Source: Thermoflexales bacterium
Lineage (GTDB): Bacteria; Chloroflexota; Anaerolineae; J036; Brachytrichaceae
Reading direction: 5' to 3'
Assembly (NCBI GenBank): GCA_019694215.1
Contig: JAIBCK010000017.1
Span: 1 to 45,611 of the forward strand
Length of the DNA: 45,611 nucleotides
Below, in pieces: positions 1 to 45,611 of this stretch. Made by a program: the position numbers and the translations under genes. Under the pieces are notes generated by a model that saw only the letters and a list, made by a program, of their open reading frames with translations, had not been told where the DNA came from and made no database searches. Each line of letters begins with the position of its first letter. The stretch's first letter is position 1.

Positions 1-2
1 AC

Positions 3-809
3 TCAGCCGGCGCGCGGCACGTCCGCGAGCGCGCGCGTCTGCGTCGCCAGGTCCCCGGCGGTGATCAGCGCTTCGCCCACCAGGATCGCGTGCGCGCCCA
101 TCCCGGCGACCGCCGCCACCTGCGCCGGCGCGAAGATGCCGCTCTCGCTCACGAGGGTCAGACCCGGCACCCCGCGCAGCTGCGCCGCGCACCGGCGCGT
201 GGTCTCGAGATCGAGCGTGAACGTGCGCAAGTCGCGGTTGTTCACCCCGATCACACCGGCCCCGGCCTTGCGCGCGCGCTCGGCCTCGGCCTCGTCGTGC
301 ACCTCGACCAGCGCCGTCAACGCCAGCTCACGGGCCAGCGCATGCAAATCGCACAACGCTTGATCTTCCAGCGCCGCCACGATCAGCAGGGCGGCATCGG
401 CGCCGGCCGCGCGCGCCTCGTACAGCTGATAGGCGTCCACGACGAAGTCCTTGCGCAGGACCGGCAGCCCGATCGCCCCGCGCACGGCCCTCAAGTCCTC
501 CAGGCTGCCCATGAAGAAGCGCTCATCGGTCAGCACGCTCACACAGGACGCGCCATTGGCCTCGTAGCGCCGCGCCAGATCCGCCGGCGCCCAGGCCCCC
601 CGCGCCAGCACCCCGCGCGACGGGGACGCCCGCTTGACCTCGGCGATCAGCGCGACCCGGCCATCGCTGCGGCGCAGCGCAGCGGCGAAGTCGCGCGCCG
701 GGGGCGCGGCCTCGGCGGCCCGCCGCACGTCGGCCAGCGGCACCGCGGCGCGCCGGGCCGGCACCTCGGTCGTGCGCTTGTGGTCGAGAATGGTTTGCAG
801 GATGGACAT
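3..809 (-). CDS. trpC: Indole-3-glycerol phosphate synthase
   Basis: Closes the indole ring of tryptophan: converts carboxyphenylamino-deoxyribulose phosphate to indole-3-glycerol phosphate in the cytosol. The 268-residue product has the family's usual length and its (beta/alpha)8 motifs: IAEVKRASPSRG (E57, K59), VLRKDF (K120, the general acid in the family), LVEVHD (E169), GVNNRDL (N190) and VSESGI (S221). The start at MSILQTIL fits family N-termini; upstream in-frame codons run into the divergent phosphoesterase gene. No other trp gene is visible; the stop is three bases from the window edge, so any partner lies to the left. A TAAAAT element 16 bases before the ATG may be its -10. Confident family call. 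Confidence 0.96.
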   Translation of the reverse strand: MSILQTILDHKRTTEVPARRAAVPLADVRRAAEAAPPARDFAAALRRSDGRVALIAEVKRASPSRGVLARGAWAPADLARRYEANGASCVSVLTDERFFMGSLEDLRAVRGAIGLPVLRKDFVVDAYQLYEARAAGADAALLIVAALEDQALCDLHALARELALTALVEVHDEAEAERARKAGAGVIGVNNRDLRTFTLDLETTRRCAAQLRGVPGLTLVSESGIFAPAQVAAVAGMGAHAILVGEALITAGDLATQTRALADVPRAG

Positions 810-824
810 GGCGGAACGGCGTGG

Positions 825-831
825 TATTTTA
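825..831. promoter_or_regulatory. Shared, symmetric -10-like element between divergent genes
   Basis: Read rightward the bases give TATTTT, nine bases before a GTG codon at 840. Read leftward they give TAAAAT, 16 bases before the trpC ATG. Only 21 bases separate trpC from the ATG at 831, so both promoters must lie in or next to coding sequence. No good -35 was identified for either direction. Inference from motif position only. Confidence 0.35.
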
Positions 832-1484
832 TGCGCCCCGTGTCCACGCATCCCACCCACGCCGTGCTCGATCTGACCGCCGCGCCCCCGCGCGTGATCG
901 GCGTGCTCTCCGACAGCCATATCCCCTTCCGCCTGCCGGCCCTCCCGGCCGAGGCGCTGGACCGGCTGGCGGGATGCGACCTGATCCTGCACGCCGGCGA
1001 CCTCGAGGACCCACGCCTGCTCGCGCAGCTGCGCACGCTCGCGCCCGCCCACGCCGTGCGCGGCAACATCCACTGGTCGTACAGCACCGGCACCCACGAC
1101 CTGGACCTGCCGGAGACGCTGACCGTGCGGCTCGGCAGCCGGACGCTGTGGATGACCCACGGGCACCTCAACTTCGGCTACACCATGGTGGACAAGGCGG
1201 TGGCCTTCACGCGGCGACCAACGCTCGAAGACGTCAACCAGACCCTGATCGGGCGGCTCAGCCAGGCCCGCCCGGCCGACGCCGACATCGTGATCTTCGG
1301 GCACTCGCACAACCCCTGCCAGATCACCCGCGCGGGCGTGCTGTATTTCAACCCCGGCGCCATCGTCGGCGCGCGCGGCGAGCGGGGGGAGACCCGCCCC
1401 GCCAGTCTTGGCCGCCTGACCTTCAACGCGGACGGCACCTTCGCGTCGGACGTCCTCGTGCTGGACTCGGTGGAGGTGGCATGA
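831..1484 (+). CDS. Metallophosphoesterase, YfcE/MJ0936-like
   Basis: A 217-residue calcineurin-like phosphoesterase with the metal-binding motifs in order: VLSDSHI (D28, H30), HAGDLED (D57), RGNIHW (N79), MTHGH (H110) and FGHSHNP (H158, H160). The third motif is GNIH rather than the common GNHD or GNCD. Family members are metal-dependent phosphodiesterases or phosphatases. The stop codon overlaps the ATG of sbcC (ATGA), so the two are translationally coupled, as sbcD and sbcC usually are, but this protein is about half the length of SbcD and lacks its capping region. The start is uncertain: ATG at 831, or GTG at 840, which sits nine bases after a TATTTT -10-like element and would give a leaderless mRNA. 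Confidence 0.88.
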   Translation: MRPVSTHPTHAVLDLTAAPPRVIGVLSDSHIPFRLPALPAEALDRLAGCDLILHAGDLEDPRLLAQLRTLAPAHAVRGNIHWSYSTGTHDLDLPETLTVRLGSRTLWMTHGHLNFGYTMVDKAVAFTRRPTLEDVNQTLIGRLSQARPADADIVIFGHSHNPCQITRAGVLYFNPGAIVGARGERGETRPASLGRLTFNADGTFASDVLVLDSVEVA

Positions 1485-4054
1485 TCCCGATCCGCCTCGA
1501 GCTGCGCAACTTCCTGGCCTACCGCGAGTGCGATCCCCTCGATTTCAGCGGGCTGCGCACGGTCTGCCTGACCGGCGACAACGGCGCGGGCAAGAGCTCG
1601 CTGCTCGACGCCATGACCTGGGCGCTGTGGGGGCAGGCGCGCGCCCGCCGCGACGATGAGCTGATCGCCCAGCACGAGACCGAAGCCCGCGTCGCGCTGA
1701 CCTTCAGCGAGGGAGATCAGACCTTTCAGGTCGTCCGCACGCGCAAGCTCGGGCGCGCCACCGGCCGCGGCCGACCACCCGCATCATCGGGCACGCTCGA
1801 CCTGCTCGTGCAGAACGAGGGCGGCTGGCGCTCGCTGAGCGAACCCCGCATGAGCGAGACGCAGGTCAAGATCGAACGGTTGCTGAACCTGACCTACGAG
1901 ACCTTTGTCAACTCGGCCTATCTCAAACAGGGCCGCGCCGATGAGTTCACCCTCCGCACGCCCGCCGAGCGCAAGGGCGTTTTGGCGGAGATTTTGTCGT
2001 TGGACAGCTGGGCCGCCTACGAGGATGTCGTCCGCGGCCGCCAGAACACCCTGGCCCGCGATCAGGCGCTCAAGGCCTCCGAGCTCGAAAAGGCCGAGGC
2101 GGAGATCGCCCGGGCGCCCGAATACGCGCGCGACGCCGAGACCGCGGCCGGGGCGGAGCGGGCCGCCCGCGAGGCCATGGAGGCCGCCGAGGGCGAGCTG
2201 GCGACCCTGCAGCAGGCCCGCGCGCGCGCCACCGCCCTGCGCGCACAGCTCGAACAGGGCCTGGCCCGCCAGAAGGACCTCGACGCCGAGCAGGCGGGGA
2301 TCGCCCGCGACGCGGATGCCCAGCGCGAGGCCCTGGCGGCCTCCGAGGCCGCGCTCGCCCAACGGGATGTCATCCTGCGCGGCTTTGCCGACCTGGAAGC
2401 CGCCCAGGCCACCAACGAAGCCTTCAACCTCAAGCTGGTCAGCCTGACCGAGCTGAACGCCCGCAAGACCGAGGCCGAGAACGCGCTGGCCACGGCCCGC
2501 CGCGAGATCGAGCGCGAGCGCGACACGGCCGAGCTCAACCTGCGCGCGCTCGAGACCGAGGCCGAGGCGGTGGACCGCCTGGCCGGCCAGCTCAGCGAGG
2601 TCAACGATGCGCTGTCGGCGCTCGAGGCGCAGGGCCAGCGCCGTGAGGCGTTGCAGGCGGAGATCGTCGAGGCCCGCGAACGTCAGGGCGCCTGGCGCGC
2701 GGACAACGAGACCCTGCGCCGCGACATGAACGACCTCGCGGCGCGCATCAAAGCGTTGGAGACGGTCGGCGCGATCTGCCCCACCTGCGGCCGCCCGCTG
2801 GCCGAGGACGATCGCGTTCGCCTGCTGGAGGCGTGGCGCGGCGAGGGCAAGCAGCGCGGCGACACCTTCCGCGTCAATCAAACTGCCATCGCCGGGCTGG
2901 CCGAGCGCGTCGGCGCGCTGGAGCGCGAAGCGACGACGCTCAACCAGGCGCTGCTGCGCCTGCCCGCGGTGCAACGCGAGGCCAGCGCCATCGAGGAACG
3001 CCTGGCCCGCTCCGGGGCCGCGTTGGAGAAGGTGCCCGCCGCCCGTGAGGCGCTGCGCCAGGCGCGCGCGCCGCTCGAGGCCGCAGCCTACGCGCCTGCC
3101 GCCCGCACCGCACTGGCCGCGGTGATGGACGAGCTCAAGGCGTTGGGCTACGATGCGGCCGCGCACGCGGCCGTCCGCGATGGGATCGCCGCCCTGCAAG
3201 GCTATGCCGAGAAGCGCCGCATGCTGGACCGGGCCGAGTTCGCCTCGCGCGCCGCGCGCAGCGCAATCGAGGCGCTGACCCTGCGGCGTGACGGGCTGGC
3301 CGCGCGTCAGTCCGTGGAGCAGCGCCAGAACGACGAGCTGCGCGCATCGATCGAGGGGCTAGACGGCCAGCTGCGCGCCCTGCCCGCCGCCGAGGCCGCC
3401 CTCCAGCGCGAGCGCACGGCCTTCTTTGCCGCACAACGCAAACTGGGCGAGGCGCATCAACGCCTGGCGGCCTGCGAGGCCATGGCCACCACGCGCGCCC
3501 GGTTGCGCGAGGAGCTGGAGGGGATGGCCCGCCTGGAGAACCAGCTGCGCATCCTGCGCGAGGCCTTCGGCAGAAATGGCATCCCGGCCATGATCATCGA
3601 GGCCGCCCTGCCGGAGCTCGAGGCCTACGCCAACCGGCTGCTCGGGCGCATGTCCAACGGACGGATGAATGTACGTTTCGAGACCCAGCGCGCCACGCTG
3701 GCGGGCGAGACCCGCGAGACCCTGGAGATCCGCATCAGCGATGAGCTGGGCGAGCGCCCCTACGAGCTCTTCAGCGGCGGCGAGGCCTTTCGGGTCAATT
3801 TCGCCATCCGCATCGCGCTCAGCCGCCTGCTCGCGCACCGGGCCGGGGCGCGGTTGCAGACGCTGTTTGTGGATGAGGGCTTTGGCACGCAGGACGCCCA
3901 GGGCCGCGAGCGTCTGATCGAGGCGTTGCGCCTGGTGGAGGACGAGTTCGAGCGCATCCTCATCATCACGCACATCGACGAGCTCAAGGACGCCTTCCCG
4001 GCGCGCATCGAGGTCATCAAGACCCAAAAAGGAAGCGTCGCGCGGGTGGTTTGA
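1481..4054 (+). CDS. sbcC: SbcC/Rad50-type SMC-like exonuclease ATPase
   Basis: ATPase subunit of an SbcCD/Mre11-Rad50-like nuclease, which processes DNA ends and hairpins. The 857-residue product has the N-terminal Walker A (GDNGAGKSS, about residue 33), long Ala/Glu/Arg-rich coiled coils, a central zinc hook CPTC (C433, C436), a second coiled coil, the ABC signature LFSGGEAF (about 763), Walker B LFVDEGFG (about 795) and the H-loop ITHIDEL (about 830). Length is somewhat below E. coli SbcC, in the range of other bacterial and archaeal Rad50s. It starts inside the stop codon of the small phosphoesterase gene, which may stand in for SbcD. A terminator stem covers the stop codon. Confidence 0.94.
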   Translation: MIPIRLELRNFLAYRECDPLDFSGLRTVCLTGDNGAGKSSLLDAMTWALWGQARARRDDELIAQHETEARVALTFSEGDQTFQVVRTRKLGRATGRGRPPASSGTLDLLVQNEGGWRSLSEPRMSETQVKIERLLNLTYETFVNSAYLKQGRADEFTLRTPAERKGVLAEILSLDSWAAYEDVVRGRQNTLARDQALKASELEKAEAEIARAPEYARDAETAAGAERAAREAMEAAEGELATLQQARARATALRAQLEQGLARQKDLDAEQAGIARDADAQREALAASEAALAQRDVILRGFADLEAAQATNEAFNLKLVSLTELNARKTEAENALATARREIERERDTAELNLRALETEAEAVDRLAGQLSEVNDALSALEAQGQRREALQAEIVEARERQGAWRADNETLRRDMNDLAARIKALETVGAICPTCGRPLAEDDRVRLLEAWRGEGKQRGDTFRVNQTAIAGLAERVGALEREATTLNQALLRLPAVQREASAIEERLARSGAALEKVPAAREALRQARAPLEAAAYAPAARTALAAVMDELKALGYDAAAHAAVRDGIAALQGYAEKRRMLDRAEFASRAARSAIEALTLRRDGLAARQSVEQRQNDELRASIEGLDGQLRALPAAEAALQRERTAFFAAQRKLGEAHQRLAACEAMATTRARLREELEGMARLENQLRILREAFGRNGIPAMIIEAALPELEAYANRLLGRMSNGRMNVRFETQRATLAGETRETLEIRISDELGERPYELFSGGEAFRVNFAIRIALSRLLAHRAGARLQTLFVDEGFGTQDAQGRERLIEALRLVEDEFERILIITHIDELKDAFPARIEVIKTQKGSVARVV

Positions 4055-4067
4055 ACCCGCGCGACGC
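4035..4067. terminator. Bidirectional intrinsic terminator between sbcC and the AP2 gene
   Basis: A perfect 13-bp stem (4035-4047 with 4055-4067) with a 7-base loop that contains the sbcC stop codon. Leftward it is followed by TTCCTTTTTGGG, a good T-tract for ending the AP2 gene. Rightward it is followed by CTTTCGTCGC and, slightly later, TTTTTT. Confidence 0.8.
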
Positions 4068-4145
4068 CTTTCGTCGCAAAACGTTTTTTGTCCAGCCGAT
4101 CGCGAGGCGGCCAGCATGCCAGCGACCCGGAGGGCCGCCGGCGAG

Positions 4146-4700
4146 CTACTTCGCCGCCTTCTTAGCCGCCTTCTTGGGGGCCGCCGGCGCTTCCGCTTCC
4201 GGCGAAACCAGAGGCTCGGCGCGCGCGTACGTGACTTCGCGATCCTTCTTCAGGTCGGCGGGCTTGAGCCCGAGCGCCTGCAGCTTCTCCTTCTCCAGCT
4301 TGCGGCGATGGGCGACGGCGGCCTTGAGCGCGCCATCACGCCCGCCATAGCGGGTGAAGTAGAAAGCATAGTTCCGCGCCTTGCCATCGTCACCGCGCCA
4401 ATACACGGTGAAGCAAGGCATCAACTTGCCCGACCCGCTCTTCTTGGCCGTCTCACTCACGCCCACGACGCCCAGTTTGTTGTTGGGCTGCGCGCGCGTG
4501 CGGAACGGCTTCCGAACCACGGGCTCCTTCGCGATTTCTGCTGTCAACTGCGCCAGGAAGGTCTTCGCCTCGGCCAGAGCCTTGGTCTTCCCTCCGAACT
4601 TCCGGTCGCTGAACAGCTTCGAGTACACCTTGTAGTTTCGATAGGCCCGGACAAACCAACCATGGGTTCGACCGTGATCCATTCTCGAGATTCCCTTCAT
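4146..4700 (-). CDS. Bacterial AP2-domain protein with Lys/Ala-rich tail
   Basis: A 184-residue basic protein. Residues 1-55 (ISRMDHGRTHGWFVRAY, then KLFSDRKFGGKTKAL) match the style of bacterial AP2/ERF-like DNA-binding domains. A second, more divergent unit at about 73-140 (LGVVGVSE, YWRGDDGKARNYAFYF) looks like another copy. The C-terminus is Ala/Pro then KKAAKKAAK, a histone-H1-like basic tail. No nuclease or integrase motif is present, so it is likely a DNA-binding or regulatory protein rather than a homing endonuclease. It has its own good promoter and a clear Shine-Dalgarno AGAGGTG at 4709-4715, which fixes the start. Family assignment is from pattern memory; the target is unknown. Confidence 0.75.
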   Translation of the reverse strand: MKGISRMDHGRTHGWFVRAYRNYKVYSKLFSDRKFGGKTKALAEAKTFLAQLTAEIAKEPVVRKPFRTRAQPNNKLGVVGVSETAKKSGSGKLMPCFTVYWRGDDGKARNYAFYFTRYGGRDGALKAAVAHRRKLEKEKLQALGLKPADLKKDREVTYARAEPLVSPEAEAPAAPKKAAKKAAK

Positions 4701-4755
4701 TTCAATATCACCTCTGATCGGCTAAATGTGAATCGTTTTGCGGCCGATTGCAGGC

Positions 4756-4783
4756 AGTATAACCGTTTACGTCGCTTTTGCAA
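4756..4783 (-). promoter_or_regulatory. Sigma-70-type promoter of the AP2 gene
   Basis: TTGCAA (4778-4783), a 16-base spacer and TATACT (4756-4761) on the minus strand. This is the best -35/-10 pair in the window. It lies across the 3' end of the pfkB-like gene and gives a leader of about 45-50 bases. The leader contains a spaced ATCGGC/GCCGAT inverted repeat. Confidence 0.65.
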
Positions 4784-5777
4784 GGGTTCGTAAGGCGTTT
4801 TGCACCGCCTCAGGAAACGGCATGGCCGGAATGGCACCCCGTCGCGTGGCGGTGAGCGCACCGGCTACGTTGGCCCTCCGAACGATGCCGCGCAGCCGGG
4901 CCGGCGCGTCAGGGGCCGAGAAAACAGCATTTGAAGCGGTTAACTGCCCGGCCGGAAATCCCTCGGGCGAAAGCAACCCGCTGAGCAGGCCGGCCATGAA
5001 GGCATCGCCTGAGCCCGTTGTATCAACGGCCTCCACGCGCAGGCTCGCCACGCGCTCACGAGATGCCTCCGTTATGTATTCGCTGCCCTCTGCCCCCCGC
5101 GTGATGGCCACCAGGCGCAGCCGCGGGTGCCAGATCTGCCGGATTGCCTCATCTTCGTCCGTTGTCCCGGTCAGGAAGGCGAGCTCCTCCTCGGCGATCT
5201 TCAGCACATGGGCCTCACGCAGGCCGCGCCACATCCCCTCGCGCGCCGCTTCGGCACTCGGCCACAGCGGCAAGCGCAGGTTCGGGTCATAGCTGATGAG
5301 CGCACCCCCCTCACAGGCCAGCACCACCGCCCGCAGGGTCGCAGCGCGGGCCGGCTCGCCGATCAGGCTGATCGACCCGAAATGAAAGACCTCGGCCTTG
5401 CGCAACGCGGCGGCATGCAGCTCAACGTCACGGGGCGCATACAGCATATCCGCGCTGGGATGGCGATAGAACATAAAGTCGCGCTCGCCATCGGCGCGCA
5501 ACGAGACGAACGCCAACGCCGTGCGCGCCTCCTTCGAGAAGCTCAGCAGCCCGATGTCAACGCCCACGTCGCGCAGGGTGGCGGCCAGAAAGTGCCCGAA
5601 GGCATCATCACCGACCTGCCCGAGAAACGCGGCTGGTGTCCCCAGCCGGGCGAGACCCGCCGCGACATTGGCTGGCGCACCCCCGGGTGCCTTGATAAAT
5701 GCCGGTGCGTCGATCAACCCCACCCCGGTCACGGTGGGCACAAAGTCGATCAGAAGTTCACCATGTGTGATGACCAT
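4767..5777 (-). CDS. PfkB-family sugar kinase, fructokinase-like
   Basis: ATP-dependent carbohydrate kinase of the ribokinase/PfkB family, 336 residues, usual length. Seen: N-terminal GELLIDFVP, the first signature GGAPANVAAGLARLG (32-46), the fructokinase-like SYDPNLR (162-168) and the second signature DTTGSGDAF (252-260) with catalytic base D258. GELLIDF and YDPNLR favour fructose as substrate, but the family is broad and specificity is not proven. The start at MVITHGEL is chosen because the open frame upstream runs through the terminator hairpin at 5801-5830. It is monocistronic, between that terminator and the AP2 gene's promoter. Confidence 0.9.
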   Translation of the reverse strand: MVITHGELLIDFVPTVTGVGLIDAPAFIKAPGGAPANVAAGLARLGTPAAFLGQVGDDAFGHFLAATLRDVGVDIGLLSFSKEARTALAFVSLRADGERDFMFYRHPSADMLYAPRDVELHAAALRKAEVFHFGSISLIGEPARAATLRAVVLACEGGALISYDPNLRLPLWPSAEAAREGMWRGLREAHVLKIAEEELAFLTGTTDEDEAIRQIWHPRLRLVAITRGAEGSEYITEASRERVASLRVEAVDTTGSGDAFMAGLLSGLLSPEGFPAGQLTASNAVFSAPDAPARLRGIVRRANVAGALTATRRGAIPAMPFPEAVQNALRTLAKAT

Positions 5778-5790
5778 GAAATTTTGTTCC

Positions 5791-5830
5791 GACAAACAAA
5801 GGGGCCGCGTCCCAAGAGGAACGCGGCCCC
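5791..5830 (-). terminator. Intrinsic terminator after the PHP-AlbA gene
   Basis: A perfect 10-bp GC stem (5801-5810 with 5821-5830), loop of ten bases, followed leftward by TTTGTTTGTC. It lies 15 bases past the stop of the PHP gene and just before the kinase start, so it separates the two transcripts. Confidence 0.85.
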
Positions 5831-5844
5831 ACTTCCATCCCGGA

Positions 5845-8295
5845 TCAAACGCCTCCGGGTCCGTCTGCCAGCAGACCGGGATCCGGCTCGATGCCCGGCT
5901 CTGGCATGCTCTCTTCACCAGTTGCCACGGATTCACCGGGCGGCTCAGGCGCAAAGGGCGGTTCGGCCCCGACCAGATCGCGCCAGGCGGCGTCCATGCC
6001 CTCCTCGATCACGCCGAAGAAGACGTGGGCGTTGCCTTCCGCATCGCGCAGCGCCAGGTCATAGCGCATCTTGCCGGCGCGCTCGCTGCGCGACAGCACC
6101 GCACGGTGGCCCGTCCACTGGATCTTCTCCGGGGCGTAGGCGCCGGTGGCATGTTGCTTGAGGGCGTAATGCCAGAGATCGCGCGCGCTCTTGAAGGTGA
6201 CGTTGCGGACGAGGCTGCCATTGCGCAGATCGCGCAAGGTGAAGTAGCGGATCCCGTCGCGCACATCGACGGCGGCGATCTCGACACCCGTGCGGGGGGC
6301 GCCCTCTGCCGGCGGGATGGCCGGTGGCATCTGGGCCGCCGCCTGCGCGGCAGTGCCCTGCGCCGGGCGCGGCGCGCTGGTGGTCTCCTCGGCGCTCACG
6401 ACCGGCGTCACAACGGCGTCGACGGGCGTGGCAGACACCACGGGTGCCGCAACCTCCTCCACCTGCGCCATGGGGCGCTGCACTGCGGCCTCCTCTTCCT
6501 CATCGCGCGGGTAGCCGGATGGGCTGGCCTGGAAGCCCCGGCCGCCATTTCGGTTTCCAACGTCTCGGCGCTGAAGCGGCGGGCGCACGTTCTGTCCGTC
6601 GCGGGCGCCCTGCCCGCCCTGACGGCCGCCATGGGCTTGGCCCTGGCCCTGGTGCTGCCCGCGCCCGTCGCGCTGCCCGCGGTGCTGACCCTGTTGCTGC
6701 TGCGGTTGCTGCTGCTGGCCCGATCGATTGCCGTGCTGGCCCTGTTGCTGTCGGCCAAAGTTGTTCTGGCGCGGCTGCTCGCGCTGCGGCGGCAGCGGAT
6801 CGCGTTGCTGCGGCTGCTGGGCGGCGGCCTGGGCCAGGATCTGCGGCTCCAGAATGCGGCGCGCGATGCTCATGATCTCGTCGCGGGAAGCCGCGCGGCT
6901 CTCGGCGCCATCCCGGACCAGGATGGTCTTGTTGTCCAACGCATGGGGTGCCACCAGGCTGCGCGGCACCGAGACGCGGATGATCTCCGAATCCTTGTCG
7001 CCGGGCTGCAGGTCCACGGTCACATACGGGATCGGGAAGATGCGCTGCGTGATGGCCTCACCAATCTCCTCGGAGGCCGTCCCCGCGTCCTTCAACGCGG
7101 TGGCCTTGCGCGGGCTCGGCTTGGCCTCGCAGCCTACAAAGATGTAGCCACCCTCACCGTTGGCCATCGCGACGACGTGCTGCAGGATGGACTCGATCGA
7201 CTCGGCCTTCTTGGTCAAGCTCGGCACAAACGAGACGGTCGGACCCTCGCCCGCCGCCCGCGCCATCTGCAGGATGTCCGGCTGGACGTTCAGCGCTTCC
7301 TTGGCCGGGCGGATCTTGTCGAAGTCCTCGCTCAGAAAGATCGCGCGGAGCGACTCGAAGGTCAGCTCCTCGACCTGCACTTCGGTGGCCCGATCCCCCA
7401 CGCCCGGGCGCCCGCTGCTCTGGGCGACGACGCTGTGCGCATCGCTGCCCTGGATCAGGTGCATGCGGCGCGAGTACTCCGCCCGGACCCCCGTGAAGAG
7501 CCGCGAGCTGGAGCGGCTGCCCTTGTCCAGGTCGGTGAATTCGATCGCCCGCAGATGGGGATCCTGCGTGAATGCGATGCGGGTCTGCCCGCCCAGGCGC
7601 AGATCGCGCATGGCGACGCCGGCCGAGGAGTTGGCGTGCGCGGCAATGGCCATGCCACCCGCCTCATCGATGCGCCGGTAGGCCTCGAGCACGTCGCTCG
7701 TCGCGCCGGCCTCGGTCATGCCCTTGTCAATCACGCGGGCGGGCACCTTGAGGTCGAGCAGGATGCGCTCGATGTCGCGGACGGACTTCTCGGGCGGGAA
7801 GAGGCCGAGGATGTGAAAGCCGAAGGTGGCGGTGAATTCAAAGCCCGGCAGGACCTGAATCTTCTTGAGCAGGCGCCGGTACTCGTTCAGCCGGCCAAGC
7901 TCATCCGGGCGGATGCGGCCAAGGCGCTCCAACAGCTCGAGATCCTCGATCTCGCGCTGCATGGCCTTGTAGCCATTGACCGTGTTGTGATCGGTGAACC
8001 CGATCATGTCCAGGCCGCGCCGTTCCGCCTGCTTCAGGATGTCGAGATAGCCCTTGTCCGGCTGCTCGTAGTCGTGCGAGCCGGGCGTGTGGAGGTGCAG
8101 GTCCATCCGCTTCCAGGGCATCTCCGGCGTGGCCGGAACGCTTGCGGCGGTGCTGCGGGTGGCCTTTGTCGCGCTGGCGCGTGGCTTTCGCGCGGTGGTC
8201 GCCTTTGTGCGCGACGCGGCTTCTTTCTTGTCGACTTGCTCAGTCTTTGTCTTGGCGAGAGGTTTGTTCAGTGCTCGAATCGTCTTTGTGGGCAT
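5845..8295 (-). CDS. PHP-domain / AlbA_2 fusion protein with Gln/Arg/Gly-rich linker
   Basis: An 816-residue multidomain protein. Residues 1-60 are Lys/Ala/Thr-rich and basic. Residues 61-340 form a PHP metallo-hydrolase domain with metal motifs DLHLHTPGSHD (65-75), FTDHNTVNGYK (100-110), GFEFT (151-155), AIAAHANS (217-223) and QGSDAH (282-287). Residues 360-480 resemble an AlbA_2/Schlafen-type nucleotide-binding domain (HVVAMANGEGGYIFVG at 373-388). Residues 485-590 are a disordered stretch very rich in Gln, Gly and Arg. Residues 675-775 form a separate small domain (YFTLRDLRNG, VTFKSARDLWHYAL). PHP domains hydrolyse phosphoesters; AlbA_2 domains occur in regulators and defence proteins. The combined function is unknown. 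It is a single-gene unit with a possible promoter upstream and a strong terminator. Confidence 0.85.
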   Translation of the reverse strand: MPTKTIRALNKPLAKTKTEQVDKKEAASRTKATTARKPRASATKATRSTAASVPATPEMPWKRMDLHLHTPGSHDYEQPDKGYLDILKQAERRGLDMIGFTDHNTVNGYKAMQREIEDLELLERLGRIRPDELGRLNEYRRLLKKIQVLPGFEFTATFGFHILGLFPPEKSVRDIERILLDLKVPARVIDKGMTEAGATSDVLEAYRRIDEAGGMAIAAHANSSAGVAMRDLRLGGQTRIAFTQDPHLRAIEFTDLDKGSRSSSRLFTGVRAEYSRRMHLIQGSDAHSVVAQSSGRPGVGDRATEVQVEELTFESLRAIFLSEDFDKIRPAKEALNVQPDILQMARAAGEGPTVSFVPSLTKKAESIESILQHVVAMANGEGGYIFVGCEAKPSPRKATALKDAGTASEEIGEAITQRIFPIPYVTVDLQPGDKDSEIIRVSVPRSLVAPHALDNKTILVRDGAESRAASRDEIMSIARRILEPQILAQAAAQQPQQRDPLPPQREQPRQNNFGRQQQGQHGNRSGQQQQPQQQQGQHRGQRDGRGQHQGQGQAHGGRQGGQGARDGQNVRPPLQRRDVGNRNGGRGFQASPSGYPRDEEEEAAVQRPMAQVEEVAAPVVSATPVDAVVTPVVSAEETTSAPRPAQGTAAQAAAQMPPAIPPAEGAPRTGVEIAAVDVRDGIRYFTLRDLRNGSLVRNVTFKSARDLWHYALKQHATGAYAPEKIQWTGHRAVLSRSERAGKMRYDLALRDAEGNAHVFFGVIEEGMDAAWRDLVGAEPPFAPEPPGESVATGEESMPEPGIEPDPGLLADGPGGV

Positions 8296-8384
8296 GGAAT
8301 TCCAATTTCCAATGTTGAGGAGCGCAAACGGAGCGTCCCCCGCAAATCGCGCGAGGTGTCAACGCTGGCCAAAATCACGTCTCC

Positions 8385-8425
8385 CCAAAATATTATTACC
8401 GGTCTAGGCCGGCAAAGTCATTATA
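8385..8425 (-). promoter_or_regulatory. AT-rich candidate promoter region of the PHP-AlbA gene
   Basis: Two readings are possible. One is a perfect TATAAT (8420-8425) without a good -35, giving a leader of about 120 bases. The other is TTGCCG, a 17-base spacer and TATTTT nearer the gene. The imperfect palindrome CCGGTCTAGGCCGG (8399-8412) lies just downstream of the TATAAT and could be an operator. With the following AATATTTT it could instead be a weak terminator of the glycan operon. The sequence alone does not decide. Confidence 0.4.
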
Positions 8426-8483
8426 CAGGCTTTCATCTGAGTTGCGCATGAGGCGCGGCCTGCAGCGATGGCCAACAGAACTC

Positions 8484-9500
8484 TTAGCGCACGCTCAGGG
8501 TTGCGATCATCACCCGGGAATCCCGGCCGCCCAGCCGGTATTTGTATTCCTCGTTGCCCTGCAAAAAGTCAAAGCGCGTGCGGCCGGCCGCGATGGCGCG
8601 CTCGATCAGCTTTGCGACCAGCACCACGCCCGGTGCCAGATATGCATAACGGGTCGGATCAAGCCCCGAGTTGTAGACCAGCGTGGCGTTGTCGTAGACG
8701 AAATTGAGATAGGCGGCCGCGCGTTCCCCCTCGACCTCCAGGAAAGCCAGCTCCAGCCAGCCCGCCTCGAACATCGCGCGCGCAATGGCCCGGAAATAGC
8801 GCTCCATGCGCGGGGTCATGAAGTCGGACTTGGCATGGGTCGATGCCTTCATCAGCCTCAGGAATTCATCCATGTCGGCATCCAGGCGGTCGGCATCGGC
8901 CGTCACGACCATCCGGCAGTCCTCGCTCGCCCGGCGCAGCTTGCGCTGCGTCTCGCGGCGCTCCTTGCCGTCCAGCATTCCCAGCCAGCCCTCAAACTGG
9001 TCGGGCAGCGCAATCCACGGGCAGACATCCTCGACGGTGACCGCGTAGTTCCAGCCCCGCGCTTCGGCAAGCTGCGGCAGCAGGGCCAGCGTGGGTGATG
9101 CCTCCGGCACGTTGCACAACGTCAGCTCGCCCTTCGCGCCGCCCCAGAAGGTCTCGTCCTCGAGCGCCTCCAGCATCGCGGCGAGGCAGGCTTCCTCGCT
9201 GCCCCGCGCAAAGATGACATCGACGTAGTCGGCCACTTCCTTGCAGGCCACGACCTGCGCGCGGGCCTGCCCAAAGGCATCGCGCTGGACAAACAGCGGT
9301 GCCAGCCCAAGCAACTCCCCGCCTTCGGAACGAAATTCGAGCACCCGCAGCAGGCCATCGCCCAGCTCGCGCCACCAGGTCGCCTGAAACTCGCGCGTGA
9401 GAAAGACGGTGTTTGCGGCGCTGCGTTGAAGCAGCGCATTCCACGCCGGGCCAAGCGCCTCAAACACGGCCGGCGTGTCATGCCGCACAACGTGAATCAT
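8484..9500 (-). CDS. CelD/BcsL-like GNAT acetyltransferase
   Basis: A 338-residue protein resembling the Acetyltransf_6 (CelD) family. Support: the N-terminal PAWNALLQRS and FLTREFQATWW, central RETQRKLRRA, and the C-terminal GNAT fold with YLNFVYDNATLVYNSG, APGVVLVAKLIERAIAAGRTRFDFLQGNEEYKYRLG. These enzymes transfer acyl groups and are often encoded in polysaccharide loci, which fits the glycosyltransferases upstream in this operon. Its ATG overlaps the stop of def by four bases (ATGA), so it is the last gene of the six-gene leftward operon. The acceptor is unknown. Confidence 0.85.
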   Translation of the reverse strand: MIHVVRHDTPAVFEALGPAWNALLQRSAANTVFLTREFQATWWRELGDGLLRVLEFRSEGGELLGLAPLFVQRDAFGQARAQVVACKEVADYVDVIFARGSEEACLAAMLEALEDETFWGGAKGELTLCNVPEASPTLALLPQLAEARGWNYAVTVEDVCPWIALPDQFEGWLGMLDGKERRETQRKLRRASEDCRMVVTADADRLDADMDEFLRLMKASTHAKSDFMTPRMERYFRAIARAMFEAGWLELAFLEVEGERAAAYLNFVYDNATLVYNSGLDPTRYAYLAPGVVLVAKLIERAIAAGRTRFDFLQGNEEYKYRLGGRDSRVMIATLSVR

Positions 9501-10009
9501 ACGGTCTCCTCGTCCTCGCTCTCATTCACCCGCCAGATCCGGTCGGGTGCGATCAACTTGTCGATGAACAAGACCCCGTCCAGGTGGTCGAGCTCGTGCT
9601 GCATCGCGCGAGCGACATAGCCTTCGACTTCCAGCTTGATCCGCTTGCCTTCGCCATCCATCCCCCGCACGACGACGCGGGTGGCGCGCTCGACGTCCCC
9701 GCGCCACCCGGGGATGGAGAGACAGCCTTCCTGGCCGACCTCACGCTCGGGTGAGAACTGGGTGATCTCGGGGTTGATCAATGCATACCGCACGCCGCTG
9801 CCGGGGATCTCGGGATGGGCTTCGACCTCGACGACAAAAAGTCGCTTCGAAATGCCGACCTGTGGCGCAGCCAACCCGACACCGTTGTGCGCGTGCATCG
9901 TCTCAAACAGATCCTCGATCAGTTTCCGCAGCTCGGGCGTCACCTTCTCGATCTTGTGCGCGGTCTTGCGCAGGACAGGGTCCTTGAGCGTCTTGATCTC
10001 ACGAATCAT
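9497..10009 (-). CDS. def: Peptide deformylase
   Basis: Removes the formyl group from N-terminal Met of new proteins. The 170-residue product has all three motifs: GVGLAAPQVG (43-52), EGCLSIP (94-100, metal ligand C96) and QHELDHLDG (137-145, ligands H138 and H142, catalytic E139). Length and motifs are normal. Its position is unusual: it sits between a cNMP/PH membrane protein (12 bases upstream) and an acetyltransferase (4-base overlap) inside a glycan operon, not beside fmt. No reason to doubt function. Confidence 0.96.
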   Translation of the reverse strand: MIREIKTLKDPVLRKTAHKIEKVTPELRKLIEDLFETMHAHNGVGLAAPQVGISKRLFVVEVEAHPEIPGSGVRYALINPEITQFSPEREVGQEGCLSIPGWRGDVERATRVVVRGMDGEGKRIKLEVEGYVARAMQHELDHLDGVLFIDKLIAPDRIWRVNESEDEETV

Positions 10010-10021
10010 GGCCTGGCAACC

Positions 10022-11749
10022 TTACCACTTTGTTTCGGGGTCCACCGTCGGCGTCCCGGTCCGCTGCCCGTGCATGCTGCGCAGCTCATCGTAGATGCCA
10101 ATCGCCTCGACCAGGTCCCTACGGCGCTGATCGATATCCTTCTGTTGCTGCCCGGCCTTGAAGACCTCGATCTTGCGTTGCAGCTCCTGCTGAACGCCGA
10201 CCGGGTTGTAGACGCGCTCAAAGGTCAGGGCGTTGTCGGCGCCACCGGTCTTGACCACGACATCGCCGACGTTCAACAGCAGGTCGACGGGACCTCGTGT
10301 GGTCGCGCTGACGTTCTGGATGCTGTCATAGCGCGCTTCCTTGCGTTTTGCACCCAGCAGGCCAAACGGCGAACGGTCGATGTCAATCAGGCGATCCTTG
10401 TCCAGCACGTAGATGTCATTGCGCCAGTCCTCGTAGCGCCAGATGAACCAGCCCAGGGTGAGCAGGGTGAAGAAGGCATAGACCAGGAAGCCCTCCCCGA
10501 TCACGCGCCTGAACCAGCTGTCAAACAGGAACAACGCAAACAGCACCGGGAAGAACATGAAGAAGATCAGAAACTGTGGCCCGGCCGTCTCGACCAGGCG
10601 CAGCCAGTGCTTGCGAAAGGTGACCTTGTCCCCCTCCACGATCCGCGTGCGGGGGAGCAGCGTGTTGCGCGCGTTCCTGACCGCCTTGACGAAGTTGTCC
10701 CAGCGCGTCTGCATCGGGGTGCGATACGGCTTGGCTTCCTGGGCCTTGATCTCCGGCTTTGGCGCGAGCTTGATCGCCACACGCATGTCGGTGCGCAACT
10801 TCTGATGCTCGGTCGCCCAGACCAGCGTCTTGGCGCGATCGCGCAGCGAGACGATCTGCTCGGACACCTTGCGCGGATGGCGAACCATCTCGAACGTCAC
10901 GGCCGCGCCGGTCCCCGCCGTCTCGATGTGGACGTCGCCGTAGTCGAGCAGCTGCGCCCAAACCGATGTCTGGGTCACCGAGGTGTTCTGCACCTTGTCG
11001 AGCGGGGCCTCCTCCTGGTCGTCACGCATGAACAGCACGCGCTCGCGGTGCAGCACCCGGTAGTTCGTCAGCGCGTAATAGTCGTTGCTCCAATCCACGT
11101 AGTACCAGGCAGCCCACAACACCAGGAAAACCGCGATCAGCGCGCACACCCAAAGCAGGAACGGCAAGGACAGCGCGACGATCAACGTCCCGACCAGAGC
11201 CAGTAACGGCAGCATCGCACGGGAGAAAAACCACCAGATATGCCGCCGCTCAAAGATCGAGATCGACTCGCCATCCACGATCCACGGATACTGACGCCGC
11301 AGATCGAGCGCCGCCCGCGTCTCTGCCGCGACTTCCATGCGCTTCGGCAAGCCCGGGTCCTTGTCCAGCAGGGCCTTGAAATCCGCGCGCGGGATGACGG
11401 CCAGATCGAGGTCGGTCTCGGCCTCGGCGCTGAAGTTGTTGCGCGCGCCCGTCAGAAACGAGTGCGCGTTGACGATGCCGCCCTGCGGGATGATCTGCGC
11501 TTCGTTGACCGAGCGCACACCCTCGTCCTCCAGCCGCCGCAGGCCCATCTGACCGCGGCGCACGATGTACAGATTGGTGTTGTTCTCGCCGGGCGTGATG
11601 AGCGTGCGGCCCTTGGTGAGCGATTCGGCCCGGATGGCGGCGGTGATGCGCTGAAATTCGGGGTCGGCGAGGCCCTTGAGCGCCGGCGCATCGCGCAGCG
11701 CGCGCAGCGTTCGCTCGAGGGAGAGCCGATCCTTGGACGAAGCTGTCAT
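10022..11749 (-). CDS. Cyclic-nucleotide-binding-like domain plus tandem bacterial PH membrane domains
   Basis: A 575-residue protein. Residues 12-140 have a CRP/cNMP-binding fold (LITPGENNTNLYIVRRGQMG, 50-69), but the phosphate-binding cassette reads GGIVNAHSFLTGARNN, without the usual GE...R pattern, so ordinary cAMP binding is doubtful. Two hydrophobic hairpins (about 177-217 and 391-436) are each followed by a YdbS/DUF304-type bacterial PH domain: DYYALTNYRVLHRERV with DKVQNTSVTQ, and DIYVLDKDRLIDIDRS with DSIQNVSATT. The C-terminus is a short coiled coil. Likely an inner-membrane sensor or scaffold; no enzymatic motif seen. The start overlaps the stop of the WecG-like gene (ATGA), which indicates operon membership. 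Confidence 0.82.
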   Translation of the reverse strand: MTASSKDRLSLERTLRALRDAPALKGLADPEFQRITAAIRAESLTKGRTLITPGENNTNLYIVRRGQMGLRRLEDEGVRSVNEAQIIPQGGIVNAHSFLTGARNNFSAEAETDLDLAVIPRADFKALLDKDPGLPKRMEVAAETRAALDLRRQYPWIVDGESISIFERRHIWWFFSRAMLPLLALVGTLIVALSLPFLLWVCALIAVFLVLWAAWYYVDWSNDYYALTNYRVLHRERVLFMRDDQEEAPLDKVQNTSVTQTSVWAQLLDYGDVHIETAGTGAAVTFEMVRHPRKVSEQIVSLRDRAKTLVWATEHQKLRTDMRVAIKLAPKPEIKAQEAKPYRTPMQTRWDNFVKAVRNARNTLLPRTRIVEGDKVTFRKHWLRLVETAGPQFLIFFMFFPVLFALFLFDSWFRRVIGEGFLVYAFFTLLTLGWFIWRYEDWRNDIYVLDKDRLIDIDRSPFGLLGAKRKEARYDSIQNVSATTRGPVDLLLNVGDVVVKTGGADNALTFERVYNPVGVQQELQRKIEVFKAGQQQKDIDQRRRDLVEAIGIYDELRSMHGQRTGTPTVDPETKW

Positions 11750-12513
11750 CGTTGTTGGCGGACCCGACCGCGCAGGGATTCTAGCATCACCAGCGCCGCA
11801 TAGCGGGGAAGGGCAAGCTGCCGACGCAGGCGCCAGGGCTGCTGAAGCAGCCGGAAGAGCCATTCGAGGCCAAGCCGCTGCACCCACGCCGGCGCCCGCC
11901 GCTGCGCGCCGGTCAGATAGTCAAAGGAGGCGCCCACGCCCATCCCCACGATCGCTGACCCACCCTGACAGCCCGCCAGATGCCGGGACAGCCAGACATC
12001 CTGTTTCGGCGCGCCATACGCGACGAACAGGAGCTCGGGCCGGCAACGTCGGATCTCCTCGAGCAGCGCCGGGGCGTCGGCCTCGGCCGGGCTGCCCGCC
12101 TGCGCGCCCACGATGCGCAGCCCGGGAAAGCGCGCCTGCAGGGCCCGTCCGGCGCGTGCGGCGATGTCGTCCTGCGCGCCGAGCAAGTAGACCCCCCAGC
12201 CCGTGACCGCCGCACGGGCGCACAGGCGCAGCATCAGGTCCGCGCCGCCCACGCGCTCGCGCACCGGCCGGCCGAAGCGCCGCGCCGCCCACACGATCCC
12301 GACCCCGTCCGCGACGTTCAGCGCGGTCGTCCGCAGAACGTCTGCAAACGCCGGGTCCCGCCGCGCCAGCATGACGAATTCCGGGTTGACCGTGGCGATT
12401 TGGCGCGGCCCTGCCCCCGTCGTCAACCACGCCTCGACCCGGGCCTGCACCGCGTCAAAGTCGACGCGGTCGATGGGCACCCCCAGCACGTCGACGCGCC
12501 CCTCCGCGCTCAA
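11746..12513 (-). CDS. WecG/TagA/CpsF-family glycosyltransferase (GT26)
   Basis: A 255-residue transferase of the WecG/TagA/CpsF family, which adds a sugar (ManNAc-type in known members) to a lipid-linked saccharide at the inner face of the membrane. Seen: VDVLGVPIDRV at the N-terminus, VNPEFVMLARRD, NVADGVGIVWAARRFG with the conserved Asp, VYLLGA and the C-terminal YGAPKQDVWL. The start is taken as TTG at 12513. It overlaps the upstream TGA stop (TTGA) and follows a strong Shine-Dalgarno GGGAGGT (12519-12525) by five bases. Upstream and downstream genes are also coupled by 4-base overlaps. Sugar specificity cannot be read from sequence. Confidence 0.9.
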   Translation of the reverse strand: MSAEGRVDVLGVPIDRVDFDAVQARVEAWLTTGAGPRQIATVNPEFVMLARRDPAFADVLRTTALNVADGVGIVWAARRFGRPVRERVGGADLMLRLCARAAVTGWGVYLLGAQDDIAARAGRALQARFPGLRIVGAQAGSPAEADAPALLEEIRRCRPELLFVAYGAPKQDVWLSRHLAGCQGGSAIVGMGVGASFDYLTGAQRRAPAWVQRLGLEWLFRLLQQPWRLRRQLALPRYAALVMLESLRGRVRQQR

Positions 12514-13607
12514 GGCCGACCTCCCTGCAGGGCGTCCAGGATCTGACCCGCACAACGCTCCCAGCTAAAACGCCTGACATTAACCTGCCCGCGCGCGATG
12601 ACTTCGGCGCGCGCCGCGTCGTCGTTCAGCGCTCGCGACAACCCGTGGGCGATGTCTTCGACATCGAGGGGATCAACAAACAGCGCGCCTTCGCCGGCCG
12701 CCTCCGGGAGCGATGAGGTGTTCGAGGCGACGACTGGCACACCGGCGGCCTGCGCCTCCAGCACCGGAAAGCCAAATCCTTCGTACAGCGAGGGCATGGC
12801 CAGCGCCCGCGCGCCCTGCAACAGGGCCGCCTTTTCGGTCTCGCCGATGTAGCCGAGAAAGCGGACGCGGTCGGCCACGCCGAGGCGGGCGGCCTCCGCC
12901 GGAGGGTCCTCACCCCCCCAACCCCGTCCGCCCACGATGACCAGGCGCGCGTCAGCCAGCGCCGGCCGCGTCAGCGCCTCGAGCAGCCGGCGCAGGTTCT
13001 TGCGCGGTTGCTGCGTGCCGATGAACAACAGATAGTGTTCATCCGCAGGAACGCCCAGCCCGGCCCGCAGCGCAGCCCCTTCGTCGGAAGGCGGCATCGG
13101 CGCCAGGATCGGACCCGGATACGCCACCGTGATTCGTCCGGCGGGCACGCCATAGAAGCGCTGCAGGTCGGCGGCGCAGCTGCGCGAGTCGGCGATGACG
13201 GCCTGCGCGCGCCGCGCCGAGAACCAGGTCGAGGCCTCCAGATACAGGCGCTGCCGCAGCGGATGCGCCGCCGGGAAGTGGCGATAGCCGACATCGTGCA
13301 GGGTGACGACGGCGCGCGGGTGGCCGGTCAGCCCAACGCCAAAAGGCAACACATGCGCGGGGATGAACAGCGCGTCCGGCGGATCGGCCCGCAGCGCCGG
13401 CCCAAGCCCGAGATGCGTCCATAGCCGCGCGCGCGGGATGACGACGGTCTCCGCGCGTGGATCGGACGGGACGACCTCGCGCGCGTAGAGCCGGAAGCGA
13501 TGGGCCGCGCCGGCCGTCAGCAACGCGTCGATGACCGCGCGCGAATAGCGCTCGGTGCCGGTCAGCCGGGGTGCCGTGGAGCGGCTTGCATCGATGCCAA
13601 TCAGCAT
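12510..13607 (-). CDS. GT4-family glycosyltransferase
   Basis: A 365-residue GT-B fold transferase, glycosyl transferase group 1. Seen: N-terminal MLIGIDASR and TGTERYSRAVIDALL, central FIGTQQPRKNLRRLLEAL, VRFLGYIGETEKAALLQGA and the donor-binding EGFGFPVLEAQAAGVPVV. Family members use nucleotide sugars to build surface glycans. It begins 7 bases after the GT-C gene and its stop overlaps the TTG of the WecG-like gene. Donor and acceptor unknown. Confidence 0.92.
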   Translation of the reverse strand: MLIGIDASRSTAPRLTGTERYSRAVIDALLTAGAAHRFRLYAREVVPSDPRAETVVIPRARLWTHLGLGPALRADPPDALFIPAHVLPFGVGLTGHPRAVVTLHDVGYRHFPAAHPLRQRLYLEASTWFSARRAQAVIADSRSCAADLQRFYGVPAGRITVAYPGPILAPMPPSDEGAALRAGLGVPADEHYLLFIGTQQPRKNLRRLLEALTRPALADARLVIVGGRGWGGEDPPAEAARLGVADRVRFLGYIGETEKAALLQGARALAMPSLYEGFGFPVLEAQAAGVPVVASNTSSLPEAAGEGALFVDPLDVEDIAHGLSRALNDDAARAEVIARGQVNVRRFSWERCAGQILDALQGGRP

Positions 13608-13614
13608 GGCGGCC

Positions 13615-15348
13615 TTAGCGTATCACCCCCACTGGCACCGCGTCCTGCGGCAGTCGATCCCCGTCCAACTCCCAGGCTTCCAAACGGACGCCGGTGTTGG
13701 GTTGGAAGAGGCCGAGGGTCACCGACAGCGGTTCGTCAAGGGTATCGGGCAGCACGACGCTGTAGTGATCAACAAAGACGCGTCCTACTGGCCACCAGGA
13801 GGTGGGTTCGTTGCCGTGAACGGCATAGCTGTCATATTGCGCCACGATGTGACCTGTTTCGTCCTCAACATGCACGAAGACGGCGTAGTTGTCAGACGGC
13901 TCACGCGTCGCCTCCCACCAGGCCGTCACCGTCCAGTGCCGGCCGTCTGCTGCCGCTGGTTGAACCACTGCGCCGCGCAGTTCGATGCCTTCGCCCAGAT
14001 GGGCCTCCGCCGCATCACTCGGAATGGCCGAGAGTGACGTCAGGGCCGGGACGTATTCAGGCCACAACACCCGCGTCAGGGTGACGTAGTGCAACGCGAG
14101 CAGCGCGACGACCCCGATCCCCACGCCCAGCCGACGCCAGCGCCCCGGGAACCAGGCCAGCACGCCAAACACCCACATTGCCATCCACGACAGACCGTAG
14201 CTGCCGATGTAGCGCGGCCCACCGGCCACGTAGGGCAGCGAACCCGCAATCGCCGCTATGAAGATGAGCGCAGCGTGCAGGCCAACCAGCAGCCAGAGCC
14301 CGTTCACCCCGGCCCGCAATCGTCGCACCCAGCCCAGCGCCGCCATGCCCAGCGCGAAGACGATCATGGCATAGACTGGCTCCGGATCAAAGATGAAGCC
14401 CTCGCCCAACGTTGCAAAGATAGCTCTGAAGAACCCCGAACCTTCGAGCGTCAGCCACTGATCCAGTCGAAGCGGAGCGGGTCTGACCGTCAGACAATTT
14501 GAAGCCGTCAGGTTGCCATAGACGATGAGGTTGCGGGCCAGCAGCGGGGCGCACAAGACGAGGCCAACCAGCGCAGCCACGAATAGTCCGCGACCATCCA
14601 GCCGCCGCAGGCGCAAGTCCCTCAGCGCGCATGCGGCGAACAGGACGACCAGCAGGGTTGACTCGATCCGCGTCCACACGGCCAGCGCCAGTACCACCGC
14701 AGCCAGCAGCCATCGCCGCCGGCTGCCGCCCCGCTGCCACACTTTCAGCGACACCCAGACGGCCATGGCGTGCAGCGGTGCCGCAAGTGCGAGGTCACTT
14801 ACGCCGGACTGTGCAAAGATCACGGCGGGCAGCGTCGCCGTGACGAGCGCCGTGAGCGCGGCAGCACCGCGCCCCATCAGCATGCGAGCCGCGCCAAAGG
14901 CCGCTGCGAGGGTCAATACCCCCAGCAGCAGCGAGAACTGGCGCGCCGGTGCCAGCGCGTCCGAGGCTTCACGGATGCTGACGGCGCGCGCGCCGTTGGC
15001 ATAGGGGATGCCGCTCAGGAAGAACGGGTTTTCGCTCATCCAGGTTGGAGGCCAGGGTGCTGGTGTTGCCGCCGTCGCGATCGCCGTGAGCCAGTAGTAG
15101 AGCGGAGGCTGGCAGCGCTGGTCCAACGAAAACACATCCAGCGCGGCATCGCCGGGGAGCAGCGCGATGGGCCACAACGTGCCGCGCTGCACATCGGCGA
15201 CATAGACCAGGTGCAGGGCTTCATCGGGCTTGGCAAGGCTGCGCACGGGCCGCCAGTAGCACTGCCCCAGCAGCAGGTAGAAACAGGCCAGCCCCACGAA
15301 CAGCAGCAAGTCCCGCCTGCTCCGGGTGGGCACATTCACTCCCCTCAC
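13615..15348 (-). CDS. GT-C-like multi-spanning membrane glycosyltransferase
   Basis: A 577-residue integral membrane protein with about 10-12 hydrophobic segments and a soluble C-terminal beta-rich domain (about 445-577: WTVTAWWEA, YAVFVHVEDETGHIVAQYD, WWPVGRVFVDHYSV). The early motif KPDEALHLVYVADV resembles the acidic first loop of PMT/GT39- or DUF2142-type proteins, which use lipid-phosphate sugars outside the membrane. The exact family is unsure. The start GTG at 15348 lies six bases after GATAAT (15355-15360), suggesting a leaderless mRNA. An alternative GTG at 15333 follows a GGAG Shine-Dalgarno. First gene of the six-gene operon. Confidence 0.82.
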   Translation of the reverse strand: MRGVNVPTRSRRDLLLFVGLACFYLLLGQCYWRPVRSLAKPDEALHLVYVADVQRGTLWPIALLPGDAALDVFSLDQRCQPPLYYWLTAIATAATPAPWPPTWMSENPFFLSGIPYANGARAVSIREASDALAPARQFSLLLGVLTLAAAFGAARMLMGRGAAALTALVTATLPAVIFAQSGVSDLALAAPLHAMAVWVSLKVWQRGGSRRRWLLAAVVLALAVWTRIESTLLVVLFAACALRDLRLRRLDGRGLFVAALVGLVLCAPLLARNLIVYGNLTASNCLTVRPAPLRLDQWLTLEGSGFFRAIFATLGEGFIFDPEPVYAMIVFALGMAALGWVRRLRAGVNGLWLLVGLHAALIFIAAIAGSLPYVAGGPRYIGSYGLSWMAMWVFGVLAWFPGRWRRLGVGIGVVALLALHYVTLTRVLWPEYVPALTSLSAIPSDAAEAHLGEGIELRGAVVQPAAADGRHWTVTAWWEATREPSDNYAVFVHVEDETGHIVAQYDSYAVHGNEPTSWWPVGRVFVDHYSVVLPDTLDEPLSVTLGLFQPNTGVRLEAWELDGDRLPQDAVPVGVIR

Positions 15349-15354
15349 GCGGCC

Positions 15355-15360
15355 ATTATC
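15355..15360 (-). promoter_or_regulatory. -10-like GATAAT before the glycan operon
   Basis: GATAAT on the minus strand ends six bases before the GTG start of the GT-C gene. No clear -35 was found. The position fits transcription beginning at or near the start codon. Confidence 0.4.
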
Positions 15361-15450
15361 ACCGCGAGGCCATGCGTCAACGTCCCATCAGCGCGACGTC
15401 AAGGCAGTGGCGCGGGCGTGTCCTACGCTCTCACGCAAAGGAGAACCGAA

Positions 15451-17118
15451 ATGAACACCCGCACCCTTCGCTTCATGCCTGTCTTGATCATCGCCGCGAG
15501 CCTGCTCAGCGCGTGCAGCTCAGCTGCGACGCCGCCAACACAGCGTCCCCCGATCGGGGGCTATCCCGCCCCGCCGTCGGTGCCCGTCACGGGACGGCCC
15601 GCGGCGACCAGCGTCCCCGCCTATCAATCGCCGGGCGCGCCGGCCAGCGTGCCCGTCAGCGGCCAGGGCCGCGCGCCGGAGTCCAGCAACCAGGCTGGCC
15701 GCGTGCCGATTCCACCGACTTCGGTGCCCCCCTCGCGGCCCGCAGAAGTGCCGGCCCTGCCTCCCAGCAGCGAGGGCTTCCGCGATGCCGGCGTCAACCC
15801 GTGGATCGACGCCACGCGCGACCACCTCTCGACCTTCGCCATCGACACGGACACGGCCTCCTACGATGTCGCCCGCCGCTATCTTCAAAACGGTCAATTG
15901 CCGCCCTACGCCGCGGTTCGCGTGGAGGAATTCGTCAACGCCTTCAAGCCCGGCTACGCCCTGCCGCGCAACCTGGCCTTCGGCCTGTATGCCGATGCCG
16001 CCCCGTCGCCCTTCCACGGTCAGGACACCGTGCTGGTGCGCTTCGGCGTGCAGGGCGCGATCCCCGAGCCCGCCGCCCGCCGGTCGGTGTCGTATGTCTT
16101 TGTCGTGGATGTCTCCGGCTCGATGTCCACCAACAACCGCCTGGGGCTGGCGGTTGACGCGCTCAAGATGCTCGCCAGCCGCATGCGCTCCGACGACACG
16201 ATCGGCATCGTCGCCTTCACGACCACGGCGCGCAATGTGCTCGCGCCAACGCCCATTTCAAACCTGCGGGCCATCAACAGCGCGTTGGATTCGCTGCGCA
16301 CCGAGGCCTCGACCAACGTCGGGCAGGGGCTGGAGTTCGGATACCGCATGGCCAACCAGGCCTTCCGCCAGGACGGCAACAACCGCGTCTTCCTGATCTC
16401 GGACGGTGTGGCCAACGAGGGCGGCATCACCCCTGAGGCCATCCTGCGCCAGGTCAGCGAGTACGCCAGCAAGGGCATCCAGCTCCACACCATCGGGGTG
16501 GGCTTTGGCGACTACAACGACGCCCTGCTCGAACAGCTCGCGGACAAGGGCAACGGCCAGTATGTCTACATCAACACGACGGGCGACGCGGAGAAGCTGG
16601 TCGCCGAGAAGTTCGCGAGCTACGAGACCATCGCCCTGGACGCCAAGACCCAGGTCGATTTCAACGCCGACGTCGTGGTGAGCTATCGCCAGATCGGCTA
16701 TGAGAACCGCGCCGTTGCAGACAGCGACTTCCGCAACAACAGCGCGGGCGGCGGCGGGATCGGTGCCGGCCGCAGCGCGGTGGCCCTCTACGCCGTGCAA
16801 CTGCGGCCCGGCGCGCAGGGTCGCATCGCCACCCTGCAGCTGCGCTGGCAGGACCCGCGCACGCGCGAGTGGCAGGAGATCAACGGCAACCTCACGACGT
16901 TCGATGTGGCCCGCAGCTACGAACAGGCCGCGCCGCGCTTCCGCCTGGCCGCGACCGTCGCGCAGTTCGCCGAGATCCTGCGCCAGAGCCCGCACGCGAG
17001 CCAGTGGCCGATGTGGGACATCGCCAAGCGCGCCGACGCGCTGAAGGGCGAGCTCCGCGACGACAACGATGTGGCCGTGTTCGCCGAGATCGCGAACGCC
17101 GCCAGCCGCGCCCGCTAG
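15451..17118 (+). CDS. VWA-domain lipoprotein, YfbK-like
   Basis: A 555-residue lipoprotein. A hydrophobic signal ends in the lipobox LLSAC (Cys22). A Pro/Ser/Val-rich linker follows to about residue 105. Then come a VWFA N-terminal region (STFAIDTDTASYDVARRYL), a von Willebrand A domain with MIDAS DVSGSMS (D220, S222, S224) and a YfbK-type C-terminal domain ending WDIAKRADALKGELRDDNDV. Family members sit at the membrane surface and probably bind protein ligands through a metal ion; no specific partner is known. The Shine-Dalgarno AAAGGAG (15437-15443), seven to eight bases before ATG, fixes the start. Divergent from the glycan operon with a 102-base gap, monocistronic, ended by a strong terminator. 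Confidence 0.9.
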   Translation: MNTRTLRFMPVLIIAASLLSACSSAATPPTQRPPIGGYPAPPSVPVTGRPAATSVPAYQSPGAPASVPVSGQGRAPESSNQAGRVPIPPTSVPPSRPAEVPALPPSSEGFRDAGVNPWIDATRDHLSTFAIDTDTASYDVARRYLQNGQLPPYAAVRVEEFVNAFKPGYALPRNLAFGLYADAAPSPFHGQDTVLVRFGVQGAIPEPAARRSVSYVFVVDVSGSMSTNNRLGLAVDALKMLASRMRSDDTIGIVAFTTTARNVLAPTPISNLRAINSALDSLRTEASTNVGQGLEFGYRMANQAFRQDGNNRVFLISDGVANEGGITPEAILRQVSEYASKGIQLHTIGVGFGDYNDALLEQLADKGNGQYVYINTTGDAEKLVAEKFASYETIALDAKTQVDFNADVVVSYRQIGYENRAVADSDFRNNSAGGGGIGAGRSAVALYAVQLRPGAQGRIATLQLRWQDPRTREWQEINGNLTTFDVARSYEQAAPRFRLAATVAQFAEILRQSPHASQWPMWDIAKRADALKGELRDDNDVAVFAEIANAASRAR

Positions 17119-17162
17119 ACAGCGATCAAACACCCTACGCGCCACAGGGTGCAGCGACGAGA

Positions 17163-17200
17163 TGAACCGGAAGCGTCAAACGCTTCCGGTTCAACTTTTT
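17163..17200. terminator. Intrinsic terminator between convergent VWA and amidinohydrolase genes
   Basis: A perfect 14-bp stem (17163-17176 with 17180-17193), a 3-base loop, then ACTTTTT rightward. The right arm includes the stop codon of the leftward amidinohydrolase gene. Strong for the VWA gene; leftward it lacks a T-tract. Confidence 0.88.
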
Positions 17201-18081
17201 CCGGCGATCGTGGCGCTCCCGCGCAAAATGGGCCGGGTCAGACACGTCGCGCCGCCCTCTGCCTTGAAGGAGAGCTCCTCGCCGCGATAGGTCTGCACCT
17301 CGCACCCGGCGTCGATCAGCCGCTGGCGGGTGATCGGGTTCCCCTCCAGCATGATGCACTCGCCGGGCGCCGTGGCGAGCACATTGGGGCCCTGGGTGAG
17401 GAACTCGGGCTCGGGCACCTCCACCCAGCGGAAGCCGCGCCGCTCCAGCGCCTGCAGCAGCGGCACCGGAAAGAGCGGCAGATACATCACGGCCAGGCGC
17501 TCATCCACGATGGAGATCAGGCTGAGCAGGTGCAGACAGGCCTCCGGGCCGGTGTAATACGGCAGGTCCCCGGTCAGGATCGTGATGCCGCGGGGCTCGA
17601 GCAGCGCCCGAAGCTCGGCCACGGCGGCGGCGTTAGTGCGGTAGCCCTGGCCAATCGCCAGCGTCTTCTCATCGAGCCAGAGCATGTCCCCGCACTCGGC
17701 ATGGGCCTCCCCGCCCAGCGCGCCCAGGATCGGCACGCCGGCCCGCTGCAGGACGCGGCCCATTGCCGCCTCCTCACCGCGCCGCAACGCCTTGCCCATG
17801 TTCAAGAGCACCGCGCCGTGATCGGTCACCAGGGCTGGGTCAAACGTAAAAATGCTGTCCGCGTGGTTGGGCAGAACCTCGTCGTGGTAGATCACTTCCG
17901 CGCCACCCTTGCGCAGCTGATCGCAGAAGGCATCGTGCTCGGCCTGTGCGCGGGCCAGATTGATCGGCGCGCTGTAGTGCCAGCGGGCCGGATCGGCCGA
18001 ACCAAAGGCGGCATCCGGCCGCTTGACCACGACGCGCCGCAGGGGCGCGATCATCGATTGGGCACCAAAGGTCTTGTCCAT
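17191..18081 (-). CDS. Amidinohydrolase, dimethylarginine dimethylaminohydrolase / arginine deiminase-like
   Basis: A 296-residue protein of the guanidine-modifying superfamily, which attacks arginine-like substrates with a cysteine. Motifs: FTFDPALVTDHGAVLLNMGK (78-97), EAHAECGDML (125-134), a histidine in ACLHLLSL (H184), ECIMLEGNPITRQRL (241-255) and the C-terminal GGATCLTRPI with candidate nucleophile C280. The length is closer to dimethylaminohydrolases than to classical arginine deiminases of about 400 residues. Substrate (methylarginine, arginine or another) is not decided. ATG follows GATAAT (18088-18093) by six bases, so the mRNA may be leaderless. No arc operon genes are nearby. Confidence 0.85.
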   Translation of the reverse strand: MDKTFGAQSMIAPLRRVVVKRPDAAFGSADPARWHYSAPINLARAQAEHDAFCDQLRKGGAEVIYHDEVLPNHADSIFTFDPALVTDHGAVLLNMGKALRRGEEAAMGRVLQRAGVPILGALGGEAHAECGDMLWLDEKTLAIGQGYRTNAAAVAELRALLEPRGITILTGDLPYYTGPEACLHLLSLISIVDERLAVMYLPLFPVPLLQALERRGFRWVEVPEPEFLTQGPNVLATAPGECIMLEGNPITRQRLIDAGCEVQTYRGEELSFKAEGGATCLTRPILRGSATIAGKS

Positions 18082-18087
18082 GACGCG

Positions 18088-18093
18088 ATTATC
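18088..18093 (-). promoter_or_regulatory. -10-like GATAAT before the amidinohydrolase gene
   Basis: GATAAT on the minus strand lies six bases before the ATG, with no Shine-Dalgarno between. Same spacing as at the GT-C gene. No convincing -35. Confidence 0.4.
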
Positions 18094-18130
18094 TCCCCCG
18101 CGACAGCGCATCGAGTGCGCCCCTCACGCT

Positions 18131-18172
18131 GGAAAAACGAATCGTCCCTGCCGGCTTGCCGACAGGGACGAT
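18131..18172 (-). terminator. Intrinsic terminator of the atp (and perhaps nuo-atp) operon
   Basis: A 15-bp stem with one mismatch (18141-18155 with 18158-18172), followed leftward by TCGTTTTTCC. It lies 25 bases past the stop of the b-delta gene and shows that no F1 gene follows in this operon. Confidence 0.88.
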
Positions 18173-18196
18173 GTGTGTTCTGACGAAGGGCCCGCC

Positions 18197-18979
18197 CTAC
18201 TGGCCGAGCTGCTGGCGCAGGGCGCTCATCTTGCCCTGGACCGAGCCGTCGATGACCTTGTCGCCCACGCGGACGACCAGGCCGCCCAGGATGGCGGGAT
18301 CGACGTCGAACTTGACATCAGCCAGGCCACTCATCTGGCGGGCCAGATCGGCCTTGACCGCCGCCTTCTCGCTGTCGGACAGCGGCAGGGCGCTGGTGAC
18401 CGAGGCGCTGCCAGCGCCTGCGGCGGCACCCGCGACCAGGCCGGCCGGGACCTTGGCGAAGAAGTCGTCGATCAGCGCGCTCTGGCGCTTGGCATCCAGG
18501 TTGTCGCCAACGACCTTGTTGGCGGCCGCAATGGCCAGCGCGGCGACCTGCGAGCGGACGCCGGCGAGCATCTGGGTGCGCTCGGCGCTGGCATCGCTGC
18601 GGGCCTGAACCTTGATCTTCTCGGCCTCGACGTGCGCATCGGCGCGGACGCGGTCGGCGTCGGCCTGGGCGAGCGTGAGGGCCTCGGTGCGGGCCTTCTG
18701 GGCCTCGGCGCGGGCCTCTTCGAGCTTGGCCTGATAGTCCTTCTCGACATTGGCCAGGCGCTCATCGGCCTTGCGCGCGTTCTCGAGGCTGTCATCGATG
18801 CGCTTGCGGCGCGCTTCGAGGTTCTTGAGCAGCGGCTCGATCAGCAACGGCTTGAGGAAGAGGATGAGGAAGATGAGGTTGATGATCTGGGCAAGCAGCA
18901 TCACACCATTGATGCCGAGGTTGCCAAAGACATCGCCGCCGCCTTCCGCGAAGGGGGTCACGTATGCGAGTGCGTTCAT
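18197..18979 (-). CDS. atpF: ATP synthase b subunit fused to the C-terminal domain of delta
   Basis: A 260-residue F0 peripheral-stalk protein. One membrane helix (about 22-45), then a highly charged Ala/Glu/Arg coiled coil (48-165) typical of subunit b. The last 70 residues (192-260) read as the C-terminal half of delta: VTSALPLSDSEKAAVKADL, then DPAILGGLVVRVGDKVIDGS. The six-helix N-terminal domain of delta, which normally binds the F1 alpha subunits, is not present between them. Compare mycobacterial b-delta fusions, which keep a complete delta. Shine-Dalgarno GAGGA precedes ATG by about six bases. Last gene of the block before a terminator; no atpH, A, G, D or C follows. The fusion call rests on the strong delta motif. 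Confidence 0.88.
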   Translation of the reverse strand: MNALAYVTPFAEGGGDVFGNLGINGVMLLAQIINLIFLILFLKPLLIEPLLKNLEARRKRIDDSLENARKADERLANVEKDYQAKLEEARAEAQKARTEALTLAQADADRVRADAHVEAEKIKVQARSDASAERTQMLAGVRSQVAALAIAAANKVVGDNLDAKRQSALIDDFFAKVPAGLVAGAAAGAGSASVTSALPLSDSEKAAVKADLARQMSGLADVKFDVDPAILGGLVVRVGDKVIDGSVQGKMSALRQQLGQ

Positions 18980-18997
18980 GTGTGTCCTCAGTACCTG

Positions 18998-19240
18998 CTA
19001 GATCGCAAACAGCAGAAGGAAGGCAATCACGAGGGCGAAAATGGCCAGCGACTCGGCAAACGCAATGACGAGAATCATGTACGTCTGCAGGGTGCTTGTG
19101 ACCTCAGGGTTGCGGCCGATCGAGATCAGCGCACCGAGACCGGCCAGGCCGATACCAATGCCAGGCCCGATCATGCCCGCGCCACCGGCCATGCCGGCGC
19201 CGATCAACTTCCCGAGTTCCTTGGCGGCTTCTGGATTCAT
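18998..19240 (-). CDS. atpE: ATP synthase c subunit
   Basis: The 80-residue ring subunit, a helical hairpin. Seen: the Gly-rich first helix GPGIGIGLAGLGA, the polar loop RNPE (43-46) and the ion-binding carboxylate E63 in AFAESLAIF of helix two. The glutamine that marks sodium-binding rings in helix one is Ile here (I30), so proton coupling is inferred. A strong Shine-Dalgarno GAGGAG lies eight bases before ATG, in keeping with high expression of the c subunit. Confidence 0.96.
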   Translation of the reverse strand: MNPEAAKELGKLIGAGMAGGAGMIGPGIGIGLAGLGALISIGRNPEVTSTLQTYMILVIAFAESLAIFALVIAFLLLFAI

Positions 19241-19277
19241 GTCTACTACTCCTCAGTTTGGGTTTCCTGTTGATAAC

Positions 19278-20384
19278 CTAGTGGGCGTGCCCTTCCGCAT
19301 GCTCGTCATCGCCGCCGTGGACGGCCACGGACAGCGAGGTGAAGACGATGATCAGCATCATGAACACGAACGATTGAATGACGGCGACCGCGAACTCGAG
19401 CGCGAGGAAGGCGGTCGGTGCAACGAGCGGGACCAGGAAGGACATCACCAGCACCAGCACGGTGCCGGCGAACATGTTGCCGAACAACCGGAAGGCGAAG
19501 GAGATGATGCGGATGAACTCCGACAGCAACTCAAGGAAGCCGACCGCGAATTGGATCACCGCGATCAGGCCCGCCATCATGCCCTTCTTGACCTTCTTCA
19601 GTTCGCTGAAGCGGAAGAAGTTGCCGAGATAGTGCGTCCCGTTTGCGCGGAAGCCCTGGATTTCGATGAAGATGAAGGCGACCAGCGCCATCGCCAGCGT
19701 CGTGCTCAGGTCGGAGGTCGGGCGGCGCATATACGGCACCACCACGGCACCCGCGCCATGCTCCTCGGCACCGACGACATCGCTGGCCAGGCCCGCGACC
19801 ATTTCGGCCGGCCCGCTCGCCAGCGCGCCCGTGCTCTTGCACGCCTCGGCGGTTGTCGCCGGGATGCCCGTGATCACGGAGGCGGAGCCCGCCTTGACGT
19901 AGCAATAGCCCGTGCCGCTGTGCGGCGCCTCGAGGATGCCGATCGACTCGATGCCGGGGATGACTTCCATCATGCCGGAGACGAGGATGAAGGTGAAGGC
20001 GGTGATGGCAACCGCAACCACGGTCTTGGCGCGCGCCCCGAGGGTCGGCACCATGTAGTTGCGATACAGGTAATCGACGAAGGACTCCCAGGCGTTGGCG
20101 AACCAGTTGCCCGGCGCGCCGCCCTTGCCCTGCAGGTCCATGCCCTTGCGCGCCGCCCAGGCCATCAGCAGGATGACGATGTCAACGATGATGGTCGTGA
20201 ACAGGGTGTTCGGGATGGGATAGCCCGGCACGGTCTCAGGCTTGATCGAAATGGGCGGGATGAAGGACTTGAAGGTCGTCCCGTTGACCACGACGCCATT
20301 CCCGAAGCGCCCCAGTTGGACGCTGAAATAGCATGAGACACACAGGAAGGCCAGCAACAGCACGGTTATGGGTTTGACTTTCAT
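19278..20384 (-). CDS. atpB: ATP synthase a subunit with long insert and His-rich C-terminus
   Basis: The stator half-channel of F0, 368 residues, about 100 longer than typical. The essential arginine is R299 in FAFRLFGNMFAG; the last helix has VIQSFVFMMLIIVFTSLSV (Q337). Extra length comes from an N-terminal segment and a polar insert at about 144-215 between early helices, with two cysteines (C161, C182) and a Gly/Ala-rich stretch. The C-terminus ends HGGDDEHAEGHAH. Otherwise normal. Followed by atpE after 37 bases. Confidence 0.95.
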   Translation of the reverse strand: MKVKPITVLLLAFLCVSCYFSVQLGRFGNGVVVNGTTFKSFIPPISIKPETVPGYPIPNTLFTTIIVDIVILLMAWAARKGMDLQGKGGAPGNWFANAWESFVDYLYRNYMVPTLGARAKTVVAVAITAFTFILVSGMMEVIPGIESIGILEAPHSGTGYCYVKAGSASVITGIPATTAEACKSTGALASGPAEMVAGLASDVVGAEEHGAGAVVVPYMRRPTSDLSTTLAMALVAFIFIEIQGFRANGTHYLGNFFRFSELKKVKKGMMAGLIAVIQFAVGFLELLSEFIRIISFAFRLFGNMFAGTVLVLVMSFLVPLVAPTAFLALEFAVAVIQSFVFMMLIIVFTSLSVAVHGGDDEHAEGHAH

Positions 20385-20443
20385 GGACTACTCGTCTTTC
20401 AGTTTCAGCAAGCCGGTGCGGCCGCTTGTCTAGAGCGCCGCCC

Positions 20444-20752
20444 TCAGGCCGACTCGCCGTTGTTTTTCTTCGCTTCAGCCCAGTCTTCGTAGGCCTTCCG
20501 CGCCCGTGGCACCGTGCCCATCGCCAACTTGTAGGTCACCCAGACAGAGGCGATCGCGCCGATGATGCTCAACAGAAGCGTGAACAGGGGCTTCGTGTTC
20601 GTGACGCGGGTGTCAATGAACAGCCCCAGCAGGACCGAACCGAACACCAGCGCAACAACCGCGAAGCCGATCCGAAGGACCATCTGAGCGATCACCCCCG
20701 CGGGCAACGCCCGTGACAAAATCACGAGCGGGGGATCCTTTTCCTTCTTCAT
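20444..20752 (-). CDS. atpI: AtpI-like F0 accessory protein
   Basis: A 102-residue protein with two hydrophobic segments (about 18-45 and 56-77) and the AtpI/AtpQ-type pattern ending GTVPRARKAYEDW. AtpI assists c-ring assembly or Mg2+ supply in other bacteria. The assignment rests mainly on position directly before atpB and on topology. The upstream gap to nuoN is 66 bases and holds a TAAAAT element that could be a weak internal -10. Confidence 0.8.
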   Translation of the reverse strand: MKKEKDPPLVILSRALPAGVIAQMVLRIGFAVVALVFGSVLLGLFIDTRVTNTKPLFTLLLSIIGAIASVWVTYKLAMGTVPRARKAYEDWAEAKKNNGESA

Positions 20753-20818
20753 GACCTCGCTTCGAAGCCGGCCGATTTTATCATGCCAACCCGCGGACGA
20801 CGCCGGGCCGACGTTCGT

Positions 20819-22372
20819 CTACAGCATCAGTGAGAGCGCTGCCGCGCGGGCCAGCTCCCACAACGGATAGATGGCCAGCAGCGTCGCGATCACACCGAAC
20901 GCGCACAGGCCGACCGCCCAGGCCACCGGCGCGGACACCTTGAGCGGCTGCGCGTCGTTGGCCGCGCGCTGGGTGTACATCGCCAGAACCACGCGCAGGT
21001 AGTAGAACACCGAGACCAGCACCATCGCCACGGCCAGCACGACCAGCCAGATGAAGACGGGGTTGTTGAACTGGGCGGCCACACTCAGCGCCGAGCGGAA
21101 GAGCAGGAACTTGCCCGCGAAGCCAACCAGGGGCGGCGCACCGAGCAGGCTCAACATGACGGCCACCATGGCCAGCGCCAGATACGGCGAGCGCCGCGAC
21201 AGCCCGGCGAAGTCCTTGAAGTCATCGCCGCCCACCCGCTGCGCGACGATGCCCGTCACGGCGAAGGCGCCGATGTTGGTCAGCGTGTAGGTGATCAGGT
21301 AGAAGATCACGGCCGCCAGCGCGTTGGTCGTCTCGGCGGTGTTCTGGCCAAACGAGGCCGCGAAACCCGCGACGCCGATCAGCATGTAGCCGGCCTGCGC
21401 GATGCTGGAGTAGGCCAGCATGCGTTTGACATTGCTCTGGTTGATCGCCATCAGGTTGCCAACCAGCATGGTCAGAATGGCGAGCGGCACCATCATCGCG
21501 ATCCACACCCCGGAGCCCTCGACGTAGTGGCTGGGCACGGGCGAGAAGACATACGGCAGGAAGCGCAGCATGATCGCAAACCCGGCCGCCTTGGACGCGG
21601 TGCTGATGAAGCCCGCCACCGGCGTGGGCGCGCCCTGATAGACATCCGGCGCCCACCACTGGAACGGCACAGTTGACGTCTTGAAGAGAAAGCCGACCGC
21701 CACGAGCAGGAGCGAGAATGTCAGCAGCAGCTTGGAATCCGACAGCGCCAGACGGTCCGCGACGACCTGATATTGCGTCGCGCCACTCAGGCCAAAGACA
21801 TAGCTCAGGCCGAAGAGCATGATCGTCGAGGTGACCGCGCCGAAGACGAAGTACTTGATGCCCGCTTCGGCGCTCAGCTTCGTGTCGCGCATGAAACCGG
21901 CCAGCAGATACAGCGAGATCGAGGCCGTCTCGGTGGCCAGGTAGAGCAGCATCAGATCGTTGGACGCCGCCATCAGGCCCATCCCGACGGTCGCCAGAAG
22001 CAGCAGCGCGTAGTATTCACCGCCCGCGCGCGCCGCGCGGAAGTCGATCGACACCAGCGCGGTCAGCGCCGCGCCGACGATGAAGATGCCCCGGAAAGCG
22101 AAGGCATACAGATCGAAGCGCACCAGGCCGCCCAGCACCACCAGTTTGGTCGGGTCCGTCGCCGCGTAGCTGGCGGCGGTGAGCGCGGCCGGCACGCAGG
22201 CCACCAGCGCGCCCATCAGCCCAAGCGCGGTCAGGATGCCCAACGCACGTCGGCTCACACCGCGGGCCGAGAGCAGGTCGAAGGCCAGGATGGCCAGCGC
22301 CCAGATCACAAGCACGATCTCTGGCAGGACAGCCAGCAGTTCGTTGAGTTTGGTGGGATCAAAGAAAGTCAT
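20819..22372 (-). CDS. nuoN: NADH-quinone oxidoreductase subunit N
   Basis: Proton-pumping antiporter-like subunit nearest the quinone end, 517 residues, about 14 membrane helices. Key charges are present: the glutamate in LYLATETASISLYLL, the helix-7 lysine in FLFKTSTVPFQWWAPDVYQG and the helix-8 lysine in ISTASKAAGF. NVKRMLAYSSIAQAGYM is typical. Its ATG shares one base with the TAA stop of the first nuoM (TAATG), indicating coupling. Last nuo gene of the block. Confidence 0.95.
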   Translation of the reverse strand: MTFFDPTKLNELLAVLPEIVLVIWALAILAFDLLSARGVSRRALGILTALGLMGALVACVPAALTAASYAATDPTKLVVLGGLVRFDLYAFAFRGIFIVGAALTALVSIDFRAARAGGEYYALLLLATVGMGLMAASNDLMLLYLATETASISLYLLAGFMRDTKLSAEAGIKYFVFGAVTSTIMLFGLSYVFGLSGATQYQVVADRLALSDSKLLLTFSLLLVAVGFLFKTSTVPFQWWAPDVYQGAPTPVAGFISTASKAAGFAIMLRFLPYVFSPVPSHYVEGSGVWIAMMVPLAILTMLVGNLMAINQSNVKRMLAYSSIAQAGYMLIGVAGFAASFGQNTAETTNALAAVIFYLITYTLTNIGAFAVTGIVAQRVGGDDFKDFAGLSRRSPYLALAMVAVMLSLLGAPPLVGFAGKFLLFRSALSVAAQFNNPVFIWLVVLAVAMVLVSVFYYLRVVLAMYTQRAANDAQPLKVSAPVAWAVGLCAFGVIATLLAIYPLWELARAAALSLML

Positions 22373-23892
22373 TACGCCATCACTCCGAGCGTTTTCAGAA
22401 TTGCCTGAACGCCGACCGAGACCACCGCCATCACGGTGTTGGGCATCAGCCCGGCGATGAACAGCACGAGGCACATGAACACGATTGAGAACTTCTCGAG
22501 CGCGTTCAGCCCGGGCAGCTTCTGCCATGCGGGGGTCTGTGGCTCGGAGAAGAACACCTTCATCCCGGTGCGCAGCGTCCAGGCTGCGGTGATGATGACG
22601 GTCAGCACACCGATGATGGCGACCGCGCTGTACCACCAGCTGAGCGTGTTGGCCATGTAGGGATAGACCGATTGCGAGCGCTGCCACAGGCCCATGAAGA
22701 TCTGGATCTCCGCGACAAAGCCGGGCAGGCCGGGCATTCCCATCGCCGCGAGCGAGCCGATCACAAAGCCGACCGCGGCCAGCGGCATGACGCGCGCCAG
22801 GCCATCCAGTTTGTCGGTGTTGCGCTCGTGCGCGCGCTCGTAGATCATCCCGACCAGGGCGAACATCAGACCGGTCATCACGCCGCCCGCGAAGAGCTCA
22901 TAGCCGGCGCCATTCAGGCCATAGGCGTTCATCGCGCACAGGCCGAGCAACACCAGGCCCAGGTGCGCGACCGAGGCGAAACCGATGATGTATTTGAGGT
23001 CCTTCTGGCGGAAGGCCACCGAGCCGGCGTAGATGACATTGGCCAGGCAAAGGAAGACCACCAGCGGCAGCCAGTACTGCGCGCCCTGCGGCATGAGCTG
23101 AATGCCAAAACGCAGCGCCGCATAGGCGCCGGTCGCCTTGAGCACGCCACCGTGCAGCATCGACACCGCGGTCGGCGCCGAGGCGTAGCCATCGGGCGAC
23201 CAGTTGTGCAGCGGCCAGATCGAGGCCAGCACCCCAAAGCCGATGAAGACCGGCAGGAACCACAGCTGCTGGAAGCCGAATCCGAGGCTGCCAACGTTCT
23301 TCAGCAACACCTCGAAGTCGAAGGACTTTCCACCGGCGAAGTAGAGCGCCAGCAGGCCGACGATCGCGACGAGCGAACCGAGGAAGAGATAGATGGTCAG
23401 CTTCATGGCCGCATATTCCTTGCGGCCGCTGCCCCAGCTCGCCACGAGGACGTAGACGGGGAAGAGCACCATCTCGTAGAAGATCAGGAAGAGGAAGATG
23501 TCCAGCGACATGAAGGCGCCGAACACGCCGCCGACCAGCATGAGCAGGAAGGCGAAGAATTCGCGCGGCCGGTCATCCTTGCCCCAGCTCACGAGGACGG
23601 CGCAGAACATCACGATGCCGGTCAGCAACAGCTGCGGCGCGGAGAAGCCGTCGACGCCGACCTTGTAGCTCACCCCGAGGGCGGGGATCCACGGCATTTG
23701 CTCGACGAACTGGAAGCCGCCGGTCGCCGTGTTGTAGCCGGCAAAGACGAAGAAGGACAGGATCAGCGACACGCCCGAGAAGGCGGCCGCGACCACTTTG
23801 ATGACCTCGCCCCGATCACGCGGGATGAGCAGGATGACGCCCGCGCCGATGAACGGCGAGAGCATGATCAGGGTCAGGATTGGAAACGCCAT
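22372..23892 (-). CDS. nuoM: Divergent second NuoM-like subunit
   Basis: A 506-residue antiporter-like subunit, NuoM family by IYLFLGSLVAIVG, DLKYIIGFASVAHLGLVLLG and MIYERAHERNTDKLDGL. It keeps the helix-5 glutamate (E140 in FYEMVLFPVY). The central helix-7 lysine is replaced: its neighbour copy has ALKIPIWPLHTWLPDAH, this one VLASIWPLHNWSPDGY, so K becomes L222. The helix-8 lysine is shifted by one position (K252), and the histidine of the usual THG motif is Gly (G336 in FAGGVMTGLMF). It may therefore pump differently or not at all. A Shine-Dalgarno AAGGGG precedes the ATG. It lies between canonical nuoM and nuoN. Confidence 0.9.
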   Translation of the reverse strand: MAFPILTLIMLSPFIGAGVILLIPRDRGEVIKVVAAAFSGVSLILSFFVFAGYNTATGGFQFVEQMPWIPALGVSYKVGVDGFSAPQLLLTGIVMFCAVLVSWGKDDRPREFFAFLLMLVGGVFGAFMSLDIFLFLIFYEMVLFPVYVLVASWGSGRKEYAAMKLTIYLFLGSLVAIVGLLALYFAGGKSFDFEVLLKNVGSLGFGFQQLWFLPVFIGFGVLASIWPLHNWSPDGYASAPTAVSMLHGGVLKATGAYAALRFGIQLMPQGAQYWLPLVVFLCLANVIYAGSVAFRQKDLKYIIGFASVAHLGLVLLGLCAMNAYGLNGAGYELFAGGVMTGLMFALVGMIYERAHERNTDKLDGLARVMPLAAVGFVIGSLAAMGMPGLPGFVAEIQIFMGLWQRSQSVYPYMANTLSWWYSAVAIIGVLTVIITAAWTLRTGMKVFFSEPQTPAWQKLPGLNALEKFSIVFMCLVLFIAGLMPNTVMAVVSVGVQAILKTLGVMA

Positions 23893-23907
23893 TTTCGCAA
23901 GCCCCTT

Positions 23908-25524
23908 TTAGCGGATCAGCGCCGAGATGCTGAAGTTGATCGGGTTCAGGATCAGCGAAGGCAGAATGCCGAGCAGCAACATCGCGATCATCAATGGCGC
24001 CACGCCCAGCACCTCCACCCAGTTGATGTCCTTGAGCGGATGGTGGGCCCATTCATGTCCAACCGGGCCATGCAACACCTTCTGAATGGACTTCAGGATG
24101 TAGATGCCGGTGATGAGCAGCCCGACCATCGAGAGCACCGTCAGCAGCGTGAACTCGCTGCCCCAGGCACCCCGCGTCACCAGGAACTCGCTGACGAAGC
24201 CGGCCAGGCCGGGCAGGCCCAGCGAGCCCATCGCGCAGAAGATCAGGATGGCGCCGTATTTCGGCATGATCGTCCACAGCCCGCCGAGTTTGGTGAGGTC
24301 GCGGGTGTGGGCGCGCTCATACACGATGCCGACGACGGCGAACATCGCCGCAGAGGACAAACCGTGGGTGATCATCTGCAGCACGGCGCCGTTCCCGGCA
24401 ATGCGGGCGCTCTCGATCAGTGCCTCGCCGGTGTAGCCAGCGGCCGCGGCGTGCGCGCCTTCGGCCACCGCATGCGGATCCGGCGCGTGCGCGGCAACCG
24501 CGCCGCCCATCGCCGAGGCCGCGACCGCGATGCCCATCGCGACGAAGCCCATGTGGTTGACCGAGCTGTAGGCGACCAGCTTCTTGAAGTCGTTCTGCCC
24601 CCAGGCCGCAAAGGCGCCCAGCACGATGCTCAGCATCGCCAACACCCCGAGGACGGGCGCGAACTCGCGCGCGGCCTGCGGGAAGAGTGGCAGGACCATG
24701 CGCAGGAAGCCATACCCACCGAGCTTGAGCAGGATGCCGGCCAGCATCATCGAACCGCCGGTGGGCGCCTCGGTGTGCGCATCGGGCAGCCAGGTGTGCA
24801 GCGGCCAGATCGGGATCTTGAGCGCAAAGGCGACCGAGAACGAGACAAACGCAATCACCGGCCAGACCTGCTGCGCGCCCTGGAAGATGTTGACCTGGTT
24901 CTTGCCGACGAAGGGCCGCCCAATTTCGCTGGTCAGATACGGAAGATCAAAGCTCCCCGAGGCGAGACCGACGACCTGGATGGCCAGCAGCATGCCCAGG
25001 CTGGCGAACATCGTGTAGAGGATGAACTTGAGCGACGCATAACGGCGATTCGCGCCACCCCACTGGCTGATGAGGAAGAACATCGGGACCAGGCTCGCCT
25101 CGTAGAAGACGAAGAAGAGCAGCAGGTCAAGCGAGACAAAGGCACCGATGACTGCGGTCTCGAGCAGGAAGAACAGGGCGTAGTAGGCCTTGACGTCCTT
25201 CTCGACGCTCATCGAGATCAGCATCGCCAGCGGTGTCAGGAAGGTGGTCAGGATCACCAGCGGGATCGAGAGCCCATCCACGCCGAGGTGATACGTCGCG
25301 TTGACCTGGGGGAACCAGGCCATCTTCTCCTCGAACAGATACGTGCCCTGTGGCGGGAACTGATATGCCGAGAAGAGCAGGTTGAGCGACAGCGCGAAGG
25401 GGATCAGGCTGAAGGCGACGGACACCCAGCGGATCAGGCCCTTGCGCTCACCCGGCAGGACGAGGACGAGGGCCATGCCGATGAGCGGCAGGAAGGTGAT
25501 GGTGGAAAGCAGGTTGATCGACAT
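23908..25524 (-). CDS. nuoM: NADH-quinone oxidoreductase subunit M, canonical copy
   Basis: A 538-residue proton-pumping subunit with all expected charges: E142 in FYEASLVPMFF, K236 in ALKIPIWPLHTWLPDAH, K267 in AGILLKLGGYG and H387 in QMITHGLSSAAMF. An Ala/His-rich insert of about 35 residues (338-372, including AAHAPDPHAVAEGAH) separates two helices and is not usual. Starts six bases after nuoL ends. This is the copy expected to do the normal pumping. Confidence 0.95.
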   Translation of the reverse strand: MSINLLSTITFLPLIGMALVLVLPGERKGLIRWVSVAFSLIPFALSLNLLFSAYQFPPQGTYLFEEKMAWFPQVNATYHLGVDGLSIPLVILTTFLTPLAMLISMSVEKDVKAYYALFFLLETAVIGAFVSLDLLLFFVFYEASLVPMFFLISQWGGANRRYASLKFILYTMFASLGMLLAIQVVGLASGSFDLPYLTSEIGRPFVGKNQVNIFQGAQQVWPVIAFVSFSVAFALKIPIWPLHTWLPDAHTEAPTGGSMMLAGILLKLGGYGFLRMVLPLFPQAAREFAPVLGVLAMLSIVLGAFAAWGQNDFKKLVAYSSVNHMGFVAMGIAVAASAMGGAVAAHAPDPHAVAEGAHAAAAGYTGEALIESARIAGNGAVLQMITHGLSSAAMFAVVGIVYERAHTRDLTKLGGLWTIMPKYGAILIFCAMGSLGLPGLAGFVSEFLVTRGAWGSEFTLLTVLSMVGLLITGIYILKSIQKVLHGPVGHEWAHHPLKDINWVEVLGVAPLMIAMLLLGILPSLILNPINFSISALIR

Positions 25525-25530
25525 GATCCC

Positions 25531-27732
25531 TTACCCTCGGAAGACGAACAGATAGAAGATCACCAGCACGGCCGTGAGCGCGATGCCGGTGAGCAGGTAG
25601 TTCTGCACCTGCCCGGTCTGAAGCTCGCGCACCCAGTTGCCCGCGCGCTTGAAGGCCGCGCCGGTCAGGTCGGAGACCCCGGTGACAACATACTTGTCAA
25701 AGAGCTTGAAGCCTTCGGCCACGCCACCAGCAATGGTGTAGCCGATCTCCAGCAGCGCGTCGATGATGCCCTTGTCGACGATGACGCTGTAGAAATCAGC
25801 GATCTTCTGTAGCGGATTGATGAAGACCGAGCGATACAGCTCGTCGAAGTACATCCGGTTGTGCAGGAAGGTGAACACCGAGCCCAGCCCCTCGACGGGA
25901 TCGGTCTCGCCGGCCTCGAGCGGCTTGCGGCCATACACCAGCCAGCCCAACCCCAGGCCGGACAGTGCGATGAGCACCGAGACCAGCACCGGGACGGCGT
26001 TGAAGGCGTGGGCGACCTCCTCCTCGACCAGCATCTGGCCAACGAAGTGGTGCAACCAGCCAGCGGCGGAGCCGGCCAGCTGCCCGAACACCGGGAAGTC
26101 CTTCGGGATGTTGATGAAACCGGCGACCCCGGCGAAGAAGGCCAGGATCACCAGCGGCAGCGTCATCGGCCAGGGGTTCTCGGACGCATGCGCCGCAGCT
26201 TCCGAGCGCGGCTTGCCCAGGAAGGTCATCGCGATCTGGCGCATCGTGTAGAAGGCCGTCAACGTCGCCGACACACACAGGATGACGAACACCCAGCTGT
26301 GCAGGCTGCTGCCTTCGAGCAAGCCGGCGTAGGCGCTGGAGAGAATTTCGTCCTTGCTCCAGAAGCCGGCCGTGATGAAGGGGAAGCCGGCCAGGGCCAG
26401 GCCACCCAGCACAAACGTCAGTGTGGTGATCGGCATGCGTTGGGCGAGGCCGCCCATGTTGCGCATGTCCTGCGGGTCGAAGGCGTGTTCGTCGTGGCCG
26501 TGGCTGTCGCCATGGTCGTCATGGCTGCCGTGATCGTCATGGCCGCTGCCATGCCCGGCTGCATGCAGGTGATGGTGGCCGTGCTCGACGCCATGAATGA
26601 CGGAGCCGGAGCCCAGGAAGAGCAGCGCCTTGAAGAAGGCGTGCGTGAGCAGGTGGAAGGCCGCCGCGACATAGGCGCCGATGCCGACCGCAGCCACCAT
26701 GAAGCCGAGCTGCGAAATGGTCGAATAGGCGAGCACACGCTTGATGTCGTATTGCGCGACTGCGATCAACGCGCCCATCAGCGCCGTGATCGCGCCGATC
26801 GCGCCGACGATCTCCAGCCCGACATGACTGCCGAGATGGCCCTTGGTCGCCTCCTCAAAGAGCGGGAAGAAACGCAGCAGCAGGAAGATGCCCGCCGACA
26901 CCATCGTCGCGGCGTGGATCATGGCCGAGACCGGGGTCGGGCCCTCCATCGCATCGGGCAACCACACGTGCAGCGGGAACTGCGCGCTCTTGCCGACCGT
27001 GCCGCCGAAGATCAAGACCGCGATCAGCGTCGCCGCGCTGACGCCCATCCCACCGAGCAGGATGGCTGGCTGTTCGGCCAGGAATTCCAGCACGCCGCGG
27101 TTGACGAGAATGTCGGCGAAGTTGAGCGTCCCGGCCTCGGCGTAGAGATACGCGATGCCAAGCAGCAGCAGCATGTCGCCAACGCGCGTCGTCATGAAGG
27201 CCTTGACAGAAGCCTTGTAGGCCGAAGGTTTGGCGTAGAAGAAGCCGATCAGCGAGTAGGAGCAGAAGCCCATCAGCTCCCAGAACACGAAGAGCATGAG
27301 CAGGTTGTCGGAGACGACCAGCCCGAGCATCGAGCCCGCGAAGAGGCTCAGGTAGCCCATGAAGCGCGTGTAGCGCGGGTCCGCGGCCATGTAGCTGGTG
27401 CTGTAGAGAAAGATCAGCACGCAGGCCAGCGGAACCATGAAGAGGAAGGTGGCACTCAGCGCGTCGACGGCCGCGCCCATGCGCAGGGTCGTGCCGCCCA
27501 CGGGCAGCCATTCGACGTAGCTGCCGACCGGCTTGCGGCCGAGCTCGGGCAGGTTGACCACGCCGGCGACCACCGTCCACGCCGCGATGAGCGAGAGCAC
27601 GACGCCTGCCATCGCGATGCCGGTGGTCAGCGCGCGCGAGCGATTGGCGCCCAGCGCGATGATGGCGAAGGCCAGAATCGGCGGCAGCGGAATCAGCCAG
27701 AGAAGGGTTTGGATGAGTTGGATTGAGATCAT
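25531..27732 (-). CDS. nuoL: NADH-quinone oxidoreductase subunit L with histidine-rich loop
   Basis: The distal proton-pumping subunit, 733 residues, with the long lateral helix and final membrane helix (VLVIFYLFVF) at the C-terminus. Seen: E152 in FVFWELMGFCSYSLIGFF, K248 in GTVGKSAQFPLHVWLPDA, the histidine in SAMIHAATMVSAG and the loop QDMRNMGGL. Between SGSVIHG and QDMRNMG lies an insert (380-417) with 14 histidines and 8 acidic residues, which could bind metal ions. No Shine-Dalgarno is obvious; a stem-loop lies just upstream. Confidence 0.95.
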   Translation of the reverse strand: MISIQLIQTLLWLIPLPPILAFAIIALGANRSRALTTGIAMAGVVLSLIAAWTVVAGVVNLPELGRKPVGSYVEWLPVGGTTLRMGAAVDALSATFLFMVPLACVLIFLYSTSYMAADPRYTRFMGYLSLFAGSMLGLVVSDNLLMLFVFWELMGFCSYSLIGFFYAKPSAYKASVKAFMTTRVGDMLLLLGIAYLYAEAGTLNFADILVNRGVLEFLAEQPAILLGGMGVSAATLIAVLIFGGTVGKSAQFPLHVWLPDAMEGPTPVSAMIHAATMVSAGIFLLLRFFPLFEEATKGHLGSHVGLEIVGAIGAITALMGALIAVAQYDIKRVLAYSTISQLGFMVAAVGIGAYVAAAFHLLTHAFFKALLFLGSGSVIHGVEHGHHHLHAAGHGSGHDDHGSHDDHGDSHGHDEHAFDPQDMRNMGGLAQRMPITTLTFVLGGLALAGFPFITAGFWSKDEILSSAYAGLLEGSSLHSWVFVILCVSATLTAFYTMRQIAMTFLGKPRSEAAAHASENPWPMTLPLVILAFFAGVAGFINIPKDFPVFGQLAGSAAGWLHHFVGQMLVEEEVAHAFNAVPVLVSVLIALSGLGLGWLVYGRKPLEAGETDPVEGLGSVFTFLHNRMYFDELYRSVFINPLQKIADFYSVIVDKGIIDALLEIGYTIAGGVAEGFKLFDKYVVTGVSDLTGAAFKRAGNWVRELQTGQVQNYLLTGIALTAVLVIFYLFVFRG

Positions 27733-27743
27733 GTTCGTGTGAA

Positions 27744-27770
27744 TCGCGGACCGTTGTGCGCGGTCTGCGA
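27744..27770 (-). other. Intercistronic stem-loop between nuoK and nuoL
   Basis: A 10-bp stem with one wobble pair (27744-27753 with 27761-27770) and a 7-base loop, 12 bases before the nuoL ATG. There is no T-tract, so it is more likely an mRNA processing, stability or translation element than a terminator. Confidence 0.45.
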
Positions 27771-27777
27771 TCGCCCG

Positions 27778-28101
27778 CTACATCTTCATCTGATCGAGCT
27801 TCTCCGGGTCCACGCTGCGCAGGTTGCGGTAGACCGAGATGATGAGGGCGAGACCGACGGCAGCCTCGGCCGCGGCGACGATAAAGACAAAGGCGGCAAA
27901 AGCGAGGCCCGCCGACGAGTTCGGCGCGACATAGCGCCAGAATGCGATCAGGTTCAGGTTCACCGCATTGAGCATGAGCTCGACGCCCATGAGCACCGCG
28001 ATGGCATTCTTGCGCGCGAGCGCGCCATACAGGCCAATCACAAACAGCCCGGCCGCGACGACCAGAAAGGGGGCCAGGGGAAGACCGTTTATCGAGTTCA
28101 T
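27778..28101 (-). CDS. nuoK: NADH-quinone oxidoreductase subunit K
   Basis: A 107-residue three-helix subunit linking the quinone site to the pumping modules. The two conserved glutamates are present: E41 in MGVELMLNAVNLN and E79 in VAAAEAAVGLALI. A Shine-Dalgarno GGAG lies eight bases before the ATG. It follows nuoJ by 21 bases. Confidence 0.96.
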   Translation of the reverse strand: MNSINGLPLAPFLVVAAGLFVIGLYGALARKNAIAVLMGVELMLNAVNLNLIAFWRYVAPNSSAGLAFAAFVFIVAAAEAAVGLALIISVYRNLRSVDPEKLDQMKM

Positions 28102-28122
28102 CGTGTTATCTCCGCAACCCGC

Positions 28123-28785
28123 CTAGTGGTGGGCATCGGTCGTTGCAACCGCCTCCGCGGCCGGGGCCGGCGGCACTGCGGCGGCGGCCTCCTCTGCGGC
28201 CATCTCACGCCGCTCCTTGACGATCTCGACCAGCTTGCGCTCGCGCGCCACCCACACCGCGCCGATCATGGCCAGCAGCAGGAGCACGCCTGCGAGCAGG
28301 AAGGCGACCATGTACTGATCCACCAGCGCGCGCCCGAGGCGCTGCAGCGCATCCGGCGAGACCGCCTGCACGGCCATCTTGAACTCCGGCGGTGCGCCAA
28401 AGGCGCGGGCCGGCAGGTTGAGCGGCGCAAAACCGGGGAAGTTGATCTTCCATGGTCCGACCAGGACGACGATGAGGACGAACAGGACGGCCGACGCGGT
28501 GGCGACCGCGCCGGACTGCTCGTTGTTCGGGCGTGCCATCGTCACGCCCCGGGTGAGCATCACGGCGAAGATGATCAGGATCGAAATCGCGCCGATGTAG
28601 ACCAGCACCTGGGCGGCGGCGAAGAAGTTGGCCTCAAGCAAAACGTAGAAACCCGCGACCCCGAAGAAGGCCAGCACGAGCATCAACGCGGCATGGAAGA
28701 CGTTCTTCATCGTGACCACCGCGAGCGCGGCCCCCAGCGTCACGACGGCGAGGATGACAAAGATGACGGTTGAGAAAGTCAGCAT
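28123..28785 (-). CDS. nuoJ: NADH-quinone oxidoreductase subunit J
   Basis: A 220-residue membrane subunit. Helix 3 carries the typical AAQVLVYIGAISILIIFAVML, whose pi-bulge region couples quinone chemistry to pumping. The C-terminal tail (about 185-220) is Ala/Glu/Pro-rich and ends TTDAHH. It starts six bases after nuoH ends; the nuoI gene that usually lies between them is absent. Confidence 0.95.
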   Translation of the reverse strand: MLTFSTVIFVILAVVTLGAALAVVTMKNVFHAALMLVLAFFGVAGFYVLLEANFFAAAQVLVYIGAISILIIFAVMLTRGVTMARPNNEQSGAVATASAVLFVLIVVLVGPWKINFPGFAPLNLPARAFGAPPEFKMAVQAVSPDALQRLGRALVDQYMVAFLLAGVLLLLAMIGAVWVARERKLVEIVKERREMAAEEAAAAVPPAPAAEAVATTDAHH

Positions 28786-28791
28786 GGTCGG

Positions 28792-30069
28792 CTATTTCCC
28801 GGTTTGCGCGGTGGCAAAGGCTTGATTGGCGACGCGATGCTCGGCTGCTTCCTGCGCGATCGCCAGGCGCTCACGGCGCGCGCTGCGGCTTGCCAGGGTC
28901 AGTGCCAGCCCGAGCAGGCCCAGCCCGCTCACCAGCATGATCGCCATGTACACCAGCGGCGACACGACGAAGAGCCCCGGCTGCGCCGGGAACGTCACGA
29001 AGAGCTTGCTCATCACCATCACCACGATGATGTTGATGATGGAGAGCGGGACGAAGAACTTCCAGTTCAGGTTGACGAGTTGGTCGACGCGCACACGCGG
29101 CAGCGTCCCGCGCAGCCACATGAAGATGAAGAAGATCGAGAAGGCCTTGGCCAGGAACCAGACGTAGGGCGGGATGAAGATCGGACCGGCGAAGCCCCCC
29201 AGGAAGAAGGTCGAGAACATGATCGACACGACGGCGGCATTGACATACTCGCCCATCATGAAGAGCGCGAACTTCATCCCGGAGTATTCGACGTGGAAGC
29301 CGGCCACGATTTCGGACTCGGCCTCCATCAGGTCAAACGGGGAGCGCCCGACCTCGGCGATGCCGCTGATCAGGAAGACCAGCGCCGAGACCGGCAGGAA
29401 CAGGATGAAGGGCAGGCCAAAGCCACCCGGCGCATCGGTCTGCTTGGCGATGATGTCGAACAGGCTCATCGAGCCGCTCAGCATGATGACCGGCAGGACG
29501 TTGAGCAGCATCGGCACTTCGTAGCCGACCAGCTGCGCAACGGTGCGGAACGCGCCCAGCAGCGAGTACTTGTTGTTGCTCCCCCATCCGGCCATGAGGA
29601 TGGCGATGGTGCTGCCGGAGCCGATCGCAATATAGAAGAACGCGCCAATGTCCAGGTTGACGCCTGCGACGCGCGGGGCGAAGGGGATGACAGCCAGCGA
29701 GGTCATGGCAAACGCGGCGATCATGATCGGCGCGATGAGATACACCCAGCGGTCGGCGTTGGCCGGCGTGATGTCCTCCTTGGTCAGCATCTTGACGCCG
29801 TCGGCCAGCGGCAGCATCAGCCCGAAGGGGCCGGCCTGGTTTGGCCCGATGCGGTCCTGGATGCGCGCAACGATCTTGCGCTCGAACCAGGTCAGCGCCA
29901 TCATCGTGACCGCGCCGAACGTGATCAGACCGATGGCGGCCAGGATCATCAGCACCAACTCGGTTCCCGGGCCTTTGCCGAGCAGACCGGTGATGAACTT
30001 GCCGATCTCGTCAAAGACGAAGGCCATCAGGTTGTTGATGAATTTGAGTACTTCGAGGATGTTGTCCAT
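28792..30069 (-). CDS. nuoH: NADH-quinone oxidoreductase subunit H
   Basis: The subunit that forms much of the quinone chamber, 425 residues. Conserved stretches: WFERKIVARIQDRIGPNQAG, PLADGVKMLTKEDITP, the acidic loop FDLMEAESEIVAGFHVEYSG and RGTLPRVRVDQL. The N-terminal 45 residues and a charged C-terminal tail make it longer than E. coli NuoH (about 325). It is preceded by a terminator-like hairpin that separates it from nuoA, so it may need its own promoter or read-through; none was clearly seen. Confidence 0.96.
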   Translation of the reverse strand: MDNILEVLKFINNLMAFVFDEIGKFITGLLGKGPGTELVLMILAAIGLITFGAVTMMALTWFERKIVARIQDRIGPNQAGPFGLMLPLADGVKMLTKEDITPANADRWVYLIAPIMIAAFAMTSLAVIPFAPRVAGVNLDIGAFFYIAIGSGSTIAILMAGWGSNNKYSLLGAFRTVAQLVGYEVPMLLNVLPVIMLSGSMSLFDIIAKQTDAPGGFGLPFILFLPVSALVFLISGIAEVGRSPFDLMEAESEIVAGFHVEYSGMKFALFMMGEYVNAAVVSIMFSTFFLGGFAGPIFIPPYVWFLAKAFSIFFIFMWLRGTLPRVRVDQLVNLNWKFFVPLSIINIIVVMVMSKLFVTFPAQPGLFVVSPLVYMAIMLVSGLGLLGLALTLASRSARRERLAIAQEAAEHRVANQAFATAQTGK

Positions 30070-30085
30070 AATCGCACTCGCTCGC

Positions 30086-30124
30086 GCAATAAAACCCCGC
30101 TCCAGCCGGCGGGCCGAGCGGGGT
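30086..30124 (-). terminator. Terminator or attenuator between nuoA and nuoH
   Basis: A perfect 9-bp stem (30094-30102 with 30116-30124) with a GC-rich 13-base loop, followed leftward by TTTATTG after the closing GGGGT. It lies about 60 bases after the nuoA stop and about 25 before the nuoH start. It has the form of an intrinsic terminator inside what should be one operon. Confidence 0.65.
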
Positions 30125-30185
30125 CAAGTTCAGGTCGATGGCTGCGGCCAACACGCACACCGGGCCGCGCGCCCCGAACTGAAAG

Positions 30186-30542
30186 TCAGTCCCACTCCAG
30201 CACGCCCTTTCGCCACGCATACAGCAGCGACGAGAGCAATGTCAGCGCAAACAGGCTGATGACCAGCACCGTCCACGCCGGAAGTTGGTTGAAGGCCAGG
30301 GCGATCGGGAAGAGCAGCACACCGCCCACATCGAACAGAACGAACACCAGGGCAAAGAGGTAGTACTGAACGCGGAACTGGACCCAGGCATCCCCCACGG
30401 TCTCCATGCCGCACTCATACGTTGCTGCTTTGTCCTTGTTGGGCTTTTTGGGGCGCAGGAGGGAGGCCGCTACAAGGGCCGCGCCCATGAGCAGAAATGC
30501 CGCCACCAACAAGACGCCCACGAACGCAAAATCGGTTCTCAT
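30186..30542 (-). CDS. nuoA: NADH-quinone oxidoreductase subunit A
   Basis: A 118-residue three-helix membrane subunit. The conserved TYECGMETVG (C44) and RVQYYLFALVFVLFDV are present. In the second helix family members have FDxE; here it is FDVGG, so the glutamate is replaced by G73 while D71 is kept. The start at MRTDFAFVG is chosen because TATAAT ends only nine bases upstream; the open frame continues further but would include the promoter. First nuo gene; nuoB, C, D and I do not follow. Confidence 0.94.
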   Translation of the reverse strand: MRTDFAFVGVLLVAAFLLMGAALVAASLLRPKKPNKDKAATYECGMETVGDAWVQFRVQYYLFALVFVLFDVGGVLLFPIALAFNQLPAWTVLVISLFALTLLSSLLYAWRKGVLEWD

Positions 30543-30551
30543 GGCGCGCGG

Positions 30552-30557
30552 ATTATA
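30552..30557 (-). promoter_or_regulatory. Consensus -10 of nuoA, implying a leaderless mRNA
   Basis: Perfect TATAAT on the minus strand, nine bases before the nuoA ATG and with no Shine-Dalgarno between. A weak -35 (TATTCA) sits 17 bases further upstream. The usual 6-7 bases from -10 to transcription start would leave almost no leader. Confidence 0.6.
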
Positions 30558-30617
30558 CCGCGATGAAGGCTTGCTGAATAATGCCGAAATCGGCGTCAGA
30601 ATCACCCCGCCGCGGCA

Positions 30618-32042
30618 CTAGGGCAGCGGCGTCTCGGTGTAGGGGAGCGGATCGACGGTCACCCCGCCGACGGCCAGCTCCCAGTGCAGGTGGGGGCCCT
30701 CGCTGCGGCCGGTGTTGCCGCTCAAAGCGATGACGTCGCCGGCATTGACGATCTGCCCCTGCTTTACGTCGACGCGCGAGAGGTGGCAGTACAGCGTGAA
30801 GATGCCGCGCCCGTGGTCGATCACCACGACCTGACCGCGCACCTTGAGCGTCGTCACGGCGGCCACCCGCCCCGCCGCCGCCACGTGCACCGGCGTGCCC
30901 ACCGGGGCGAGCATGTCGGTGCCGCTGTGATAGGTGCGCAGTAGGCCGTCGTTGAAGCTGCGCCGGGCGCCAAAGTAACTGGTGATCTTGCTCACCACCG
31001 GAAGGCGGAAGGTGCCGCTGTAATACGCGTTGGGCGTGAACTGACTGACCAGCGTGTCGATTTCGAAGCGCTCCTCGGCGTTGACCTGCGGATCGAGCAG
31101 CGGGGCCAGGCGGTAGTCGATGGTGATGTTCTCGGAGCCATAGCCGCTCTGGACGACCTGGATGCGCCCGCTCACCTCGGCGGCGGCCCCCGAGGTCGCC
31201 GCGGCCCGCACGCTCACGCCATAGACCCCGGCGTCGGTCAGCGCCGAGACGCCGCTCAAGGCCTCCCAGTAGTCACCACGGCGGACAAAGCGCAGGGGGT
31301 GATCGGCAAAGGTCCCGATCACGGTGTCGAGCGGCTGGCTGGGCAGGACGCGCACGACGACGATGTCGCCGGGAGCCGGTTGGGCGGGGATGACATCGAC
31401 GCGGTCAAAGGGCTGCGGCAGGTTGCTATCGGTCGCGGGTGCGCTGGCCGGCAAGGGGATGCGCAGCAGCTGGTTGACAACCAGACAGGTCGCGCAGGGC
31501 AGGTTGTTGGCCTGGCGCAGCTGATACGGCGAGATGTCGTACCCGGCAGCCAGGCTGGTCACGGTTTCGCCGGGAGCGACGCGGTGCAGGCGGATGCGCG
31601 GCGAAATGCGCGCCGGCAGCCGCACCCGCTGACCGGTCAGCAGCGCATTTGAGCGCGTGAGCAAGTTACGTTTTGCGAGATCGCTGATCGAGAAGCCGGA
31701 TTGCGCGGCCAGGCTGCTCAGGGTCTCGCCGACGCCGACCACGCGCACGAGGGGGTCCCCGCTGGGGACGGCCGTGGGGCGTGGGACGGGCACGGGCGTG
31801 GCGACGATCTCGACTTTGGGCGGGTCGCCCGGCCCCGGCGTGGCTGCGGGCGTGGGCGGCAGCGGCGTCTGCGCATCGAGCGGGCGCGGCAGCGCGGCGA
31901 GGGCGCCCAGCAACAGGCTCAGCGCAATCGCGGCGCGCAGGGGGACGGACAGACGCGTGGCCGTGCCGCGCGCGTCAGCGCGATCACGCTGTGCGCCCGC
32001 CCGGGGGTTGTGTGTGTGCCCAATATCGCTCTCCGTTGACAC
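30618..32042 (-). CDS. LysM and M23 (LytM-type) endopeptidase, exported
   Basis: A 474-residue exported cell-wall protein. A hydrophobic stretch (35-52) follows a 30-residue basic lead. Then come a Pro/Thr linker, two LysM peptidoglycan-binding repeats (about 98-143 and 152-197), a beta-rich middle and an M23 metallopeptidase domain with zinc ligands H372 and D376 (HSGTD) and H451, H453 (PHLHWEL). It would cut peptidoglycan cross-bridges. The start is taken as GTG at 32042, which overlaps the PIG-L gene by 59 bases because no later in-frame start precedes the signal sequence. Last gene of a four-gene envelope operon. Confidence 0.9.
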   Translation of the reverse strand: MSTESDIGHTHNPRAGAQRDRADARGTATRLSVPLRAAIALSLLLGALAALPRPLDAQTPLPPTPAATPGPGDPPKVEIVATPVPVPRPTAVPSGDPLVRVVGVGETLSSLAAQSGFSISDLAKRNLLTRSNALLTGQRVRLPARISPRIRLHRVAPGETVTSLAAGYDISPYQLRQANNLPCATCLVVNQLLRIPLPASAPATDSNLPQPFDRVDVIPAQPAPGDIVVVRVLPSQPLDTVIGTFADHPLRFVRRGDYWEALSGVSALTDAGVYGVSVRAAATSGAAAEVSGRIQVVQSGYGSENITIDYRLAPLLDPQVNAEERFEIDTLVSQFTPNAYYSGTFRLPVVSKITSYFGARRSFNDGLLRTYHSGTDMLAPVGTPVHVAAAGRVAAVTTLKVRGQVVVIDHGRGIFTLYCHLSRVDVKQGQIVNAGDVIALSGNTGRSEGPHLHWELAVGGVTVDPLPYTETPLP

Positions 32043-32769
32043 GCCGCGAATATTCTCCCACAAGCAAACGCATCGCGGCCAGCGCAGCGGCGCGCTCACG
32101 CGCTCTAAACAACGCAAAAAGTTGAGATTCGTACAGCGCAATGGCCCCCACCTTCGCCTCCAGCGCCGCGCGGGTGAGCGCGAAGGGTTGTGCGATCAGA
32201 CCATGGGTCGCTGCGGTGATCTCCTCGGGCGTGGCGCGCGCCACATACGGGAAGTCCTCGTAGTAGCGCAGTTGACGGAGTTCAAAGACGCGCTCCGCTG
32301 CAGCGCGCACGACGACATGGTCGACATGGCCGCCAATCGCCAGCGGGACAAACACCCGCGCCTGCGGGTGCTTCGCATGCAGGTCGCGCAGCGCCGCCTC
32401 GACCGCGCGCGCATGATGGCGCTGATCGTAGGGTTTGATCCGCGCGCCGAGGAATTTGCGCGAGTAGAGCATGCGGCCGGCCGCGTCGCGGCGATACACA
32501 GCATCCAGAAGCGGCAGTTGCAGACAGCAGGCCCCGAGATGGCGGCAGGCCCGCCGATCCTCACGACGCCGCGCCGCGTACGGATTGCCGCTCAGCCGCC
32601 ACTCGTCGTGCACGCGCCGCACGGCGGGGCTGGCCGCGAGATCCGGCGGTGTGTCACCGGCGCAGAGGGTCACAGCGAGCACATCGACGCCCGCGGCGCC
32701 ACGCGCAAAGACGCGCCCCCCGCAGGAGAGCGCGATGTCATCGAGATGCGGCCCGAGATAGAGCTCCAA
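31984..32769 (-). CDS. PIG-L/LmbE-family deacetylase
   Basis: A 261-residue zinc-dependent deacetylase of the LmbE/PIG-L family, which removes acetyl groups from GlcNAc-type substrates. The first metal motif is PHLDDIALSCGG (in place of the usual PHPDDE); the second is GGHVDHVVV near the middle. The start is probably TTG at 32769, five bases after the upstream stop, because family proteins begin just before the first motif. No Shine-Dalgarno is visible there, so the start is uncertain. Between an L,D-transpeptidase and an M23 peptidase, a cell-wall or surface-glycan substrate is plausible. Confidence 0.85.
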   Translation of the reverse strand: MELYLGPHLDDIALSCGGRVFARGAAGVDVLAVTLCAGDTPPDLAASPAVRRVHDEWRLSGNPYAARRREDRRACRHLGACCLQLPLLDAVYRRDAAGRMLYSRKFLGARIKPYDQRHHARAVEAALRDLHAKHPQARVFVPLAIGGHVDHVVVRAAAERVFELRQLRYYEDFPYVARATPEEITAATHGLIAQPFALTRAALEAKVGAIALYESQLFALFRARERAAALAAMRLLVGEYSRRVNGERYWAHTQPPGGRTA

Positions 32770-32774
32770 ACGCG

Positions 32775-33491
32775 TCAGTAGACGATCTGTACGGGCGTGC
32801 CAATCGGCGCCCAGTTGTAGAGCTCGCGGGCTTGATCGGTGGCCATGATCACGCAGCCAAATGACGCGGGCCGACCCAGCAGCCCCGACCACAGCACCTG
32901 CCCGTAGCGGTTGATCGGCAGGGCGTGGATGCCGTTCTCATACGCACCCACGTTATAGATGCCCATCCAGTACGGCATGCGCAGCGCCCACAGGCTGGCC
33001 CAGGCCTCGGGGATTTTGCTCTGAACGCGGAAGTTGCCCGGGCTCGTATCGCGCCCGCGCACACCCGTGGAGATGACATACGTCTTGACCAGCCCGCCGC
33101 CCTGGTAGATCCACATGCGCTGCTGATTGATGCTGATCTTGATGAGCTTGTTCGACGTCGTCGGCGCGGGGGCCGGTGCCGGGCTCGGTGTCGCGCTCGG
33201 GATGACCAGGCGTTGCCCAACGTACAGAAGCCGCAACCCCCGCAATCCATTTGCGGAGGCGATCGCGTCCGCATTGACACCAAAGCGCATGGCCAGGCCA
33301 TACAGGGTGTCGCCGCGCTGGACGATGTAGACAAAGGCCGCCTCGGCACCAAAGAAATCCTGCACAAACGGACCGGCGATCGCGGCCTCGGGACTGGCCG
33401 CCAGAACCTCCCCGGGACCGTTCAGGCCTGCGGCAAAACCGCCTGCAGCCAGGCAAAGGGCCAGGAAGAGGGTGGATAGGACTCGGCGCAT
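32775..33491 (-). CDS. LysM and YkuD-type L,D-transpeptidase
   Basis: A 238-residue exported protein. Signal peptide at 1-32, LysM domain at about 53-98 (YIVQRGDTLYGLAMRFGVN), Pro/Ala linker, and a YkuD catalytic domain (115-238). The catalytic region has IHALP (H189) and ASFGCVIM with nucleophile C213. The usual SHGC-R pattern is SFGC here and the following Arg is Ile. It would form 3-3 peptidoglycan cross-links or attach proteins to the wall. Four bases separate it from the upstream glycosyltransferase stop. Confidence 0.88.
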   Translation of the reverse strand: MRRVLSTLFLALCLAAGGFAAGLNGPGEVLAASPEAAIAGPFVQDFFGAEAAFVYIVQRGDTLYGLAMRFGVNADAIASANGLRGLRLLYVGQRLVIPSATPSPAPAPAPTTSNKLIKISINQQRMWIYQGGGLVKTYVISTGVRGRDTSPGNFRVQSKIPEAWASLWALRMPYWMGIYNVGAYENGIHALPINRYGQVLWSGLLGRPASFGCVIMATDQARELYNWAPIGTPVQIVY

Positions 33492-33508
33492 GGGACTAGT
33501 CTAGTCCC
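33492..33508. repeat. Short perfect palindrome at the GT4 / L,D-transpeptidase junction
   Basis: GGGACTAG T CTAGTCCC: 8-bp arms about one central base, covering the GT4 stop codon and touching the transpeptidase start. In RNA it could form a small hairpin near the start codon. There is no T-tract. It may be a chance result of the overlapping junction. Confidence 0.35.
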
Positions 33509-34665
33509 GTTTTGGCAAAATCCGCAAGGGCCAGCCTGGTCTGGAGCGCAATTTCATCCCAGCCAAAGTGGCGGCGGGCGGCCAGGCTGCCCGCCCGCAA
33601 GTGGGCGAGTCGATCGGGGTCATCCAGCAGCGCCCCGATCGCACTGGCCAGGGCGGGCGCATCATCGGGTGGCACAAGCGCGTACGCCTCTCCGGGAGGA
33701 AGTTGGGGCAGCGGCACGCGCGGGGTGGTCGTGACGATGGCGCTGCCGTGGGCGAAGGCGGCCATCAGCGTGCCGCGGCGCAGCGAGACCCCATCGCGAT
33801 ACGGCAGGGCAAACAGCGTGCACGCAGCAAAGGCCTCAGAGACCCCCCGGTCATCGATGAAGCCGGTGCGGAACACCCGCCCATCGAGACCGAGCGAGGC
33901 GATCAGCGCCTCCAGCCGGCGGGCGTATGCCACGTTGGTGGCGTCGCTGGCGCCGGTCTGCCCGCCCACCAGGAGGAGCGCAACGTCACGCTGTTGTGCC
34001 CGCAAAGCGGCCAGTGCCCGGAGCAGGACCTCGCCGCCCTTGCTTTCATTGAGGAAGCCGAAGTAGCCGATCAGCGCCGCCTGGGCGGGGATGTGCCGGG
34101 CCGCGCGCCAGGCCATCACATCGAAGTCGGGCAGATCGGCCGGCCGGATGTTGCTGCCGATGGGGATGGCACGGACGCGGGTGAGGCCCGCCGCGCGCAG
34201 GATGGCCTCATCCTCCGGGTTGGTGACGATGGCGCCGGCCGCGCCGCGGGCGAGGGCGAGGATCGAGCGTGCGCGCAGGGGACCGGCCTTGGGGAAGAGA
34301 TACGGCGCGCGCAGGTCGTGAAAGGTGACCACCAGCGGCGGGGTGCCGCGCAGCAGCTTCGGCAGCAGGTTGATGGCCGGGTGCATGGCATAGGCGGCCG
34401 CCTGATATTGCAGGTTGAGCACCTCGATCCGGTTGGCTGCGGCAAAGCGCGCCAGCGCCGCCGGCGTGCGCCAGCCCCAGCCCGAAACGCCGCGCGTGAT
34501 CGACAGCCCATCCAGCGTTTCGCGGGACGCTGCGCCGGGCAAGGCGGGCGCGAGCACATGGGCGCTGTGTCCGGCCCTGACGAGCGCGCGACCGAGCTCA
34601 CGGGTGAAGTCACCCAGGCCGCCCTGTTGAGGGGAAAATTCGCCGGCAATGAGGCCAATCCGCAT
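33496..34665 (-). CDS. GT4-family glycosyltransferase
   Basis: A 389-residue GT-B glycosyltransferase. N-terminal MRIGLIAGEFSPQQGGLGDF is the classic Gly-rich acceptor-side loop. LIGYFGFLNESKGGEVLLRAL begins the donor domain. FALPYRDGVSLRRGTLMAAFAHG takes the place of the EGFGL-type donor motif, so the usual acidic EX7E pair is not obvious. The start at MRIGLIAG is clear; the longer open frame overlaps the divergent SCP2 gene. First gene of the envelope operon; a weak GATACG sits nine bases before the ATG. Substrate unknown. Confidence 0.88.
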   Translation of the reverse strand: MRIGLIAGEFSPQQGGLGDFTRELGRALVRAGHSAHVLAPALPGAASRETLDGLSITRGVSGWGWRTPAALARFAAANRIEVLNLQYQAAAYAMHPAINLLPKLLRGTPPLVVTFHDLRAPYLFPKAGPLRARSILALARGAAGAIVTNPEDEAILRAAGLTRVRAIPIGSNIRPADLPDFDVMAWRAARHIPAQAALIGYFGFLNESKGGEVLLRALAALRAQQRDVALLLVGGQTGASDATNVAYARRLEALIASLGLDGRVFRTGFIDDRGVSEAFAACTLFALPYRDGVSLRRGTLMAAFAHGSAIVTTTPRVPLPQLPPGEAYALVPPDDAPALASAIGALLDDPDRLAHLRAGSLAARRHFGWDEIALQTRLALADFAKTGLD

Positions 34666-34676
34666 GGAAGCAAGCG

Positions 34677-34682
34677 TATCAT
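34677..34682 (+). promoter_or_regulatory. -10-like TATCAT before the SCP2 gene
   Basis: TATCAT seven bases before the ATG at 34690, no Shine-Dalgarno. The two divergent genes here are only 24 bases apart, so both promoters must lie at or inside the other gene's 5' end. Confidence 0.4.
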
Positions 34683-34689
34683 TCTTGAC

Positions 34690-35112
34690 ATGCCCGATAC
34701 GCCCACACCCAACCCCGTCCCGTTTGCGACCCAGGCCTGGGCCGACGCCTTCCGCGCCGCCATCAACAACAGCCCGACCTACCAGGCGGCGGCCCGGCAG
34801 TGGGAGGGTGATTTCTGGTTCATCGTCGACGCGGAGGGGGATATGCCCTCGGTGCCTATCTACCTCGATCTGTGGCATGGGGAATGTCGGTTGTGCGAGG
34901 TGGCGGTCTCGGAGGCGGCGCGCAAGCCGGAGTTCCGCATCGCGGGCAGCCGCCGGGCCTGGCAGCGCGTCGCGTCGCGCGAGATCGATCCCATCCGCGC
35001 GCTGATGACCGGCACGCTCAAGATCAAGGGCAGCATGGGCAAGATCATGCGCAACGTAAAGGCGGCGCAGGAGCTTGTGCTGTGCGCCTCGGCGGTGTCG
35101 ACCGCCTTCTAG
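34690..35112 (+). CDS. SCP2 sterol-carrier-like protein
   Basis: A 140-residue protein with the SCP2 fold pattern: [13 protein letters not shown], an amphipathic middle with [20 protein letters not shown] and the C-terminal [17 protein letters not shown]. Family proteins bind lipids in a hydrophobic tunnel; in bacteria the ligands are mostly unknown. The start at MPDTPTPN is chosen because the open frame upstream is antisense to the glycosyltransferase gene. Its stop shares CTAG with the stop of the convergent tlyA gene. Confidence 0.85.
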
Positions 35113-35843
35113 CCCGCACGGCGCAGCCAGATCAGGAACTCGACATTGCCATCCGTGCCCTGGATGGGGGAATCAATCAGCCCACCGGACGGCCACCCCT
35201 GTCCGTCCGCAAAACGGACGATTTTGTCGACCACGGACCGATGGACCTCCGGGTCACGGACGATGCCGCCCCGGCCCACCTGTTCGCGGCCGGCCTCGAA
35301 CTGCGGCTTGATCAGCGCGACGACGCCAGCGGTCGGCCCGGGAGCCATCCACTTGAAGAGCTGGGGCAGGATCAGGGTGAGCGAGATGAAGGACACGTCG
35401 ACGACGGCGAGCGTGACCGGCTCGGGGAGCGCGTCGAGGTAGCGGATGTTCTCGCGCTCACGGACGACCACGCGCGGGTCGTTGCGCAGGCGCCAGTGCA
35501 ACTGACCCGTCCCGACATCCACGGCATACACACGCCTGGCACCGCACTGCAGAAGGCAGTCGGTGAAGCCACCGGTGCTGCTGCCCGCATCCGCGCAGAC
35601 GCGGCCGGCCGGGTCTATGGCAAAGGCCTCCAGGGCCGCTTCGAGCTTCAGGCCACCACGCGAAACGTATTTCGGGGGCTGGACGACCGTGATTTCCGCG
35701 TCGTCGGCAACCAGGCGGGCGGGCGCATCGACGACCTGCCCGGCCACGCGGACTTCGCCGGCGCGGATCAGGCGCTGGGCCCAATCGCGGCTTTCGGCCA
35801 GCCCGCGCGCGGCCATGAGCGCATCCAGTCGCTGCTTCGGCAT
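35109..35843 (-). CDS. tlyA: TlyA-family rRNA ribose methyltransferase
   Basis: Known members 2'-O-methylate cytidines of 16S and/or 23S rRNA. The 244-residue product has an N-terminal S4 RNA-binding domain (1-60: [20 protein letters not shown]) and a FtsJ-like methyltransferase with [14 protein letters not shown] (K66), SAM loop [14 protein letters not shown] (85-98), VVDVSFISL (D149), LIKPQFEAG (K179) and GNVEFL (E235). These give the K-D-K-E tetrad. Often annotated as hemolysin for historical reasons. It follows the phosphoesterase gene by five bases. Confidence 0.94.
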
Positions 35844-35848
35844 GGCGC

Positions 35849-36592
35849 CTAGCGACCGAGGTCCAGCCGCGCGATCAGACGAACCGGAAAATCGTTCGTG
35901 CGCATCTTGTCCTGCGTGCGTGCAATGTCATACGCCACGCGATAGGGCGTCCAGGTCATGGCCCCGGTGTCGAGCAGGACGTAGGCGGCGCGCGGGTCAC
36001 CATCGCGCGGCTGCCCGACGCTGCCGGGATTGACGATGTAGCGGGCGTCCTCGCGCAGGGTGAACGGCGAGCCCGGCGGTGGCATGGTGGAACGCACCAT
36101 GTGTGTGCCACCATCCTCGATGAAGGCCACCGGAACGTGGGTGTGGCCGACCAGACAGCAGCGCTGCGTAAAACGGGGGAAGTTCTCCTCCGCCACCATG
36201 GCATCAATGACGTATTCCCAGATCGGTTCGCGCGGGCTGGCGTGGGCGAGGAAAAAATCGCCCTGCTCGACGCTGCCGGGGCGGGCCTGCAGGTAGCGCA
36301 GGTGCTGCGGCGTGAGCGCATCGCGCGTCCAGCGGGCCAGGGCGGCCGCGTCCGGGTTGAAGGTGCGCAGGTCGATGCGCCCAAGGACCGCCCAGTCGTG
36401 ATTGCCGGACAGACAGATATGCGGGAGGGTTTGCAGCAGTGCAATGACGTCGTTGGGATCGGGGCCATAGCCCACCAGATCCCCAAGGCACCACACGATG
36501 TCGTATTGCAGCTTGCGCGCCGCGACATCCGCGAGCACGGCTTCGAAGGCGGCCAGGTTGGCGTGGATGTCGGAGATGACGAGACAGCGCAT
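35849..36592 (-). CDS. Metallophosphoesterase, YfcE/PrpE-like
   Basis: A 247-residue calcineurin-like phosphoesterase with all metal motifs: [42 protein letters not shown] and [10 protein letters not shown], then [17 protein letters not shown]. The [11 protein letters not shown] pattern is that of the small single-domain bacterial phosphodiesterases. Substrate unknown. It sits between sufU (9-base gap) and tlyA (5-base gap) in a five-gene operon. Confidence 0.92.
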
Positions 36593-36601
36593 GAATCCGC
36601 C

Positions 36602-37006
36602 TCAGGCCAGGCCGGAGGACTCGCCCCGGGCCAGGCGCCAGTTGGCCAGCCCGGTCTTCATCACCTTGAGGCCCAGCAGCGCGCATTTCATGCGCGAGGG
36701 CGTGAGGGGGGCACCGACCAGGTCGAGCACATGCTGGCGGTCCGTGGCGAGCGCGTCCGCCACGGCCTTGCCGATCACATCCTCCATGAGCATCGACGCC
36801 GAGGCCTGGCTGATGATGCAGCCATCACCGCTGAAGGCGATGTCGGCGATGGTCTCGCCATCGTCCGAAAGCGCAATGTCGATGCGGATGCGATCACCGC
36901 ACAACGGATTGGTCTCCTCGTGGCTGATCGTCGCCCCGGCCAGCGAACCGCGATGGCGGGGATTCTCGTAGTGATCGAGGAGGTTCTCGCGATACAGATC
37001 ACTCAT
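36602..37006 (-). CDS. sufU: SufU/IscU-type Fe-S cluster scaffold or sulfur acceptor
   Basis: A 134-residue protein. Three cysteines with the conserved Asp: NPLCGDRI (C36, D38), GDGCIISQASASML (C63) and SRMKCALLGLKV (C108). NPxCGDRI and the Lys before the third Cys are SufU-like, but C63 and C108 are only 45 residues apart, as in IscU, whereas B. subtilis SufU has a longer insertion there. It could act as a zinc-dependent sulfurtransferase (SufU mode) or a scaffold (IscU mode). No sufB, C, D or S gene is nearby. Confidence 0.88.
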   Translation of the reverse strand: MSDLYRENLLDHYENPRHRGSLAGATISHEETNPLCGDRIRIDIALSDDGETIADIAFSGDGCIISQASASMLMEDVIGKAVADALATDRQHVLDLVGAPLTPSRMKCALLGLKVMKTGLANWRLARGESSGLA

Positions 37007-37032
37007 GTCATGGGCGCGTGTCCGCGCCAGAA

Positions 37033-37674
37033 CTAACGTAGAATGTCAATGCGCGTCCGGGCCGCGCCGGCGGCACCGCAATCGACCAGCAAGTCAAGGG
37101 CACCCGGCGGCAGGTCCTCTGCGACCGTCCAGATCCAGGCCAGCACGCCGTCGCCGGCGGTCTGCCCCGGGTTGACGCCCCGCACAGGCTCACGGCGCCC
37201 ACCTTCTGCCTCGCGGAAGAGCGTGCACAACGCTCCCGGCTGTGCGCGAACGGTCATGGCGGCGACGCCGCCACGCGTCACCTGGAAAGCCAGCGGCTTG
37301 ACCACAACGCCGATGATCGGCGTCTGCGCGGTCGGCACCGCGTCGCCCGGCCCCGCCCCGACCACGACCCGGGTTGGGCTGGAGGTGGAGGTGGGCGGAT
37401 ACGTCGGCGTGGCCGCGAGCGCGGTAATGGTCAGGATGACCGCCCGCGAGGTTGCGGGCGCATTGACCGTCGGCGAGGGGCCTGGCGTGGGCGGTTGCGC
37501 AGAGGCCGTCACCGCGAGCGCCGTGGCGCTGGCCTGGGCCGGCGGGCGGGACGGCGAGGGCGATGGGACAACGGTCTGCGCGGGCGCGAGGCCACCACAG
37601 CCGGCCAGCAGGCCGAGCCCGGCCAGGGCCAGTGCGCATATGGCGGCGCGGCGCGCCCGCAGCAGACCGATCAT
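37033..37674 (-). CDS. Putative lipoprotein with Pro/Thr-rich linker
   Basis: A 213-residue protein of unknown function. Signal peptide ending in lipobox LLAGC (Cys26), a long Pro/Ser/Thr/Ala-rich low-complexity linker (about 30-110), and a C-terminal domain of about 95 residues (VVVKPLAFQVTRGGVAAMTV, GVLAWIWTVAEDLPPGALDL) that looks like an immunoglobulin-like beta sandwich. Lies 17 bases after rplY and 26 before sufU, so probably co-transcribed. No family recognised. Confidence 0.75.
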   Translation of the reverse strand: MIGLLRARRAAICALALAGLGLLAGCGGLAPAQTVVPSPSPSRPPAQASATALAVTASAQPPTPGPSPTVNAPATSRAVILTITALAATPTYPPTSTSSPTRVVVGAGPGDAVPTAQTPIIGVVVKPLAFQVTRGGVAAMTVRAQPGALCTLFREAEGGRREPVRGVNPGQTAGDGVLAWIWTVAEDLPPGALDLLVDCGAAGAARTRIDILR

Positions 37675-37691
37675 GTCTACGAGTGTAACGC

Positions 37692-38411
37692 CTACTTCTT
37701 GGCAGCCGGCGCGGCGGCCTTGGCAGCGGGCGCAGCAGCCTTGCCAGCCGGCTTCCCAGCCGCGGCCTCGGTGCCTTCCTCGTCCTTCTTGCCCTTCTCG
37801 ATGACTTCGACGTCGCCCGTCGCGGCCCCGGCGGCCTCTTCGACCTTGGCCTCGACGTAGCGGACCATGCGCGCGATTTCATCGTCCGGGTCAGCCAGGA
37901 CTTCGACGCCCTGCTTGACGGCAAGATCCTTGACGCGGATGATGTCGCCGATCTTCATCTTCGACACATCGACGCGGATTTCATCGAACAAATCCGCAGG
38001 CAAGCAGCGGATCGACAGGCGATGCTGACCCTCGAGCAGAACGCCCTGGCCGGACTTGATGTCGGCGGATTCACCGAACATCACGACCGTGACGTCAGCG
38101 GTCAGCTTCTCGGTCATCGACACTTCGTAGAAGTCGATGTGCTTGATCGTGCGCTTGATCGGGTCGCGCTGGACCTCGCGCGAGAGCGCCATGCGAGGCT
38201 CGGCCTGCGTGGCGATGTTGAGCGTGATCAGACCGTTGCGGCCGGCGCGGCGGAGCGCTGTCGTTGCCGCCTTGAGATCGACCGAGACGTGGGTGGGCGA
38301 TTCGCGATGCCCGTACACGACAGCCGGCACGCGGCCGCTTCGACGCAGCGCAGGGTTGCCCTTGCCGACCAGTTGACGCAGTTCGGCATCCAGATGAATT
38401 GATTCAGCCAT
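37692..38411 (-). CDS. rplY: Ribosomal protein bL25, long (CTC/TL5) form
   Basis: Binds 5S rRNA in the large subunit. A 239-residue long form: L25 domain at 1-95 (GRVPAVVYGHRESPTHVSVD, KRTIKHIDFYEV), TL5 C-terminal beta domain at about 100-185 (LPADLFDEIRVDVSKMKIGD), then an acidic stretch and an Ala/Lys/Pro repeat tail. The start at MAESIHLD follows an AGAGAGGA Shine-Dalgarno by about six bases. First gene of the operon to tlyA. Confidence 0.95.
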   Translation of the reverse strand: MAESIHLDAELRQLVGKGNPALRRSGRVPAVVYGHRESPTHVSVDLKAATTALRRAGRNGLITLNIATQAEPRMALSREVQRDPIKRTIKHIDFYEVSMTEKLTADVTVVMFGESADIKSGQGVLLEGQHRLSIRCLPADLFDEIRVDVSKMKIGDIIRVKDLAVKQGVEVLADPDDEIARMVRYVEAKVEEAAGAATGDVEVIEKGKKDEEGTEAAAGKPAGKAAAPAAKAAAPAAKK

Positions 38412-38592
38412 GCTTTCCTCTCTGCGGGGGCCCATCGGGTCGTGTATTCGCCCTACTCACCACCGCGTTGGGGCAACGCACCACGGTGGCCCGGGAGGGC
38501 CTCGGCGCAGTCGCCCGATCGTTTGATTGCCGCCCACCGGACAGGCCGGGCAGGCGAGGAGGTTGAGTATACCCCGCGCCTCATCGAGGCGC

Positions 38593-38598
38593 TAGAAT
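38593..38598 (+). promoter_or_regulatory. -10-like TAGAAT before the acetyltransferase-like gene
   Basis: TAGAAT eight bases before the ATG at 38607, with no Shine-Dalgarno. The 195 bases between rplY and this gene hold no other feature I can support. Confidence 0.4.
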
Positions 38599-38606
38599 CC
38601 GGTGAC

Positions 38607-39068
38607 ATGGCGCGCGACGTGTTTCTCACCACCCCTGCCTGGACGGCCGCAATCAATTACGACGAGACGACATTTGGACGCGCTGCCGCCCCCTCACCGT
38701 GGACGATTTCGATCCGTGGCGTTGATGGTGCCGATGCCGGCCGGCTGGTGGGCTTTGAAGGCGATGGGGAGAGCATCATCGCCATGCACCATCTCAAACC
38801 CGATCCCTCCGCGGTGCGGGCGGTCGAGGTCACCGTCTTCCGCGTCAACGACGCGTTGCGCGAGGCGGGCGCAGACGCGCGCGTGCTTGCCGCCTTTGAG
38901 CGCTGGCTGCTCAAACGCGGCTGGCGCGGCAACATCATCAAACGGATGAAGTTCACGGATGCCGCGCAGGTGCCCGTCATCCGCACCTTCTGGATTGCCC
39001 AGGGATTCACCCATGCCCTCGAAGAGGCCGGACGTTGGGACGAGCACGTCTTCAAGCGCTGGCGCTAG
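38607..39068 (+). CDS. GNAT-like N-acetyltransferase, uncertain
   Basis: A 153-residue protein. The C-terminal half has GNAT-like order: a beta strand VEVTVFRVND, helix VLAAFERWLLKRGWRGNI, then VPVIRTFWIAQGFTHALEE before a final strand. The acetyl-CoA P-loop (Q/RxxGxG/A) is weak, reading REAGADARV, so activity is uncertain. ATG at 38607 is chosen because TAGAAT lies eight bases upstream; the frame is open further left but crosses the intergenic region. The methyltransferase start lies inside its 3' end (56-base overlap). Confidence 0.65.
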   Translation: MARDVFLTTPAWTAAINYDETTFGRAAAPSPWTISIRGVDGADAGRLVGFEGDGESIIAMHHLKPDPSAVRAVEVTVFRVNDALREAGADARVLAAFERWLLKRGWRGNIIKRMKFTDAAQVPVIRTFWIAQGFTHALEEAGRWDEHVFKRWR

Positions 39069-40092
39069 ACCCGGACCGGCCGCGTCCTACCTCGTCGAGT
39101 GCGCGTTGGGGCTGGAGGACGTCACCGCCAGCGAGCTCGCGCAACGCGTGGGCGCGCGGCTGGACGGCCTGACGCCGGGTGAGGGGCGCTTTCGCTACGA
39201 CGGGGATATCCGCCGCCTGCTTTCGCTGCGCACCGCCCAGGCGGTGTATCGGGTCGTTCATCTGGACGTGCCGCGGCCGCGCGGTCTGCTCGGTGACGCG
39301 CACTTCCGCGCCCTGAGCGAGGCCATGCGCGCCGTCTGTGTGCGCGACCGGAACCTGCGCTTTCGCAGCCTGCGTCTGGCGGCGGCCGGCGCCGACAGCG
39401 CGGTGATGATCCGTCTGCGTGATGCGCTCGCCGGGACGCTCGGGTTGACGGCGGTTGGGGAGGAGGGCGATCTGCTGCTACGGCTGCGCCCCGCGCAACG
39501 CGGCGGGTGGGAGGCGCTGATTCGCCTCACCCCGCGGCCGCTGGCAACGCGGGCATGGCGCACGCACAACTACCCCGGCGCATTGAACGGCGCGGTCGCG
39601 GCGGCCATCGTCACACTGCTGGTGCCACGCCCCGGGGATGTGTTTGTCAACGCCTTTTGCGGGTCGGGGACGCTGCTGGTTGAGCGCGGGTTGGCGGGGC
39701 CGGCCGCGCAGCTGATCGGCATCGATCGTGAGGCGCAGCCACTGGCGTATTCGCGCGTACATTTGGCGGCGGCCGGGGTTCGCAGCGCGCTGCTGGCGCA
39801 AGGCGACGCGGTGGCCCTGCCCATGCCCACCGCCAGCACAACGGTCATCACCGCAGACCTGCCCTTTGGCCACCACATCGGCCACCACGCCGAGAACCTG
39901 CTCGTGTATCGGGCCGCGCTCGACGAATTTGCCCGCATTGCGCGGCCGGGCGCGCGCCTCGCGGCCCTGACGCATGAAGCGACGCTGATGGACCGTCTGA
40001 CCCGAGATCATCCGGCCTGGGCGTTGCACGGCATGCGCCGCATTTCGTTGAGTGGACTGACGCCGCGGTTGTATCTCCTTCAGCGTCGCTGA
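39013..40092 (+). CDS. THUMP-type RNA guanine-N2 methyltransferase, Trm14/RlmL-like
   Basis: A 359-residue protein. Residues 25-165 form a ferredoxin-like/THUMP RNA-binding region (SYLVECALGLEDVTASELAQ, RFRYDGD). Residues 175-359 are a Rossmann methyltransferase: RTHNYPGALNGAVAAAIV, SAM motif VNAFCGSGTLLVERG (212-226) and catalytic DLPFG (282-286). The D/N-L-P-F-G motif fits methylation of guanine N2 in tRNA or 23S rRNA. The nearest methionine before the THUMP start is at 39013, inside the upstream gene, so the two are probably co-translated. Confidence 0.85.
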   Translation: MPSKRPDVGTSTSSSAGARPGPAASYLVECALGLEDVTASELAQRVGARLDGLTPGEGRFRYDGDIRRLLSLRTAQAVYRVVHLDVPRPRGLLGDAHFRALSEAMRAVCVRDRNLRFRSLRLAAAGADSAVMIRLRDALAGTLGLTAVGEEGDLLLRLRPAQRGGWEALIRLTPRPLATRAWRTHNYPGALNGAVAAAIVTLLVPRPGDVFVNAFCGSGTLLVERGLAGPAAQLIGIDREAQPLAYSRVHLAAAGVRSALLAQGDAVALPMPTASTTVITADLPFGHHIGHHAENLLVYRAALDEFARIARPGARLAALTHEATLMDRLTRDHPAWALHGMRRISLSGLTPRLYLLQRR

Positions 40093-40110
40093 CGTCAATC
40101 GGGCCGGGTG

Positions 40111-40150
40111 CAGGAAAAACACGAAGGGGCGGACGATGAACGCCCGCCCC
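40111..40150 (-). terminator. Intrinsic terminator of the first SdrD-like gene
   Basis: A 7-bp GC stem (40126-40132 with 40144-40150) extended by two pairs after one mismatch, loop ATGAA, followed leftward by TTCGTGTTTTTCC. About 36 bases past the stop codon at 40187. It resembles the terminator at 18131-18172. Confidence 0.8.
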
Positions 40151-40186
40151 TCCGGTCGGAAAGCGAATCGGCTGGGGGACCGACTG

Positions 40187-43100
40187 CTAACGCGCGAGGG
40201 AAGGAAGGAAGACGCGCTGGCCGCCCGTCACAAACACGGGGCCAAACTCCTGCGTCTCGCCGCTGGCGGAGACCACCTGCAGCCAGTAGTAGACGTTGGT
40301 CGCGGCGGGAGCCGCCTGGTCGAGCCAGGCATAGCTGCCACCCAGTGCTTCACCGGAAGCGGCGATCAGCCCTGGCGTGAGGGCCGTGGCGGCCGCCCGA
40401 TCGGGGCTGAAGCCACGATAGAGCCGATAGCCCAACGTATTTTGCTCCGTACCAGCCAGCCAGTTGATGGCCACCCCGGCACCTTCGCGCCGGGCGGTGA
40501 AGGCCACCATGCTGACCGCGGTCGGGATGACACGGGTGTTGGTGACCACGTTGCTGGCAATGCCGTTGACCCTGGCCGTGTTCGTGATGATGAAGCCGGC
40601 CGAGTCAAGCACCATGACATTGAAGCGAATCACCGCCGAAGCGCCCGGTGCCATCGAACCGAGATTCCAGAGCAGCGGATCGGGGCCGGAGGTCTGCGCC
40701 GGCACGGCGCTGCCCGGAAGGAACACAGTGCCGACCGGGATGGTGTCCGTGACGATGACCGAGGCCAGCGTGACGGGATTGGTGTTGGTGATGCGCAGCG
40801 TGTAGGTGATGGCGCTGCCGACGACAACGATATCGTCATCGCCGCCGGTCACCGAGAAGTCATCGGCCACCGACTTGGTGATCGAGACCGCGCTCGCCGC
40901 GAAGAAGCCGAAGTCGATGCTATGGTTGTTCTGACCCGGCGCGCCGACCCCGATGGGGCCGCTGCTGACCGTGGTCGCGCCGGTTGCCGTGCCATTCGAG
41001 TCGATCACTGTCGAGGACCCCGCCGTGAGCACGGTCGGCACAAAGCCATACAGCGGTCCGCCCGGGGCGAAGTTGGCCGGGTTGTTGATCATGACCGTGT
41101 AGGTATTCACGACACCGAGCGTGCTGGGCCGCAGGCCGACCGTGTTGAGATCGTCGGCGGTGTTGGGGACGCCATCCGGACCGGCGTTGAGCAGGTCATC
41201 GGCGGTTCCGGCGATGCCATCGGCACCCGCGCTACTGAAAGTGTAGGTGCCGTCGGCGGCAGTCACCGTGGTGGCGACCAGATTGCCATTGACATCGTAG
41301 AGCGACACCGTGACGCCGGCCAACGGCGGCTCGCCGGCATCCTGCACGCCATCGTGGTCGAGGTCGTTCCACAGGCGGTTGCCGATCTCGATCGGAGCCT
41401 GATCGCACAACGCTTCGATATCACCCAATCCGTTGCCCTTGCCGAAAGTCTGTCCGAACGCGGTCGCGCCGGATGGCCCGGTCACGTAGAGCTGGTAGGC
41501 GCGATCCAAGTCCCCCGTGGCATTGACAAACCACTTGGTGCCGCTCGAGAAGGGTTGATACGGGTCATAGACCGTGACGACGGTCTCGGGGAAGCCGGGC
41601 AGTGACAGCAACGCGCCAAGCAGCACTTCGTCGTGCAGAGGCGCGCTCGCGCTCTCCGGCGTGTAGTCATCATGGAAGTAGTAGGAGCCCCCGGCCGGGC
41701 CTTCGTTGTTGCCGAAGCCGGCGGTGGACAAGCCACCACACGACGAGTTCCACTCCAGCCCCCAGGTTGTGCTGGAGATCGGACACGCGCGCAGCATGTC
41801 ACCGGCACCGTCGGCCGACCAGAGCAACTCCTCGCCGGCGCCGAAGATGATGCGCGCCGGTTGGATGCTGTTGGCGCCAGCAAAGAGGTAGTAGGTGATC
41901 GGCGCGGTCATCATCGTGGGCGCCGGCGAACCGAAGCCCACCTGATCCGGGAAGCGATCCCGCAGGCCCAGAATCATCGCCCCATCGGTGTCGAATTCGA
42001 TGTCGGCCAGCCAGGGCTCGGGATAGCTCACCTCACCGAGGAAGACCGGGGTGATGTTGCGCAAGCCCACCGTGGACGTGGTCGGATCGGTGCTGAATTT
42101 GAACTCAGGCAGAGTGCTGCGCCAGGGTCGCCAGGTCGCGTCAAACTCGCAGGCACCGTTCATGTCGGCATCCAGGGCGCACTTGCGCGGGTAGCTGAGG
42201 GGTGCCTGCAGCACGGGCCCACTGAACGTCCCCGTCGCCGGGTTGAATGAATAGACATACATCGAGAGCACGTTGCCGTGGTTGACGCTGTCGGTCAGCG
42301 TCCAGCTGTTTGCGATCTGAGCGCTTTCTCCGGTGCACACGCCACCGACATACACCAGGCCGTTGTTCACACCCAGCGCGAAGGGGCGCGCATCGACGAG
42401 GGCGTTTGAGCACGGGGCCGGAATGGGGAAGTGCCCCATCTGCCCGGGTCCCGGCAGCGCGCCCTGGGCGACGACGGAGGTCGGCGCCACCTGCGGCGCG
42501 CCGACGCGCATCATGAGCAACTCGCGGCTGGCGAGATTGACGGTGTAGAGCGTATCCTCAGCTTCATTGATTTCGAGGTCACCCAACGAAATCTTGCCCA
42601 CCGTGTCATAGCTCAGGGCATCATTGCTCGACGTCAGCCAGGTGCTGGGATGGGGGTCCACGCCAGCGGCATTGGCCCCCATGAGCGCATTGATATCCAG
42701 GAAGAGGGTGGCCGCCGCCGTCGATGAGTAAGGGAGGGAGCGATAGATCGCGCCCGTTCCGCCGGGCCCAAAGGCGGCATAGCGCTTCATGAAGGCGCTG
42801 ACAAAGACCGAGCCGGTGTTCCGCGCAACGGCCACACCATACACCGCACCGACTTGCCCCGCCGAGGCGATCGAGGTCGACGCCGGTTGGTCGGAGCCAT
42901 ATCGATCACCGGCGGTGTATGGGAACTGCCGCAGGGCGGTCGAGGTGCTGACTGCGCTATCGGACAGCGGGCCATTCGTGTAGCACGGCGTCACCAGATC
43001 GGGGACGTTCTGGCAGTATTCCTGGGGCTTGTAGAGGCCGAAACTGACATTGCTCGTGCCTGCCGTGACGAACTGCACCGAAGTTCCGGAGGTCACACCC

Positions 43101-43552
43101 GTGCCCGAGTAGGCACGGGTCGGGGAGTACCCGGCCGGGATTAGAAACTCGATTCGGTACGCTGCTCCGGCGACAAGGCCGGTCAGCGTGTAGACACCAC
43201 CCACCCCGCTCGACGTCGACGCGGCGAGTGAACCGTTCGCCGCATAGGCAGCGACTACGACTGACTCAAACCCGGTATCTGCCGCAGGGGCAGCGGATCC
43301 AAAGTAGCCCGTCACCAGCGGGTTCAGAACGCCGTTGGCGTTGTAGTCATGAAAGACCGTGCCGGAGATGGAAGTGCCAGCACCCGGGACAGGCGCAAGC
43401 GGCTCCGCGGCGCGGGCACCGTCGCTTCCGCGGCTTGAGACCACGCCGACGAAAAGCGCGGCAATCTGCGTTGCTGCCAGCGCAATTCGAAACAACGAGC
43501 TTCGAAGGCTCCTGTGCTGCGGATCTGTGTGTGATGTCAGTTTCATTCGCAT
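40187..43552 (-). CDS. Large secreted protein with SdrD-like and DUF11 domains
   Basis: A 1121-residue extracellular protein. Signal peptide to about residue 49 (cut near ARAA). An SdrD/Cna-B-like domain (SGTVFHDYNANGVLNP, about 57-145). A long propeller-like middle (about 180-700) with many Tyr, Asp and Gly. A second SdrD-like domain (IGNRLWNDLDHDGVQDAGEP) with Asp-rich calcium-type loops. A DUF11 domain (SITKSVADDFSV, ITYTLRITNTNPVTLASVIV). A fibronectin-like C-terminal domain, ending VFLPSLAR. Probably a cell-surface or sheath protein; no enzyme motif seen. Two ATG codons six bases apart could start it. Paralogous in architecture to the next gene, which lies upstream of it. Confidence 0.85.
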   Translation of the reverse strand: MRMKLTSHTDPQHRSLRSSLFRIALAATQIAALFVGVVSSRGSDGARAAEPLAPVPGAGTSISGTVFHDYNANGVLNPLVTGYFGSAAPAADTGFESVVVAAYAANGSLAASTSSGVGGVYTLTGLVAGAAYRIEFLIPAGYSPTRAYSGTGVTSGTSVQFVTAGTSNVSFGLYKPQEYCQNVPDLVTPCYTNGPLSDSAVSTSTALRQFPYTAGDRYGSDQPASTSIASAGQVGAVYGVAVARNTGSVFVSAFMKRYAAFGPGGTGAIYRSLPYSSTAAATLFLDINALMGANAAGVDPHPSTWLTSSNDALSYDTVGKISLGDLEINEAEDTLYTVNLASRELLMMRVGAPQVAPTSVVAQGALPGPGQMGHFPIPAPCSNALVDARPFALGVNNGLVYVGGVCTGESAQIANSWTLTDSVNHGNVLSMYVYSFNPATGTFSGPVLQAPLSYPRKCALDADMNGACEFDATWRPWRSTLPEFKFSTDPTTSTVGLRNITPVFLGEVSYPEPWLADIEFDTDGAMILGLRDRFPDQVGFGSPAPTMMTAPITYYLFAGANSIQPARIIFGAGEELLWSADGAGDMLRACPISSTTWGLEWNSSCGGLSTAGFGNNEGPAGGSYYFHDDYTPESASAPLHDEVLLGALLSLPGFPETVVTVYDPYQPFSSGTKWFVNATGDLDRAYQLYVTGPSGATAFGQTFGKGNGLGDIEALCDQAPIEIGNRLWNDLDHDGVQDAGEPPLAGVTVSLYDVNGNLVATTVTAADGTYTFSSAGADGIAGTADDLLNAGPDGVPNTADDLNTVGLRPSTLGVVNTYTVMINNPANFAPGGPLYGFVPTVLTAGSSTVIDSNGTATGATTVSSGPIGVGAPGQNNHSIDFGFFAASAVSITKSVADDFSVTGGDDDIVVVGSAITYTLRITNTNPVTLASVIVTDTIPVGTVFLPGSAVPAQTSGPDPLLWNLGSMAPGASAVIRFNVMVLDSAGFIITNTARVNGIASNVVTNTRVIPTAVSMVAFTARREGAGVAINWLAGTEQNTLGYRLYRGFSPDRAAATALTPGLIAASGEALGGSYAWLDQAAPAATNVYYWLQVVSASGETQEFGPVFVTGGQRVFLPSLAR

Positions 43553-43624
43553 TCATCCGCGAAGCGTCGTGCTGCGCGAAAGCCCCAAAGTTATCCGACC
43601 CACGAGGGCATCGGAGTCGATATC

Positions 43625-43664
43625 AGCACCGGTGCGCGCATGGATCACAGCGCGCACCGGTGCT
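43625..43664. repeat. Perfect 15-bp inverted repeat between the two secreted-protein genes
   Basis: Arms 43625-43639 and 43650-43664 (AGCACCGGTGCGCGC and its complement), 10-base loop. It starts about ten bases past the stop of the upstream secreted protein. Neither side has a T-tract, so it is not a classical intrinsic terminator. It could be a Rho-independent variant, an mRNA 3'-end stabiliser or a protein-binding site. Confidence 0.6.
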
Positions 43665-43674
43665 CTGAGTGTGA

Positions 43675-45611
43675 TCAGTACTGCCGCAGCATTCGCGTGC
43701 GATTCGGCAGGTAGCCCATTGGCTGGTCGACCCCCTGAGCCTGTCGCTTCGGCAGCGGATCCTGCTGCTGCGATGCAGCCAGCTCCGCGGCCTCAGCCGC
43801 GTCACGCGCGGTCCATTCTGTCGCGATCGCAACCTCCGCCTGAGGGCTCTGCAACGCAGCCGCACTCGAGAGGTTCCCCAGCGTCAACGGCAGGTAGGTC
43901 CGATACACCGAGCGGTAGCAGGCACCGTCCAGTGTGGCCGGCCCGAACCAGTAGCTGAGTGCATTCGTGCCAACGACTTCAATCCAGTAGTAGTAGGTCT
44001 GGCCCGGGACAGCGGTCGTATCCACGAATGAGTATTGACCGGTGGCATTGACCGCGATCGGCGTGGTCGAGATCAACGTGTAGACCGCAGCATTGGCAGT
44101 CAGCGAACGGTGCACGCGGAAGTAGGACACGCCAGACTGATCGCCCAACATCGTCCAGTTGACGACAGCGCCGCCAGCCTGTGTCGACACGCAGATGGAG
44201 TCGAGGTTGATCCCGTTGGGCAGGATCGGGTTCGTCACCGCGTTGCTCGTCACAGGTGTCTGAATTTGATCGCTCTGAACGGTCGCGCGGTTGGTCACCG
44301 ACGCTTCGCGTCCCAGCGGGTCAATGGTCATGCGAATCGCGAACGTGAACGTCATCGATGCACCCGGCGCCAGGGTTGGCACCATCCAGATCAGCGGGTT
44401 CGGCCCGCTCGTCTGCGCAGGAACCACCGAGCCGGCGAGTAGCGTGGCGTAGGTACCAAGGAACGGCACCAGGTCACGCACCACGACGTTGGTCTGCGGC
44501 ACCGTGCCATTGTTGGCAATGACGATCTGGTAGTTCAGCGTCTGACCGATGCGAACCGGTGCGCCGTTGCCCGGGCTAACCGACTTCACGATCGAGAGCG
44601 CACCAGCAGGGGTCGGCGTCACCGTCGGCGTGGCCGTCGACGTCGGCGTCGCAGTGACCGTCGGTGTATTCGTTGCCGTTGCAGTCGGCGTGTTGGTCGG
44701 TGTAGCCGTCGGCGTGAACGTAGCCGTCGAGGTCGCGGTCGGCGTCGCAGTCGGGGTGTTCGTCGGCGTGGCGATCGGCACCAGACCGGCATCAACCGTG
44801 TAGTTGTTGCCCGTCAGCACGATCGTCGTCGTCGCGCCCGTCACGGTGTTCGCATCGCTGTCGATGCCATCCCCACCCGAGCCGAACGCATCCGGCGTCG
44901 TAAAGGTGTAGCCCGTCGGCAGCGTGAAGCTCACCACGTAGCTGCCCTGGGTCAGGCCAGTGAACGTGTAGTAGCCACCGTTGGTCGTCGTCGTCGTCGA
45001 CAGAACGTTGCCGTTCGCATCGAGCAGCGTCACGATCACGCCGTTCACGCCCGTCTCGCCCGTGTTCTGCGCACCATCGTTGTTCGTGTCGATCCACACG
45101 AAGTTGCCCAACTCATACGTCGGCACCGCCGTCGGCGTGTTCGTCGGGGTGGCCGTCGGCGTGCTCGTCGGCGTCACCGTCGGTGTGTTGGTCGGCGTGA
45201 CCGTCGGCGTGTTCGTCGGCGTGGCGATCGGCACCAGACCCGCATCAACCGTGTAGTCGTTGCCCGTCAGCACGATCGTCGTCGTCGCACCCGTCACCGT
45301 GTTCGCATCGCTGTCGATGCCATCCCCACCCGAACCGAACGCATCCGGCGTCGTAAAGGTGTAGCCCGTCGGCAGCGTGAAGCTCACCACATAGCTGCCC
45401 TGGGTCAGGCCAGTGAACGTGTAGTAGCCACCGTTGGTCGTCGTCGTCGTCGACAGAACGTTGCCGTTCGTGTCGAGCAGCGTCACGATCACGCCGTTCA
45501 CGCCCGTCTCGCCCGTGTTCTGCACACCATCGTTGTTCGTGTCGATCCACACGAAGTTGCCCAACTCATACGTCGGCACCGCCGTCGGCGTGTTGGTCGG
45601 CGTGTTCGTCG
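43675..45611 (-). CDS. Secreted repeat protein with SdrD-like modules and Thr-Pro linkers, 5' end missing
   Basis: Open to the right edge, so the N-terminus is outside the window; at least 645 residues are visible. Order: Thr-Pro linker, SdrD-like module (YELGNFVWIDTNNDG, GVNGVIVTLLD, GGYYTFTGLTQGSYVVSF), Thr-Pro linker, a nearly identical second module, a long Thr-Pro linker, a DUF11 domain (LSIVKSVSPGNGAPVRIG), a fibronectin-like domain, the motif YRTYLPLTLGN, then a charged Ala/Gln tail of about 65 residues. The apparent start at 45579 is an internal GTG: the frame continues with the same linker. Likely surface-exposed; calcium binding by DTNNDG loops is inferred. Confidence 0.88.
   Translation of the reverse strand, partial: TNTPTNTPTAVPTYELGNFVWIDTNNDGVQNTGETGVNGVIVTLLDTNGNVLSTTTTTNGGYYTFTGLTQGSYVVSFTLPTGYTFTTPDAFGSGGDGIDSDANTVTGATTTIVLTGNDYTVDAGLVPIATPTNTPTVTPTNTPTVTPTSTPTATPTNTPTAVPTYELGNFVWIDTNNDGAQNTGETGVNGVIVTLLDANGNVLSTTTTTNGGYYTFTGLTQGSYVVSFTLPTGYTFTTPDAFGSGGDGIDSDANTVTGATTTIVLTGNNYTVDAGLVPIATPTNTPTATPTATSTATFTPTATPTNTPTATATNTPTVTATPTSTATPTVTPTPAGALSIVKSVSPGNGAPVRIGQTLNYQIVIANNGTVPQTNVVVRDLVPFLGTYATLLAGSVVPAQTSGPNPLIWMVPTLAPGASMTFTFAIRMTIDPLGREASVTNRATVQSDQIQTPVTSNAVTNPILPNGINLDSICVSTQAGGAVVNWTMLGDQSGVSYFRVHRSLTANAAVYTLISTTPIAVNATGQYSFVDTTAVPGQTYYYWIEVVGTNALSYWFGPATLDGACYRSVYRTYLPLTLGNLSSAAALQSPQAEVAIATEWTARDAAEAAELAASQQQDPLPKRQAQGVDQPMGYLPNRTRMLRQY
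44768..45611 (-). repeat. Tandem 453-bp coding repeat
   Basis: The unit beginning at 44768 recurs at 45221, a period of 453 bases (151 codons). Only scattered single-base differences are visible over about 360 bases of module sequence. Within the linkers, GTCGGCGT-type units repeat every 6-12 bases. Near-identity at the DNA level, including third positions, points to recent duplication or gene conversion. More copies may follow beyond the edge. Confidence 0.85.

What the first reader, a model, noticed from the sequence alone, without database searches (positions are those of the whole stretch)
22372..25524. Two NuoM copies, one without the central proton-path residues
The gene order L-M-M-N gives an extra antiporter subunit. 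The copy next to nuoN keeps the helix-5 Glu (E140) but has Leu at the helix-7 Lys (L222, aligned with K236 of the canonical copy). The helix-8 Lys is shifted one residue, and Gly replaces the conserved His (G336, aligned with H387). In known complex I these residues carry the proton. Complexes with two NuoM (2M type) are known and are thought to pump more; here the extra copy looks uncoupled or differently coupled, perhaps a spacer or an ion-specific variant.
Basis: partly seen in the sequence, partly recalled or inferred. Interest (0 to 1): 0.66.

Follow-up and report, generated by a model that had tools for sequence, protein, structure and literature searches.

The report
Complex I subunit lacking key lysine
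This Chloroflexota bacterium's respiratory complex I has two copies of the pump subunit NuoM, and one of them belongs to an old, well-preserved branch that lost a lysine thought essential for proton pumping but gained other charge-carrying residues nearby, making it a natural test of how the enzyme works.

Summary
The operon reads nuoA-H-J-K-L-M1-M2-N in a Chloroflexota genome (Anaerolineae/Thermofontia, Roseilinea relatives). M1 has every canonical NuoM residue. M2 has Leu222 at the helix-7 Lys site, Lys252 shifted one residue, and Gly336 at the helix-11 His site; it keeps Glu140, His310 and Glu395. The 2M architecture was already known in Chloroflexi, and NuoL here carries the expected ~25-aa lateral-helix extension. 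What is new (to my literature search; the founding 2M paper was not readable) is residue-level. TM7 Lys→Leu is fixed in M2 (54/55; one Thr). It is also fixed in 12 NuoMs that are the only NuoM of an operon. Together they form one clade (100/100), distinct from M1, so M2 is not a fresh duplicate of M1. The other two changes are later: the Lys shift occurs in 16/55 and His→Gly in only 11. Losses come with gains: NuoL-like TM8 His247 (61/67), and Glu332 one turn from Gly336 (11/11 versus 0/141 elsewhere). Selection is as strong on M2 as on M1. I conclude that M2 is probably a working proton subunit whose Glu–Lys gate was rebuilt, not a dead spacer. Pumping and stoichiometry are untested.

The parts
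22372..23892 (-). nuoM2 (506 aa): NuoM without the TM7 Lys (L222); E140, H247, K252, H310, E332, G336, E395
   Evidence: AF2 model
23908..25524 (-). nuoM1 (538 aa): NuoM with all canonical residues (K236 TM7, K267 TM8, H387 TM11)
   Evidence: AF2 model
25531..27732 (-). nuoL (733 aa) with C-terminal lateral helix about 25 aa longer than in one-NuoM operons
20819..22372 (-). nuoN (517 aa), ATG overlaps the nuoM2 stop codon (TAATG); all canonical residues kept
27778..28101 (-). nuoK
   Evidence: sequence; used as tblastn query that finds nuoK in related operons
28123..28785 (-). nuoJ (Oxidored_q3)
28792..30069 (-). nuoH (NADHdh)
30186..30605 (-). nuoA (Oxidored_q4)

Best explanation
M2 is the resident Chloroflexota NuoM of a 2M-type complex I, from a lineage that lost the TM7 lysine (K to L) once, before or near the origin of the 2M complex. 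M1 is a canonical NuoM of a separate lineage in the same operon, and NuoL's lateral helix is lengthened to clamp four antiporter-like subunits. Shown: gene order, residues, single origin of the K-less clade, purifying selection, NuoL extension, and existence of K-less NuoM as the only NuoM of operons. Inferred: M2 still passes protons. In this view the TM5 Glu-TM7 Lys gate is replaced by TM5 Glu with a NuoL/MrpA-like TM8 His (H247), and the path TM8 Lys (K252), H310, E395 remains. In the window's family E332 on TM11 takes over from the lost His (G336). Whether the complex pumps 5, 4 or another number of H+ per 2e- is not known.
For: TM7 Leu in 54/55 M2 and 12/12 single K-less NuoM; TM5 acid 67/67, TM8 Lys 67/67 (at one of two adjacent positions), H322 67/67, E407 67/67. 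TM8 His in 61/67 K-less proteins against Leu in all single K-bearing NuoM and 94% of M1. Q344/H348 to E/G in 11/11 of the window's family and none of 141 others. In the same operons NuoN and NuoL keep all central Lys/Glu residues and M1 does in 54/54. Tree: M1, M2, single K-less and (M2+single K-less) each one clade at bootstrap 100; AU test rejects M1+M2 as one clade, p 2e-58. Operons with a sole K-less NuoM and the other complex I genes: L179-L182. dN/dS of M2 0.02-0.13, like M1. AF2 model pLDDT 88, full antiporter fold, TM-score 0.91 to Paracoccus NuoM. NuoL tail median 103 in 2M operons against 78 in one-M operons.
Against: No functional data. The TM7 Lys is essential in E. coli and Paracoccus NuoM/ND4 (PMC3046159, PMC9802314), so its loss could well abolish pumping by this subunit. 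The TM8 His is missing in 6 of 67 K-less proteins, so it is not strictly required. Conserved residues could serve charge relay without transmembrane pumping. 11 of the 12 genomes with a sole K-less NuoM operon carry a further NuoM elsewhere, so the K-less complex may be specialised.
Confidence: 0.55

Rival explanations
1. M2 no longer moves a proton across the membrane. It only passes the electrostatic signal (or acts as a spacer) between NuoN and M1. The added M1 restores the lost pump, so the 2M complex pumps four protons, not five.
For: TM7 Lys is essential in E. coli and Paracoccus. M1 with intact residues accompanies the K-less M2 in every complete 2M operon examined. The tree fits K loss first, M1 gain later.
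Against: TM8 Lys, TM10 His and TM12 Glu, the main proton path in recent models, are kept in all M2. New His and Glu residues replace those lost. The K-less NuoM also exists without M1 in otherwise full operons.
Confidence: 0.25
2. M2 is adapted to another ion (for example Na+), with the NuoL/MrpA-like TM8 His setting specificity.
For: The TM8 His motif is otherwise confined to NuoL and MrpA, which one group regards as Na+ channels (PMC4938563).
Against: No Na+-site residues were identified; only the His, not the whole helix-VIII motif, is shared; Na+ transport by NuoL is itself disputed (own knowledge). Not tested.
Confidence: 0.1
3. M2 is a degenerating duplicate or an assembly artefact of this metagenome genome.
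For: It departs from the canonical residues in a subunit family where they are near-universal.
Against: Orthologues are intact in nearly all family genomes and in many other families of the phylum, in independent assemblies. dN/dS is 0.02-0.13. It is not a sister of M1.
Confidence: 0.02

Closest known systems
2M-type complex I of Chloroflexi (Chloroflexus aggregans, Anaerolinea thermophila; Chadwick et al. 2018, cited in PMC7117926 and PMC8004040)
   Same: nuoL-M1-M2-N order, nuoBCDI off the operon, NuoL lateral-helix insertion; the window is a member.
   Different: The papers I could read do not describe the lost TM7 Lys, the TM8 His, or the His to Glu exchange. The original 2018 paper was not held and could not be read.
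Canonical NuoM/ND4/Nqo13 (E. coli, Paracoccus, Thermus)
   Same: Full fold, TM5 Glu, TM8 Lys (shifted here), TM10 His, TM12 Glu; NuoM profile far above cut-off.
   Different: TM7 Lys replaced by Leu; TM8 His added; in this family TM11 His replaced by Gly with a new Glu one turn away.
NuoL / MrpA antiporter-like subunits
   Same: His on TM8; in most K-less proteins His and Lys are six residues apart (own knowledge: MrpA has the same spacing).
   Different: By profile and tree M2 is NuoM, not NuoL (no NuoL profile is among its listed matches); it lacks the TM7 Lys that NuoL and MrpA keep.
Nitrospira 2M and Ca. Manganitrophaceae complex I_3 (PMC9040806)
   Same: Extra antiporter-like subunit with a 26-aa helix insertion.
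   Different: Other phylum; their NuoM residues could not be checked here.

Membership tests
NuoM (ND4) subunit of complex I | Score above curated NuoM profile cut-off | tested here: met
   TIGR01972 419.5 bits vs 263.8
NuoM (ND4) subunit of complex I | Antiporter-like multi-helix fold with broken TM7 | tested here: met
   AF2 pLDDT 88.2, TM-score 0.91 to 8qby_M; helix 205-220 then loop with L222
NuoM (ND4) subunit of complex I | TM5 Glu and TM12 Glu | tested here: met
   E140, E395
NuoM (ND4) subunit of complex I | TM7 Lys (K234), partner of the TM5 Glu | tested here: not met
   Leu222; Leu in 66/67 of the K-less clade, Thr in 1. By descent and profile it is still NuoM: a variant lacking this residue
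NuoM (ND4) subunit of complex I | TM8 Lys (K265) | tested here: inconclusive
   Lys present but one residue earlier (K252); canonical register in 51 of 67 K-less proteins
2M-type complex I | Two nuoM genes between nuoL and nuoN | tested here: met
2M-type complex I | ~26-aa insertion in NuoL lateral amphipathic helix | tested here: met
   Tail after the conserved Asp: window about 104 aa, 2M median 103, one-M median 78
2M-type complex I | nuoBCDI away from the operon (Chloroflexi type) | tested here: met
   No B, C, D or I next to the window operon; a second nuoB lies near the end of contig C94, so C, D, I could not be seen
2M-type complex I | Fifth proton per 2e- | not testable with these tools
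   Needs biochemistry; proposed, not measured, in the literature read
NuoL / MrpA | NuoL or MrpA profile as best match plus TM7 Lys | tested here: not met
   Best match NuoM; no TM7 Lys

The most novel reading that the evidence does not exclude
Chloroflexota carry a NuoM lineage in which the supposedly universal TM5 Glu-TM7 Lys switch of antiporter-like subunits is absent and a TM8 His (with further local exchanges) does the gating. Complex I with such a NuoM, even as the only NuoM, still couples and pumps, so the Glu-Lys pair is not a necessary part of the mechanism.
Probability: 0.4. Interest if true: 0.8.

Novelty: new variant of a known kind. Interest (0 to 1): 0.6.

Why it matters
[quoted passage not shown] mutating it kills the enzyme. 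A natural, ancient, strictly conserved subunit that lacks this Lys, beside three subunits that keep it, lets those models be tested. It also bears on the claim that 2M complexes pump a fifth proton: if the K-less M2 does not pump, the second NuoM may restore the usual number rather than raise it.

Tried and rejected
A nucleotide search of M1 against E. coli gave only chance hits. The founding 2M paper (Chadwick et al. 2018) is not held, so whether it already notes these residues is unknown. A tandem duplication of M1 was rejected by the AU test. Loss of function by decay was rejected by dN/dS and invariance. A signature search for K-less NuoM in 200 Pseudomonadota genomes found none, but the pattern finds only about half of the known K-less genes. 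Other phyla, Nitrospira included, could not be reached. The AF2 models gave secondary structure only; TM8 is one unbroken helix in M2 (241-265) but broken at 266, next to the Lys, in M1. That hints at a changed TM8 bulge that could explain the one-residue Lys shift, but it is too weak to rely on.

Full report
Place and context. The window is contig C28 of a 3.4-Mb Chloroflexota genome; the nearest named relatives are Ca. Roseilinea and Thermoflexales MAGs. On the minus strand the order is nuoA, nuoH, nuoJ, nuoK, nuoL, nuoM1, nuoM2, nuoN, then atpI-like and atpB. nuoM2 and nuoN are coupled by a TAATG overlap. The genome has a second complex I on contig C142 with one K-bearing NuoM and a second nuoB on C94. 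The LMMN order with nuoBCDI elsewhere is the known Chloroflexi 2M arrangement (PMC7117926, PMC8004040).

The observation. Alignment with E. coli NuoM, by phmmer against PDB chains and by MAFFT, confirms each stated residue. M2 has E140 (TM5), L222 at the TM7 Lys, K252 one residue before the TM8 Lys column, and G336 at the TM11 His. M1 is canonical at all six sites.

Survey. I surveyed 301 Chloroflexota genomes plus relatives and fetched about 80 loci. M1: all six sites kept in 54/54. M2: TM7 Leu in 54/55 and Thr in one; TM5 Glu, H322 and E407 in 55/55; Lys one residue early in 16/55; His to Gly in 11/55. Twelve further NuoMs, each the only NuoM of its L-M-N cluster, also have TM7 Leu. Four of their operons were read over a longer stretch and hold A, B, C/D, H, I, K, L, M, N, three of them also J by these queries (L179-L182). 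Their NuoL tails are short (median 78 against 103 in 2M operons), as expected for three antiporter-like subunits. Eleven of the 12 genomes with such operons carry a further NuoM elsewhere; those fetched lie in ordinary L-M-N clusters. In all these operons NuoN and NuoL keep their TM5 Glu, TM7 Lys and TM12 Lys. The departure is confined to one subunit position.

History. A maximum-likelihood tree of 63 proteins gives M1, M2 and the single K-less NuoMs as clades (100/99, 100/99, 100/98). M2 plus single K-less is one clade (100/100), sister to K-bearing single NuoMs of other Chloroflexota. M1 lies on the side of proteobacterial NuoM. Holding M1 and M2 together is rejected (AU p 2e-58). So M2 is not a recent copy of M1, and the Lys was most simply lost once. 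Either K was lost before M1 joined, or single-NuoM lineages lost M1 later; the short NuoL tails fit the first better, but this is inference.

What was gained. Among 67 K-less proteins the TM8 residue at E. coli L259 is His in 61, against Leu in all single K-bearing NuoMs and 94% of M1. A TM8 His is otherwise a NuoL/MrpA mark (PMC4938563; PMC7419157). In the window's family the pair Q344/H348 became E332/G336 in 11/11 sequences, and Glu-Gly occurs in none of 141 others (56 other K-less, 54 M1, 31 single K-bearing). The two residues are one helical turn apart. Thus protonatable groups were moved rather than simply lost.

Selection and fold. M2 dN/dS between close relatives is 0.02-0.13, like M1. 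H322 and E407 are among the 46 invariant columns of 482. The AF2 model is confident (pLDDT 88, pTM 0.91) and matches solved NuoM chains at TM-score about 0.9.

Mechanism. In Paracoccus ND4 the Glu-Lys pair and terminal Glu are essential; the TM8 Lys mutant keeps 18%; the two His mutants keep most activity and the full four protons (PMC9802314). In simulations and liposome work the main path is TM8 Lys, His, TM12 Glu, with the Glu-Lys pair as an electrostatic gate beside it (PMC11496545). On this reading His to Gly and the Lys shift are mild changes, and only the TM7 loss is severe. Since the path residues remain and substitutes appear, I favour a rebuilt gate in a working subunit (about 0.55). 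The main rival is a non-pumping relay whose lost function M1 makes good (about 0.25). Sequence alone cannot decide.

Limits. Most genomes are metagenome assemblies. Cross-phylum checks were confined to Pseudomonadota with a pattern of about half sensitivity. I could not read Chadwick et al. 2018, so novelty is stated against the papers I could search.

Noticed in passing
L140, L146, L149 (family f31, small genomes of 1.5-2.1 Mb): NuoL has a lateral-helix tail of 106 aa, as long as in 2M complexes, although the operon holds only one nuoM. Similar cases are reported for Ca. Manganitrophaceae (PMC9040806).
   Followed up: partly
L156 (G000:C142) and L157 (G000:C57): The second complex I of this genome runs A-B-CD-E-F-G-H-I-J-K-L-M with no nuoN found beside nuoM; a nuoN-like gene lies on another contig.
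   Followed up: no
window 19278-20752: An atpI-like gene and a long F0 subunit a gene (atpB, 368 aa) follow nuoN directly on the same strand.
   Followed up: no
L130, L132, L133 (family f71): K-less single NuoMs in which the TM5 Glu is Asp and the TM8 His is Ala: a further departure in the same proton axis.
   Followed up: partly
L105, L106 (family f20): M2 lacks the TM8 His but has a new Glu on TM8 just before the Lys (MLLAGVEMKVG).
   Followed up: no
G009:C28:26447-28042: The M2 homologue appears as two separate matches (60% and 73% identity), possibly a frameshift or insertion.
   Followed up: no
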